Source: Chloroflexota bacterium (GTDB lineage Bacteria; Chloroflexota; Limnocylindria; Limnocylindrales; CSP1-4). Taken from it: a DNA stretch of 64,000 nt. Positions 1 to 64,000 of the stretch are shown in pieces. The translations under genes and the position numbers were made by a program. How positions within the stretch are numbered: the first letter of the stretch is position 1; each line of letters opens with the position of its first letter. The stretch is taken from NCBI GenBank assembly GCA_016191425.1, contig JACPOR010000019.1, forward strand, positions 1 through 64,000, written 5' to 3'. The notes under the pieces were generated by a model that was not told the DNA's origin, did no database searches, and was given only the letters and a program-made list of their open reading frames with translations.

Positions 1-1
1 G

Positions 2-391
2 GCAAGCACCACCGGCACGGACGACGCCAACGTGAAGACGCAGCGCCAGATGGCGATCTTCCTGCCGTTCATCTCGCTGATCTACGGCAGCATCCTGCCG
101 GCAGGTCTCTTCCTCTACTGGATCGGCTCGACGCTCTTCTCCATCGGGCAGCAATACCTGATCCTCGGCTGGGGCGGAATGTTCCCGATCTTCGGCTGGA
201 CCCCCGGCTTCGCCGAGGGACATGAACCGCGCTTCCCGGTTGCCGCACCCACGGCGCCGACATCTTCCTCGCGCGCGGCGGGAGCGCCCGCGCGATCCAC
301 CACCGAGCGGTCAACCCTTGATCGATCCGCATCCGCGGCGGCAACCGTCCGCCAGCGCGGTCGACAGGGGCGACGTGGGAGACGACGATGA
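2..391 (+). CDS. yidC: YidC/Oxa1-family membrane insertase, C-terminal part (cut by window edge)
   Basis: The reading frame is already open at the first base, so only the C-terminal ~130 residues are present. The visible part has a hydrophobic segment (ILPAGLFLYWIGSTLF, then IGQQYLI) typical of the last transmembrane helices of YidC, followed by a Pro/Ala/Arg-rich cytoplasmic tail of ~60 residues ending in a basic cluster (RGRQGRRGRRR). YidC inserts and folds inner-membrane proteins, such as ATP synthase subunits, alone or with SecYEG. Jag begins 19 bases after the stop, the usual yidC-jag order near bacterial origins. The basic tail may contact the ribosome; that is inference. Confidence 0.85.
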   Translation, partial: ASTTGTDDANVKTQRQMAIFLPFISLIYGSILPAGLFLYWIGSTLFSIGQQYLILGWGGMFPIFGWTPGFAEGHEPRFPVAAPTAPTSSSRAAGAPARSTTERSTLDRSASAAATVRQRGRQGRRGRRR

Positions 392-410
392 ACCTGAGGC
401 TCCGAACATC

Positions 411-1523
411 ATGAGCGCCTACCGTGAATTCACCGGGAAGAGCGTCGAAGAGGCGCTCCGCCAGGCCCGAGAGGCCTTCGGCGCCGGGCTCGACGACCTC
501 GACTTCGAGATCCTGACGCCGGGCAGCCGGGGCGTACTCGGCATGGGCGCCGAGCCGGCGCGCATCCTGGCAGCGCCTCGATCCGAACTCGGCGGGGCGG
601 CCCCGAAGCGGGAAGCTGCCGCTGCCCGCCCGCTGCCGACACCACCTCCCGCCCGCGAGGATCACGGTGATCGGCCCTTGTTCGATCGCGACGGTGATCG
701 CCGGCCGCGGCGCGACGACCGTGCCGACCGGGGCCCACGGCGGGACGACCAGGGAGACCGCCCACCCCGCCGCGACGACCGCCCGGTCGAGGCGCGATCG
801 CCACGGACCGCCGACCGCCCGCCCCGCCGCGACGACCGGGGAGACCGCCCGGCCCGCCGCGACGACCGGGGGGACCGCCCACCCCGCCGCGACGACCGCG
901 GCGATCGACCCCACTCCGAGGGCCGGCCCCGCCGCGACGACGGCGGCGATCGACCGCGTCCCGGTGGCGATCTCACTGCCACGGAGGCGGCCGAGGTGAC
1001 GGCGCTGCGTGGATCGGTCGCCGTTGAGCGGGCGGAACTCGAGGCCGCCGAGGCGTCGCCCGAGGCGCTCGCTGCCGGCAAGCTCATCCTCGAGAAGCTG
1101 CTCGATCTCATGGGCTTCAAGGTCACGGTCACGATCGAATCGTCGGAAACCAGCCGGCTGAACGTGACCGGTGAGGACGACGAGCGTGAGGCGCTCGGCG
1201 CGCTGATCGGCCGCAAGGGAGAGCGGCTGAGTGCCCTGCAGCACATCGTCAACCTCATGCTCTCCCGTGAGATGGGCGCCTGGACCCGGATCCTGGTGGA
1301 CGTCGAGGACTATCGAGGCCGACGGGAGCGCCAGCTCCGCGAGATCGCGGAGCGAGCCGCCCAGCGTGTCGTCGAGACAGGCAAGATGCTCCAGCTCGAG
1401 GCCATGCCGGCCCTGGAACGGCGCTGGGTGCATCTCGCGCTGCGGAATCACCCGGATGTCGCGACCCAATCGATCGGCGAGGAGCCGAATCGCCGGATCA
1501 TCGTCCTGCCGCGGATCGACTGA
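411..1523 (+). CDS. jag: Jag/KhpB-like RNA-binding protein with Arg/Asp-rich repeat linker
   Basis: 370 residues from ATG 411. An in-frame start at 222 was rejected because it overlaps yidC deeply and adds no recognisable domain. Residues 1-50 (YREFTGKSVEEALRQA) match the Jag N-terminal domain. About residues 96-185 are a low-complexity linker built on PRRDDRGDRP. A KH domain follows, with its GxxG loop as GRKG near residue 265, and then a C-terminal R3H domain with the R-x3-H signature in ERRWVHLAL. Jag/KhpB binds RNA and is linked to cell elongation and division in Firmicutes. It sits in the yidC operon here. The linker is longer than in the Jag proteins I know and is coded by a tandem DNA repeat. 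Confidence 0.9.
   Translation: MSAYREFTGKSVEEALRQAREAFGAGLDDLDFEILTPGSRGVLGMGAEPARILAAPRSELGGAAPKREAAAARPLPTPPPAREDHGDRPLFDRDGDRRPRRDDRADRGPRRDDQGDRPPRRDDRPVEARSPRTADRPPRRDDRGDRPARRDDRGDRPPRRDDRGDRPHSEGRPRRDDGGDRPRPGGDLTATEAAEVTALRGSVAVERAELEAAEASPEALAAGKLILEKLLDLMGFKVTVTIESSETSRLNVTGEDDEREALGALIGRKGERLSALQHIVNLMLSREMGAWTRILVDVEDYRGRRERQLREIAERAAQRVVETGKMLQLEAMPALERRWVHLALRNHPDVATQSIGEEPNRRIIVLPRID
690..970 (+). repeat. In-frame tandem repeat in jag linker
   Basis: Imperfect ~33-36 bp units rich in ccgcgacgacc encode seven or eight copies of a (P)RRDDRGDRP-type motif. The repeat keeps frame, so it varies linker length without breaking the gene. Confidence 0.8.
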
Positions 1524-1675
1524 TCACGCGATCCGGTCGCAGGCTGCTCCCGGCCCCGTTCGGGTCGGCCCCCGTTCGGGTCGCTTCTGGCCGGGGCGCT
1601 AGGATGGCGCTTCGTAACGCGCGCGCCTGCACGCGCGTCTGCCATGCATTCGAAGACAATCTGGGGGGACGGCAC

Positions 1676-1717
1676 ATGAGCGACCGAATCGCGGGGATAG
1701 CCGTCACCCATGACTGA
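1676..1717 (+). other. Possible 13-codon upstream ORF overlapping the VanW gene start
   Basis: ATG at 1676 follows a good purine-rich site (ctgggggga) at proper spacing. It reads MSDRIAGIAVTHD and stops at TGA 1715-1717, overlapping the VanW start ATG at 1710 by 8 bases. The VanW ATG itself has no clear ribosome binding site, so ribosomes could reach it by termination-reinitiation. This is a candidate only, with no homology support. Confidence 0.3.
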
Positions 1718-3863
1718 CCAGCCACTCGAAGGCGAGATTGCCCGAGCTGAACCGCCGGCCGAGATGCCGGCCGAGATGCCGGCTGAGCTGTCAGCCGAGA
1801 TGCCGACGGAGGTCGCGGCCGAGGTACCGGCCACGCACTCCGCCGAGACATCGGGAGCGGCGACCGAGGATGTCGTCGAGGCGGTGCCGCCCGCAGCCGC
1901 CCCGATGACACAGCCCGCGCCGCTGAGCGCGCCGCTGAGCGCGACGAGTTTGACGCCGGCGCTACTCCCAGAGCCAATGTCCGCCGTGCCCCCAGTGCCG
2001 CCGCCCGGCCTGCCCGCCTGGCCCGAGGCCCAGCGCTCGCATCGCACCGCGGCGCGCTTTGCGATCGCCTTCCTGTTCGGGTTGCTGACCGTCCTCACCG
2101 CTTCGGCCGGAGCCCTTGCGGCCTACGAGTCATCCAACGAAGGCCGAATCCTGCCGGGCGTCCACGCCGGGACCGTGGATCTCTCCGGTCTCACGCCGGC
2201 CGCCGCCGCCGCGCGACTCCGGGACGCCTATGCGTCCCTGGGGGAAGGGCAGCTCGTCCTGGGCGCGGCGGATTCATCGCGAACCGTGTCCTACGCGGAC
2301 CTCGGGCGACGCATCGACGTCGATGAGATCGTCGCCCTCGCGATGGGCATCGGCCGCGAGGGTCCGGTGATCGAGCGCATCGCGTCGAACGTGCGGATGT
2401 TCGTCAGGGGCAGCGCGATCGTGCCGCTCGTGACCATGGAGCGAGCGGCACTTCGGTATGAGATCGCCGCACTCTCGGCGCAGGCGGCCCTCACGCCGAT
2501 CAACGCGAGCGTCGAGGTTGGCGAGAAGGGCTTTGTGCTCCAACCCGGGACCGATGGCCTCATTGCCGACATCGATACCACCCTCAGGACAGCAGCGGCG
2601 ATCCTCGAGGATCCGGCCGCGCCCTCATCCGTGCGGGTGGAACTGCCGATCACCGTGGTCCAGCCGGATGTCACCACGGCCGAGGCGATCGCGGCCCAGG
2701 AGGCGGCCGATCGGATTGCCGTGGACACGACGCTTCTCGATGGCAGCGAGACGTGGACCATCTCGGCCACCCGGATTCGGGGTTGGGTCTCGTTCGGGCG
2801 GCTGGCCGACGGTGGCTATGGACCGATCATCGCTCGCGACGCCATCGAGGCCGGGCTGGCTCCCGTCGCCGCCGACGTCGCCGTGGCCGCAGTCGACGCG
2901 ACCTTCCTCATCGGCGACGGGAAACAGGCGGTCGGGGTGAAGAGCGCCAAGGACGGCCGCGCACTCGATGTGCCCGGAACCGTCGACGCGATCGTCAACG
3001 TTGTCCAGCAGCGAGCCGACGGCCTCAGTGTCTCGCAGCTCGCGATCAGCGTTTTGACCATCGAGCCCGATTTCACGACCGCCGAGGCTACCCAGACGGC
3101 TCCTCTGATGAAGCCCATCTCAGAGTGGACGACGTATTTCTCGATCGGCATCAAGAACGGCGACGGCGCCAACATCTGGATCCCGGCGCGAAAGATCGAT
3201 GGCACAGTCGTGCAGCCTGGGGAATGGTTCGACTTCTGGAAGGCGATCTCCCCGGTCACTCGCGAAGCCGGCTACCGGGACGGTGGCGCCATCATCAATG
3301 GCCGCACGGAGCCGCAGGGCGCGCTCGCGGGTGGCATCTGCTCGACCTCGACGACGATGTTCAATGCGGCGCTGCGAGCGGGATTGGAGATGGGCGCCCG
3401 GCGGAATCACTACTACTACATCGATCGATATCCGCTCGGTCTCGACGCAACCGTATTCTCCAGCAGCTCCGGATCAACGCAGACCATGTCCTTCCGCAAC
3501 GACACGGACTCGCCGATCCTGATTCGAGGATCGGGCTGGTCTGTCGGGAGCAAGGGTTACGTCAAGTTCGTCATATGGTCCGCTCCGACCGGTCGAACCG
3601 TGACCCTGTCGACGCCGATCGTGAAGAACATCCTCACAGCAAGCGACACGACGGTCGAGACCACGACCCTCGCGCCCGGCAGAAAGGAGCGCGTCGAGTA
3701 CCCGACCGACGGCAAGGAAGTCTGGGTCACGCGAACCGTCACGGACGCCTCGGGGGCCGTGATCCACGAAGAGACCTACTACTCCCGCTACGCTCGCATC
3801 ACGGGCATCCTCAAGGTCGGCGTCGCGCCGCCGCCGAACCCAACGCTGCCGCCCCCAGGGTGA
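1710..3863 (+). CDS. VanW-domain, peptidoglycan-binding-like membrane-anchored protein
   Basis: 717 residues. The first ~110 are a cytoplasmic Pro/Ala/Glu-rich stretch with repeated AEMPAE. One transmembrane helix (about 115-138) anchors the rest outside. Residues ~150-460 contain two or more repeats of the type often called PG-binding-4 in VanW proteins (starting GVDLSGLTPAAAAARL-like and again IAVDTTLLDGSETW). The VanW domain proper is about 480-610, with GEWFDFWKAISPVT, GGICSTSTTMFNAALRAG and RNHYYYIDRYP. A G5-like C-terminal stretch ends in Pro. VanW proteins are common in Gram-positive and Chloroflexota envelopes and lie in some vancomycin-resistance clusters, but their reaction is unknown. 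No van genes are nearby, so a general wall role is likelier. The start may be coupled to a short upstream ORF. Confidence 0.85.
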   Translation: MTDQPLEGEIARAEPPAEMPAEMPAELSAEMPTEVAAEVPATHSAETSGAATEDVVEAVPPAAAPMTQPAPLSAPLSATSLTPALLPEPMSAVPPVPPPGLPAWPEAQRSHRTAARFAIAFLFGLLTVLTASAGALAAYESSNEGRILPGVHAGTVDLSGLTPAAAAARLRDAYASLGEGQLVLGAADSSRTVSYADLGRRIDVDEIVALAMGIGREGPVIERIASNVRMFVRGSAIVPLVTMERAALRYEIAALSAQAALTPINASVEVGEKGFVLQPGTDGLIADIDTTLRTAAAILEDPAAPSSVRVELPITVVQPDVTTAEAIAAQEAADRIAVDTTLLDGSETWTISATRIRGWVSFGRLADGGYGPIIARDAIEAGLAPVAADVAVAAVDATFLIGDGKQAVGVKSAKDGRALDVPGTVDAIVNVVQQRADGLSVSQLAISVLTIEPDFTTAEATQTAPLMKPISEWTTYFSIGIKNGDGANIWIPARKIDGTVVQPGEWFDFWKAISPVTREAGYRDGGAIINGRTEPQGALAGGICSTSTTMFNAALRAGLEMGARRNHYYYIDRYPLGLDATVFSSSSGSTQTMSFRNDTDSPILIRGSGWSVGSKGYVKFVIWSAPTGRTVTLSTPIVKNILTASDTTVETTTLAPGRKERVEYPTDGKEVWVTRTVTDASGAVIHEETYYSRYARITGILKVGVAPPPNPTLPPPG

Positions 3864-3916
3864 GCGACATCGCCTAAGCCGGGAGCGGTCTTTCAGCCGC
3901 CCGAGTCGAGCGCCAG

Positions 3917-4080
3917 TTCCAGGAGCCCGAGCTGGGTGGTTCTTCAGGTGCCCGAGCTGGGCGGTTCCATGAGCCCGAGCTGGGCGCCGGTTCCAGGAGC
4001 CCGAGCTGGGCGGTTCTTCAGGTGCCTGCGCCAGGCGGTTCTTCAGGTGCCTGCGTCAGGCGCGGTTTCTCAGATGCCCG
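3917..4080 (+). repeat. Array of about seven short stem-loops
   Basis: Units of about 24-25 bp alternate a spacer (GGTTCTTCAGGT or GGTTCCAGGA) with a self-complementary 13-mer. Units 1-4 use GCCCGAGCTGGGC (the first ends in T). Units 5 and 6 use GCCTGCGCCAGGC and GCCTGCGTCAGGC; a seventh is degenerate. The two stem types differ by paired changes that keep base pairing. The array starts ~55 bases after the VanW stop and could work in termination, RNA stability or protein binding; function unknown. Confidence 0.75.
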
Positions 4081-4278
4081 CCCCATGCCTGGGCTGCATG
4101 CTTCGGACACGATCTGGCGATCCGGAGACCCATGATGATCCGGAGACAAAGACGACCCACTCTGTCACCGCGAGCCCACAATTCCTGCCGTCGCCGCTCC
4201 AACGCGACGGTGCGGCCTCGTGCTGAACGCGATAGGCGACCGATCAGCGCGATTTAGAAATGCATCCCACTTTGCGTG

Positions 4279-4410
4279 TGTGCCGACCCGCCGGGCACTG
4301 CCTGGCGGCCCCGACCCGTGGTCACTGCCTGGGTGCCGAGCCCCGGGCACTGCCTGCGTGCCGACCCCCGGTCACTGCCTGCGTGCCGCCCCGCCGGGCA
4401 ATCCTGGCCT
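4279..4410 (+). repeat. Tandem array, five ~25-26 bp units
   Basis: Five imperfect copies built on gtgccgacccc(c)gg(g/t)cactgcctg. The last unit reads ggcaatcctgg. The array ends 12 bases before the inverted-end element at 4423. No reading frame here looks coding. Confidence 0.75.
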
Positions 4411-4422
4411 ATGACCGCCCCC

Positions 4423-4595
4423 GGAGCACTATGCGGGTAGCCGGCCCCGAACGGCTGCTGAGCGAGCCCGAGATCAGACCGATCCGCCCTGTGTGGTCCG
4501 AACGTCGTGCGTGGCCGGGCCCGGGTCAGGCAGCCGCCGGCCTGGCAGGCTGGTTCGAGCGGGCGCGACATCCTCCGCTATCTGCATAGTGCTCC
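4423..4595 (+). repeat. Inverted-end element, copy A (173 bp)
   Basis: The left end GGAGCACTATGCGGGTAG (4423-4440) matches the reverse complement of the right end CTATCTGCATAGTGCTCC (4578-4595) at 16 of 18 positions. Inside, CCGATCCGCC starts at offset 56 and CGTCGTGCGTGG at offset 80. A second copy in reverse orientation at 16820-16982 has the same two motifs at offsets 57 and 80. The size and ends suggest a MITE-like element or a family of structured intergenic RNA/DNA sites. No target-site duplication is clear. Confidence 0.7.
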
Positions 4596-5028
4596 CCCCA
4601 CGAGCATCAGCCAGGAAAGCCGGGGCCGGGCCGGGGGTCAGGACGGGGCCGGGGGCCGGGGGCCGGGGGCCGGGCGCGGTCAGACCAGGCCGAACCGGGC
4701 GGCGTCGGCCCGAGCCGAGCCGGGCCGGGAGGGGCGGCGGGCGGAGCAGGGCCGCGGTGGCGCCGGGCGGCGGCGAGCCGAGTCGGGAGGCGCGCCGGCG
4801 GGCGGAGCAGGGCCGCGGTGGCGAGCCGAGCCGGGGTCGGGCGGCATCGCGGATGGGGCGCCAGGAGGCGCGGAGCCGGGGCGAGCCGAGCCAGAGCACG
4901 CCGGGCGGGGCCACCCACGACCCCGGCCAGCGCAGGCGCAGGATCGTTTGCGACTTCAGGGAGCCGATCGGGCGGCGAGAATCGGCGGCGAGCTGAGGCG
5001 GCCGCTCAGTCAGCGTCGCCCGGTCACG
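4596..5028. other. GC-rich intergenic stretch, no gene seen
   Basis: Extremely G-rich repeats of gagccgagccgggccggg and gcgggcggagcagggccgcggtggcg (4640-4870, the latter twice ~67 bp apart). Open frames here on both strands are low-complexity Arg/Gly/Pro products of base composition. At 5010-5043 tcagcgtcgcccggtcacg occurs twice, running into the end of the subtilisin gene. Confidence 0.6.
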
Positions 5029-6501
5029 TCAGCGTCGCCCGGTCACGAACGTCGAGCTGAACGCGCGTTCCAGCGGTATCCCGGTGTCCTGCCCGACGAC
5101 CCTGACCACCGTGATGCGATAGGCGTGATTTGGGACGAGGCGTGTCCGCGGGGCGATGGTGATGACGCGAGTCGCGCTGTCGTACCTCACCCGGATCGCG
5201 ACCCCGCGGTCGGCCGTGACGTCCTTGAGGGTGACGTTCTTGGTCGAGACGCCACTGATACGAATCGAGAGGGTGACCCGCGGACGAGCGGTTCGGGCGA
5301 CCCCGCTGCTGCCCGACGCCGGGACGACGGCCGTGATACGAGGGGCCTGCGCGAGATCAGCGGCGGCGGCCGGCGCGAGATCAGCAGTGGCGGCCGGCGC
5401 GAGATCGGCGGCGGCCTGACCGGGATCCGCAGCTCCAAGCACGAGATCGAGAGCGGCGGCGACCTGCAGGAGGCCGTAGCCCGAATCCTGGTTGCGGCCT
5501 CCTGCACCAAGCGGAAGCGCGCTGCCCGTGAGCGCGGCGAGGATCTCGTCGGGGCTGATCTCCGGGCGAAGCGATCGGATGAGCGCCACCGCGGCGGTGA
5601 CATGCGGGGCAGCCATCGACGTCCCGGACGCATAGCCGTACGCATTGCCTGGCAGCGTCGAAGCGATCATCTCGCCCGGAGCGACGAGGGCCACGGCCGG
5701 CGTTCTGGTCGAGAACGTGCTGACGGCCGTCCCGTCGTTGGTGGTCGACCCGACGCAGATCACGTAGGCGAAGTTGCACGGGTATTCGGACGCGAACGTG
5801 CCCGAATTGCCGGCCGCGGCGATGAGGACGGTGCCTGCGGTGTGGGCGGCGGTGATGCGTGTCTGGACGATGTCGACGCCGGCTGCATCCATCGTGCCGC
5901 CGAAACTCATCGACACGATTCGCGCGCCGTTGGCGATCGCCCAGTCGACTCCGGCGACGAGGCCACTGAAGTCGCCAGTGCCGGTGGCGTCAAGGACCTT
6001 GATCGGCATGATCGATATGCCCGGCGCGATGCCCGCGATGCCGGCGCCGTTGTTGGCGGCCGCGGCGATCGTGCCGGTTACACGTGTTCCATGACCGAGG
6101 TCATCATTCGTCGGATCGAGGTTGGTGGCAGTGTCGGCAACCCCGGTAAGGGCGTTGAAGCCAGGCACGAGGCGACCGGCGAATTCGCTCTGCGCAGCAT
6201 CGACGCCGCTGTCAAGGACGGCAACGATCACGCTCGGAACACCAGTCGAGCGTGCCCAGGCGGTGGGCACGCCGATCGGAACGAGGTCGGTCTGCAGGGC
6301 GTATAGAGCGTCATTGGGCGAGCCGTCTGCCGGAAAGTCGAGGGCGCGAATCGGAGCTTGCAGGTTGGGCACGGGGGCCGCCGCGCGGGCGCCGATTCCA
6401 GCCACGGCCATGAGGGCGGAAAGGCCGATCCCCGCGCCCAGCGTACGGAACGCGCCACCGGGCCGGGCGAAGCGGCCACCTTGGTCCATTGATAGCCTCA
6501 T
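5029..6501 (-). CDS. Secreted subtilisin-like serine protease (S8) with C-terminal Ig-like domain
   Basis: 490 residues. A long N-terminal signal region (hydrophobic ~21-42 ending AAAP) predicts export. The S8 catalytic triad is complete: D97 in VAVLDSGVD, H137 in DLGHGTRVTG and S295 in YASGTSMAAPH, with oxyanion N232 in AAAGNSG. A short Ala/Pro repeat (three copies near AADLAPAA, ~355-385) links to a C-terminal domain of ~100 residues (PRITAVVPASGSSGVARTARP) resembling bacterial Ig-like/SbsA domains. The prosequence is short, so maturation may differ from subtilisin with an I9 propeptide. It is probably an extracellular or surface protease. The gene stands alone, with nothing obviously co-transcribed. 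Confidence 0.9.
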   Translation of the reverse strand: MRLSMDQGGRFARPGGAFRTLGAGIGLSALMAVAGIGARAAAPVPNLQAPIRALDFPADGSPNDALYALQTDLVPIGVPTAWARSTGVPSVIVAVLDSGVDAAQSEFAGRLVPGFNALTGVADTATNLDPTNDDLGHGTRVTGTIAAAANNGAGIAGIAPGISIMPIKVLDATGTGDFSGLVAGVDWAIANGARIVSMSFGGTMDAAGVDIVQTRITAAHTAGTVLIAAAGNSGTFASEYPCNFAYVICVGSTTNDGTAVSTFSTRTPAVALVAPGEMIASTLPGNAYGYASGTSMAAPHVTAAVALIRSLRPEISPDEILAALTGSALPLGAGGRNQDSGYGLLQVAAALDLVLGAADPGQAAADLAPAATADLAPAAAADLAQAPRITAVVPASGSSGVARTARPRVTLSIRISGVSTKNVTLKDVTADRGVAIRVRYDSATRVITIAPRTRLVPNHAYRITVVRVVGQDTGIPLERAFSSTFVTGRR

Positions 6502-6803
6502 CCGTCACGCGATGCCCGACAGTAAGTCCGTCAGCGGCTTCCGTGACGCTCTCCCTGGATCCTACGGTCATGCCGGCGATGGTGGCCATGGCCATCCTGG
6601 TGTTGCGTGCACAGGACCTTCAGCGGGCGGCCGGGGCGGCGACGACGTGGGGGCAGCCGAACACCGTTCGCGCCGGGTCTTGGCGTGCCGTCGCCCCACA
6701 CGCTGCGGCACGCGCGCAGGGGATCGTCCGCGCACGGATCAATCGCGCCACCAGTCGAAACTGTCCCTCGGCGTCACCCTCGTCGAGCCGCGGGACCTCG
6801 CCC
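6502..6803. other. Intergenic region, no feature recognised
   Basis: About 300 bases between the start of the subtilisin gene and the end of the Nramp gene, both on the minus strand. It should hold the subtilisin promoter, but I see no convincing -35/-10 pair, RNA or repeat. Confidence 0.5.
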
Positions 6804-8056
6804 CTACCCGAAGATCGACGTCACGACGAGGGCAATGGCCGCCACGCCCATGATGATCGTTGTCGTCCACCCGGCGAAGTTCAGCAGGCGACCGTTCGTC
6901 CGCTCGCCCATCGCCGCGCGGTTGTTCGAGACGAGCATCACGAGGACGAGGAGCGGCGCGGCGATGAGCCCGTTGATCACCGCACTCAGGACGAGCGCGG
7001 CGATCGGGTTGACGTTGAGGATCGCGATGACCATCCCGACGAGTGTCGCCGCGACGATGACGCCGTAGAACTGCGGTGCCCGGGTGATCTTGTGCTCCAG
7101 CCCCGATCGCCAGCCGAACGCCTCGGACAGGCCGTACGCGGCCGCGCCCGTGAGGACGGGCACGGTCAGCACACCGGCCCCGATGAGCCCGACGGCGAGC
7201 AGGAGCGCAGACGCATCGCCGGCCAGCGGGCGCAGGGCCTCCGCGGCATCGGTCGCCGACCCGATGTCCGTCTTTCCCGCCACGAACAGGGTCGCGCCGG
7301 TGGTGAGGATGATGAAGTAGGCCACGACCTCGGAGAAGACCATCCCCGCGATCGTGTCCCAGAGGGCGTACTTGAGCTCGAACCGCGACGCTCCCTGTCG
7401 CTGCCGGAGGTGGCGCCGGCCCATGCTGATCTGCTCCTCGACTTCCTGGCTGGCCTGCCAGAAGAAGAGGTACGGCGAGATCGTCGTGCCCAGGAGCGCG
7501 ACGAGGATGCCGATGTAGGCGGGGTCGAGCCGGATCGTGGGGATCAGCGATCCGGCGAGGACCTTGACGATGTCGGGCTTCGCAAACAGGGCTGCCCCGA
7601 TGTACGCGAGCAGGGCCAGGGCCAGCCACTTGAAGACCTTCTCGATCAGGCGATAGCTGCCCAAGACCTGTAGCGCGATGATTCCCAGGCTGACCGGGAC
7701 GATGAACACGATCGCCGGGATCGGCACGATCAGGTTGATCGCCGCCGCGATGGCGCCGATGTCCGCCCCCGCGTTGAGGGTGTTGGCGAGGACGAGGGCG
7801 ATCACCGCCGGGTAGAGGGTCCGAGGGTAGTGCTCCTTGAGTACGCCCGCGAGGCCGTGCCCGGTGACCAGGCGTACGTCCCGATCCCCGACGGATCGTC
7901 GTCCGAAGCCCCGGTGATGAGGCCCGGCCCAAGAACCTTCCCGAGACGCTTCAGCGGGTTCTTCTCGGCCCGGATTTCGGCGGCTTGCGGATCCACGGGC
8001 CGTCCGGGATCCACGCGAGGTCCGTCGGGGCCGGTCGGCGTGTCCTGTTGGGTCAT
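6804..8056 (-). pseudogene. Nramp-family divalent metal transporter, interrupted by an internal deletion and frameshift
   Basis: Starting at ATG 8056, the protein reads to the Nramp helix-1 motif GLITGASDDDPSGIGTY, then hits a stop in the same frame near 7802. From about 7867 the neighbouring frame continues the family sequence: VTGHGLAGVLKEHYPR, then VIALVLANTLNAGADIGA and on to 6804. Roughly 35 residues (end of helix 1 to helix 2) that normally separate these parts are missing, and the gap is not a multiple of three. The helix-6 motif reads GTTISPYLFFWQ instead of the MPH of MntH, so metal specificity would be uncertain even if intact. Either a real pseudogene or a sequence error; other genes here have similar breaks. 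Confidence 0.75.
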
Positions 8057-8484
8057 CGCCTCAGCGCAGCCTCTCGCTCCGCAGGTTTCCCGACAGGATC
8101 AATTCGCTCCGCATTGTGAGGGCCTCGCATGACGCCTCGACAAGGCCCGCATCCCCACCGACCATGCGGGAGTGGCGCGGGGGTGGCCCGGGCGTTGCCC
8201 GGGCGGGGCGGATCCGTGCCGCGGCCTCCATTCGCAACTCCCCTTGGCTGGCTCTCCGCTTGAGCCCGTGGAACCGCGGACCTTTGGACGTGGGGTAACG
8301 AGACACCTGTTGGAGCGCCGCTCGCGAGTGTCCCGTGGGAGGGGCTGCCGGTCATGACGGCCTGTCATGCGCCTTCGGCCGCTCGTTCGGGTGGTCCTCA
8401 AGCCTGAGATCTGGCACACGCGGAGGCGAAGCCGGACCGGGAGTACCATCGAATGCAAGATCGGAAGAAGAGGAGACGCCTCCG
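8057..8484. other. Intergenic region between divergent genes, nothing firm seen
   Basis: About 430 bases between the Nramp gene (minus) and the response regulator (plus). It includes a local inverted stretch (cccgggcgttgcccgggcg near 8187-8205) that could fold into a hairpin. No RNA gene or coding frame is convincing. Confidence 0.4.
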
Positions 8485-9246
8485 ATGGATCGCCACGTGA
8501 ACTCCTCGACGGTCGAGGCACGACGCGCACTCGTGCTCCACGATCGCCCGCTGGTCGTGGACCTCATCACCCTTACCCTGAACCACGGCGTCTTCGCCGT
8601 GCGGTCCGCGAGCAGCCTGGCCAAGGCGAAGGCCATCCTCGAGGATTGGGTCCCGAACATGTCCGTGGTCGACATGGACCACGATGACAGCACGTTGGTG
8701 CTCAAGCTCCTCGGGGCCTCGAACACCATGAAGCGGAGCGGCACGCCGGTCCTGGGCCTCACTCGGCGGGGCGACCTCAAGACGAAGCTGCGTGCCTTCG
8801 ATCTCGGCGTCGACGACATCCTGACGATGCCCTTCTCGCCCGAGGAGCTGCTCGCCCGGGCCATCGTGATCAGCCGGCGAGCGACGGGCCTGGACCTGCC
8901 CCTCATCCCGGTGATCAAGCTCGGCGAGATCGAGATCGACATCGTCAATCGCGTGGTGCGGGCGGGGGACTCGGTCGTGCATCTCTCCGGCATCGAGCAA
9001 AGCCTGCTCTACCTGCTGGCGAGTCGCGCCGGGCGGGTCGTCAACCGAGAGGAGATCCTCGATGCGATATGGGGGGTGGACTTCGTGGCCGAGAGCATCG
9101 TTGACCGCCACATCCGGAGCCTCCGCATCAAGCTCCAGAACGACTACCGCCAGCCGCGCTTCATCGCCACCGTCCCGAGCAAGGGCTATCGTTTCATCCC
9201 GACATTCTCCAACGTCGGCTGGGCCGGGGAGCCCGCCACCGAATAG
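8485..9246 (+). CDS. OmpR/PhoB-type response regulator with degenerate receiver
   Basis: 253 residues from ATG 8485, preceded by gaagaggagacgcc as ribosome binding site. An earlier in-frame start at 8335 only adds non-family sequence. Residues ~14-130 form a receiver-like domain: the acidic pair is H19-D20, the phosphoacceptor position is D63 (SVVDMD), T93 is kept, but the invariant Lys is Met (LTMPFSPEEL, M115). Residues ~150-245 are a winged-helix DNA-binding domain (LSGIEQSLLYLLASRAGRVVNREEIL, VDRHIRSLRIKL, FIATVPSKGYRF). The missing Lys suggests phosphorylation-independent control or a weakened switch. No histidine kinase gene is adjacent. It ends in TAG. Confidence 0.88.
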   Translation: MDRHVNSSTVEARRALVLHDRPLVVDLITLTLNHGVFAVRSASSLAKAKAILEDWVPNMSVVDMDHDDSTLVLKLLGASNTMKRSGTPVLGLTRRGDLKTKLRAFDLGVDDILTMPFSPEELLARAIVISRRATGLDLPLIPVIKLGEIEIDIVNRVVRAGDSVVHLSGIEQSLLYLLASRAGRVVNREEILDAIWGVDFVAESIVDRHIRSLRIKLQNDYRQPRFIATVPSKGYRFIPTFSNVGWAGEPATE

Positions 9247-9386
9247 CGGGTCCACGCCCGATTCCCCTGACGGCCAGAGCACGCTTCGTCACCCGGCTGC
9301 GGTCCCTTTGATCCGCGCCGCGCGAGGACAGTACGACGTCCTCCCGAAGATCTTGGCTGGTGCTTGCTCGAGCATCTGGCGTCAAC

Positions 9387-10484
9387 CTACGTCGCCCGCA
9401 ACCCTCGCTCGAGGAAATGCACGAGCGCCAGCTCCTCGCGCCGCCCGAACCGCGGAGCCACCTGTTCGCCTGGATCCCGGCGCGGCGACCGACCACGCGG
9501 CAACGTCCCGGCCAGGTACGCCTCGACGACCAGGGGCGCGATGTAGCTCTGGCGGCTGACCGCGGGCGTGTTGCCCAGGACCTCGGCCACCGCCTCCGCG
9601 GAGCGCACGACCATCGCGCGCGGCTGCGCCGCAGCCGAGTGCGGGCTCGGTCTCGATCGGAGCGTCTGAAAGGCGATGAGCGTGCCGATCCAGGTCCGAA
9701 AGTCCTTGCCCGTGATCGGGATGCCCGCCGCGTCCTTGAGGTACGTGTTCACGTCCGCCGACTCGATCGGCCGCGGTTCGCCGTCCTCGTCGAGATACTG
9801 GAAGAGTTCCTGACCGGGGAGTTGCTCGCAGCGGGCCACAACCCGGGCGAGGCGCCGGTCGCGACCGCCGACCTCGTGGATCTTGCCGCTCTTGCCCCGG
9901 AAACTGAATCGAATCGCGTCGCCGGACACAGTGACGTGCCGGTTTCGCAGCGTGGTGAGGCCGAAGGATCCGTTGGCCCGCGCATATGCCTCGGTTCCGA
10001 TACGCATCGAGGTCGTCTCGAGGAGCCGAACCACCGTTGCCAGAACCTTCTCCTTCGAGAGGACCGTGAGGGCCAGGTCCTGCGCGACGCGCCGCCGGAG
10101 CCGAGGCAACGCGCGGCCGAACGCCGCCATCCGGCCGAACTTCGACGCGTCGCGTCGGGCGCGCCACGCCGAGTGGTAACGGGACTGCTTGCGTCCGCGG
10201 GCATCGCGGCCCGCGGCCTGCAGGTGGCCGCGGGCGTCGGGGCAGATCCACACGTCGTGCCAGGCCGGTGGGACGGCGAGTGACCGGATCCGCGCCAGCG
10301 TCGCCGCGTCGCGGATCGATGCGCCGTCCGGGCCGAGGTAGCGGAAGCCCCGTCCGGCGCGGCGCCGCGTTATGCCCGGTTCCGCGTCGGTCGAATGCCG
10401 GAGGTCGGCGGTGCGGGACCGCTCCCCGACCGTCAGGTGCAGGCCCTGACCCCGGGCGTGTCCCACGCGATGCGTGTCGGTCAT
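9387..10484 (-). CDS. DNA topoisomerase type IB (poxvirus-like)
   Basis: 365 residues from ATG 10484, preceded by gggggcgagag; an alternative ATG lies at 10526. The N-terminal part has GRGFRYLGPDGASIRD and LAVPPAWHDVWICPDARGHLQAAGRDARGRKQ-type sequence of bacterial TopIB. The catalytic domain has KEKVLATVVRLLETTSMRIG, RHVTVSGDAIRFSFRGKSGK, the catalytic Arg in KDFRTWIGT and the active-site Tyr in RQSYIAP near the C terminus. The enzyme relaxes supercoils through a 3'-phosphotyrosine intermediate without ATP. It is an accessory enzyme, scattered among soil and freshwater bacteria. Neighbours give no functional hint. Confidence 0.9.
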   Translation of the reverse strand: MTDTHRVGHARGQGLHLTVGERSRTADLRHSTDAEPGITRRRAGRGFRYLGPDGASIRDAATLARIRSLAVPPAWHDVWICPDARGHLQAAGRDARGRKQSRYHSAWRARRDASKFGRMAAFGRALPRLRRRVAQDLALTVLSKEKVLATVVRLLETTSMRIGTEAYARANGSFGLTTLRNRHVTVSGDAIRFSFRGKSGKIHEVGGRDRRLARVVARCEQLPGQELFQYLDEDGEPRPIESADVNTYLKDAAGIPITGKDFRTWIGTLIAFQTLRSRPSPHSAAAQPRAMVVRSAEAVAEVLGNTPAVSRQSYIAPLVVEAYLAGTLPRGRSPRRDPGEQVAPRFGRREELALVHFLERGLRAT

Positions 10485-10653
10485 CTCTCGCCCCCGATCG
10501 GCGCGGTAACGTGCCGTCCTTGTCAAGACATCCGTGTCAAGCCGACCGTATCAACCCGGCCGAGACCTCGCCTCGGAGGAGGACACCGTGTAGGACGCAG
10601 TCAAGCCACAGGTCATGAGGTCGTGGACAGCCCGCCCGGGACGGCAATGTTGT

Positions 10654-11026
10654 TGGTGGAGATGGGGGAGAGTCGAACTCCCCGTCCAGAGCCCTTCGGC
10701 AGCAACCACTACGAGCGTGTCCGATCGTTTTCGTCAACCATCCGGGCGGGGATCGGCACTCTCCCGGTTGGTCCAGTCACGTGTCTCTAGATCGAGCTTG
10801 CTCCCGGAATACGCGACGCTCAACCGGGCTGCAGCCCCGCTTGATGACGCTTCCACGACCCGCGGGACTGAGGTCGCTTCCACGCTCACCTTACCGCCTA
10901 AGCGGCGAGGGCGAGAGTCGACTGCTTGTTGGCAGTTACTTCGTTTTGCCGCCTGTTTAACGAGGCCTGACGGCACCTCGGCTCGCGTTCACTGTCAGCT
11001 GGACCCTGTCGAAACCACGCATCCCC
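10654..11026 (-). ncRNA. ssrA: Transfer-messenger RNA (tmRNA)
   Basis: 373 nt. The 5' end GGGGATGCGTGGTTTCGACA pairs as a 7-bp acceptor stem with CATCTCC before a genome-encoded ACCA at 10654. The T arm reads GGGGAGTTCGACTCTCCCC. The tag frame gives ANKQSTLALAA followed by TAG, ending in the LAA proteolysis signal. tmRNA with SmpB rescues stalled ribosomes and tags the nascent chain for ClpXP-type proteases. smpB lies 1.2 kb upstream on the same strand. A good promoter is visible just upstream, leaving a ~26 nt leader to be removed by RNase P. Confidence 0.95.
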
Positions 11027-11058
11027 ACAGGTCGGTCGCACACGGGCGCCCGGCCGGA

Positions 11059-11087
11059 AGTCTAGCCGAGGTTGGCCCATCGGCCAA
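11059..11087 (-). promoter_or_regulatory. Predicted ssrA promoter
   Basis: Reading on the minus strand: -35 TTGGCC (11087-11082), a 17-base spacer, then -10 TAGACT (11064-11059). Transcription would start about 11052, ~26 bases before the mature tmRNA 5' end. Confidence 0.55.
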
Positions 11088-11141
11088 GTAGCTGCTCGAT
11101 TGCGGGTAGCTGCCCGATTGCCGGTGGTTGCTCTATTGCGG
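11088..11141 (+). repeat. Three tandem 18-bp repeats upstream of the ssrA promoter
   Basis: GTAGCTGCTCGATTGCGG, GTAGCTGCCCGATTGCCG and GTGGTTGCTCTATTGCGG follow one another without gaps and abut the -35 hexamer of the ssrA promoter. The arrangement would suit repeated binding sites of an activator, but could equally be a minisatellite. Confidence 0.7.
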
Positions 11142-11183
11142 CCTCCCGGCCATCGTCCCCATGCGATCGCGCCGCCATGGGGA

Positions 11184-12236
11184 CTACCAGATGTCCCCGA
11201 CCGTGTAGCCGTCGGGGAATGGATCGGTTGGATCGACGACATACGTTGCCATGCCCGTGATCCAGGCAGTGCCCGTGATTGTCGGGACGACAGCCCGGTA
11301 CCGACCCACGGTCGTCTCCTCGACCAGCTGACCGGTGAATACCGTGCCGAGGATGCCCTCATGGCGGAACGGTTCGTTGAGCGCGAGGTGGCCCTTGGCG
11401 TGGAGGACCGCCATCCGGGCCGATGTCCCCGTTCCGCACGGCGATCGGTCGATGGCTCCGGTCCATGTCGAGGGCCGGTCGAAGTCGAGCACGCCGGTCG
11501 AGACGGTGACGACATTGCGCATGGAATTGGCGGGGTCGTGGGCCGGCCCGGAGAGCTGGCCGATGGTGATCCCGGCGAAGCCCGGCTGCTCCGGGTGGAC
11601 CACCGGCAGCTGCTCGTTCGCGGCCGCCTTGATGAGTTCCGTGATGCGCGTGATGTCCCGGCCCTCCTCGGGCGTGAGGCGGAGGCCGAACTGCTCGGCC
11701 TCGGCGATCACATAGAACATGCCGCCATACCCGACATCAACCGTGACCGTCCCCAGGGTGGGCACGTCGATCGGCGTGTTCAGGTGCGTCGCGAAGGCAG
11801 GGACGTTGCGGAACGTGACGCTGGTGACCTTGCCGTCCCGACACTCGCAGCGGAGGTGGATGAGCCCGGCGGGCGCCTCGAGGATGAGCTCCGTGACGGG
11901 CTCGACCATCGGCACCATGCCGGTCTCGAGCAGGACCGTCGCGGTACAGATCGTGTTCGTGCCGGACATCCCCGGGTACTCAACCTGCTCCATGATCACG
12001 AAGCCGGCTGCTGCCTCGGGGTGGGACGACGGGAGGACGAGATTGCAGTTGGCGGCCGGATACCCTCGAGGCTCCTGGAGCATCCGCTTGCGGAGATCGT
12101 CTCCGTTCGCCTGGAGCCAGGACATCTTGTCGAACATCGTGACGCCGGGGACGTCGAGCACGCCACCCACGATCACCCGGCCCGGCTCGCCGGCCGCATG
12201 GGCATCGACCGCCTGGATTGTGCGTGCCAATCGCAT
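11184..12236 (-). CDS. Proline racemase / hydroxyproline epimerase-dehydratase family protein
   Basis: 350 residues, full family length. The first active-site position, Cys in proline racemase (MCGHG), is Ser here (GMSGTNTIC, S91). The second Cys is kept (DRSPCGTGTS, C267). In this superfamily Cys/Cys pairs belong to racemases and epimerases, and Thr/Cys to trans-3-hydroxy-L-proline dehydratase. A Ser/Cys pair makes the reaction uncertain: dehydration, or epimerisation of a hydroxyproline, are both possible. No amino-acid oxidase, dehydratase or transporter gene of a hydroxyproline pathway is adjacent. It lies 21 bases downstream of smpB and probably shares its transcript. Confidence 0.85.
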   Translation of the reverse strand: MRLARTIQAVDAHAAGEPGRVIVGGVLDVPGVTMFDKMSWLQANGDDLRKRMLQEPRGYPAANCNLVLPSSHPEAAAGFVIMEQVEYPGMSGTNTICTATVLLETGMVPMVEPVTELILEAPAGLIHLRCECRDGKVTSVTFRNVPAFATHLNTPIDVPTLGTVTVDVGYGGMFYVIAEAEQFGLRLTPEEGRDITRITELIKAAANEQLPVVHPEQPGFAGITIGQLSGPAHDPANSMRNVVTVSTGVLDFDRPSTWTGAIDRSPCGTGTSARMAVLHAKGHLALNEPFRHEGILGTVFTGQLVEETTVGRYRAVVPTITGTAWITGMATYVVDPTDPFPDGYTVGDIW

Positions 12237-12257
12237 CTCGCCTCTCCCTCGGGTTCG

Positions 12258-12722
12258 CTATCGGCCCCGTCGCGTCTCGGCGACGTCGCGTTCCATCTGG
12301 CGTCGGGCATCCCGTTCGGCGATGTCCCGGCGTTTGTCGTGGAGCTGCTTGCCGCGGCCGAGCCCGAGCTCGAGCTTCGCCTTGCCCCGGCCGGTGATAT
12401 AGAGGCGGAGCGGAACAAGCGTCAGGCCCTTGGCCTTGGTCTTGCCGAGCAGCTGATCGATCTGGGCTCGGTGCAGGAGCAGCTTGCGCTCGCGCTTGGC
12501 CTCGTGATTGAAGCGGCTGGCGCTCTCCCAGGGGGCGATATGGGCGCCGATCAACCAGGCCTGACCGCGGTCGATCCGGGCATACGAATCGGACAGGTTG
12601 ACCTGGCCGGCCCGAATGCTCTTGATCTCCGTTCCGACCAGCGCGATGCCGGCCTCCACGGTGTCCTCGATGGAGAACTCATGGCGAGCCCGGCGGTTCT
12701 GAGCGATCGTCTGTTCGCCCAT
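12258..12722 (-). CDS. smpB: SsrA-binding protein SmpB
   Basis: 154 residues from ATG 12722. The in-frame start at 12761 was rejected because family members begin near IAQNRRARHEF. Core motifs are IEDTVEAGIALVGTEIKSIRAG, HIAPWE and LVPLRLYITGRGKAKLELGLGRGK, with a basic C-terminal tail (KRRDIAERDARRQMERD) that enters the mRNA channel of stalled ribosomes. SmpB binds tmRNA and delivers it to the ribosomal A site. ssrA is encoded 1.2 kb downstream on the same strand. Confidence 0.96.
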   Translation of the reverse strand: MGEQTIAQNRRARHEFSIEDTVEAGIALVGTEIKSIRAGQVNLSDSYARIDRGQAWLIGAHIAPWESASRFNHEAKRERKLLLHRAQIDQLLGKTKAKGLTLVPLRLYITGRGKAKLELGLGRGKQLHDKRRDIAERDARRQMERDVAETRRGR

Positions 12723-12830
12723 GACGGGGTGTGCTCCTCCCTGGGAGACGGATGGCGGCACTCCATGAATGGCGTGCGGTGCTACGAAGGGTCAAGTGTG
12801 CGCTGTCCGGCGCCGCGCTCGTGCGCGCCT

Positions 12831-12870
12831 GACCGGGTCCGGACGCGCGAGACCGGGTCCGGACGCGCGA
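12831..12870 (+). repeat. Perfect 20-bp direct repeat, two copies
   Basis: GACCGGGTCCGGACGCGCGA occurs twice back to back (12831-12850, 12851-12870) between smpB and the predicted hairpin. Confidence 0.8.
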
Positions 12871-12896
12871 ACGCCGGCCCTTGCGGACCGGCGTTC
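12869..12896 (-). terminator. Hairpin, possible terminator after the ctpA-like gene
   Basis: A perfect 9-bp stem GAACGCCGG/CCGGCGTTC with a 10-base loop. It lies downstream of the S41 protease gene and upstream of smpB. There is no T-run after it on either strand, so intrinsic termination is uncertain. Confidence 0.45.
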
Positions 12897-12928
12897 ATTG
12901 CGGCTGCCCACCCGCACGGAAAGACCGG

Positions 12929-12976
12929 CTAGACGGTCAGCTCCGGCGAGGTGGTGCAGCGACTGTGATACGACAC
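12929..12976 (-). CDS. Candidate 15-residue small ORF with a perfect ribosome binding site
   Basis: The minus strand carries AAAGGAGGTGAT (12993-12982), an almost full-length complement of the 16S anti-Shine-Dalgarno. GTG at 12976 is 9 bases after AGGAGG and reads MSYHSRCTTSPELTV, then TAG. The hairpin at 12869-12896 follows. The ribosome binding site is far stronger than those of neighbouring genes. It could be a leader or small peptide; I recognise no family. An ATG at 12983 opens a longer, Arg-rich 63-codon frame, but sits only 2 bases from AGGAGG. Confidence 0.35.
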   Translation of the reverse strand: MSYHSRCTTSPELTV

Positions 12977-13038
12977 TGCACATCACCTCCTTTCGTTCGT
13001 GCGTACCGTAGCCGATTGGAATGGTGCTGGCAACCGCT

Positions 13039-14457
13039 CTATGCGGCGTGCTGGAGAAGTGTCGGTATGGCCCCCGTACCGGAGAGGAACTCGATCGCCC
13101 GATCGAGGACGGGATCCGCCCCCGCGGGGGTGTCGGCCGGGACGCTCACCTCGATGTCCGGGGTGAGGCCGACTTTGTGGATCCAGCGCTTGTTCGGCGT
13201 CAGCCACTTCGCGACCGTCAACTTGACGCCGCCTGCGTCGTTGTTGAGCTCGATCCAGGTCTGGACGGTGCCCTTGCCGTACGAGGTCTGCCCGATGAGG
13301 GTTCCTCGGCCCGTGTCCTGGAGCGCACCGGCCACGATCTCGCTCGCCGACGCACTGCCCTTGTCGATGAGCACGGCCACCTGGATCCCGGGATCCGTGG
13401 CGACGCCTTTGCCGAGCGATTCGGTCGGACTGAGGTTGCCCTGCGCATCTTCTTCCCAGAAGACGGGCCCATCGGCGATGAACGCGCTCGCGACGGTTCG
13501 AGCGGCGGTCACGAACCCGCCCGGGTTCCCTCGGAGATCCAGGATGATCCTGGTCCGGCCCGCGTCGATGGCCTTCCTGACCTCCTCGACGAACGTGTTC
13601 GCGCCGTTGTCCGAGAACCCGGTCAGGCGGATGTAGGCAATCGTTCCCTCGGCGTACTGGTCCGTGATCACCTCCCGCTGGCGTACGACGTCCCGGGTGA
13701 TGCTGACATCGAACGGGGCCGTGCCCGATCGCTCGATCGACAGGACGACGATCGTGCCCTTCTTCCCGCGAATTCGATCGCGGGCCTCGCTGGGCGTCAG
13801 TCCATCGAGGGTGCTGCCGTCGACCTTGTCGATCACGTCACCGGGCTTGAGGCCCGCGGCGGCGGCCGGACTCCCGTCAATCGGCGCGACGACCACGAGA
13901 CGGCAATCCGGCCCGAACGTCGTGCAGTCGACGGTGTCGCCATTGGCATTGACCGTGCCGATCTCGGCGCCGATACCCTCGAACTCACCCGAGATGTCCT
14001 GGAGTGTGTTGCGGAACTCCTCCGCGGTCAGGTACGTGGAGTACGGATCGCCGACCGCCTCGACCATGCCCTTGATGGCACCCTCGACCAGCGCTTTCTG
14101 ATCGACGGGTCCGAGCGCAAAACGATCCCGTATCGCGGAGTAGACGTCCCAGAACGGCTGGAACGCGGCCTCGGCCGTCGCGGGAGTCCCCGGTTGTGCG
14201 ACCTGACGCTGGCCGAGCACGTACCCGGACGCGAACAGCGCCCCACCGCTCAGCACCATCACCAGGACGACCGCCAGCCCCAGCAGCAAGGTGCCGCGCC
14301 CGTTCCGTCGACGGGACGTCACCGTCGATTCCGGCGGTGCCGTCGCGGACGTCGTGGCGGGCTCGCCGTCCCCGGGCGGGACCGGCGCGTCGAATCGGGT
14401 CACAACGTCGGTCGCCGGGCGGTCGTCGTCAACGGGGGGAGGTGCGTCGGGGAGCAT
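13039..14457 (-). CDS. Carboxyl-terminal processing protease, S41 family (CtpA-like)
   Basis: 472 residues. A cytoplasmic Pro-rich N terminus is followed by one transmembrane helix (about 56-79), so the protease acts outside the membrane. A PDZ domain (~155-250; GIGAEIG, AGLKPGDVIDKVDG) precedes the S41 catalytic domain. From spacing to E. coli Prc, the dyad is S370 (GSASASEI) and K395 (SYGKGTVQ), with Q399. These proteases trim or degrade envelope proteins. The ftsE-ftsX-ctpA order seen here is common in Gram-positive-type genomes, where the protease acts near the division machinery. A 355-base repeat-bearing gap separates it from ftsX. Confidence 0.93.
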   Translation of the reverse strand: MLPDAPPPVDDDRPATDVVTRFDAPVPPGDGEPATTSATAPPESTVTSRRRNGRGTLLLGLAVVLVMVLSGGALFASGYVLGQRQVAQPGTPATAEAAFQPFWDVYSAIRDRFALGPVDQKALVEGAIKGMVEAVGDPYSTYLTAEEFRNTLQDISGEFEGIGAEIGTVNANGDTVDCTTFGPDCRLVVVAPIDGSPAAAAGLKPGDVIDKVDGSTLDGLTPSEARDRIRGKKGTIVVLSIERSGTAPFDVSITRDVVRQREVITDQYAEGTIAYIRLTGFSDNGANTFVEEVRKAIDAGRTRIILDLRGNPGGFVTAARTVASAFIADGPVFWEEDAQGNLSPTESLGKGVATDPGIQVAVLIDKGSASASEIVAGALQDTGRGTLIGQTSYGKGTVQTWIELNNDAGGVKLTVAKWLTPNKRWIHKVGLTPDIEVSVPADTPAGADPVLDRAIEFLSGTGAIPTLLQHAA

Positions 14458-14667
14458 GGGTCTGGAGGTCCTCAGCGTGGTGATCGCGCGCGTCGCGGCC
14501 GATGGGTCGCAGGGAGTGGTGCGAAAGCCTACATGGCCTTCGCCGATCCTACGCGCAGGAGAGCGTGCGTGGAGTGATCGTCACTGAAATCACATGGAGC
14601 CTTGACCGTGTCTTCACGTACGGTCCGGGTCACCTGTGATCCCACATCGATCAGGACCGGCCGAAGA

Positions 14668-14742
14668 CGATCCGAGTCGGCCGAACGCGATCACGACCGG
14701 CAAGGGGCCGATCCGAGTCCGTCGCACGCGATCACGGCCGGT
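14668..14742 (+). repeat. Two 34-bp near-identical repeats in the gap between ftsX and the S41 gene
   Basis: Both copies (14668-14701 and 14709-14742) begin CGATCCGAGTC and contain ACGCGATCACG(A/G)CCGG. The rest of the 14458-14812 gap holds no coding frame I trust; related half-units (cgatcaggaccggccgaag) flank the pair. Confidence 0.65.
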
Positions 14743-14812
14743 CGTCGCGCGAACCGTGCACGTGCGCCGTGCGCGGGATCGGCCCTCGTCGACAACGCAG
14801 CGGCAAGGACAG

Positions 14813-15697
14813 CTACCGGATGAGATACGTCCGTACAGATACGAACGCCCCGAGCACGCCGAGCCCGACCCCCGACCCGATCACCAGCACCGCGACGTCC
14901 TTCGCGATCGCACCGACGCGGATGGGCAGCACTCGGAAGAATTCGAACATGAAGCTGCTCAGTGAATCGGAAGCCACGGCGATCACCCCGAGCGTGATCG
15001 CCGCCCCGAGGAGGCCGACCAGCGCACCTTCGAACACGAACGGCCAACGGATGAACGCATCCGAGGCGCCCACGAGCCGCATGACCTCGATCTCCTCGGC
15101 ACGGGCGACGACGGCGAGCCGGATCGTGTTGATGATGATGAACAGGACGATGGCGCCGATGATGGCCAGGATCACGATCCCGGCGGTACGCAGGAATTCC
15201 GTGACCGTCAGGACCCGATTGACCAGGTCGGTGATGTTCTTGACGCGCACCACGAGGGGATCCGCCCGAAGCGCGTCGGTCACGGCCGTGAAGTCGGACG
15301 GATCTCGGAGCTTCACCTCGAGGCTGGCGCGGAGCGGGTTGGAATCGAGGTAGGAGGTCAGATCCTCCTCGCCCTGCGCTGCCCGGGCCTCCTGGAACCG
15401 CTGGAGCGCGACCTCGCGTGAGATGTACGTGACGTCGCGGACCTCGGGCAGGGCGCCGATCCGGAGGCGCAGGTCCTCGATTTCCGGGTCCGTGGCCGTG
15501 GGGCTGAGGTCGGCGACGACCTCGACCTTCTGTTCAACGAACTGGAGGCCGGCAAGGAGGCCGTTCTGGACGATGAAGAAGCCGGAGAGAAGCAGGAGCA
15601 TCAGGGTCATGGTCGCCGTAGCGGCAATGCTCATGGCCCCGTTCCGCCAGAAGCCCTGCCAGGCACGCGAGAGGCTGAAGCCGAGGAAGCGGATCAT
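14813..15697 (-). CDS. ftsX: Cell division protein FtsX
   Basis: 294 residues with the FtsX layout: N-terminal helix (SIAATATMTLMLLLLSGFFIV), an extracellular loop of ~110 residues (~60-165; VEVVADLSPTATDPEIEDL, then YLDSNPLRASLEV) and three C-terminal helices with LVGASDAFIRWPFVFEGALVGLLGA. FtsX with the ATPase FtsE forms an ABC-type complex that activates cell-wall hydrolases at division; the loop binds the hydrolase or its activator. It starts 4 bases after ftsE, so the two are co-translated. Confidence 0.95.
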   Translation of the reverse strand: MIRFLGFSLSRAWQGFWRNGAMSIAATATMTLMLLLLSGFFIVQNGLLAGLQFVEQKVEVVADLSPTATDPEIEDLRLRIGALPEVRDVTYISREVALQRFQEARAAQGEEDLTSYLDSNPLRASLEVKLRDPSDFTAVTDALRADPLVVRVKNITDLVNRVLTVTEFLRTAGIVILAIIGAIVLFIIINTIRLAVVARAEEIEVMRLVGASDAFIRWPFVFEGALVGLLGAAITLGVIAVASDSLSSFMFEFFRVLPIRVGAIAKDVAVLVIGSGVGLGVLGAFVSVRTYLIR

Positions 15698-15701
15698 GGC
15701 C

Positions 15702-16475
15702 TCACGTCTGACGGTGGTAGCGGCCGCCGATCTCGTCCCGGATCACCCGGCCCTCCTCCAGCGCGATGACGCGCTTCCGGAGCGCTGTCACCACGTCCGC
15801 GTTATGGGTGGCCATTAGGACCGTGACGCCCAGCTGGTTGATTCGGAGCAGCAGCTGGATGATCTCCCAGCTGATGAGCGGGTCGAGGTTGCCGGTCGGT
15901 TCGTCGGCGATGACGAGTCGAGGATCATGGACGAGGGCCCGCGCGATCGCGGTTCGCTGCTGTTCGCCCCCGGACAGCTGGCGCGGAAACTGATCCGCCT
16001 GGCCCGAGAGGCCCACGAGACGCAGGGCGCGATCAACCGCGGGTCGGATCTTGCGCCGCGGCGTGCCGGTCACCTCGAGCGCGAAGGCAATGTTCTCGCG
16101 CGCCGTCTTCGTCGGCAGCAGCTTGAAGTCCTGGAAGACCGCCCCGATCTTGCGACGGACGCGGGCGACCTTCCGGCGCGGCAGCTTCGCAAGGTCGTCG
16201 CCGTCGAGGATGACCTCCCCTTCCGTGGCCAGCTCGTCCCGAATGATCAGCTTCATGAGGGTCGACTTTCCGGCTCCGCTCGGGCCGACGAGAAACACGA
16301 AGTCACCCTCGGGGATCGTCAGGTCCACGTCGCGAAGGGCCTCGCGACCGTTGGGGTAGCGTTTCGTGACGTCATTCAGGACGAGGACCGCTGGCCGCTC
16401 GTCCCCAACCGGCGGCTCGCCCGCGACCGGACGCTCGTCCGTGGCGGCTCTCCTGGGACCAGCTGCTGTCAACAT
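15702..16475 (-). CDS. ftsE: Cell division ATP-binding protein FtsE
   Basis: 257 residues. Walker [10 protein letters not shown], the Q loop in [12 protein letters not shown] signature LSGGEQQR, Walker [14 protein letters not shown] and the switch His in MATHNADVV are all present. About 25 N-terminal residues ([17 protein letters not shown]) precede the domain; a later start is possible. The two genes ftsE and ftsX are separated from prfB by a GNAT gene and a 700-base gap. Confidence 0.95.
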
Positions 16476-16710
16476 CGAATCGGCTCCGCGTTGTGCCGCG
16501 TCGACCCCTGGGGGGATCGGCGCCAGCTCGCGAGACTCCGGGCCCGGGGCACGTCGGAGGGAGCCACGTCGGGCCAGAGGCTACCACCGCGTCGACGAAC
16601 ACGGCAATAGGATGCCGCCCGCGCGGGCGGCATCCTGGACGTTCGTCGTGTGCTCACCCTGGTCGCCCTGTGCCTGGCCCGGGTTACGCTCGGTGGCCGA
16701 GTCGGACCTT
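16476..16710. other. Intergenic stretch upstream of ftsE, no gene seen
   Basis: First part of the 707-base gap between ftsE and the GNAT gene, which also holds the separately listed repeats at 16711-17104. It contains ccgcgcgggcgg-type inversions (16618-16632) but no convincing frame or promoter. Confidence 0.4.
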
Positions 16711-16815
16711 GGCACCTCGGCCACAGGTTGGGCATGGCCACAGGTTGCGCCTGGCACCTTGGCCACAGGTTGGGCATGGCCACAGGTTGCGCCTGGCACC
16801 CTGGCCAATGCGCCT
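16711..16815 (+). repeat. 42-bp tandem repeat, about 2.5 copies
   Basis: Two almost identical units (16711-16752 and 16753-16794) contain ggccacaggttg(g/c)gc twice each; a third is truncated (ggcaccctggcc). The array ends 5 bases before the inverted-end element copy B, mirroring the array beside copy A. Confidence 0.8.
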
Positions 16816-16819
16816 CCAC

Positions 16820-16982
16820 GGAGCACTATCCGAGTAGCGGAGCGGACGAGCCCGCACTGAGCGCTCCCTGGGCCCATGGTCGGCGCGCATCCACGCACGA
16901 CGCACGCCTCGAACAGGCGGATCGGCCCCCTCGCGGCCGCGTGTGGGTCGCGCGGGCAGGCCCAATACCCGCATAGTGCTCT
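16820..16982 (-). repeat. Inverted-end element, copy B (163 bp, reversed relative to copy A)
   Basis: Left end GGAGCACTATCCGAGTAG and right end ATACCCGCATAGTGCTCT are inverted repeats at 14 of 18 positions. Read on the minus strand, it begins AGAGCACTATGCGGGTAT, has CCGATCCGCC at offset 57 and CGTCGTGCGTGG at offset 80, matching copy A (56 and 80). A further end-like sequence, CCCCGTAGTGCTC, lies 160 bases on (17130-17142). Confidence 0.7.
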
Positions 16983-17055
16983 GGTCGTGGACGGACCGTA
17001 CGGACCGGCGCGCATCGCGGACCACCTCGCGCTCAACGCGCGGACCAGCGCTCGC

Positions 17056-17104
17056 CGCACGGACAGGCGCGATTCGCACGGACAGGCGCGATCCGCACGG
17101 ACAG
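17056..17104 (+). repeat. 19-bp tandem repeat, 2.6 copies
   Basis: CGCACGGACAGGCGCGAT(T/C) is repeated at 17056-17074 and 17075-17093, with a truncated third copy to 17104. It sits between element copy B and the GNAT gene. Confidence 0.75.
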
Positions 17105-17182
17105 CACGCACCCGAACTCCCGCGAGCCGCCCCGTAGTGCTCAAACATCGCCCGGACATCGCCCGGGCCGCCGCCCCAGTTG

Positions 17183-18199
17183 TCAGAGCAACCCCGGTGA
17201 GGCGGGAATGTATCGCTCGAAGTCGGCGAACGGCCGAGTCCACCCGAGGAGAACAGGAAATCCCTCGATCCGGAGCCCCGCCCGGATGAGCGTGGCCATC
17301 GCCTCCCCCGCATGTCCCGGGATCCAGACAGCGGACGCACCGCGAGGCGGGACCGCATCCAGGAGGTCGGCGAGAACCGGGGCCAGGTGGGCCTTCTCCC
17401 GGGTCGCGACCGGACCGACCCGACCCACCGCGGACGTGTATCCATAGCCCGCGAGCCGACCGGCAGAGTCCCGGTAGGCGATGCCGATCCGGTCCTGCCG
17501 CTGGAAGAACGCATGGTCCACCTGGTGATCGAAGCCGAGGATATCTCGGTCGAGTTCGGCGCGGTCGGCGGCGAGGTCGGCCGCGAGGGTGCCCCCGGGC
17601 CCTTTGGGCCCCCCGCTGGCATCGGAGCCCGCCGTCGTCGCAGAATCGAACCTCAGGCCGACGAGTCCATCGGGGAGCGGGACGAGCGCCTCCCGCCGCA
17701 GCGGCCGTCCCACCACGTTGAACATCGGCATCCGGGCGACCATGCCCACCGACGCGTACAGCCCGTTCGATATCGGCTGGGCCGCATCCGTCGCTACCGC
17801 GACGATCGCATCATCGGGCGGGAGCATCCGTTCGAGAAGGGCCCGGCCGATCCCGCCTTGCTGGAGGCTCGGCCGCACGAAGAGCATGGAGAGGAACCAT
17901 ACGGGACCGCGCCTGGCGGCGGCGGCGAAGGCGAGGATGCCGCGGTCGCCGCGGTCCTCGCGGTCGCCGGGGTCGCCGCTCGGTCGATCCGCGGCCGGTC
18001 GCTCGGCCACCCAGAAGAGTTCCGGATCCGTGGCCAGCACGTGGGCGTGGAGTTGCCGGAGGCCAGGGTTGTCGGGCGGGATCTCCATCTGGCCAAGGGG
18101 GAGCAGGTAGTCGTTGAGCGCGTCACGCCAGATTTCCTCGCAGGCCGGCAGGTCCTCCTCGACCGCCGGGCGGAGCGCGATCCCGTCGAGCCGGCTCAC
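17183..18199 (-). CDS. GNAT-family protein with two acetyltransferase-like domains
   Basis: 338 residues. The N-terminal GNAT domain (IALRPAVEEDLPACEEIW) has the acetyl-CoA loop region in VRPSLQQGGIGRALLERML. The C-terminal half (from ~205; DRIGIAYRDSAGRLAGYGY, ATREKAHLAPVLADLL) is a second, more degenerate GNAT fold. A Gly/Asp/Arg-rich loop (GDREDRGDRG) sits between strands. The substrate is unknown. Its GTG/ATG start overlaps the prfB stop by 4 bases, so it is translated with RF2. A role in acetylating the translation apparatus is a thought only. Confidence 0.75.
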   Translation of the reverse strand: MSRLDGIALRPAVEEDLPACEEIWRDALNDYLLPLGQMEIPPDNPGLRQLHAHVLATDPELFWVAERPAADRPSGDPGDREDRGDRGILAFAAAARRGPVWFLSMLFVRPSLQQGGIGRALLERMLPPDDAIVAVATDAAQPISNGLYASVGMVARMPMFNVVGRPLRREALVPLPDGLVGLRFDSATTAGSDASGGPKGPGGTLAADLAADRAELDRDILGFDHQVDHAFFQRQDRIGIAYRDSAGRLAGYGYTSAVGRVGPVATREKAHLAPVLADLLDAVPPRGASAVWIPGHAGEAMATLIRAGLRIEGFPVLLGWTRPFADFERYIPASPGLL

Positions 18200-19324
18200 G
18201 CCTCGTCGTCGTCGGGATTGGCCGAGGGCGGCTGTCCCGTCGCCAGTCGCTCCAGCTCCGCCTGCATGAACAGGTCAAGGTCGCCGTCCAACACGGCTCC
18301 GGTGTTCGAGGTCTCGTAGCCCGTGCGGAGGTCCTTGACCATCTGGTAGGGGTGGAGGACGTAGCTCCGGATCTGGTTGCCCCAGCCGGCCGTGACGTGC
18401 TCGCCGCGGAGCTTCTGCAACGCCTCTTCGCGCTTCTCCAGCTCAAGTTCCAGGAGGCGGGACTTCAGGACCCTGGTGGCGAGTTCGCGATTCTGGATGG
18501 CCGATCGCTCGTTCTGGCAGGTGACAACGATCCCGGTCGGGAGATGCGTGAGACGGATCGCCGATTCTGTCTTCTGGACGTGCTGCCCTCCGGCGCCCGA
18601 TGAGCGGAATGTGTCAACCCGGATCTCATCCCAGTTGAGCTCGATCTCCACATCGTCGTCCGCTTCCGGCATCGTCTCGACGAGCGCGAAGGTGGTCTGG
18701 CGGCGCTTCTGTGCGTCGTACGGGCTGATCCGGACGAGACGATGGACGCCGCGCTCGGCACGAAGCCAGCCAAATGCGTTCCGCCCCTCGATGGTCACGG
18801 TGGCGCTCTTGATGCCGGCCTGCTCGCCCTCCGTCGAATCGATCACGTCGGTCCTGAACCGGTGACGCTCGGCCCAGCGGAGGTACATCCGGAGGAGCAT
18901 ATCGGCCCAATCGGTGGCCTCTGTCCCGCCGGCTCCGGCCGAGATCGTCAGGACGGCATTCTTGCGGTCGTACTGGCCGGAGAAGAGGAGCAGGGTCCGC
19001 TCGCGGTCGAACAGGCGGGCGAGGGCATCGCCCTCGCGTTCCAGCTCCGCAAGGAGTTCCTCATCGGGCGTCGCCTCGAGCATGGTCAGGAGCTCGACCA
19101 GGTCGTCGACGCGCTTCTCGATGCCGCGCCAGAGTGTCAGCTCGTCGCGCAGGCCCTCGGCTTCGCGGAGGACGGACTGGGCCCCTTGCTGGTCGTCCCA
19201 GAAGGCGGGGTCACCGGAACGGGCATCAAGCTCGGCTAGACGCGTTTCCTTCGCCCCGAGGTCAAAGACGCCCCGACGTCGACCGAATCCGCTCGGCCAG
19301 GTCCGCGATGGACGAGGCGTCCAT
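18196..19324 (-). CDS. prfB: Peptide chain release factor 2, expressed through a programmed +1 frameshift
   Basis: ATG 19324 reads 20 codons (ending GRL) to an in-frame TGA at 19264-19262. Slipping one base at CTT-TGA continues as DLGAKETRLAELDARSGDPAF to the stop at 18196, ~375 residues in all. The catalytic motif GAGGQHVQKTES is normal. The stop-codon-reading tripeptide, usually SPF, is SPY here (TAC at 18720-18718), and the usual RRHTSF is RRQTTF. RF2 ends translation at UGA and UAA, and low RF2 promotes the frameshift, giving autoregulation. The start overlaps the stop of the preceding Cys-rich gene (TGATG). Confidence 0.95.
19261..19274 (-). promoter_or_regulatory. RF2 programmed +1 frameshift site
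   Basis: On the minus strand GGGG-CGT-CTTTGAC: an internal Shine-Dalgarno-like GGGG three bases before the slippery CTT and the in-frame TGA followed by C, the classic autoregulatory arrangement. Confidence 0.92.
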
Positions 19325-19566
19325 CAGTTCCGGACCTGGAGATCCTGGAGCAGGATCGGACGGAGCTCGATGAGTCGGAGTGCCGACTTGCTCCGTGCGA
19401 CGACGGGGTTCACGCAGGGGCAGTAACCGTTGTGCGGGCAGACGCCACAGTTGCCGTCGCAATCGAGAGCGGCGGCATAACTGCAGGAACGGCAATCTCG
19501 CTCGCAGGCGATCAGGTCAACGAAACTCGCTTCCTCGGCCTGCTTCACAAGTCCCTCTCTCAACAC
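19324..19566 (-). CDS. Small cysteine-rich protein coupled to prfB
   Basis: 80 residues with eight cysteines between residues 21 and 51: C21-x3-C25-x2-C28, then the same spacing again as C36-x3-C40-x2-C43, then C49 and C51 (CERDCRSC, CDGNCGVC, YCPC). Two identical C-x3-C-x2-C triads suggest binding of two metal centres, iron-sulphur clusters or zinc. Flanking parts are helical and charged. The stop TGA shares its last base with the prfB ATG, so translation is coupled. I recognise no named family. A redox- or metal-linked control of RF2 is possible but unsupported. Confidence 0.6.
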   Translation of the reverse strand: MLREGLVKQAEEASFVDLIACERDCRSCSYAAALDCDGNCGVCPHNGYCPCVNPVVARSKSALRLIELRPILLQDLQVRN

Positions 19567-19583
19567 ACCATGGGCACGGCGGG

Positions 19584-19625
19584 CGGGGCGCTGGGGTTTG
19601 ACGGCGGAGCGCTGGGGTTTGACGG
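19584..19625 (+). repeat. 21-bp direct repeat, two copies
   Basis: GG(G/A)GCGCTGGGGTTTGACGG(C/T) occurs twice in tandem in the gap upstream of the Cys-rich gene. No other feature is seen in 19567-19752. Confidence 0.7.
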
Positions 19626-19752
19626 TGGGACAGATGGGTCCCGGTGCTCGGAAGTTGTGGCGAGTATAGGTGCGCAGGATCGGCTCGCCAAGAGGGAAGT
19701 CGCGCCATTTTCGAGGAATTTCGCGTCGAATCGTGCCGTTGTGCGGGTTCCC

Positions 19753-20373
19753 CTACGGATTCGCCGCCGATTCCTCCAGAACCAGGCGGCCACCGCCCAC
19801 GAAATAGACGGCCAGGGCACCGAGTTCATGGACCACCGCCTCGAAACGTCGGTCCGGGTCCGCGTCAACCGGTCCGGTCGTGGTGGGTGAACCCCAGGCC
19901 GTGATCCCCAGGTCGGTTGCGATTCTGAGGACGCGCAACATGTGCGTTCTGTCGCTCACGAAGACAGCTGACCTGAGCCCGCGGGCGCGAAGGATCTCCG
20001 CCACGGCCTCGAGTGACTCCAGTGTTGTCCGGCCGCGGTCTTCGGAGAGGATGGCCGCCGAGGGGATGCCGTGCGTTTCAGCCCAGGTCCGGGCGGCGGA
20101 CGCTTCGGTGATCGAGTCCCCAGCGCGCTTGCCGCCCGTGACGATCAGGATCGGCGCGACGCCGGCGTCGTACAGATCCACGGCGTGACTGAGTCGTGCC
20201 TCGAGTACCGGTGAAGGAATCCCGTTGTACTGTGCCGCGCCGAGGACCACGATCGCATCCGCGCGCTGCTGCTCATCGCGGGCCCCCTGCTCCTGGACCC
20301 GGTAGGCGGTCCAGCCGACGAGCACGGCGGTGGATACCAACGCTGTCAGGAGTGTGCGCGCGACAAGAGCCAT
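19753..20373 (-). CDS. DUF218/YdcF-SanA-like membrane protein
   Basis: 206 residues. An N-terminal membrane anchor (MALVARTLLTALVSTAVLVGW) is followed by the DUF218 fold: ADAIVVLGAAQYNGIPSPVLEARL, ILIVTGGKRAGDSITEA and VFVSDRTHMLRVLRIATDLG. SanA and YdcF-type proteins are linked to envelope barrier functions and bind nucleotides in some cases; the reaction is unproven. The gene lies between secA and the prfB group on the same strand. Confidence 0.85.
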   Translation of the reverse strand: MALVARTLLTALVSTAVLVGWTAYRVQEQGARDEQQRADAIVVLGAAQYNGIPSPVLEARLSHAVDLYDAGVAPILIVTGGKRAGDSITEASAARTWAETHGIPSAAILSEDRGRTTLESLEAVAEILRARGLRSAVFVSDRTHMLRVLRIATDLGITAWGSPTTTGPVDADPDRRFEAVVHELGALAVYFVGGGRLVLEESAANP

Positions 20374-20410
20374 GGGCGGCCAGCCGCTCGCGGTCAGCGG
20401 TGCGGCCGGG

Positions 20411-23153
20411 TCAGCGACCGTGGCACTTCTTGTACTTCTGTCCGGATCCGCACCAGCAGGGGTCGTTCCGCCCGATCTTCGCGCCGGTCGGCGTGTAGCC
20501 GGGCCGGGCCTGCTGGGGAGTCCCCGGGATCGCCGGCCGCGCGCCCGGAATTCCCGCGCCCGCGCTCATCGACCGGGCGGCGGCGCTGTTCGATGAGCGG
20601 CTCGTGGCCGTGTCCGTGGTGCTGCTAGATCGCGTGCCCGCTGCAATCTGGCCCGCCACGCCCTCGCTCGCGCTGCCAGATGGGGCCGCCTGGCCGGGAC
20701 CGGACATCGGGAACACGCCGGCCGGTGGCGTGGCCTGCTGACGGGTGATCGTCACCCGGAAGATCGTGCTGGCCACCTGGTGCCGGATGAACCCGCCGAG
20801 CTCCTCGTAGAGGCGGAAGGCCTCCTTCCGGAAGGCGTTGAGCGGATCCTCCTGGGCGTAGCCACGGAGGCCGATGCCGCGACGCATGTCGTCGACCTCG
20901 GTCAGGTGCTCGACCCACAGGGAATCGATGGTCCGGAGCAGCACGAAGCGCTCGACCATGGACCATTCCTCGCCGACCTCGGCCTCCCGCGCGTCCAGTT
21001 TGTCGTGGAAGACCTCGATCAGGCGCTGAACCACCTCCTCGGGAGATGACGTCGTCGAATTCGACGACCCGCTTCCGGATGTCGAAGTTGTAGCCCTCGA
21101 CGCGCGACTGGGCGCTCTCGATGGTCTTGCCGACGATCCCGGATTCGATGTACGTGTCGTCATCGAGCCCGAGGCGTTCCATGATCGACGTCACCCGGTC
21201 CGAAGCGAAGCGCTTCATGAGGTCGTCGTCGAGCGACAGGTAGAACCGGGTCGAGCCCGGGTCGCCCTGACGGCCGGCCCGGCCTCGCAGCTGGTTGTCG
21301 ATCCGGCGGCTGTCGTGGCGTTCCGTGCCGATGATGTGGAGGCCCCCGACGGCGACGACACGCTCATGGTCCTCGTCGCAGATTCGCTTCGCCTCGACGT
21401 AGACCTCGTCATATGTGGCCTTGTCCACCTCGGCGGGATTGAGGCCACGCTGGTGGAGCATTTCCGACGTCAGGCCAGCCGGGTTGCCGCCGAGCAGGAT
21501 GTCGGTGCCGCGACCGGCCATGTTCGTGGCGATCGTGACGGCCCCGGACTTGCCTGCCTGGGCGACGATTCCGGACTCCTTCTCGTGGAACTTGGCGTTC
21601 AGGACCTCGTGCTTGATCCCCCGGCGCATCATCATCTCGCCGAGCCGCTCGGATCGCTCAACGGACACGGTACCGACCAGGACGGGCCGCCCCGCCGCCT
21701 GCATCTCCGCGATCTCCTCGACGACGGCCCGGAACTTGGCGTCCTCATTCCGATAGACGAGGTCGGTCCCGTCCTCGCGGATCATCGGCTTGTTGGTCGG
21801 GATCGCAACGACTTCGAGCTTGTAGATCTTGCTGAACTCCTCGGCCTCGGTCATGGCCGTGCCGGTCATGCCGGCGAGCTTGTCGTACAGCCGGAAGTAA
21901 TTCTGGAAGGTGATCGTGGCGAGCGTCACCGACTCTCGCTGTACGCGGAGCCCCTCCTTCGCCTCGACCGCCTGGTGGAGCCCCTCGCTCCAGCGCCGAC
22001 CCGGCATCTGGCGACCGGTGAACTCGTCGACGATGATGATCTCGCCGTCCTTGACGATGTAGTCGCGATCGCGCTTGTAGAGGGCGTGGGCCCGGAGGGC
22101 CTGCTCGAAGTGCCGGGCCAGGCGCGGGTCGGCGTCGAAGAGGTTGTCGATGCCGAGCAGCTTCTCGATCCGGTCGACGCCCTCCTCGGTCGGGGAGACC
22201 GCCCGGTCCTTCAGGTCGACGAAGTAATCGCCGCCTTCCTCGGCACCCTCGGCTCGAGGTTCCAGGCGCGGCACGAGGCGGGCGAACTGGTAGTAGAGAT
22301 CGCCTGACTCCTCCGCCTGGCCGCTGATGATGAGCGGTGTCCGGGCCTCGTCGATGAGGATGTTGTCAACCTCGTCCACGATCGCGTAGTAGCGTTCCCG
22401 CTGGACCCGTTCGTCGAGCTCCGTGACCATGTTGTCCCGGAGGTAATCGAACCCGAACTCGTTGTTCGTGCCGTACGTGATGTCCGCGGCGTAGGCCTCG
22501 CGACGGGTGACGGGACGGAGGTTGATCAGCCGCTCATCATTGGTGGGGTGGCCAGGCTCGAAGACATACGACGCGTCGTGGGTGATCATCCCGACCGACA
22601 GGCCCAGGAAGTGGAAGACCGGGCCCATCCACTGCGGGTCGCGGCGGGCCAGGTAGTCGTTCACGGTGACGAGGTGGACGCCTCGGCCGACCATGGCGTT
22701 GAGCGCAGCGGCGAGGGTCGGGACGAACGTCTTGCCCTCACCCGTCTTCATCTCGGCGATGCGGCCCTGGTGGAGCACGACCCCGCCCATCAGCTGGACG
22801 TCGTACTGGCGCATGCCGAGCGTTCGCCGCATGGCCTCCCGGGCCATCGCGAAGACCTCCGGCAGGATCTCATCGAGGGCGGCCTGGATCCGGTCGTTCT
22901 CCTGCGTCCGACGGGCCTTCGCGATCTCGCGGCGTCGCTCCAGGTCGGGGTGATGCAGTTCGTCGTCGGATGGTTCATCGGGGACCGCGATCTCGATGAT
23001 CTCGGCTCGGAGCTCCGTGAACCGGGCGCGGATCTCCGCGTCGGAGCGTGCCTGGATCTCTAGCTCGAGGCCGTTGGCGGCATCGACGAGCGGTTGGATC
23101 CGCTTCAGCTCTCGATCATTCGAGTCGACGAAGCGCGAAAGGAAACCAAGCAT
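20411..23153 (-). CDS. secA: Preprotein translocase ATPase SecA, reading frame broken by an internal deletion
   Basis: Starts at ATG 23153 ([20 protein letters not shown]). Motor motifs are intact: MKTGEGKT (Walker A), [16 protein letters not shown] (DEAD-like), [16 protein letters not shown] and [11 protein letters not shown]. At VVEFDDVI (about 21050) the frame fails. A different frame resumes with [21 protein letters not shown], runs through [25 protein letters not shown] and ends in the zinc-binding tail [19 protein letters not shown]. Compared with other SecA proteins, about 85-100 residues of the helical scaffold region are missing. SecA drives export through SecYEG and is essential, so a sequence or assembly error is likely. 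A -10 box lies 8 bases before the ATG. Confidence 0.9.
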
Positions 23154-23161
23154 GGGCAGGC

Positions 23162-23167
23162 AGTATA
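23162..23167 (-). promoter_or_regulatory. Predicted secA -10 box, possibly giving a leaderless transcript
   Basis: TATACT on the minus strand ends 8 bases before the secA ATG, which would place the transcription start at or next to the initiation codon. No strong -35 hexamer and no Shine-Dalgarno sequence precede the ATG. Confidence 0.4.
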
Positions 23168-23692
23168 GGTGGTGGGGCTCGGCGAAGCCGATTCGGACGG
23201 GAGTCGGCGGGCGGCCAGCCCCGACGCCGAGAACCAGCGGGATCTTGTCACGGTCCCGTGGCGCGAGCACACTGGCCCGGCCGGCGCCGCCCTGGCGGCG
23301 GGACCGCTCCCGTATGAAGGATCGGTGCCGTGTTCGCCTTGTCCGTCAACCATGCCGGCAGGTCGTCTTGCTGCCGGGCAGGGTCAACCGGTCTATTTCA
23401 GCCTCGGCGGACGCAGCAACCCCGACTACGAACGACTCGGCGCCTTCCTCATGGACCTGCTGGGCAAGCCGTTCGAGGCTGCTCGAGCTTGGAGGCCGCG
23501 CCGTCGTGATTTTCTCCACGTTCTCCCTCGGATGGAGCGCAAGAAACACACCGGCCCCTGCGCGTGTCGCTCACGCTCCTAGCCCGGGGCAGCATGCGGT
23601 CTCAACATACGGGCATAGTGCCTATTGGCGTCCGTACCACCGGGGGGACAATCGCTGCGCTCGCCGCGGTACTTGTCGCACGGGGGAGAAGC
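23168..23692. other. Intergenic region between divergent secA and metalloprotease, no gene accepted
   Basis: About 520 bases. Frames on both strands exist but match no family and have no good start signal. At 23607-23623 ATACGGGCATAGTGCCT resembles one end of the inverted-end elements at 4423 and 16820, but no partner end is found at the expected distance. An ~11-base purine stretch (cgggggagaag) serves as ribosome binding site for the next gene. Confidence 0.45.
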
Positions 23693-24308
23693 ATGAGTCT
23701 GGGAAGCCGTCGCCTTCGATCGCTCGTCGTCGCGGCCGGGCTCATTGTCATGACCGCTGCACCACCGGTGTGGGCGGCGAACTTCGGTTCGAACACTCCG
23801 GCGTACCTGACGGCACTCATCCATGCGACGCAACAACCGCATCGCAGTGCATCGCCAACAACGGGCTCCAGTCGTATTTCTTCAGCGCTGTCGAGACGGC
23901 CCAGGCTACGGCCACCAGGAGCACGTGCACGTTCGACTACGAGCCTGTAACTGACGTCTCGTGCTCTGAGCGAACCATCTCCACGGGCGCGGACGTGCTC
24001 GTGTTCGATAGCACGTACGCCTCGGGTTTCTGGGCCTGGACGTACTGCCCGGGCGCAAGCGCCAAACTCGGCGCGGATCCGAACATGTCGTGCACACCTC
24101 AGGCCCTGAAGTACGACCCACCTACACCGCAGCCTACGATACCGTCGCCGAGCGCGACTACCTTGCCTGCCACGAATTTGGCCATACGCTCGGCCTGCGT
24201 CACAGCGGCGACGCGGCGTCCTGTCTCTTCCCGAACTCAGCAACAAGCGGGGTGCTGACCAGCAACGAGATCGTTGAGCTCAACGCTCACTACGAGATCC
24301 CCCAATGA
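23693..24308 (+). pseudogene. Secreted zinc metalloprotease (matrixin-like), split by two frameshifts
   Basis: ATG 23693 follows cgggggagaagc. A clear signal peptide (SLVVAAGLIVMTAAPPVWA) leads to ANFGSNTPAYL. The sequence then continues in a second frame (HPCDATTASQCIANNGLQ, TRSTCTFDYEPVTDVSCSE) from about 23810, and in a third from about 24117 (PTYTAAYDTVAERDYLACHEFG). The last part holds the zinc motif HEFGHTLGLRH followed by SGD, typical of metzincin-type proteases. Both breaks fit loss of a single base, the second in a C-run. About 204 residues if repaired. Either decay or sequence errors. It overlaps the next gene by ATGA. Confidence 0.7.
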
Positions 24309-24973
24309 ACACGACGGTCTTCCGCCGAAGTTTCCTCATCGTCGGCCTCGCGTCGCTCATCGTTGTGATCGGAGTCCTCCTGGCCCAGGCCGTTCGCCAG
24401 CCTGAGACCACCACCCAGACAGATGCGGCGGCTCTTCGGTTCTGGCGCGCGGTGCGTGTCGAGGCGGTCGAGGCGTTTCGGTACGACTCGCTCGAGGAGA
24501 TCATCGGAGCGTCTGACGTCGTGGTGCTCGGTGCCATCGAGGGCGTGAAGCTCGGTCGTGAGGTCCGCGATCTTGCGGCCGAGGAGACGGGTGTCTCGCG
24601 CGACATCGCGTCGACCTACTTCGCGGAGGCCGACATCCGGGTTGACCGGATCCTGCGCGGGAGGCTGTCGCCGGAAGATGGCGGACGCATCCGGCTCGAC
24701 CTGCTGCTTCCTGCCCCCCAGGTCGCCCCGGAGATCCAGGCGTTGGTGCCGCAGCCACGCGCGGTGTTCTTTCTTCGGGACATGGATCGCTTCTACGGTC
24801 GTGCGGAGCTTGTTGGCCTCTACCAATTGACGAGCCTGCAGGGAGTGCTGCGGGATGCCGGCGGCTTCGTGGCGACGCCGGAGGCACGTACCGAGCGCTT
24901 CCTGGCGGAACTTCAAGGCCAGCCCTTCGACGCTCTCCTGCAGCGGATCTCGGCGCCCGTCCCAGCGAACTGA
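24305..24973 (+). CDS. Membrane-anchored protein of unknown function
   Basis: 222 residues. One N-terminal transmembrane helix (about 9-28, FLIVGLASLIVVIGVLLAQAV) with the rest outside. The soluble part contains LEEIIGASDVVVLGAIEGV and ADIRVDRILRGRLSPEDGGRI, then AVFFLRDMDRFYGRAELVGLYQ. This is the pattern seen in uncharacterised proteins of secreted-protease neighbourhoods. The ATG overlaps the metalloprotease stop by 4 bases, so the two were likely co-translated; it may be an inhibitor, chaperone or partner, by position only. No family recognised. Confidence 0.6.
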   Translation: MNTTVFRRSFLIVGLASLIVVIGVLLAQAVRQPETTTQTDAAALRFWRAVRVEAVEAFRYDSLEEIIGASDVVVLGAIEGVKLGREVRDLAAEETGVSRDIASTYFAEADIRVDRILRGRLSPEDGGRIRLDLLLPAPQVAPEIQALVPQPRAVFFLRDMDRFYGRAELVGLYQLTSLQGVLRDAGGFVATPEARTERFLAELQGQPFDALLQRISAPVPAN

Positions 24974-25022
24974 TCGCGTCGTGGGCCGCGATCGTGGCGC
25001 GGCTTGCGCCCGGCCGGCGATG

Positions 25023-25283
25023 TCAGCGGGCGAGTGACCAGAAGCCGGTGCCGTAGCCGACCACCAGCACCCCGAACGTCGCGGCCGCCAGGAAGAGCCA
25101 GAACGCCACCGAGCGCCCGACGCTCGTCGGGTTCATCTCAGGGTTCGCCAGTTCCGGGAGACGGCCCTTCTGCAGTGCCGCTCCCCAGCGCGGCGATCGC
25201 AGCTGGCGCCGCCAGTCACGCTCCACGACCGGCCGCGGCTCCAGGCCACCCTTGCCGTCCGGCCGGTGGAGTTGGAGGCTCAT
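25023..25283 (-). CDS. Small single-pass membrane protein downstream of prs
   Basis: 86 residues. The N-terminal ~50 are basic and polar (RPVVERDWRRQLRSPRWGAALQKG). A C-terminal transmembrane helix (FWLFLAAATFGVLVVGYGTGF) ends near the stop. The ATG overlaps the prs stop (ATGA), so it is the last gene of the parA-to-prs run. Function unknown. Confidence 0.6.
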   Translation of the reverse strand: MSLQLHRPDGKGGLEPRPVVERDWRRQLRSPRWGAALQKGRLPELANPEMNPTSVGRSVAFWLFLAAATFGVLVVGYGTGFWSLAR

Positions 25284-26364
25284 CGATCTCCCCCCTTGGC
25301 CGCCGCTGCGATGGCCGCCTCGAATTCGCCGGCGCTCGGCGCGTGATCCGGTTCGTTGCGAGTATCGAGCTTCCTGGCGACGCCGTCTTCCCAGAGGAGC
25401 ATTTCCTGGGTGAATTCGACCTCGCTGCTAAAGAGGGCGCCGACCGACTCGCCTCGATGAATGCGCTTGATGGCCTCACCGATGAGCGGCGCGATCGAGA
25501 GCGTCGTGATGTTGGGGATGCGCTTGCCAGGCGGCAGCGGGACCGTATCGGTGAGCACGACCTCGCGCAGTGATGACTCGCTGATCCGCTCAACGGCCGG
25601 GTCGGACAGGATTCCATGGGTGGCGCAGGCGTAGATCTCGGTCACTCCCTCGCGCTCGAGGGCGCGGACGGTCTCGGTCAGGGTGCCGGCCGTGTCGATC
25701 TCGTCGTCCACAATCACCGCTCGTCGGCCGCGGAGAGCTCCGCCCGGTCCAGGTTGCCGACGCGGCGCTTCTCGATGATGGCCAGCGGCGCGTTCAGGAA
25801 CTCGGCGAAGGCCCGAGCTCGCTTGGCGAACCCGAGGTCGGTGACCACGACCAGATCTTCGAGGTGCTTGTGCTTGAAGTAGTTCGACAGGATGTGAACG
25901 GCGGTGAGCTCGTCGACCGGGATGTTGAAGAAGCCCTGGATCTGGCCCTGGTGGAGGTCCATCGTGAGAATGCGGTCGGCGCCGGCGACGGTGATCATGT
26001 CCGCAACGAGACGGGCCGTGATGGGGACGCGCGGCTGGTCCTTCTTGTCGGACCGACCGTAGCCGTAATACGGCACGACCGCCGTGATCCGCCCGGCGCT
26101 CGCCCGCTTGAAGGCGTCGATCATGATCAGCAGTTCCATGATCGCGTCGTTGACCGTGATCGAACCGTCGACCGGACGGCAGGTCGGCTGGACGATGAAG
26201 ACATCCTTCTCCCGGATGTTGTCCAGGATCTTGACGAAGATGTTCTCGTTCGCGAACTGGAACACGTCGAGACGCCCTGTCTCGGTACCGAGGTAGCGGG
26301 CGATCTTCCGGGCGAGATCCGGGTTCGAGTTGCCGTGGTAGATCTCGAACTGGTCCGCGTACAC
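25280..26364 (-). CDS. prs: Ribose-phosphate pyrophosphokinase, frame broken near the middle
   Basis: From ATG 26364 the first 210 residues match PRPP synthetase: YHGNSNPDLARKIARYLG, NENIFVKI, QPTCRPVDGSITVNDAIMELL, PYYGYGRSDKKDQPR and MDLHQGQIQGFF. After KRRVGNLDRAEL the frame hits a stop. The neighbouring frame resumes at RGRRAVIVDDEIDTAGTL, the PRPP-binding loop, and runs to 25280. About seven residues (usually like TNVIGDV) are missing, and the gap is not a multiple of three (junction about 25729-25738). The enzyme makes PRPP from ribose-5-phosphate and ATP and is essential, so a sequence error is likely. The C terminus runs ~20 residues beyond most homologues. Confidence 0.9.
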
Positions 26365-26402
26365 GGAGGACTCCTTCCGTTCGCCGGGCCGGGACGCGCC
26401 GC

Positions 26403-28979
<2,577 letters not shown>

Positions 28980-29013
28980 TGGTTCGTGGCTCCTTCGATC
29001 CGTTCGACGGCGG

Positions 29014-30167
29014 TCATGTCAGCGGCGGCTCGGGCAGGGCGCGCCCCAGACCTAGGTCGGCGAATCGGGCGGCGGTCTCAGCCGCTGTCGAGGTCGAAGG
29101 ACTGTCGCGACGCCGTCGAAGGCCGACGAGCACGCCGCGAAGCCGTGCCGCGCGGGCCGGATCGAGCTTCAGCAGCACATCGCGGATGACCCAGGCCCGG
29201 TGACCGTCCGCCGTCATCGCGGCACGTTCGGCCTCGTCCTCGAGGGCCGAGGTCGTGGCTTCGAGATCGACCAGCGCCATCGACCGGTACGCCCAGGAGA
29301 GCGCCTTCTGCACATCCGGCTCGGCGTCGCCGATGAGCTGGCCGAGCAGGCCGAGCCCGCGCGCCGCGACCTCGGGTTCCCGACCGGCCCGGCGATCCAC
29401 GAACGGGATCGTGGCGATCGTGGAGCCGACCAGGCGGCGTTCCCAGCGCGACGGTGAATACACGAGCTGCTCCAGCTCGGCCCAGCGGTACGGTTCGTCG
29501 AGCACGCCGCGGCCGACGGTGTGGGCCAGCGTGTCGACGGTGATCCAGTCCCCAGCCTCGCGGCCCGCACGACGCAGGAGCTGCCAGGTCCGCTCACGTT
29601 CACGCGGCAGGGTCTGGCCCAGGATTCCGAACGCGAACCAGCGCGCCTCGAGCTCCGGCTGGCCGAGAAGCTCGTGAGCGTCCAGGAGCAGGGCCGACGA
29701 TGAGTCCCGGCGCGTCGCGTTCATGAAGCCGTGGCCGAGAGCGCGGAGCAGCGGACTGCGAACGCCGTGCGTACGCCCGATGCCCGGCGCCACGAACTGC
29801 TGGCCCGTGCGATAGGCGCGATCGGCGAGCTCCTCGAGGGCTGCACGGAGCGCCACCGCAAGGGCGACAGGCTCCTGGACGTGCTCGGCGAGCGACCCTC
29901 CGAGTACCGCCGCCCGGGCCCGTCGGGCGTCGACGATGGCGCGGGCTCGATCGCCGGCCGAACCTCCCGATGCCGTGCCCTCGGTGGTTACCCAGGCGGG
30001 CCCGGCCGTGAGCCCGGCCGTCCTGCCCGGGGTCCCGGCGCCTTTGCGCGCGACCTCGGCCGTGCTGCCCGGGGTCACGGCGCCTTTGCGCGCGACCTCG
30101 GCCGTGCTGCTCCGAGTCATGGCGGCTCTGGCCAGGGCGACGACGGCCTTGCCCGGTGTCACGGAGA

Positions 30168-30171
<4 letters not shown>
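29014..30171 (-). CDS. AlkD-like HEAT-repeat protein (DNA alkylation repair family)
   Basis: 385 residues from GTG 30171, which overlaps the thioesterase stop (GTGA). The first ~60 residues are a low-complexity repeat, [12 protein letters not shown](V/G)TPG twice, coded by a 42-bp DNA repeat; a later start is possible. From ~150 on, helical repeats resemble Alk[57 protein letters not shown] and [15 protein letters not shown]. AlkD glycosylases remove bulky cationic alkylated bases without flipping them. Placement between gyrB and gyrA suggests a genome-maintenance role. Catalytic residues were not verified individually. Confidence 0.75.
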
Positions 30172-33502
<3,331 letters not shown>

Positions 33503-33506
<4 letters not shown>

Positions 33507-34309
33507 GCCACGAGGACCGTTGCGTGGACCGGTCGCGGCATTCGCGCCCGGAACTCGTCGGCGAGGGCGTGGTAAGCGGCGGCGCCGCGGGATTCGGGGG
33601 CGTAGGCGTGAATCGGGAGGCCGTGGCTGGGCGCCTCGGACAGCTTCACGTTCCGCGGAATGACAGTCTCGAACACCTGGCCCAGGAGGTGGGCCCGAAC
33701 TTCGGCGGCGACTTCGCCGGCGAGGTTGGTCCGACCGTCGAACATCGTGAGGATCGCCCCGTCGATCTCGAGGCGTGGATTCAGGTGCTCCCGCACCAGG
33801 GCCACGGTCGCCAACAGCTGGGCGAGACCCTCGAGCGCGTAGTACTCGCACTGGATCGGGATCAAGGTCCCGTCCGCTGCGGTGAGGGCATTGACCGTGA
33901 GCAGGCCCAGGGATGGCGGGCAGTCGAGCAGGACCCAGTCGTAGCGATCCCGGATCGGTTCCAGCAGGCGTGCCAGCCGGCGCTCTCGCTGTTCGAGCGG
34001 GGCGAGCTCGACTTCTGCCCCAGCAAGCGCGATCGAGGATGGGATCAATGAGAGCCCTTCGGTCCCGGTCTCGCGAATGAGGCTGGCCAGCGCCACGTCA
34101 TCCACGACAGCGTCATAGACGGACGAAACGTCCGAGCGGTCGATCCCGAAGCCACTGGTCGCGTTGCCCTGGGGGTCGAGATCGATGACGAGGACGCGAT
34201 CACCAGCGAGTGCGAGGTAGCTCGCGAGATTCACAACCGTTGTGGTTTTGCCGACGCCGCCCTTCTGATTCGTACAGGCGATTACTCGGCCCACAAGGTC
34301 CTCGTCCAA
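33503..34309 (-). CDS. parA: Chromosome partitioning ATPase ParA/Soj
   Basis: 268 residues. The deviant Walker A is NQKGGVGKTTT near the N terminus; switch regions are DLDPQGNATSGFGI and LLDCPPSLGLLTVNAL. ParA forms ATP-dependent dimers on DNA that pull ParB-parS complexes during segregation. It is the first gene of the minus-strand run and starts ~180 bases from parS. Confidence 0.95.
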
Positions 34310-34485
34310 GAGTGCTTCACAGGCACGAATTCTAGCATTTCCGGTGTCTTCCCCCCTCCCGCGCCGCCCGTGCGGCGAATGGCGGTCTTCCGCGGAGACC
34401 TCAGTGTCCGCTCGGCGGATTGAGGGTGACGAGACCCGGTAACGCAGCGATCACCAGCCAATTGTCCGGACCACCACGACCAGCT

Positions 34486-34501
34486 TGTTTCACGTGAAAC
34501 A
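34486..34501. promoter_or_regulatory. parS centromere site, perfect 16-bp palindrome
   Basis: TGTTTCACGTGAAACA matches the broadly conserved bacterial parS consensus exactly. It lies in the 403-base divergent gap between parA (minus) and mreD (plus). The rest of this gap shows no gene. A single weak DnaA-box-like ctgtggatcc (34578-34587) is not enough to call an origin. Confidence 0.95.
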
Positions 34502-34712
34502 TGGCACCCAGGAGCCGGGATCTGGCCACGGAACACCCGCGGTTCCGCTCGGCACGATGGGGTCAATCCTCCCCAACTGTGGATCCGTTGCTCCACGATG
34601 GAACCCGTGGGATACTGCGGGCCGGACGCGGCCCGGCCGTCCGTCTGTGGTGAACGCGGTTGCAGCTCCGCCTTCGACCCGTGGCCGGCACGCCAAGGAT
34701 CGACGTCGCCTG

Positions 34713-35213
34713 ATGACCCAGTTACTCGCCGCGATTGGAGCGACGGTCGCCGCCCTCCTTGAACTGAGCTTGGTTCCGTATCTCCAGATCGGCGACGCTC
34801 ACCCGCATCCCGTGCTGGTGTTCGGTGTCATCTGGACCATCGTGGCCGGCATGGAGTCGGGCCTCGTCTGGGCGGTGGTCGGCGGTGTGATGCTCGACAG
34901 CCTTGCGGCACGCCCGCTCGGCGCTTCTGTGTTCGCCCTCGTGATTGCAGTCGGGATCTCTGTGCTGATCTCGCGCACAGTCATTCGTATCCGGCCCATC
35001 GCGCCGGTCATCGCCGTTCCGATCGTGAGTCTCGTGTATTCGATGATTCTTCTTAACCTGATTGCCGCCATCCGCCCGCCCGTCTCCGTGACTGACCCGG
35101 TTGCCGCGCTGATGCCGGGGGCCGCCTACGACGCGGTTCTCGGCCTCCTATTCGGCCCATTGGCCCTTTCGATTCGCGATCGGTATCGGCCGGAGGAGCG
35201 AGTCGACTGGTGA
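34713..35213 (+). CDS. mreD: Rod-shape determining membrane protein MreD
   Basis: 166 residues from ATG 34713. Longer frames starting at the parS site have no support. About five hydrophobic helices (LLAAIGATVAALLELSLVPYL, PVLVFGVIWTIVAGM, GLVWAVVGGVMLDSL) follow the MreD pattern, including the helix-loop GVMLDSLAARPLG. MreD belongs to the elongasome with MreC, RodA and PBP2. It overlaps the next gene's GTG start by 4 bases. mreC is not adjacent, and mreB is 23 kb away. Confidence 0.9.
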   Translation: MTQLLAAIGATVAALLELSLVPYLQIGDAHPHPVLVFGVIWTIVAGMESGLVWAVVGGVMLDSLAARPLGASVFALVIAVGISVLISRTVIRIRPIAPVIAVPIVSLVYSMILLNLIAAIRPPVSVTDPVAALMPGAAYDAVLGLLFGPLALSIRDRYRPEERVDW

Positions 35214-38113
35214 GTACGGACAGCATCGGCATGGGAGAACAGGCACCGAGCGACCATCGGTCGCCCATTCGGTTCCTGGTGTTCGGATTGGTGGTGGTCA
35301 TCCTCGGGACCATCCTCGGCGTGCGGCTCTTCATGCTGCAGGTGACAGGCAACGGCCAGTTCGCCACCCTCGCCGAGGCGAATCGCTCAGTAATCGAGCC
35401 GATCAAGTCGACGCGTGGCGTGATCTACGATCGGAACGGCACCCCGCTCGTCACCAACGTTCCTGCCTACACCGTGAAGATTCGACCGGCAGACCTGCCT
35501 GAGGATCGGCGCGCCGAGGTCGTCCAGCGCCTTGCCGCGCTGCTCGACATGGATCCGGCGGACATCAACACGGCGATCGACTCCAACCCCGGCTCGCGCT
35601 TCGACCTGGTCCGCATCGCGTCCGACGTGGATGAGAAGGTCGCCAATTTCATCGCCGAGTCACGACTCGACCTTCCGGGTACCGAGATCGTGGTGGAATC
35701 CCGGCGCGAGTACACGACCGGAGCGCTGCTCGCCCAGGTGATGGGCTACACGGGCCCGATCAGCCGGACGCAGCTGGACGCCCTCGCCGCGGGCGGGTAC
35801 CTGCCAGACGACCTGATCGGCAAGGCCGGCGTCGAATCGCAGTACGAATCCGCGTTGCGCGGTGCCTACGGCGAGCAGCTCATCGAGAAGGACGCCGCCG
35901 GCCGCAAATTGCAGGTCCTGCAGACCGTCAAGGAGCCCGTAGCCGGCAATTCCCTCGGTCTGACGATCGACGTGAAGGAGCAGCAGTACGCCGAGAAGGC
36001 CCTCAAGTGGGGCATGTCCCTTGCTGGCCTGAAGCGCGGCGTCGTGATCGTCATGAACCCCCAGACGGGGGAAATCCTGGCCATGGTCAGTCTTCCAACA
36101 TACGACGACAATCTCTTCGCGCGCGGGATCACGAGCGCGGACTACGCGAGCCTCATCGAGAACCCCGACAAGCCGCTGACGAACCACGCCATCGCCGAGC
36201 AATTCCCACCCGGATCGACATACAAGCTCGTGACCGCTGCCGGGGCGTTGGCGGACGGCAAGATCACCAGGACCACCCAGATTCTGACGCAGCCATACCT
36301 CACCCTCGGGAGCACGAAGTTCTACGAGTGGAACCGGCGAGGCTGGGGCAAGTGCAACATCATGTGTGGTTTCGGCCACTCCAGCGACACCTTCTTCTTT
36401 CAGGTCTCCGCGATGCTCGGCATCGACAGACTGGCCTACTGGGCGGAGCAGTTCGGTTTCGGAGCCCGAACCGGGATCGACCTGCCGGGGGAGGTCGACG
36501 GCACGGTCCCCTCAAACCAGTGGAAGCTGGACACGCTGGGATCCGAGATCTATCCCGGTGAGGTCTTCCAGGCCGGAATCGGCCAGGGCTACGACGTCGT
36601 CACGCCGCTCCAATTGATCAACGCCTACGCCGCACTCGCGAACGGGGGCACCCTGTACAAGCCCCGGGTGGTCCGCGACATCAGGAAAGCAGACGGCCAG
36701 ATCGTCCGCGGCTTCCAGCCCGAGGTCCTCCGGAAGCTCGACATCGCGACTTCCGTGCTCGAGACGATGCGCCAGGCCGCCCGCAACGTCGTGGTCATCC
36801 GGCACACGTACAACCTGGCGGATCTCCCGATCGTCGTGGCGGGGAAGTCCGGTACCGCCGAGTTCGGCAACCGCGATTCCGAAGGCCGGCTGCCCTTCCA
36901 TTCGTGGTTCGTTGCGTTCGTTCCGAAGAACCCCGTCGTGTCGGCGAAGGACCCGAACGGCATGAAGGCGGTCTCGAGGACGGATTCGGAGCTCGTCGTC
37001 CTGGCCTTCGCCTACGACTCTCGCACCAAGGGGAACGCCGCGACCGAGATCGTCAAGTACTACCTGCAGCTGCACTACGGGATCAAGAAGGACTACAGCG
37101 TGGCGAGCGGCGACGGTGTGCTGGTCTCGGGCTCGGTCTTCCTGCGCGGCCTCCTCTGGACCGCGATCGCGCTGGTCGTCTTCGTCGTGGCCACAGCCTT
37201 TGACTATCGATGGCTGAAGACGCTGGCGTGGCCGCTCTACGCGGTCCAGCTCGGCCTCCTCGTCACCACGCTGGCGATTGGCTCCGGGGTCGGCGGCTCG
37301 TCGCGGTGGGTCAGTGTTTTCGGCCTGCAGTTCCAGTTCTCCGAACTGGCGAAGATCCTCATGATCGTCATCCTCGCGAACTACCTCGGAGCTCGTCGGG
37401 GACGGATGGATTCCCTCTGGAGCATCCTCGGGGCCTGTGCCCTGACCGGGCCGCCACTGGCCCTCGTCCTTCTCCAGCCGGACCTGGGCACCTCGCTGGT
37501 CTTCGGTGCCATCCTGGTCGGCATGCTGTTCCTCAGCGGGGCCAGCCTCCGCTGGCTCGGCGCGATCGCCCTGGCAGCCGTGTCCACCTTGCCGTTCGTC
37601 TGGACGTACGTTCTGCTCGACTACCAGAAGGAGCGCCTGACCTCGTTCATCAACCCGCTGTCGGACATTCGGGGCGCCGGCTACCAGCTGTATCAGTCCC
37701 AGATTGCGGTTGGCTCGGGCGGCTGGTTCGGGAAGGGCCTTACCAACAGCTCGCAGAACCAGCTCGATTTCCTGCCCGTTCAGGCGACGGACTTCGTCTT
37801 CGCGATCCTGGCCGAGGAACTCGGGTTCATCGGCGCACTCGTGGTGATCGGACTGTTCACGGTTCTGATCTGGCGGGTGCTGGCGGGTGGCTGGCGATCG
37901 AGGGATCCATTCGGAACGATGTTCGCGGCGGGACTCGGGTCATTGCTTGTCTTCCAACTGTTCGTCAATGTCGGCATGGTCATCGGGATCATGCCGATCA
38001 CAGGTATCCCGCTGCCCTTCATCACCCACGGCGGGGCGTCTCTGATCAGTATCGCGGCGGGGCTTGGGATCCTCCAGAGCATCAATATCCGGCAGGGCCG
38101 CGCGGAGTGGTGA
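35210..38113 (+). CDS. Fused penicillin-binding protein 2 - RodA (transpeptidase plus SEDS glycosyltransferase)
   Basis: 967 residues in one uninterrupted frame. Residues ~20-45 are the PBP2 membrane anchor. The pedestal contains STRGVIYDRNGTPL (67-80). The transpeptidase active site is complete: S336-TY-K339, S391-S-D393 and K546-SGT. From ~640 the chain becomes RodA: SSRWVSVFGLQFQFSELAK (~697-715), QPDLGTSLVF, KERLTSFINPL, LPVQATDFVFAILAEELG with the essential SEDS Asp at D861, and ITGIPLPFITHGGASL. The first RodA helix is absent and the chain enters at what is normally helix 2. This keeps topology correct, since PBP2 ends outside. The pair makes lateral-wall peptidoglycan. The start overlaps mreD (GTGA). 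Confidence 0.95.
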   Translation: MSTDSIGMGEQAPSDHRSPIRFLVFGLVVVILGTILGVRLFMLQVTGNGQFATLAEANRSVIEPIKSTRGVIYDRNGTPLVTNVPAYTVKIRPADLPEDRRAEVVQRLAALLDMDPADINTAIDSNPGSRFDLVRIASDVDEKVANFIAESRLDLPGTEIVVESRREYTTGALLAQVMGYTGPISRTQLDALAAGGYLPDDLIGKAGVESQYESALRGAYGEQLIEKDAAGRKLQVLQTVKEPVAGNSLGLTIDVKEQQYAEKALKWGMSLAGLKRGVVIVMNPQTGEILAMVSLPTYDDNLFARGITSADYASLIENPDKPLTNHAIAEQFPPGSTYKLVTAAGALADGKITRTTQILTQPYLTLGSTKFYEWNRRGWGKCNIMCGFGHSSDTFFFQVSAMLGIDRLAYWAEQFGFGARTGIDLPGEVDGTVPSNQWKLDTLGSEIYPGEVFQAGIGQGYDVVTPLQLINAYAALANGGTLYKPRVVRDIRKADGQIVRGFQPEVLRKLDIATSVLETMRQAARNVVVIRHTYNLADLPIVVAGKSGTAEFGNRDSEGRLPFHSWFVAFVPKNPVVSAKDPNGMKAVSRTDSELVVLAFAYDSRTKGNAATEIVKYYLQLHYGIKKDYSVASGDGVLVSGSVFLRGLLWTAIALVVFVVATAFDYRWLKTLAWPLYAVQLGLLVTTLAIGSGVGGSSRWVSVFGLQFQFSELAKILMIVILANYLGARRGRMDSLWSILGACALTGPPLALVLLQPDLGTSLVFGAILVGMLFLSGASLRWLGAIALAAVSTLPFVWTYVLLDYQKERLTSFINPLSDIRGAGYQLYQSQIAVGSGGWFGKGLTNSSQNQLDFLPVQATDFVFAILAEELGFIGALVVIGLFTVLIWRVLAGGWRSRDPFGTMFAAGLGSLLVFQLFVNVGMVIGIMPITGIPLPFITHGGASLISIAAGLGILQSINIRQGRAEW

Positions 38114-38275
38114 CCAGTCACTGACACCGATACACCCGGCACGTGGCCATACCGTCTCGTAGCAGATTCGGCAGGTCCGTCTCCGATGACGGCGACCCAG
38201 GCGCCGCCGGGCTGGCGATCGAGCCGCTGTGGTGGGCCTTTGCACTCGGGGCGTGTCTCGGCGGCAACGCGACGG

Positions 38276-39622
38276 TCACTGGCGCCTCAACGTACTTCCC
38301 CGTCGCGAACGTCGCTGTCCGTGAACGACCGTGTCGCGGAGCTCACCCGCAGGGCCGGCCGGGAGATCACCCACAGAGCCGGCCGGGACATCACCTTCCG
38401 GTCGTTCTTCGCGTACGGGTCCCCGCTCGCCTCCGAGTCCCTCGGCATCACCACCCTGTACGTGTGGGTTCGTCGCCTCATCGGATACGCGGCCATCTTC
38501 TGTTCCGCGGACACCTTCCGGAGATGACGCGCTGATCCGCTCCGCGGGGACACTCAGCCGGGCAAAGAGGTGCATGTAGACGTCCCGGCCCGCGGCAGCG
38601 ATCGGGAGCGCGAGGATGGCTCCGAGGAGTCCGGCGATCGCGCCGCCCACGACCAGCGCGAGCATGACCACGCTCGGATGAAGGTTCGTGGCATCCCCCT
38701 GGATCTTCGGCACGAGGAGGTTGTTCTCGAGTTGCTGGACACCCAGATACAGCAGGAACGCCGCGCCGACGGCCTCGATGCCCGTCGTGGCGGCAAGCAG
38801 GATCGCGGGAATCGCCGCGATGATCGGACCGATGATCGGCAGCAGCTCGAGGACGCCGGCGATGACCGCGAGGAGCACGGCGAACCGGGTGAAGATCGGG
38901 TCGACGGCTTCACCGAGCACGAGGAGGCCGATGAACGTTGCGATTCCGACGGTCAGGCCGAGGAGGACCTGGCCTCGAACCCAGGACCCGAAGACCCGGC
39001 CGACGATGGCCGCGATCGCTTCGACATCGGGTTGCCACTCGCGGGGAATGGCCGACTCAAACGCCCGGCTGAGCCGAGGTCGATCCTTCAGGATGAAGAA
39101 GGCCCAGACGGGGACGATGAGGAAGGTCAGGACGGCAATCACGGCGGCGGTGGTGGCCCGAAGGACCGGCAGGAGCACGGTGGGATCGAGCCCAAAGTCA
39201 CCTGTGGCCAGCTTGGCCAGCTGCTCGTCGATGGCCTGGCGAAGGGCCGGAGGCAACTCCAGGCCTCGGTAGACGGCCCCGAACTGGACAAGCTGCTGCT
39301 GCAGCCGCGTGACGAGACCGGGCAGGTCCGTGGCGAACTGGCGGATCTGGTCCACCAGCGGCTGGAGCATGACGTTGAGGCCCTCGACCACGAGTCCGAC
39401 CGCCGCCACGTAGACGACCAGAATCGCGATGGGACGAGGGATCTTCAGGCGGGCCAGCCACTCGACCGGTGGGGCCAGCAGGTACACGATCAGCAGGCCG
39501 ACGATGAACGGACCGAGGGCCTCGCGTGCCGCGTACAGGGCAATCCCGACGATGGACACGGCAAGGGCGAGCAAGGCAACCCGGGGAGACATCGGGGGGA
39601 GCCGGCGGGCGGTGATGGCCAT
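38276..39622 (-). CDS. AI-2E/PerM-family transporter
   Basis: 448 residues with about eight helices. Typical parts are LGPFIVGLLIVYLLAPPVEWLA, the long extracellular region with LVDQIRQFATDLPGLVTRLQQQL, and the C-terminal LELLPIIGPIIAAIPAILLA and LENNLLVPKIQG. The last ~75 residues are a hydrophilic Gly/Glu/Arg tail with a short internal repeat (AGSVGDLPAGPAGE). PerM-family members export small molecules or act as Na+/H+ antiporters in some bacteria; the substrate here is unknown. It is divergent from the next gene with only 23 bases between, so promoters overlap coding ends. Confidence 0.88.
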   Translation of the reverse strand: MAITARRLPPMSPRVALLALAVSIVGIALYAAREALGPFIVGLLIVYLLAPPVEWLARLKIPRPIAILVVYVAAVGLVVEGLNVMLQPLVDQIRQFATDLPGLVTRLQQQLVQFGAVYRGLELPPALRQAIDEQLAKLATGDFGLDPTVLLPVLRATTAAVIAVLTFLIVPVWAFFILKDRPRLSRAFESAIPREWQPDVEAIAAIVGRVFGSWVRGQVLLGLTVGIATFIGLLVLGEAVDPIFTRFAVLLAVIAGVLELLPIIGPIIAAIPAILLAATTGIEAVGAAFLLYLGVQQLENNLLVPKIQGDATNLHPSVVMLALVVGGAIAGLLGAILALPIAAAGRDVYMHLFARLSVPAERISASSPEGVRGTEDGRVSDEATNPHVQGGDAEGLGGERGPVREERPEGDVPAGSVGDLPAGPAGELRDTVVHGQRRSRRGSTLRRQ

Positions 39623-39645
39623 CCTTCCGGCAGACTAGCAGAGCA

Positions 39646-40389
39646 ATGCACGCCCCAGTCCCAAGTTCGTCAGCCGAGCCACGCCAGCGGTGGCGGCTCG
39701 GGTATGGCCGCTCGGCTAACGCCCCCCGCCTCGCCCAGCGGGACCAGAACGACGCCTGGGAGCAGTCCCTCGTGGGGAGTGGCCTGCCCGTTGCCGGCCT
39801 CGACCTTGATCCGCCGCGCCCTCGCATCGTGTTTGCGGCGCCCATTGGTGTCGGAGTCGCCGCAGAGCACGAGCTGGCGGATCTCTTCCTGACGGATCGG
39901 CGGTCGGTAGCGGAGGTCCGCGAGGCGCTGGAGCTGCACATGCCTGCCGGTCACTCGCTGACGGGCCTCCACGACGTCTGGCTCGGAGCGCCTCCACTGC
40001 CGGGTCGGGTCGAGGCGGCCGACTATCGCGCCAGGATCGCGACCGACGACGGATCCCGCCAGCCAGACGCGATGGTGGATCTCGCTGTCCTTCGGCATGC
40101 CGCGGTGGGGCTGCTGGCTGCGGGGCACCTCCCGCGCACTCGGCACAAGGGCGGCCGCGTGGTCGCCTACGACCTGCGTCCCCTCATTGCCCGCGTCGAC
40201 GTCCGGGGCGTGACTGTTTCCCTGGAGGACGGCGCGATTGCCGAACTGTGCGTGCGGGTTCGGTTCGATTCCGAGCGCGGGGTGGGTCGTCCGGAAGACG
40301 TGCTGGCCGCCATTGCCGATTCGGCAGGCGTCCAGCTGCTGATCGTCTCCCTCGTTCGAGAGCGAATCGTCCTGACCGGTGTCGACTGA
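39646..40389 (+). CDS. DUF2344 / radical-SAM-linked protein (stand-alone)
   Basis: 247 residues. RWRLGYGRSANAPRLAQRDQ, AGLPVAGLDLDPPRPRIVFAAPIGVGVAAEHELADLFL and LNxxLPxG-like LELHMPAGHSLTGLHDVWLG match the family usually encoded beside a radical SAM protein upstream of rne/rplU genes. Here no radical SAM gene is adjacent, but rplU-rpmA follow, as in that context. Role unproven; it is thought to relate to RNA or ribosome modification. It starts 23 bases from the divergent transporter gene. Confidence 0.75.
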   Translation: MHAPVPSSSAEPRQRWRLGYGRSANAPRLAQRDQNDAWEQSLVGSGLPVAGLDLDPPRPRIVFAAPIGVGVAAEHELADLFLTDRRSVAEVREALELHMPAGHSLTGLHDVWLGAPPLPGRVEAADYRARIATDDGSRQPDAMVDLAVLRHAAVGLLAAGHLPRTRHKGGRVVAYDLRPLIARVDVRGVTVSLEDGAIAELCVRVRFDSERGVGRPEDVLAAIADSAGVQLLIVSLVRERIVLTGVD

Positions 40390-40407
40390 CGGGCTGTCGA
40401 TTGACGG

Positions 40408-40537
40408 CCCATCAACACATGACGGCCTGTCGATGTCCCTCGACACAAAATCCCAGCCCACATGAGGGGTGACAGAATCGCTGCCCACATGAGGGGTGAC
40501 AGAATCGCTGCCCATCAACAAATGACGGCCTGTCGAT
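40408..40537 (+). repeat. 27-bp repeats in B-(22 bp)-A-A-B order upstream of rplU
   Basis: Type B (40408-40434, 40511-40537) has CCCATCAACA(C/A)ATGACGG. Type A (40457-40483, 40484-40510) has CCCACATGAGGGGTGACAG. All four are exactly 27 bp; the last three are contiguous. The final B copy ends on the first base of the predicted rplU -35 box. Confidence 0.85.
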
Positions 40538-40566
40538 TGACGCATCTTGTCGCCTGGCCGTACACT
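40537..40566 (+). promoter_or_regulatory. Predicted rplU-rpmA promoter
   Basis: -35 TTGACG (40537-40542), an 18-base spacer, -10 TACACT (40561-40566). The leader to the rplU ATG is ~95 bases, long enough for control, but I recognise no known ribosomal-protein leader. Confidence 0.55.
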
Positions 40567-40666
40567 CGCTGTTCGCGCCTCGACGCTGATCGGGGTGCCT
40601 GCTTCTGTCCAACAGGCCGCGGTTGTCTGGCGCCGCGCAATCACCACGCATGTCCGCAGAGGATCC

Positions 40667-41329
40667 ATGTACGCAGTCATCGAGACCGGCGGTAAGCAAT
40701 ACCGCGTCGAGGTCGGCACCGAACTTGAGGTCGAGCTCCTGGAAGTCGCCCCCGGCGACGCGATCACGCTGGACCGTGTCCTGCTCGTCGCGGACGGGTC
40801 TGCCGCGGAGATCGGTCGCCCCATCGTCCCGAATGCCACGGTGGCGGCCGAGGTGCTCCGGCAGATCCGGGGCGAAAAGACCATCAGCTTCAAGTACCGG
40901 CCCAAGGCCCGACGCCGCGTGAAGAAGGGTCATCGCCAGGAACTGACCGTGCTCCGGATCAGCGATATCGTGCTCGGCGGCCACAGTGCCGCGTCGGATG
41001 CGGCCAAGGCGGTCGAAGCAAAGAAAACCGAGCGCTCCCGTCTCGAGGATGCGGCTCGGCAGCAGGCCGCGGCAGATGCTGCGCTTGCCGCGAAGCTCGC
41101 CAAGGCCGCGAAGCCGAAGGCCGAGTCGGCCGCGGATGCAGGTACGACGAGGCCGACCCCGGCAGCCGGCAAGGCCGCTTCGAAGGCAACCAGAGCCACG
41201 CCAAAGACACCGGCAGCCCCCGCGGCTGCGAAGACCACCAGGCCCAGGGCCTCGAAGGCACCGTCGAAGGAGCCGGCGGCTCCTGAAGCCAAGCCCAGGC
41301 GCGCCCGCGCAACGAAGAAGGACGAGTAG
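40667..41329 (+). CDS. rplU: Ribosomal protein bL21 with a long Ala/Lys-rich C-terminal tail
   Basis: 220 residues from ATG 40667 ([20 protein letters not shown]). Residues 1-~103 are a complete bL21 ([35 protein letters not shown]). A further ~115 residues, rich in Ala, Lys, Thr and Pro ([17 protein letters not shown]), resemble histone-H1-like bacterial tails and are absent from standard bL21. bL21 contacts 23S rRNA in the large subunit. Ends in TAG; rpmA starts 5 bases later. Confidence 0.95.
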
Positions 41330-41334
41330 TCGAG

Positions 41335-41610
41335 ATGGCCCACAAGAAGGCCGGCGGCACATCCAAGAACGGTCGCGACAGCGTCGGCCAGCGCCTTGGC
41401 ATCAAGGCCGGTGACGGTCAGACGGTGTCGGCCGGCACGATCATCGTCCGGCAGCGAGGCATGACCTTCCTCGCCGGAAAGGGGACAGGTCTCGGCGACG
41501 ACTACACGGTCTTCGCCAAGGTGCCGGGCAAGGTCCGGTTCGAATTCGCCACCCGGACCAAGAAGCGCGTCCGCGTCGTCGAGGTCGCAGCCGCCGCGGC
41601 CGAGGCCTGA
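41335..41610 (+). CDS. rpmA: Ribosomal protein bL27
   Basis: 91 residues beginning [21 protein letters not shown]. The flexible N terminus reaches the peptidyl-transferase centre; no Firmicutes-type cleavable extension is present. An Ala-rich C terminus ([10 protein letters not shown]) extends slightly. Standard rplU-rpmA pair. Confidence 0.97.
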
Positions 41611-41683
41611 CCGAGCATCCACGGAGCGGCGACCACCGACAGGGCATCGTGACCCTGCACGGACGGCGTCGAGGAGAACAGCA

Positions 41684-41899
41684 ATGAAACCAGAGATCCA
41701 TCCCCCGTACCACCAGGCCAAAGTTCACTGCGGGTCCTGCGGGACCGAGTGGACGGTCGGTTCCACCCGGACCGAACTCCGCGTCGACGTCTGTGGCAAC
41801 TGCCACCCATTCTTCACGGGCAAGCAGACGATCATCGACACGGCAGGCCAGGTCGAGCGGTTCCAGAAGCGCCTCGAACGGCAGGTCCGCGCCGGCTGA
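41684..41899 (+). CDS. rpmE: Ribosomal protein bL31, zinc-binding (C+) form
   Basis: 71 residues with CGSCG and [15 protein letters not shown], the four-Cys zinc form. The ribosome binding site is ggagaacagca. C+ paralogues are replaced by C- forms under zinc starvation in some bacteria; no second copy is in this window. It lies upstream of DUF1385 and prfA, a common arrangement. Confidence 0.96.
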
Positions 41900-41992
41900 T
41901 CGACGCAGGTCGACCACGCGACGGACACCCTGCGGCGGGCCGGAAACGGGCCGCCGTCGTGATTCCGGGAGTCCGCGGCTAGACTTCGGTCC

Positions 41993-42934
41993 ATGGCACG
42001 TTTCAATTACGGCGGACAGGCCCTCATCGAGGGAGTTCTCATGCGCGGTCGCGACGCGATTGCCGTCGCCTTCCGGCACCCCGACGGCCACATCGTCTGG
42101 GCATCTGAGCCGTTGACGACCGGACCCCATGGCTGGCGGTTCGCCTCGGCCCCTCTGGTTCGAGGTCTGGTGCTCCTGTACGAGACGCTGATCATCGGCA
42201 CCCGGTGGCTCATTCGCAGCGCGAACATCCAGGCCGAGGAAGACGGCGCAGAACTCGGGCGTGGCTCGGTCATCCTGATGCTCGGGATCACTCTGGCCCT
42301 CGGAATCGGGGTGTTCTTTCTGCTCCCGCTGGTCATCGCGAGCGTGACCACCGCCAACATCAAGCAGGGCTTCGTCCAGCACCTGGTGGAAGGTCTCGTG
42401 CGTGTCGGAATCTTCCTCGGCTATCTCGCCCTGATCTCGCGGGCACCGGACATCCGCCGGGTGTTCCAGTACCACGGCGCGGAGCACATGACCATCCACG
42501 CCCTCGAGGCCGGCCAACCGCTGACGACCGCGACGGTCCGAGGCCACCCGACCGCCCACCCTCGCTGCGGCACCGAGTTCCTGGTCGTCCTCATCCTCCT
42601 GTCGATCATCGCCTTCACGCTGGTCGGGCGCCAGGAGCCGGTCGTGATGGTCGGCAGCCGGATCCTGCTGATCCCTGTCCTCGCGGCCGTCGGGTACGAG
42701 GTCCTTCGCTGGGGTGCGCGCCACCGGGCGAATCCCGTCATCCGAGTGATCATGTGGCCGGGGATCCTCGTCCAGATGATCACGACGAAGCAGCCCACCG
42801 ATGACCAGATCGAGGTGGCGATCGTGTCGATGGAGCAGGCCCTCCAGGCCGATGGGCAGGCCGTCCCACCCGGCTCGGACGAACCTGCCCGGACCCCGCT
42901 TGATCCGCTGGTGGCGGCCGCGACCTCGGCATGA
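41993..42934 (+). CDS. DUF1385 (YqhQ-like) membrane protein
   Basis: 313 residues. It starts MARFNYGGQALIEGVLMRGRD, the family hallmark, then has four to five helices and the motifs FQYHGAEHMTIHALEAG and HPRCGTEFLVV, which carry conserved His, Glu and Cys. Function unknown; the gene is regularly found between rpmE and prfA in Gram-positive-type genomes. Its stop overlaps the prfA ATG (ATGA). Confidence 0.9.
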   Translation: MARFNYGGQALIEGVLMRGRDAIAVAFRHPDGHIVWASEPLTTGPHGWRFASAPLVRGLVLLYETLIIGTRWLIRSANIQAEEDGAELGRGSVILMLGITLALGIGVFFLLPLVIASVTTANIKQGFVQHLVEGLVRVGIFLGYLALISRAPDIRRVFQYHGAEHMTIHALEAGQPLTTATVRGHPTAHPRCGTEFLVVLILLSIIAFTLVGRQEPVVMVGSRILLIPVLAAVGYEVLRWGARHRANPVIRVIMWPGILVQMITTKQPTDDQIEVAIVSMEQALQADGQAVPPGSDEPARTPLDPLVAAATSA

Positions 42935-44028
42935 GCGAGCTCGACGACCGGCTCGCCGAGCTGGCGCTCCAGTTCGACGATCTCCAGGCGCAGCTGGCGC
43001 TCCCCGAAACGAGCCGGGACCCGGATGCCATCCGCCGACTCGGACGCGAGTTCGCCCGCATGGAGCCCGTGGTGGCTGCCTACCGACGCCTCCTCGACAC
43101 GCGGCTGGAACTCGAAGGAGCCCGTGAGATGCGCGACGCGGACGCCGACGAGGAGGTTCGCTCGATGGCTCGCGAAGAGGTTGAGGGGCTGGAGCAGACG
43201 GAGACGCGCCTCGTCGAGGAACTGAAGGTCCTGCTGCTCCCGCGCGATCCCGCGGATGACGGCAACGTGATCCTGGAGATCCGGGCCGGGGCCGGCGGCG
43301 AGGAAGCGGCCCTCTTCGCGGCGGAGCTCCTGCGCATGTACCTGCGGTATGCCGAGCGACATCACTGGACGCCCGAGGTGATGAGCGTCAACGAGACGGG
43401 CATCGGCGGAGTCAAGGAGGCGATCGTCCAGATCGCCGGCGACGGTGCGTATTCGCGGCTCAAGTTCGAGGGCGGAACGCACCGCGTCCAACGTGTCCCC
43501 GCGACGGAGTCGTCCGGTCGCACGCACACGTCGACCGCGACCGTCGTGGTGATGCCCGAGGTCGAGGAGACCGAGATCCAGATCGACGAGGAGCGCGACC
43601 TGCGCATCGACGTGACACGCTCGTCGGGTCCGGGCGGGCATTCGGTGAACTCGACCGACTCCGCGTTCCGGATCACCCACCTGCCGACCGGGCTCGTAGT
43701 CGAGATCCAGGATGAGAAGAGTCAGCACAAGAACAAGGCCAAGGCGATGGCGGTCCTTCGGGCCCGCCTTCAGGATGCGGAGCGTCGCCGCCAGCGCGAG
43801 GCCGATTCCGCGGCCCGCCGGTCGATGATCGGGTCGGGCGATCGGGCGGACAAGATCCGGACCTACAACTTCCCCCAGGACCGGGTCACGGACCATCGGG
43901 TCAACGTGGACCTGTCGAGCCTGCCCCGCGTGATGGATGGCGACCTGGATCGACTCATCGACACCCTGATCACAACAGATCAGGCGGAGCGACTCGCCGA
44001 TCTCGTCGAGCCGACGACGGAGGTCTGA
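42931..44028 (+). CDS. prfA: Peptide chain release factor 1 with GGH in place of GGQ
   Basis: 365 residues, normal RF1 length. The RF1 codon-reading motif PAT is present (HRVQRVPATESSGRTHTSTATV). The peptidyl-hydrolysis loop reads SSGPGGHSVNSTDSAFRITHLPTG: G235-G236-H237, with CAT at 43639-43641 where Gln (CAG/CAA) is expected. Everything around it is normal. RF1 ends translation at UAG and UAA; atpA, atpE, atpC, rplU and mreB in this window end in UAG and so depend on it. Either the substitution is tolerated or the base is wrong. It overlaps DUF1385; prmC starts 7 bases after the stop. Confidence 0.95.
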   Translation: MSELDDRLAELALQFDDLQAQLALPETSRDPDAIRRLGREFARMEPVVAAYRRLLDTRLELEGAREMRDADADEEVRSMAREEVEGLEQTETRLVEELKVLLLPRDPADDGNVILEIRAGAGGEEAALFAAELLRMYLRYAERHHWTPEVMSVNETGIGGVKEAIVQIAGDGAYSRLKFEGGTHRVQRVPATESSGRTHTSTATVVVMPEVEETEIQIDEERDLRIDVTRSSGPGGHSVNSTDSAFRITHLPTGLVVEIQDEKSQHKNKAKAMAVLRARLQDAERRRQREADSAARRSMIGSGDRADKIRTYNFPQDRVTDHRVNVDLSSLPRVMDGDLDRLIDTLITTDQAERLADLVEPTTEV

Positions 44029-44035
44029 GCCGGGC

Positions 44036-44944
44036 GTGGCGACCGTCGACGCGCTTGTGCGCGCTGCCACGAAGCGGTTCCGGACGGCGGGCCTGGACTC
44101 AGCACGCCTGGATGCGGAGCTGCTCCTGGCGAACGTCCTCGGGATCGATCGGTCGGGCGTGCTGGCCCATCCCGAGGCCCCGGTCGGTGACGGCCAGGTG
44201 GCCCGGTTCGAGGCCGCCGTCACCCGCCACGAAGCCGGTGAGCCGGTCGCCTACCTGCGTGGCCTGAAGGAGTTCGCCGGGCTCGCACTGGCCATCGATG
44301 AGCGTGCCCTGATCCCGCGGCCAGAAACGGAGCGGCTCGTCGAGCTCGCCGAGGCCGACATCGCCGCCCGGCTCCTGTCGGCGCCGCGAACGCACGGTGC
44401 GCCGCCGATCCGGGTCGTGGACGTTGGGACCGGAAGCGGCGCAGTCGCCGTCGCGATCGCCGTTCGCCTTCGGGCGCGGCGGATGCTTGATGACGTCGAC
44501 ATACTCGCCACCGATGACGACGCCCGCGCGCTCGACCTCGCCAGAGAGAATGCCGTCGGGCACGCCGTCGCGGATCGACTTCGCCTTGGCGAGGCAGATC
44601 TCATTCCAGCCTCGGAATCTCCTTTCGACCTTGTGCTCGCGAACCTGCCCTACGTGAGCACCGAGGCCATGGCCGAGCTGCCGGCGCAGGTCCTGTTCGA
44701 GCCGCGCCACGCGCTTGACGGCGGTGTGGACGGGCTCGCCGTGATTCGCCGGCTCGTGGCGATCCTGCCCGAGGTGCTCGCCCAGCATGGCCTCGTCCTC
44801 CTCGAGATTGGTGCGGACCAGGAAGCCGGGATCGTCAGGGCGGTCACGGAACTGCCGGGCGGCTGGACCTGCAGCGTCGAACCGGACCTGGCCGGGCTGC
44901 CGCGAATCGCGAGAATCGCAAGAATCGCAAGAATCGCGACGTGA
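44036..44944 (+). CDS. prmC: Release factor glutamine methyltransferase PrmC
   Basis: 302 residues from GTG 44036. The helical N-terminal domain is followed by the SAM-binding motif VVDVGTGSGAVAVAIA and the substrate-amide-binding motif as ANLPYVSTEA (NLPY instead of the classic NPPY). PrmC methylates the glutamine of GGQ in RF1 and RF2. Here only RF2 keeps that Gln. The C terminus ends in a tandem RIARIARIARIAT coded by a 9-base repeat and probably has no function. The next gene overlaps by GTGA. Confidence 0.93.
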   Translation: MATVDALVRAATKRFRTAGLDSARLDAELLLANVLGIDRSGVLAHPEAPVGDGQVARFEAAVTRHEAGEPVAYLRGLKEFAGLALAIDERALIPRPETERLVELAEADIAARLLSAPRTHGAPPIRVVDVGTGSGAVAVAIAVRLRARRMLDDVDILATDDDARALDLARENAVGHAVADRLRLGEADLIPASESPFDLVLANLPYVSTEAMAELPAQVLFEPRHALDGGVDGLAVIRRLVAILPEVLAQHGLVLLEIGADQEAGIVRAVTELPGGWTCSVEPDLAGLPRIARIARIARIAT

Positions 44945-45906
44945 CGACGACCTCCCGGCCATTCATTCCGCGGTCGGTGGTGCCGTCGTTCCCGATCCGG
45001 ATGATCGCCCTCGATATCGACGGAACGCTCGTCGACGAGGACCTGATCCTGCCCGACCGGACGGTCGCCGCGATCCGGCGGGCAACCAGGCGCGGCATCC
45101 ATGTCTCCCTCGTGACCGGGCGTATGACGTCCTCGGCGATCCGCTTCGCGGAGACGTTGGGGCTGTCGACCCCCGTGGTCGGCTACCAGGGCGCGTTGAT
45201 CCGTGAGATGCCCGGAGATCCGCATCGGGTCGGCCGCATGCTTCGGCACCGACCGCTCGCCCCGGGCGTCGCGCGGTCCGCGGAGGCCTGGAGCCGCGAA
45301 CGAGGGCTGGACCCGCACGTGAACCATCTCGAGCGGCTGGTCATCCGCGGCGACGATCCGCGCGTTGACGACTACTCGGCGTTCCTCGGCACCCGGGCGA
45401 CGCGGGTTCGGGACCTTGGGGAGTGGATCACCCGTCCGGTGACCAAGATCGTTGCTGTTGGCCCACCGGGTCTGCCGATGGGCCTGCTGACCGATGCGCG
45501 CCGGGTCTTTGCCGGCAGGGCGGAGGTGACGGTGGCGCACCCGAGGTTCCTCGAATTCGTTGCGCCGCGCGTGTCCAAGGGCGAGGCAGTGCGTTGGCTG
45601 GCCCGCCGGCATGGGCTCGACCTGTCGAACGCCCTGGCGATCGGGGATCAGGTGAACGACCTGGAGATGCTCGCCGCCGTCGGCCACGGGACGTCGATGC
45701 CGTCGGCGCCGCCGGCCGTCATCTCCGCGGCCCGGTACGTGGCCTCGTCGCTCTCGGACGAAGGTGCGGCGGAGATCATCGAGCGACTCGCCCTGGCCGG
45801 GTCACGGGAAGCGGCAGGGGCGAGCGTCGAACTGGCGGGCCAGGCGACGAAGCTGCGGGCCACGCTGCCCACGGGCGAATTGCCCTCATGGAGCGCTGCC
45901 AGGTGA
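44941..45906 (+). CDS. HAD-superfamily Cof-type phosphatase
   Basis: 321 residues from GTG 44941. HAD motifs: I, MIALDIDGTLVDEDL; II, SLVTGR; III/IV, K in ARVSKGEAVRW and AIGDQVNDLEMLAAVG. The C2 cap lies between motifs II and III. These enzymes dephosphorylate small metabolites such as sugar phosphates or flavins; the substrate is unknown. It is coupled to prmC upstream and tsaC downstream by 4-base overlaps. Confidence 0.9.
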   Translation: MTTTSRPFIPRSVVPSFPIRMIALDIDGTLVDEDLILPDRTVAAIRRATRRGIHVSLVTGRMTSSAIRFAETLGLSTPVVGYQGALIREMPGDPHRVGRMLRHRPLAPGVARSAEAWSRERGLDPHVNHLERLVIRGDDPRVDDYSAFLGTRATRVRDLGEWITRPVTKIVAVGPPGLPMGLLTDARRVFAGRAEVTVAHPRFLEFVAPRVSKGEAVRWLARRHGLDLSNALAIGDQVNDLEMLAAVGHGTSMPSAPPAVISAARYVASSLSDEGAAEIIERLALAGSREAAGASVELAGQATKLRATLPTGELPSWSAAR

Positions 45907-46583
45907 ACGGCCCCGCGCGGCCCGATCGGCCGCAGATCCTCCGGGACGACGACGTCGGCAGATCCGTGGCCCTCGACGTGCTCAATGCCGGCGGTGTGGT
46001 TGCGCTTCCGACGGACACGGTTTACGGGATCGCGGTCCGGCTCAGCGCACCGGACAGCATCGAGCGATTGTTTCACGTGAAGCACCGTCCGCCCGAGCGG
46101 GGGATCGCCCTTCTGCTCGGAAGCGCCGAACAGGCTGACGCCGTCGGGGTCACGAACGTGATGTCCCGACGCCTCGCGGCGGTGTTCTGGCCCGGGCCCT
46201 TGACGCTCGTCCTGCCGCGCAATCCGCAGGCGCAGCTCCCGACCGTGCTGACCGACGGAGCACCGACCGTGGGCGTGCGCCTTCCGGATCACGCCGCGCC
46301 ACGTGCGCTCGCCACGGTCCTCGGCCCACTGCCGACCACCTCGGCGAACCTGAGCGGGGAGCCAGATTCCCTCGATGTCGACATGGTCGTCCGGCAGCTC
46401 GGCAACCGGGTCGACCTGATTCTCGACGGTGGTCGAACACCGGGCGCGGTTCCATCGACGGTTGTTGACTGTACGGGCACGAACCCGCGCATCCTGCGCG
46501 AGGGCGTCCTCGGAACCGCCCGGATCCTCGCGGCGCTTCGCCATCGTGCGGAGGGACTCCCGTTCGAGCCTGGTACCTCGTGA
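45903..46583 (+). CDS. tsaC: Threonylcarbamoyl-AMP synthase (TsaC/Sua5 family)
   Basis: 226 residues from GTG 45903, which overlaps the HAD stop; ATG 45888 is an alternative. Motifs are GGVVALPTDTVYGIAVRL, KHRPPERGIALLL (usual K-x-R-P-x-x-K-P-L), FWPGPLTLVLPRN, VGVRLPDH and PTTSANLSGEPD. The enzyme makes threonylcarbamoyl-adenylate for the t6A37 modification of ANN-decoding tRNAs. A parS-like sequence is embedded in the codons for LFHVKH. Confidence 0.93.
   Translation: MNGPARPDRPQILRDDDVGRSVALDVLNAGGVVALPTDTVYGIAVRLSAPDSIERLFHVKHRPPERGIALLLGSAEQADAVGVTNVMSRRLAAVFWPGPLTLVLPRNPQAQLPTVLTDGAPTVGVRLPDHAAPRALATVLGPLPTTSANLSGEPDSLDVDMVVRQLGNRVDLILDGGRTPGAVPSTVVDCTGTNPRILREGVLGTARILAALRHRAEGLPFEPGTS
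46069..46084. promoter_or_regulatory. Intragenic parS-like site in tsaC
   Basis: TGTTTCACGTGAAGCA differs from the parS palindrome at 34486 by one base (position 14). Its core TTTCACGTGAA is intact. Confidence 0.65.
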
Positions 46584-46711
46584 GCCCTGGTGCGATTGTG
46601 GGACGATAGCCTCGTCGCCGAACAGGGACGCGATCAGATCCGGCGCAGCCCGCTGGGCCGGGCCCGGCCACCCGCGCCGGCTCGCGAAGAGACCTGGAAG
46701 GAGCGGTCACG

Positions 46712-48046
46712 ATGACGGTCGTCAGGGGCCAGGGCCTCGGTTGGGCTCCGCTCGCCGACGTTGATCCGGAGCTCTGGACAGCGATGGTCCGGGAGCGGCG
46801 CCGGCAGCACGACAAGATCGAGCTGATCGCCAGTGAGAACTACACCTTCGCGGCCGTGATGGAGGCCCAGGGCTCGTGGCTGACCAACAAGTACGCCGAG
46901 GGCCTGCCGGGCAAGCGCTATTACGGGGGCTGCGAGTACGTCGACGTCGCTGAGGTGCTCGCCCAGCAGCGTGCTCTCGCCCTGTTCCCCGGCTCGGAGC
47001 ACGTCAACGTCCAGCCCCACTCAGGTGCCCAGGCCAACATGGCGGCCTATTTCAGCGTGCTTCGACCGGGTGACCGGATCCTCGGCATGAACCTGGCCCA
47101 CGGCGGGCACCTGACCCACGGATCGCCGGTCAACTTCTCGGGCCGCCTGTATGAAGTCCACCCGTACGGTGTCGACCAGGCGACCGGCCGAATCGACTAC
47201 GACGCGCTCGAGGCAATCGCCCGCGAGGTCCGACCGAAGATGGTCGTTGCCGGCGCCTCCGCGTACCCGCGCATCTTCGACTTCGAGCGGATGGCCTCGA
47301 TCGCCCACGGTGTCGGGGCGCTCCTCTTCGTCGATATGGCCCATATCGCCGGCCTCGTGGCGGCGGGTGTCCACCCGAGTCCGTTCCCGCACGCCGACAT
47401 CGTGACCACGACCACCCACAAGACACTTCGGGGCCCACGTGGCGGGCTCATCTTCAGTCGCATCGATCTTCCCGACGCCGTGGATCCGGCCGACTATCCG
47501 TCTGTCAAGACGACGCTCGCGGCCCAGGTGGACAAGACGGTCTTCCCAGGGGTCCAGGGCGGCCCCTTGATGCACATCGTCGCCGCCAAGGCGGTCGGCT
47601 TGCTCCTCGCGGCCGGCGAGAGCTTCCGCGAGGAGCAGCGCCGGACCGTCGAGAACGCCGCCATCCTGGCGGCCACGTTGATCGAGCGTGGAGCCCGCGT
47701 CGTGTCCGGCGGCACGGACAACCACCTGATGCTCGTGGACGTGACCCCGCTCGGGGTGACCGGCAAGGAGGCCGAGCACCTCCTCGATGAGATCGGGATC
47801 ACGGTGAACAAGAACGCGATCCCGTTCGACACGCTCCCTCCGAACACGTCCTCCGGCATCCGGATGGGCACTCCCGCGACCACGACGCGAGGCTTCGGGC
47901 CCGACGAGATGCGGACGATCGCACGGCTCATCACCGACGCGATCGAACGGCGCGAGGATCCGGCGGCGCGATCCACCCTGGCTGCCGAGGTCAGCGGCAT
48001 CGTCGATCGGTTCCCGGTTCCGGGACTCCCTGCCGAGGTGCCATGA
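46712..48046 (+). CDS. glyA: Serine hydroxymethyltransferase
   Basis: 444 residues from ATG 46712, preceded by ctggaaggagcg. Motifs include [45 protein letters not shown], the PLP-binding Lys in [15 protein letters not shown], and [25 protein letters not shown]. It converts serine and tetrahydrofolate to glycine and methylene-THF. The 128-base gap upstream shows no recognisable glycine or SAM/THF riboswitch. The stop overlaps the next ATG (ATGA). Confidence 0.97.
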
Positions 48047-49149
48047 CCTTTGTCCCGGGCGCCATTGGCACGCTGCCCCTCCTGATCGGTGCCTTCGTCG
48101 CATCCGCCCTGGTCGCGCTCGTGCTCACGCCCGCGATCCGCGCGGTCGTGGGGCGGCGGGGGATCGTCGACGCCCCAAACCACCGACGCGTGAACACCAG
48201 CCCGGTGCCACGAGGCGGCGGTGTCGCGGTGGCCGCGGCCTTCCTGGTGGTCGGTGGTGGGCTGACCGTCTTCCAGCGAGACATCGCGTCGATGCCGGCG
48301 CCGGCCGGGATCACGACGGGCCAGCTCGGTGCACTCTTCGCCGGTGGGGCACTGGCGGCGTTGATCGGCGCGGCCGATGACGTCTTCGATCTCCGCGCTC
48401 GGTGGCAGTTCCTCGGGCAGATCGGTCTGGCCCTGTTCGCCGTGCTCCTCGGAATCGGGGTCGTCGTTGTCAGCAACCCCTTCGGCCCGGGCCTCGTGGT
48501 GTTCGCCCGGCCCTTTGCCATCGCCTTCACGATGGTCTGGATCATCGGAATGCTGAACAGCATGAACTTCATCGACGGGCTGGACGGCCTGTCGACCGGC
48601 ATCGCCCTCATCGCGGCCCTGACGCTGGGCATCCTGAGCCTGACCGTGGTGGTGAACCAGCCGTACGTCGCCGTGCTGTGCGTGGTGCTCGCCGGAGCGC
48701 TGCTGGGATTCCTCAGGTTCAACTTCCAGCCGGCCTCCATCTTCCAGGGCACATCGGGCGTCATGTTCATGGGCTACACGCTCGCGATCCTCTCGATCCT
48801 CGGAGCCGCGAAGGTCGTCGTGGCGGTCCTCGTCCTCGGCGTGCCGATCATCGACACGTTCTGGGTGATCGTGCGGCGGCTGCTCAGCGGGCGTTCTCCG
48901 TTCACGCCGGATCGCGGCCACATCCACCATCGCCTGCTCGACCTTGGACTGAGCCACCGCAACACGGTCCTCCTGATCTACGGGATCTGTGCGGGCCTCG
49001 GCGTGATGTCCCTGGTCGTCTCGAGCGCGACCCAGGTCTATGCCTTCCTCGGCGCCCTCGTCGCGTTCGGCGTGGTGCTGTTCCTGCTGACGCGAGAGCC
49101 ACGCGCGGCGCTCGAGCCCGACTCCTACGAAGGCGAGCCGGACGCGTGA
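48043..49149 (+). CDS. WecA/TagO-like polyprenyl-phosphate sugar-1-phosphate transferase
   Basis: 368 residues with about eleven helices. Family signatures are [21 protein letters not shown], the Asp-Asp of [28 protein letters not shown] and [16 protein letters not shown]. The last is characteristic of the GlcNAc-1-P transferase branch rather than MraY. The motif normally FMGDxGS reads [11 protein letters not shown]: the metal-binding Asp is Thr237. It should start wall-glycopolymer or exopolysaccharide synthesis on undecaprenyl phosphate, if active. It ends ~210 bases before the atp operon. Confidence 0.9.
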
Positions 49150-49313
49150 AGATCTGACGCGTTCGTTCCGCTGATCTGGCGGCGACACCGGACCCGATCT
49201 CCGCAGAGGAGCTGGCGCGGCGCCTCGGTGCAGCCACGGTTCGAGCGGCCGCCAGGTGGGATGGACTCGGGGCCCAGAGCACATTCACTGAGCACTGACA
49301 CGAGGCGGCGGGC

Positions 49314-49335
49314 CCAGAGGGGCCTCTGGTATACT
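49314..49335 (+). promoter_or_regulatory. Predicted atp operon promoter with overlapping palindrome
   Basis: Extended -10 box TGGTATACT (hexamer 49330-49335). The spacer is filled by the perfect inverted repeat CCAGAGG-GG-CCTCTGG (49314-49329). No good -35 hexamer. The transcript would start ~49342, 17 bases before atpI. A protein bound to the palindrome would block or replace -35 contact. Confidence 0.5.
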
Positions 49336-49358
49336 CCGGCGGCTTTGCCAGGACGCGA

Positions 49359-49589
49359 ATGATCGAGCCGGGCCGGGGAGGTGCGTACTTCGCACTCTTC
49401 TCGGAAATCGGGGTCATCCTGCTCGTGACAACGCTGGCGGGTGTCGGCATCGGCTACCTGGCCGATACGAAATTCGGGACCATCCCCGTCTTCGTCCTGA
49501 TCGGTCTGGCCGTTGGGATGGCAGTCGGGGCCCGGGCGGTCTGGCTGTTGATCAGCCGGTTCCTCGCCCATGTTGACGACCACGAATAG
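49359..49589 (+). CDS. ATP synthase accessory protein AtpI/AtpZ-like
   Basis: 76 residues, two helices (FSEIGVILLVTTLAGVGIGYLAD, VFVLIGLAVGMAVGARAVWLLI) with the AtpZ/AtpI-type G-x-G-YLAD turn. Such proteins assist c-ring assembly or Mg2+ supply. First gene of the atp operon; ends in TAG. Confidence 0.8.
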   Translation: MIEPGRGGAYFALFSEIGVILLVTTLAGVGIGYLADTKFGTIPVFVLIGLAVGMAVGARAVWLLISRFLAHVDDHE

Positions 49590-49646
49590 CGCTGGGGACC
49601 CGGCGCCTGGACCTCGACGAGCGCGGTCGGTGCCGCGCTCCTGTGT

Positions 49647-50675
49647 GTGGAGCGAGCGTTGACGAACGAACGGACGGCCGAGAGGGCCGCTCCGCGGTCA
49701 AGGCGGAACCTGATCCTCGCGGGCATCGCCGGCGTGGTGGGTCTTGACGTCCTTGCCGCCATCTTCGTCCCCCCCTTTCCCGTCGGCGAGCCGGGCCAGA
49801 GGATCAGCGGCATCGCCGACCTGATCGGCGCCAACCTCGAGTTTCCCTCGCCCAACGTGGTCTGGGATCTCGCGCCGAACGATCCCGTCGGTTCCACCGC
49901 CATCATCTTCTTCCACCCGAGCATCTCGGCACCGCTCCTGACCATGTGGCTCGTGATGGCGGCCATCCTCATCGTCGCGTTCCTGTCAGTCCGCGGCATG
50001 AGCCTGGTCCCGGGTCGCGTCCAGAACGCAGTCGAGTTCGCGTGGGAGTCACTCGAGAACTGGGCGATCTCGCTCGGCGGCCCAGGGGCTCGGAAGCACA
50101 TCCCGCTCTTCGCGGCCTTCTTCCTGTTCATCCTCTTCTCGAACTGGAGCGGCCTCCTGCCGTTCTTCGGCAAGATCGAGGCGCTCCGAGCCCCCACGAG
50201 CGATGTGAACGTGACGATCGGGCTGGCGCTCGTCGTCTTCGTCTACTTCCACTTCCGCGGCTTCCAGGCCCTGGGCGTCCGGGGCTATCTCGGGAAGTTC
50301 TTCGTGTTCACCGGCTTCAGGCATGGCATCGCGAACGGGGCGGTCGACCTCTTCGTCGGCCTCATCGAGTTCCTGCTCGAGTTCATCAAGCCCGTTACGC
50401 TGGCCATGCGTCTCTTCGGCAACATCTTCGGCGGGGAGGTGGCCCTCGGCGTCATCACTGCGCTGACGATCGCCGTGCTGCCAGCCGCAATGCTGCTCCT
50501 GGAGGGACTCCTCAACTTCGTCCAGGCACTCATCTTCTCGACGCTCATGCTCATGTACACGATCATCGCCGTGGAAAGCCACGGTGAGGAGGCACACGCG
50601 GCGCCGGCCTTCGCGGATGATCCGCAGGGCATCGAAGGGCCGCCCATCGCGAGCATGCAACCGGCCAGCCACTGA
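49647..50675 (+). CDS. atpB: F0F1 ATP synthase subunit a
   Basis: 342 residues from GTG 49647; nearby TTG starts cannot be excluded. The essential Arg lies in KPVTLAMRLFGNIFGGE. Helix 1 is at the N terminus (NLILAGIAGVVGLDVLAAIF), and a long loop with FPSPNVVWDLAPN precedes helix 2. The C-terminal ~30 residues are acidic and polar. Subunit a forms the proton half-channels against the c-ring. Confidence 0.93.
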   Translation: MERALTNERTAERAAPRSRRNLILAGIAGVVGLDVLAAIFVPPFPVGEPGQRISGIADLIGANLEFPSPNVVWDLAPNDPVGSTAIIFFHPSISAPLLTMWLVMAAILIVAFLSVRGMSLVPGRVQNAVEFAWESLENWAISLGGPGARKHIPLFAAFFLFILFSNWSGLLPFFGKIEALRAPTSDVNVTIGLALVVFVYFHFRGFQALGVRGYLGKFFVFTGFRHGIANGAVDLFVGLIEFLLEFIKPVTLAMRLFGNIFGGEVALGVITALTIAVLPAAMLLLEGLLNFVQALIFSTLMLMYTIIAVESHGEEAHAAPAFADDPQGIEGPPIASMQPASH

Positions 50676-50755
50676 TCGCCGGCCCGGATGGGCGGTGTCG
50701 GACAATCGGAACGCAGGTGCGCCGGGATGACCCCGGGGCACGCAGGAGGGAACAG

Positions 50756-50968
50756 ATGGAAAACATCGGCGCAGGACTCGCGGCCCTGGGGGTCATCGGG
50801 CCTGGCATCGGCATCGGCATCCTGACCGGCCTCGCCGCCACGGCGATCGGCCGGAACCCGGACGCAACCCCGGCGATTCGTGCCCAGTTCATCCTCGGCG
50901 CGGCATTCGCCGAAGGACTCGGCGTGCTCGCGATCGTGGTCGCGATCCTGGCGATCGTCCTCAAGTAG
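50756..50968 (+). CDS. atpE: F0F1 ATP synthase subunit c
   Basis: 70 residues from ATG 50756, after gcaggaggga. Two-helix hairpin with loop RNPDATPAIR and the proton-carrying carboxylate E53 in AAFAEGLGVL. No sodium-type motif is apparent, so H+ coupling is likely. Ends in TAG. Confidence 0.95.
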   Translation: MENIGAGLAALGVIGPGIGIGILTGLAATAIGRNPDATPAIRAQFILGAAFAEGLGVLAIVVAILAIVLK

Positions 50969-50987
50969 GGCGCGGGCACTCCCGGTC

Positions 50988-51554
50988 ATGGATTTGTTCG
51001 CCTTCGTCGGATCGCCCGCCCAGGTCGGCGCCGTGCTGGCGGCCGAGACAGAGGGCGGCGGCCTGGCGATCAACTTCTTCTGGATCATCGTCGCGTCGCT
51101 GAACTTCCTGGTCTTCGCGACCGTGCTCTACTTTGCGTTCGGGAAATCGGTGAGCAGAATGCTTGCCGACCGCCGCGCGCGGATCGAGCAGGGCCTCAGG
51201 GACGCGGAGCAGGCTCGCCATGATCGCGACAGCGCGGAGCAGGAGCGCCTTGCCGCTCTCACCGAGGCCCGTCGCGAATCCAACGAGATCCTGGCTCGCT
51301 CGCAGAAAGTTGCCCAGGAGACCCGCGACGCTGATATCGCGGCAACCCGCCAGGAGCTCGAGCGGATGCGCACCCGCGCCACCGCCGAGATCGAAGCGGA
51401 GAAGCAGCGCGCCCTCGTGGACCTTCGAGCCGAGGTCGCCGAGCTCGCCCTCGCTGCCGCGAGCAAGGTCGTCGGTGAGTCGATGACCGATGCGCGCCAG
51501 CGCCGTCTCGTCGAGGAGTTTCTTGCAGAACCGGCCGGGGACGCCAGAAACTGA
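50988..51554 (+). CDS. atpF: F0F1 ATP synthase subunit b
   Basis: 188 residues from ATG 50988. One membrane helix (~26-50, INFFWIIVASLNFLVFATVLYFAF), then a long Ala/Glu/Arg coiled coil forming the peripheral stalk. Only one b-type gene is present, so the stator is probably a homodimer. It overlaps atpH by one base (TGATG). Confidence 0.93.
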   Translation: MDLFAFVGSPAQVGAVLAAETEGGGLAINFFWIIVASLNFLVFATVLYFAFGKSVSRMLADRRARIEQGLRDAEQARHDRDSAEQERLAALTEARRESNEILARSQKVAQETRDADIAATRQELERMRTRATAEIEAEKQRALVDLRAEVAELALAAASKVVGESMTDARQRRLVEEFLAEPAGDARN

Positions 51555-52099
51555 TGGCCCGATCCGGGACCGCCGCCCGCCGCTACGCCGAGGCAGCCTT
51601 CGAGCTGGCCGGGCGTGATGACGCCTACGACACGTGGGCGGAGGGTCTGGCCCTGATGGCCGGCGTGGCGGCAGATTCGACCGCCTCGCGGGCGATCGAC
51701 AACCCGGCCACGCCACACGGCGTACGGGAGGCCGCCGTTGCCACCCTCTTCGAGGGCCGCGTCGCCTCCGGCACCCTGAACCTTGGGCGGCTCCTCGCTC
51801 GGCGCGGCCGCTTCGAGGATCTCCCCGCGGTTGCCGCGGAGTTCAGCCGTCTGCTCAATCGCCGCAACGGTGTCGTGGAGGCCGTCGTGACAAGCGCCGC
51901 GCCGCTGACGGCCACGGAAGCGGACGCCGTGGGCGCCCGGATCCGAACGATGACCGGATCGGTCGTCAGCCTCCGCTCGGAGGTCGACCCCCGGCTCATC
52001 GGCGGCATCACCATCAAGGTCGGCGACGAACTGCACGACGCGAGCGTTCGAGGCCGCCTCGAACGGCTTCGGGAGCAGCTCGTGGCCGACTCTCGCTAA
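51554..52099 (+). CDS. atpH: F0F1 ATP synthase subunit delta
   Basis: 181 residues. The N-terminal helical domain ([21 protein letters not shown]) binds the top of F1; the C-terminal end has the signature [33 protein letters not shown]. Links the b stalk to alpha subunits. Confidence 0.93.
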
Positions 52100-52164
52100 C
52101 GCCCACACCCGTCCCGCGATCCGCGGGGCCTCAGCGGGCCGGTCGCGCCCGAAACGGAGTACCG

Positions 52165-53697
<1,533 letters not shown>

Positions 53698-54031
53698 TTG
53701 ATGGCAATCCGCGCGACCACCCGGCGTCGGGGCCTGGATCTGGCGGCGCCCGGTACGACCGGCACTCGTGGTATTGGCCACACGAAGCCGGATCGCCACC
53801 ATCTACGAACGTGGTTCGTGATAGGCGCCCGGCCGAGCCGCGGAGAGCCCGGCCGGGCCACGCGCCACGGACAGATCGTGCTCGGGGGCGGCCCGCTGCC
53901 GGGCGGCGACCTGGCAATCTCGTGCCTACCACGACCGGCAGTCGTATTTGGCGGAGCCAGCCGCCGCCCCGGGCGCGCAGGCGTGAACGCCGCCACCATT
54001 CGAAACCGCGAGCGGCAGAGGTCTCTGACCC
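53698..54031. other. 334-base gap inside the atp operon, no gene accepted
   Basis: An open frame (53701-54039) has no family match and an Arg/Pro/Gly-biased composition. A small hairpin ACGAAC-GTG-GTTCGT (53807-53821) and a degenerate direct repeat of acgaccggca(c/g)tcgt lie in the gap. A gap this long between atpA and atpG is unusual in an otherwise tight operon. Confidence 0.5.
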
Positions 54032-54883
54032 ATGGCTAGCCAGAGGGACATCCGGCGTCGGATTCGCGACGTCGGGCGGATCAAGCAGATCACCCGGGCG
54101 ATGCAGTTCGTGGCCGCCTCCAAGCTGAAGCGCGCCCAGGACGCGACGCTCGCCGCGCGGCCGTACTCGGAGAAGATCGATGAGGTCCTGGCCGACCTCG
54201 CCGCCGTTCTCGGGGACCAGGAGCACCCCCTCCTGGGCGATCGGCGCGACGGCAAGCGGCTCATCGTGCTCATCACCTCCGACCGCGGCCTCGCCGGACC
54301 GCTGAACACGAACACCATCCGTTACGGGGCCCGCGCGATCACCGAACACGCCGGTGATCTCGCTGTCGTCAGCGTCGGCCGCAAGGGCCGCGACGCCATG
54401 CGCCGCTCCCGGGTGCCGCTCGAGGCCCACTTCGCCGGTTTCGGCGACCGGCCCGCGTTCGCCGACATCATTCCCCTCGCCCGGCTGATCACGGACGGGT
54501 TCGTCAACGGCGAGTTCGGCCAGATCGACATCGTCTTCCCCCGCTTCGTGTCGACGCTGGTCCAGCGCCCGACGCTGGATCCGCTGCTGCCGATCAAGCC
54601 GACCGAGGACACGGAGGGCATCCCCGGCAACCAGTTCATCTTCGAGCCGGATCCCGGCACGGTGCTGGAGCAGCTCCTGCCACGCTACGTCGCCACCCGC
54701 CTGTATCAGGCGGTGCTGGAGGCGAAGGCCTCAGAGGAATCCTCGCGCATGGTCGCGATGAAGAACGCCACCGAAAACGCGGACGACCTGATCGCGGAAT
54801 ACACCCTTGCCTACAACAAGGTCCGCCAGGCGAACATCACCCGCGAAATGATCGAAATCGCGACCGGCGCGCAGGCGCGCTGA
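54032..54883 (+). CDS. atpG: F0F1 ATP synthase subunit gamma
   Basis: 283 residues. N-terminal RDIRRRIRDVGRIKQITRAMQFVAASKLKRAQ and C-terminal MVAMKNATENADDLIAEYTLAYNKVRQANITREMIEIATGAQA form the rotating coiled coil. The Rossmann-like middle contains VLITSDRGLAGPLNTN. Normal length. Confidence 0.96.
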   Translation: MASQRDIRRRIRDVGRIKQITRAMQFVAASKLKRAQDATLAARPYSEKIDEVLADLAAVLGDQEHPLLGDRRDGKRLIVLITSDRGLAGPLNTNTIRYGARAITEHAGDLAVVSVGRKGRDAMRRSRVPLEAHFAGFGDRPAFADIIPLARLITDGFVNGEFGQIDIVFPRFVSTLVQRPTLDPLLPIKPTEDTEGIPGNQFIFEPDPGTVLEQLLPRYVATRLYQAVLEAKASEESSRMVAMKNATENADDLIAEYTLAYNKVRQANITREMIEIATGAQAR

Positions 54884-54906
54884 CGGCGCGCACAGGAGGC
54901 AGATAG

Positions 54907-56322
<1,416 letters not shown>

Positions 56323-56326
56323 TCCG

Positions 56327-56755
56327 ATGCCCCTCCTCCTCGAGATCGTCACGCCGGAGAAGCTGGCCTACAGCGACACGGTGGATGCCGTTTTGCTGCC
56401 GGGCAGCGAAGGCGAGCTTGGGGTACTGCCACACCACGCTCCACTGGTCTCGATGCTCGGCGTCGGCGAGCTGCGGATCCGGAAGGGCGCGGAGACCGAG
56501 ACCTTCGCCATCGCCGGCGGGTTCCTCCAGGTTCGGCCGGACAAGGTCGTGGTGATGGCGGAGATGGCCGACATGGCCGCCGACATCGATCTCGAGCGTG
56601 CCGCTGAAGCGCGACGCGAGGCCGAACGGGCTCTCGAGGGCGGATTCCACGAGGGTGCCGACCTGGCCCAGGCCCGGGCGGCGCTGCAGGTGGCCCTGCT
56701 GCGTCAGCGCGTCGCCGAGCGACGCCATCGCGAGGGTCCCCGCCGCCGCGGGTAG
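56327..56755 (+). CDS. atpC: F0F1 ATP synthase subunit epsilon
   Basis: 142 residues. Beta-sandwich with LEIVTPEKLAYSDTVDAVLLPGSEGELGVLPHHAPLVSML and GFLQVRPDKVVVMAEMAD, then two C-terminal helices (LERAAEARREAERAL) that can inhibit ATP hydrolysis. Last atp gene; TAG stop. murA starts 7 bases after it, so murA-mreB may be co-transcribed. Confidence 0.93.
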   Translation: MPLLLEIVTPEKLAYSDTVDAVLLPGSEGELGVLPHHAPLVSMLGVGELRIRKGAETETFAIAGGFLQVRPDKVVVMAEMADMAADIDLERAAEARREAERALEGGFHEGADLAQARAALQVALLRQRVAERRHREGPRRRG

Positions 56756-56762
56756 GAGCCAC

Positions 56763-58109
56763 GTGGCTGAACCTCGACCATTCGTCTGGGAGTATGTCCC
56801 GCAGCCCATTCCGCGGGAGGCCTTCCGGGTGACCGGAGGCACCGCCCTTCACGGAACGGTGACCGTGGCCGGCGCCAAGAACGCGGCCCTCAAGCTCCTG
56901 GCCGCAGCCGTGCTCACCGGCGAGCGCTGCCGCCTCACCAACGTCCCCGAGATCGAGGACGTCCGGGCGATGAGCGATACCCTCCGGGACATCGGGGTCG
57001 TGGTGGATCATCCCCAGCCGAACACGTACGAGATCTCGGCCGGTGACGTTGACTGGCTGTTCGTGCCGCTCGAGGCGGCCGCGAAGATGCGCTCGAGCTT
57101 CATGCTTCTCGGCCCGCTCCTGACCCGGTTCGGCGAGGTGATCATCAGCAACCCTTGCGGTGACCGGATCGGGCGACGCCCCGTCGACCTCCACGTTGAC
57201 GCGATGCGAGCGCTCGGCGCCGACATCACCTATCGCTACGGCTACTACTACGCCAAGGCTCCCGGTCGCCTTCGCGGCGCCACGGTGACGTTCCCGTTCG
57301 TGTCCGTGATGGGCACGGAGAACGCGATGCTCGCCGCGACCCTGGCCGACGGGCACACGGTGATCCATCCGGCAGCCCAGGAGCCCGAGGTGGACGACCT
57401 CATCGACTTCCTGAACAAGATGGGGGCGGATGTCCAGCGGACGTCCCCCGACACCATCGAGGTCGAGGGTCGGAAGCGCCTGCGGGGCGCCGACCATCGC
57501 GTGGTGCCCGACCGGATCGAGGCCGGGACGTTTGCCATCGCGGCCGCGATGACCGGCGGCAGGGTCACGCTCGAATCGGCCCGCTGCGATCATCTCGACG
57601 CGCTCGTGCAGGTTCTCGGGTCGATGGGCGTCGTGGTGGACTGCGGGCGGGACACGCTGACCGTGGACGCGACCGAGGTCGGGCCCGGCCAGTATCGGCC
57701 GACCGCGATCGAGACCGCGCCGTACCCCGGGCTTGCCACGGACCTCCAGCCACCCACCAGCGTGCTGCTGACCCAGGCGAGCGGCCGCTCGACGATCCAC
57801 GAAGCCATCTTCGAGGACCGCCTGGAATGGATGATCGAGCTTCGCAAGATGGGAGCAGCCATCGAGCTGCCGGACGCCCACCACGCCATCGTGGACGGGC
57901 CAACCAGCCTCGCCGGCGCCGACGTCGAGATCTCCGACCTGCGGGCCGGGGCCTCGCTCATCCTCGCGGCGCTGGCCGCCTCCGGAACCTCCACGATTCA
58001 CGGCGGACACCATGTCCGGCGTGGGTATGAGAACATCGAGGCGAAGTTCCTGGATCTCGGCGCCAATATCGAGCGCGTCCAGGAAGAGGATTCCGTCACA
58101 CCCCCATGA
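56763..58109 (+). CDS. murA: UDP-N-acetylglucosamine 1-carboxyvinyltransferase MurA, fosfomycin-insensitive type
   Basis: 448 residues from GTG 56763. Substrate-binding K39-N40 lie in [11 protein letters not shown]. The loop that holds Cys115 in E. coli reads [15 protein letters not shown]; aligned on IGxRPVDLH, the Cys position is D134, the same change that makes mycobacterial and chlamydial MurA resistant to fosfomycin. MurA transfers enolpyruvate to UDP-GlcNAc, the first committed step of peptidoglycan synthesis. The stop overlaps the mreB ATG (ATGA), linking precursor supply and elongation. Confidence 0.95.
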
Positions 58110-59104
58110 CGATCGCCATCGACCTCGGCACGGCCAACGTCCTCGTTCACGTCGAGGGCAAGGGCATCGTCATCCAGGAACCCTCCGTCGTCGCGGTCGA
58201 TGACGAGAACCGCATCCGGGCGGTCGGCGAAGAGGCCCGCGAGATGATCGGCCGGACGCCGGGCAACATCACGGCCATTCGCCCGATGAAGGACGGCGTC
58301 ATCGCCGACTACGTCATCACCGAGGCGATGCTCCGCTTCTTCATCAACAAGGCGACCGGCGGCAAGTTCATGTTCAGCGGGCCCGAGGTCATGATCAGCG
58401 TGCCGGCCGGCGTGACCTCGGTGGAGAAGCGGGCGGTCCGTGACGCGGCCCTCAAGGCCGGGGCCAAGGAGGCGTACCTGATCGAGGAGCCTCTGGCCGC
58501 CGCGATCGGGGCCAACGTGCCCATCAGCGGGCCATCCGGGAACATGGTCATCGACATCGGTGGCGGGACCAGCGAAATCGCCGTCATCGCCCTCGGCGGC
58601 ATCGTGGTCTCGACGTCCTTGCGGGTCGGGGGCAACAAGTTCGACGAGCACATCGCGTCCTATATCCGCAAGAAGTACAACCTGATGATCGGCGAGCGGA
58701 CCGCCGAGGAAGTCAAGATCACGATCGGGACTGCCCTGCCGCTCGAGCGCGAACTGACCATGGAGGTTCGCGGCCGCGATCTCATCGCCGGCCTGCCGCG
58801 CACCATCCCGATCACCTCGTCCGAGGTCATGGAAGCCATCGAGGCACCGCTCCAGCAGCTCGTGGCGGCCGTCCGCCACGTCCTCGAACAGACCCCGCCG
58901 GAGCTCTCGTCCGACATCATCGACAAAGGCATGGTCATGTCCGGTGGCGGCTCGCTGCTCCGCAATATCGACAAACTCCTGACCCAGGTCACCGGCGTTC
59001 CCTGCCATGTCGCCGAGAACGCGCTCAACTGCGTCGCGCTGGGGACGGGTGAGGCCCTCAAGCACTACGGCTTCTTCAAGAAGTCGCTCGTCCAGTCGCT
59101 GTAG
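58106..59104 (+). CDS. mreB: Rod-shape determining actin homologue MreB
   Basis: 332 residues. Actin-fold phosphate loops [18 protein letters not shown] and [18 protein letters not shown], plus [15 protein letters not shown]. MreB filaments guide the RodA-PBP2 elongasome. The usual mreC-mreD partners are not next to it; mreD and the fused PBP2-RodA are ~20 kb upstream. Ends in TAG. Confidence 0.96.
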
Positions 59105-59120
59105 CGGCGCGGCCCGGCCG

Positions 59121-59834
59121 GTGATCGACCCCCGGCCGTTCCTCGACCTCCATTGCCACACGTCGGCGAGCTTCGATTCGCTCGCCTCGCCAGCGAGCGT
59201 CGTGGCCGCGGCGGCGCGACGTGGGCTGACGCACCTCGCGATCACGGACCACGATCGGATCGACGGCGCCCTCGCCGCCCGCGCCGTCGCACCGGACGGC
59301 CTGACCATCCTGGTGGGCGAGGAGATCCGAACACGAGACGGCGACCTCATTGCCGTGTTCCTGACCGAGGCGGTCCCGCCGGGCATGTCCGCGGTGGACA
59401 CGATCGCGGCCGTCCGCCGACAGGGTGGCCTGGTCGGGATCCCGCATCCCTTCGACCGATTCCGGGGCTCCCTGGCGAAGGACGGCGGCCCGAGGGCCAT
59501 CGAGGCCCTCGCCGGCACGGTCGACTGGATCGAGACCTGGAACGCCCGGCTCATGTTCGGGGACGGCAATGCCCGCGCCGCGGACCTGGCCGCCGCCGTC
59601 GGTGTGGCGGGCGTGGCCGTCTCCGATGCCCACACGACGACCGAGGTCGGGGTCGCCTACACGGTCCTCGCCGGATCTCCCAATTCGCCCGACGGTCTCC
59701 GGGAAGCCCTGGCGGCCGGAGTGGAGCTGGTCATGGGGCGCGCATCGGCCTACGTCCGCCTCGTGACGCCCGTCGCGAAGGCCGTCAACCGGGCCCGCGG
59801 TCGGGGACGCGTACGCGTGGGACCAAGGCCATGA
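59121..59834 (+). CDS. PHP-domain phosphoesterase
   Basis: 237 residues from GTG 59121; the frame is open earlier, but inside mreB. Metal-binding motifs are DLHCHTSASFDS, ITDHDRIDG, GIPHPFDRFRGS and SDAHTTTEVG. PHP proteins hydrolyse phosphodiesters or phosphomonoesters (for example histidinol phosphate or nucleotides); the substrate is unknown. The stop overlaps the next ATG (ATGA). Confidence 0.85.
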   Translation: MIDPRPFLDLHCHTSASFDSLASPASVVAAAARRGLTHLAITDHDRIDGALAARAVAPDGLTILVGEEIRTRDGDLIAVFLTEAVPPGMSAVDTIAAVRRQGGLVGIPHPFDRFRGSLAKDGGPRAIEALAGTVDWIETWNARLMFGDGNARAADLAAAVGVAGVAVSDAHTTTEVGVAYTVLAGSPNSPDGLREALAAGVELVMGRASAYVRLVTPVAKAVNRARGRGRVRVGPRP

Positions 59835-60880
59835 TCAGCCGCGAGCCCGAGGCCGACGTCTCCGTCGAGCAGCTGTCGCTCTCCCGGCGGCTCCGCCAAC
59901 CGCGAACGATCATCTCGCTCGTCCTGCCGCTGATCCTGATCGTCCTCTTCGTGCGCAGCCTGCCGGGGTTCCGCCTCGATGAGCTCCCGGACAAGATCCT
60001 CGGCGCGAACTTCGCCGTACTGCTGCTGGCCCTGGGGGTCTTCTATCTCGGCTTCCCACTACGCGGCCTGCGCTGGGCGATCCTCGTCCGACGGTCCGGC
60101 TATCCGCTCGCGGTCCGCGACGCCAGCGAGATCATCTTCCTGTCGTGGCTGGTCAACTGCCTCGTCCCCGCCAAGCTGGGCGACGTCTACCGGGCCTATC
60201 TCCTGAAGATCAACAGCCCGGTCTCGCTGTCCCGGACCTTCGGCACCGTCTTCATCGAGCGGGTCCTCGACCTGTTCGCCATCGTCACGCTTGGCCTCGC
60301 GGCCGGTTTCGTGTCCTTCCGGTCCGGCCTGCCGGGCGAGGTCCAGATCGTGTTCGCGGCCGGCATCGTGTTCGTCGTCGTCCTCGCGATCGGGCTCCTG
60401 ACGCTCCGCAACTTCGGCCGTCGGATCATCGTCCGGCTGCCGGTCCCGGCCCGGTTCGTCGAGTTCTACGATCGCTTCGAGGAGGGCGTCTTCGCCTCGC
60501 TCGGGCTGCGTGCCGTGCCCGGGCTCGTGCTGATCACCGGGCTCATCTGGGCGACCGAGGCGACTCGCCTCTACCTCGTGGTGGAGGCCCTTGGTCTGCC
60601 CGATGTCCATCTGGGTATCAGCGGTGCCTTCTTCATCGCCCTTGCGGCCTCGCTTCTCACCGCCATCCCCATCACTCCGGCCGGCCTGGGCTTCGTGGAG
60701 GGCGCCGTGGTGGGCCTCCTGACACTCGTGTACGGCGTGCCGCAGACCGAGGCCCTGGCGATCACGGTCGTGGATCGAACGATCTCGGTCCTGACCGTCA
60801 TCGTGCTGGGAACCATCGCGTACTCGATCTCCGGCAAGCGGCGGGGCACCGGGCTCAGATATCCATCGGCCGCGGCCTGA
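59831..60880 (+). CDS. Flippase-like membrane protein (AglD / lysylphosphatidylglycerol synthase TM family)
   Basis: 349 residues, about eight helices. Motifs: LRGLRWAILVRRSGYP, LVNCLVPAKLGDVYRAYLL, SRTFGTVFIERVLDLFAIVTLG and ITPAGLGFVEGAVVGLL. The family includes aminoacyl-phospholipid flippases and putative polyprenyl-linked sugar flippases. No catalytic aminoacyl-transferase domain is attached. Together with the upstream WecA-like and downstream GT-C genes, it may serve glycolipid export; inference. Confidence 0.87.
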   Translation: MISREPEADVSVEQLSLSRRLRQPRTIISLVLPLILIVLFVRSLPGFRLDELPDKILGANFAVLLLALGVFYLGFPLRGLRWAILVRRSGYPLAVRDASEIIFLSWLVNCLVPAKLGDVYRAYLLKINSPVSLSRTFGTVFIERVLDLFAIVTLGLAAGFVSFRSGLPGEVQIVFAAGIVFVVVLAIGLLTLRNFGRRIIVRLPVPARFVEFYDRFEEGVFASLGLRAVPGLVLITGLIWATEATRLYLVVEALGLPDVHLGISGAFFIALAASLLTAIPITPAGLGFVEGAVVGLLTLVYGVPQTEALAITVVDRTISVLTVIVLGTIAYSISGKRRGTGLRYPSAAA

Positions 60881-61063
60881 CGGTCCCGGTACTACCGACC
60901 AACCAGCACCCACGCGGAAGGCACCAGACCCGCCCTCGAGTTCCTGGGCCGTCCGCCTGATCGAGGTACGAACGGGTGATAGGGATTCGGGGCCAGTCAT
61001 CCGATAGTCCAGACATCGCGCATCTGCGTTTGATGCCCCGACTGGAGCGTCTGGAACGGACCA

Positions 61064-61795
61064 ATGACCACTCAGACCGGCCGAGCCTTCAACGAATGGC
61101 TCCGCGCCCAGCTCAAGGCGAAGAAGATGTCCCAGCGACAGCTCGCCCAGCAGTCAGGCGTGGATCATTCAACGATCTCTCGACTCATTCGTGGCGATCG
61201 CATGCCCTCCCTGGGCACGGCCACGGCGCTGGCTCGTGGGCTCCGTGAGATCCGCGACGACGCCGATACGGCCGGATACCTCGGCCTGGTGACGAGCAGC
61301 TCCCAGAATCCCACGGCCCGGGTCGAGTACGGCCTTCGATCGGATGAGGCCCTGGGCGAGGGCCAGGTCCGCCAGATCATGGAGTACTACCTCGCCGTCC
61401 GGATGCGTCGCTTCGGACGCGTCTTCCAACCCGGGGGCGCCGCTTCCAACGGGAACGGAACGAACGGACACGCTTTCGACGGGGACCACACCGGCGACGA
61501 CGAGGACGACGACGACGCGACCAGCAGTTCGGCGCCTGACTGCGTCCGAGGCTCGGCCGGTCCACAGCGAACCCAGTCGGCCGGCCCACAGCGAACTCAG
61601 TCGGCCGGTCCACAGCGCGCCCAGAAGGCCGGTCCACAGCGCATCGAACCCCTGCCCGTGGGCTCACGTCCACTCGGCTACGCGCATCTGCCTCCGCGCT
61701 CCGGCGGGCTCGGGCCGGTCGGTCGCGTCCAGACCCGGGTATCCGGGGCCTCCACATTGACTCGAAAGCCGGGACGGACCTTGGACCGGTACTGA
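61064..61795 (+). CDS. XRE-family helix-turn-helix regulator with repeat tail
   Basis: 243 residues. The N-terminal HTH is MSQRQLAQQSGVDHSTISRLIRGDRMPSLGTATALARGL. The middle (~75-125) is helical. From ~125 on it is low complexity: an acidic run (DDEDDDDA) and four 8-residue repeats (SAGPQRTQ twice, SAGPQRAQ, KAGPQRIE) coded by 24-bp units at about 61557-61648. Targets unknown; no neighbouring operon is clearly controlled. Confidence 0.82.
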   Translation: MTTQTGRAFNEWLRAQLKAKKMSQRQLAQQSGVDHSTISRLIRGDRMPSLGTATALARGLREIRDDADTAGYLGLVTSSSQNPTARVEYGLRSDEALGEGQVRQIMEYYLAVRMRRFGRVFQPGGAASNGNGTNGHAFDGDHTGDDEDDDDATSSSAPDCVRGSAGPQRTQSAGPQRTQSAGPQRAQKAGPQRIEPLPVGSRPLGYAHLPPRSGGLGPVGRVQTRVSGASTLTRKPGRTLDRY

Positions 61796-61846
61796 TTGCT
61801 TCTTGGCACACGGCTCGGATGCCTCCACGTCCGGGTCTCGGGGGCA

Positions 61847-61879
61847 GCGAATGCCGGCGTTCGGGGCGCCGGCATTCGC
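61847..61879. terminator. 13-bp perfect hairpin between convergent genes
   Basis: GCGAATGCCGGCG / CGCCGGCATTCGC with a 7-base loop (61860-61866). It lies 52 bases after the XRE stop and also downstream of the minus-strand glycosyltransferase gene, so it could end both transcripts. No T-run follows. Confidence 0.6.
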
Positions 61880-61933
61880 GATTCCGGCGCTCGGCGCTCG
61901 GGGTACCGCCGCGTGGTTCGGCCCTCGGGGCCC

Positions 61934-62142
61934 TGAGTGACCAGGCGGCGACTGCCGTGCCCGGCGACGTGGCGACCGCCGTGAGTGGCCAGGCGGAGAC
62001 TGCCGTGCCCGGCGACGTGGCAACCGCCGTGAGTGGCCAGGGAGCGACCGACGTGCGGGAGCTCATGCGGCGCGACCTCGACCCGCGGAAGCTCCCGCCG
62101 CGAGACCTCGACCCGCGGGAGCTTCTGCCGCGAGACATCGAC
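61934..62142 (+). repeat. Two adjacent tandem arrays (48-bp x2.4 and 30-bp x2.4)
   Basis: A 48-bp unit (61934-61981, 61982-62029, truncated third) contains GACTGCCGTGCCCGGCGACG. A 30-bp unit (62071-62100, 62101-62130, truncated third) contains GACCTCGACCCGCGG. Both periods are multiples of three and form a weak Arg/Ala-rich frame, but I do not accept it as a gene. Confidence 0.75.
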
Positions 62143-62180
62143 ACAGGGGAGGCAGATGCCAGAGAGCCGTGGGCGCGACC

Positions 62181-63992
62181 TCAGCGGCGGTAGATCGAGA
62201 CGGACGTTCGGGGCGAAGCATCGAACTGTTCAACGAGGACTGGTTGCCCCCCGGTCGCATCGTTCGATGTGAGTCGGCCGAGCAGGCTCCTCTCGGCCGG
62301 CCCGCCGCAAGACTCGCCAAGGACCTCCTCAAAGAGCCGGTCGCAGACGATCACGATGTCCGCGCCATCGACCAGCGGGAGACTCGCTGATTCGACACCC
62401 ATCGAGATTCGTGCCGACCCACCGGCCGCGATGATCGGGAAGCCGATGCCCTCGGCCGACTTGAAGTCCGGGACACTCCTGACATCGAATGTCACGCCCG
62501 GCGCCGCGGCGACGATCCGTTCGCCGGCTGCCTTCGCGGCAGGCCATCCACCGTTCGACTGCGTTTCCGGCGGCCAGCGGCTGACATCGAGGGCCACCAG
62601 GGCCACCAGGGCGACACTGGCCAGGAGGCGGGCAGCGCGGTCGACGATCGCCTCGGGTCCGCTACCGGCAGCCAAGGATCGCATGGAGAGGGCCACGAGG
62701 ATCACGACCACCGGGTCCATGAATGCGTGATAGTGGTCATTGGGAAGTCCGATAACCACGGTCTGCAGCGATGGCGCCAGCACGGACAGCGCGCTCGCCG
62801 TCCAGAGGACCGTGAACCCAAGCCAGCGTGCGGCGGACCGCTGCTCCCCGCGACCGCCGATCATCAGCCAGATCCCCAGGACGAGCGCCACGCTGACGGT
62901 CAGGATCGCGGCGAACGGCGCAGAAGTCACGAGCCCCACGAGCGGCCAGCCGATGATCCGAAGGCCCGTGAAGACGAGGCGCTCGATCGGGTCAAGGTTC
63001 CCGCCACCGCCCCCCGACCGGAGGTACTCGATGACGCGGTCCGTCTCGAGGAAGTCGGTCTGAAGCTCATGGACGATCAGCGGCACGAACAGGACCAGAA
63101 CGACCGCGAACCCGGCCACGAGGCACGCGATGGTCGCCCGGACCCGAGCGAAATCTCCGGCCCTCGAGGCGCGCGCCGCTTCTGCGATACCCAGGGCGAC
63201 GATCGGAGGCAGGAACACGATGCCAAGGACGTGCAGCTGCACGACCATACCCGCACTCGCCACGGCAAGCGTCGACCACCGGGCCCGGCCCGTGGCCCGC
63301 GCGTGCCACGCTGCGGCGAGCGACACGACCGCGAAGAAGGGTATGGGATTCGGGTTCCAGATGAATGTCGATTCCTCGACCGCGGCGGGCGAGACGGCAA
63401 GCAACAACCCCGCGATGGCGCCCGCCGTGCGACCGCCGATGGCCCTTGCCAGCCACCAGGTGACACCGACGGCGGCAATGCCGAAGAGGGCGATCTCGAA
63501 CAGGACCGCGAGGGGATCCCCTCCGGACAACCACGCGAATGGAGCAAGCAGGTAGTAGTACGCCGCGCCGTGGTGGAAGTTGCCGATCGAGGTGGGCGGA
63601 CCGAGGAGCGGGATCTGCCCGTCACGGACGAGGCGGAGCAGGACCAGCATGTCGTGACCCTGATCACCGTCGAAGTCGCCGCGACCGGCCAGGCCGGGGA
63701 GGCGGGCCAGCGCTGCGAGCGCGAGGAGCACCAGGAGCACGACGCGGTCGCGCTCGTAGAGGGCGTGAACCGTCCGCCCGAGACGCGACCGAGGACCCGC
63801 GTCGTCCAATCCGCCGCCCGACCCGCCGTCGAATCCGCCGCCCGACCCGCCGCCCGACCCGGTCGGGAGGACCGGCCGGCGCCCGACCTGCATCTCGTCC
63901 GGGACGATGCGAGTGCCCTCCACCTGATCTCGACCGGACTCGAGTGGCCCTCCGCGGCCAGCCTGGCGAACAGGACTGCGAGGGACGGTCAC
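62181..63992 (-). CDS. GT-C membrane glycosyltransferase (PMT/ArnT-like), possibly cut at the window edge
   Basis: 603 residues from GTG 63992; no stop precedes it in the last 8 bases, so the true start may lie beyond. A Gly/Ser-rich N terminus (GGGSGGGFDGGSGGG) is followed by about eleven helices. The first periplasmic loop has the acidic motif GRGDFDGDQGHDMLVLLRLV and NFHHGAAYYYLLAPFAWL, typical of polyprenyl-phosphosugar-dependent GT-C enzymes. The C-terminal ~110 residues form a soluble outer domain (VTFDVRSVPDFKSAEGIGFP). Acceptor unknown: lipid, protein or polysaccharide. Confidence 0.85.
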   Translation of the reverse strand: MTVPRSPVRQAGRGGPLESGRDQVEGTRIVPDEMQVGRRPVLPTGSGGGSGGGFDGGSGGGLDDAGPRSRLGRTVHALYERDRVVLLVLLALAALARLPGLAGRGDFDGDQGHDMLVLLRLVRDGQIPLLGPPTSIGNFHHGAAYYYLLAPFAWLSGGDPLAVLFEIALFGIAAVGVTWWLARAIGGRTAGAIAGLLLAVSPAAVEESTFIWNPNPIPFFAVVSLAAAWHARATGRARWSTLAVASAGMVVQLHVLGIVFLPPIVALGIAEAARASRAGDFARVRATIACLVAGFAVVLVLFVPLIVHELQTDFLETDRVIEYLRSGGGGGNLDPIERLVFTGLRIIGWPLVGLVTSAPFAAILTVSVALVLGIWLMIGGRGEQRSAARWLGFTVLWTASALSVLAPSLQTVVIGLPNDHYHAFMDPVVVILVALSMRSLAAGSGPEAIVDRAARLLASVALVALVALDVSRWPPETQSNGGWPAAKAAGERIVAAAPGVTFDVRSVPDFKSAEGIGFPIIAAGGSARISMGVESASLPLVDGADIVIVCDRLFEEVLGESCGGPAERSLLGRLTSNDATGGQPVLVEQFDASPRTSVSIYRR

Positions 63993-64000
63993 GCGCCGGC

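Follow-up and report, generated by a model that had tools for sequence, protein, structure and literature searches.

Two copies of a repeated element, A and B, lie in the window (the whole stretch of 64,000 nucleotides that was analysed; Table 1) and probably belong to a new family of non-coding, non-autonomous mobile elements, found between genes and MITE-like in the broad sense. The original prediction had offered a mobile element, a protein-binding island or a structured RNA; the first fits best: recent, nearly identical copies sit at loci unrelated to one another, amplification is specific to single species, a relative has an empty site, and one gene is truncated. A limited literature search found no description of a MITE in this uncultured Chloroflexota lineage. 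The consensus is now searchable and defines a recently active repeat family of the lineage.

Copies A and B in the window

The ends of copy A (GGAGCACTATGCGGGTAG and, on the opposite strand, GGAGCACTATGCAGATAG) match as inverted repeats at 16 of 18 positions, the same count on rechecking as originally given. The window contains GAGCACTAT four times (0.07 expected), once at each end of A and of B. Leave-out models, built without A and B, recovered A at 4394-4623 (E=2e-60) and B on the minus strand (E=2e-24), in agreement with the reversed second copy predicted at 16820-16982; the reversed window, used as control, gave a best E of 3.8. Aligned directly, A and B scored 42; the best of 500 dinucleotide shuffles reached 36.

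The extent first proposed (about 165-173 bp) was too narrow. Conservation extends into the outer arms (AATCCTGGC..ATGACC and GAGCATnnGCCAGGAAA): an alignment of 26 copies showed it past the first ends, on the left (AATCCTGGCtnATGACCGCCCCC) and on the right (CCCCCACGAGCATTGGCCAGGAAACC), which brings the unit to about 230 bp. Copy B is an old, diverged copy with an outer arm decayed on one side.

Table 1. Coordinates of copies A and B, their parts and the adjoining tandem arrays in the window
Feature	Position	Strand	Basis
Copy A, whole (~230 bp)	4394-4624	+	R1 168.9 bits, E 8.6e-50; leave-out model
Copy A, left arm	4402-4440	+	Fixed-spacing pattern match 4402-4430 (+); alignment of 119 ends
Copy A, left-arm blocks: outer TCCTGGC, inner GGAGCACT, then GCGGGTAG	Outer 4402-4408; inner 4423-4430	+	
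Copy A, central conserved motif TCGTGCGTGGCCG, sets element orientation	4505-4517	+	Alignments
Copy A, inverted right arm with inner block 4588-4595 and outer block 4610-4616	4578-4616	-	Pattern match 4588-4616 (-)
25-bp tandem array adjoining and entering copy A left arm	4273-4408		Tandem Repeats Finder
Copy B, whole, diverged	16792-16995	-	R1 95.9 bits, E 2.6e-27; leave-out model E 2e-24
Copy B, low-coordinate arm (the element's right arm): CCCTGGC 16799-16805, GGAGCACT 16820-16827	16799-16837	+	Sequence; arm table
Copy B, central motif, minus-strand sequence TCGTGCGTGG	16891-16900	-	Sequence; alignment
Copy B, other arm: inner block kept, outer TCCTGGC decayed	16975-16982	-	Sequence; alignment; arm table
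42-bp tandem array adjoining copy B	16710-16807		Tandem Repeats Finder

The 25-bp unit of the array at copy A resembles the outer block of the arms. Short intergenic tandem arrays with units of 19-74 bp were found in the window at 3899-4062, 4273-4408, 16710-16807, 17055-17104 and 61930-62142, and several of them adjoin copies of the element.

The family in its own genome

The window's own assembly (G000: 2.38 Mb, 56 contigs, 92%-complete) contained 36 occurrences of GGAGCACTAT, against 2 for the backwards control, and an inverted partner was located 140-205 bp from every occurrence examined. A sequence-only model (R1) found about 29 full copies, with fragments beside some of them. These further copies and the A-B alignment score above the shuffled range fully uphold the view that A and B are members of a family and not a chance resemblance. 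Copies are typically about 230 bp long (range about 200-265 bp), with a GC content of about 72%.

Eighteen pairs of copies shared at least 90% identity. Six copies at unrelated loci, with at least 85% identity, form a subfamily that includes copy A, which is 94-96% identical to the other five, flanks included; a direct search also gave 99% identity to A over 173 bp at 49056-49228 of contig C51. Copy B is closest to another G000 copy (L020, 78% identity). The outer boundary is blurred, with 60-110 bp of flank common to some copies. In one subfamily (L001, L002, L009, L022, L024 and L027) the central region contains ACCGACCGAGC-like tandem units whose number varies between copies.

No gene was predicted in the element, and with a home-made codon model none of the 26 examined G000 copies fell inside a predicted gene. 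A single apparent ORF spans a copy in a related genome (G011, L103) and is probably a false prediction. In draft genomes the family tends toward contig ends.

Distribution across genomes

R1 found the family in three of the 15 genomes of the same genus (G000, G007 and G011). The 12 others had no convincing match, either with R1 or with the arm pattern, and 10 other genera of the same family gave no convincing R1 score. G007 and G011 carry their own amplified variants; in G011, a separate burst produced about 25 copies, the majority of which resemble one another closely. Beyond the genus, the distribution was assessed with R1 (the 10 other genera of the family) and with an arm-pattern search. 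Of the 126 genomes searched in the order, 4 had the pattern at up to one mismatch, a setting that more diverged copies would escape, and the backwards control never gave more than one chance match per genome. The fourth positive genome (G033), from another genus, has a diverged element of the same plan in two places. These copies (L156, 143-389, and L152) have TTCCTCGCCAATG ends, a clear middle module and flanking TTGACAG motifs.

A phage or plasmid origin was considered and set aside: phage and plasmid records gave no match, and the arm pattern was absent from IMG/VR viral contigs.

Evidence for mobility

The genes on either side of copy B keep their synteny in a groundwater Chloroflexi MAG (JACQEH010000096.1; 61-89% protein identity), where the gap measures 263 bp, with no R1 match, against 708 bp here; this contrast of filled and empty site is one between species, not strains. 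Tandem repeats are present in the gap of that MAG without the element.

A second locus is the C51 copy, which is nearly identical to A and lies (L137, 4994-5230) between a shortened lipoprotein gene and groES. The lipoprotein ends in GLAGTGL*, with the stop codon inside the element's left end, while orthologues in G001, G011, G007 and G005 continue for about 14 further residues into a conserved TLTVTIGH-like tail that is missing in G000. The orthologues compared are 46-61% identical, a distance at which the exact junction is unreadable. The copy has replaced the conserved end of the gene; the missing tail, with a stop codon in the element, therefore makes it a late arrival. Since copy B is missing in a syntenic relative and the lipoprotein gene has lost its end, the family either moves or is copied.

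No consistent direct repeat indicating a target-site duplication was found over 58 copies at many offsets, with fuzzy copy boundaries. Full-length transposons sharing the ends, as the original prediction had suggested looking for, were not found: in the 92%-complete G000 no unpaired arm surrounded a transposase, and no arm pair enclosed a longer element. Partial R1 matches in G000 all adjoin full copies, and the left-arm fragments in G011 lie at contig ends.

Three of the five MITE features tested were thus found, namely a small non-coding multi-copy unit, terminal inverted repeats and insertion polymorphism. The family is filed as 'MITE-like' because there is no demonstrated target duplication and no partner. 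For many bacterial MITEs no partner is known (PMC2229807), and its absence here therefore lowers the claim in part only. By the mechanism that we propose, a DNA recombinase or transposase would bind the paired blocks of both arms and move the element in trans; insertions would survive mainly in intergenic DNA, and arms with their neighbouring DNA may later expand as tandem repeats.

Architecture of the arms and centre

The element is bounded by imperfect terminal inverted arms of about 40 bp, whose core consensus is the same left and right in three genomes (TCCTGGC....G..C......GGAGCACT...C.GGT; 119 arms). In nearly all of the 119 arms the outer and inner blocks are separated by 14 bases, so that the block starts are 21 bp apart, corresponding to two turns of B-DNA. 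The arm sequence seems unlike the ends of the Tn3 family. A 10.5-bp periodicity of conservation was marginal (p 0.02-0.05).

Each copy is given a direction by its central motif (CGTGCGTGGCCG in G000, CGAGCGTGGCCGG in G011). In a minority of copies (L016, L021, L123, L124, L126, L131 and those of G033) this motif can be recognised as the outer block repeated a third time; in the remaining copies the third module is too degenerate.

Orientation and gene context

Over the three genomes, 27 of the 31 copies between co-directional genes are oriented with transcription (27:4, p=3e-5): 12/14 in G000, 10/10 in G011 and 5/7 in G007. Three of the four exceptions are among the copies whose orientation is least certain, namely the diverged G007 copies and L016. 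Divergent gaps hold 16 copies and convergent gaps 10; the element is therefore neither a dedicated terminator nor a leader. Simple random insertion does not predict the 27:4 ratio. Candidate causes are selection on transcripts and insertion tied to replication, and the bias is the part of the work most worth pursuing.

The bias bears on two alternatives. The element could be a directional unit of three modules (two arms and, in the middle, the outer block once more) moved by a recombinase of an undescribed type, or one inserted strand-specifically into replicating DNA, which would leave no target duplication and have its orientation fixed with transcription; we regard this as unlikely. If true, the element would not only be mobile but would also be under selection for what it does to read-through transcripts.

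Alternatively, the arms might pair in the transcript as a regulatory or processing hairpin acting on neighbouring mRNAs (Correia/NEMIS or ERIC-like at the RNA level). The 27:4 orientation agrees with such a structured RNA, as does the folding of copy A (z -2.9 on the plus strand versus z -1.6 on the minus). However, double changes were found in only 1 of 18 consensus pairs, with a covariation term of 0.18, about zero (RNAalifold), and in all three genomes the arms of an element paired no better than with shuffled partners (in G000, 27.9/43 with the own partner versus 28.4/43). G-U and A-C changes were equally frequent in G000 (3.1 versus 3.2), and divergent gaps also hold copies. Left and right arms thus do not covary, which speaks against a conserved RNA stem joining the two, and the arm-pairing test gave such a stem no support. 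Together with the constant gap inside each arm, this fits arms that work as separate sites. Recognition at the DNA level is the simpler reading; the negative tests concern the arm-to-arm stem only, and a local RNA fold might lie in another part of the element. Rfam also offered no known RNA family: the best match near the element had E 7.7, and the sole match in the window was a tmRNA elsewhere. A structured RNA is accordingly improbable.

A probable protein-binding site within a mobile element

The copies could instead be islands bound by proteins that serve the nucleoid, segregation or regulation; selection would keep them, and gene conversion, not transposition, would spread them. In three genomes each arm has two blocks conserved at a 21-bp phase, with a drifting sequence in between; this spacing would suit a protein touching one face of B-DNA, and flanking DNA beyond the element is common to some pairs. 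Against this, a patchy presence in 3/15 genus genomes and species-specific bursts are ill-suited to an essential site, and one copy damages the end of a conserved gene. The binding part of the original suggestion is likely to hold, as the site of a recombinase within a mobile element; stand-alone islands are not favoured and seem quite improbable.

Relation to known systems

A RAYT (Y1) transposase that moves REP/REPIN-like palindromes is a very unlikely explanation. The intergenic position, the paired inverted units, the tandem clusters alongside and the known GTAG-tagged REPs of the same phylum, Chloroflexi (PMC3733652), would point to it, but it is largely refuted by the absence of Y1_Tnp (PF01797) from all 15 genus genomes (control genomes were positive). 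The units, at about 230 bp, also differ from hairpins of 20-40 bp that bear a GTAG or CGTC tag at the end, and on inspection the middle of the left arm (ATGACC) was unpaired with GGAGCACT. More generally, REP/REPIN/BIME systems with RAYT (PMC3733652, PMC3116915) are alike in their inverted pairs of short modules, intergenic position and tandem expansion around copies, but this genus has no RAYT gene and the element's arms are long and two-block, not a tagged short hairpin.

The MITE-like reading has its closest parallels in the bacterial MITEs (Correia/NEMIS, ERIC, RUP; PMC2229807), which are likewise small, non-coding, multi-copy and intergenic, have inverted repeats at their termini, lack their own transposase and have spread recently within genomes. 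This likeness is by description, not by sequence: the present element is somewhat larger (about 230 bp), GC-rich (about 72%) rather than A+T-rich, and without 5'-TA-3' termini or a detectable target-site duplication. The Tn3-derived TIMEs (PMC4133298) are also short non-coding units bounded by inverted repeats and moved in trans, whereas no duplication was found for the element. A MITE of Porphyromonas gingivalis with an internal minisatellite (PMC4596501) recalls the ACCGACCGAGC-like internal units of one subfamily and the flanking tandem arrays; the host phylum differs and this likeness, too, is by description only.

Two other features were noted in the window. The tmRNA gene (Rfam RF00023) lies near smpB (10654-11026 and 12258-12722, both minus strand) and is ordinary, and a bacterial topoisomerase IB (PF01028, PF21338) is encoded at 9387-10484 on the minus strand.
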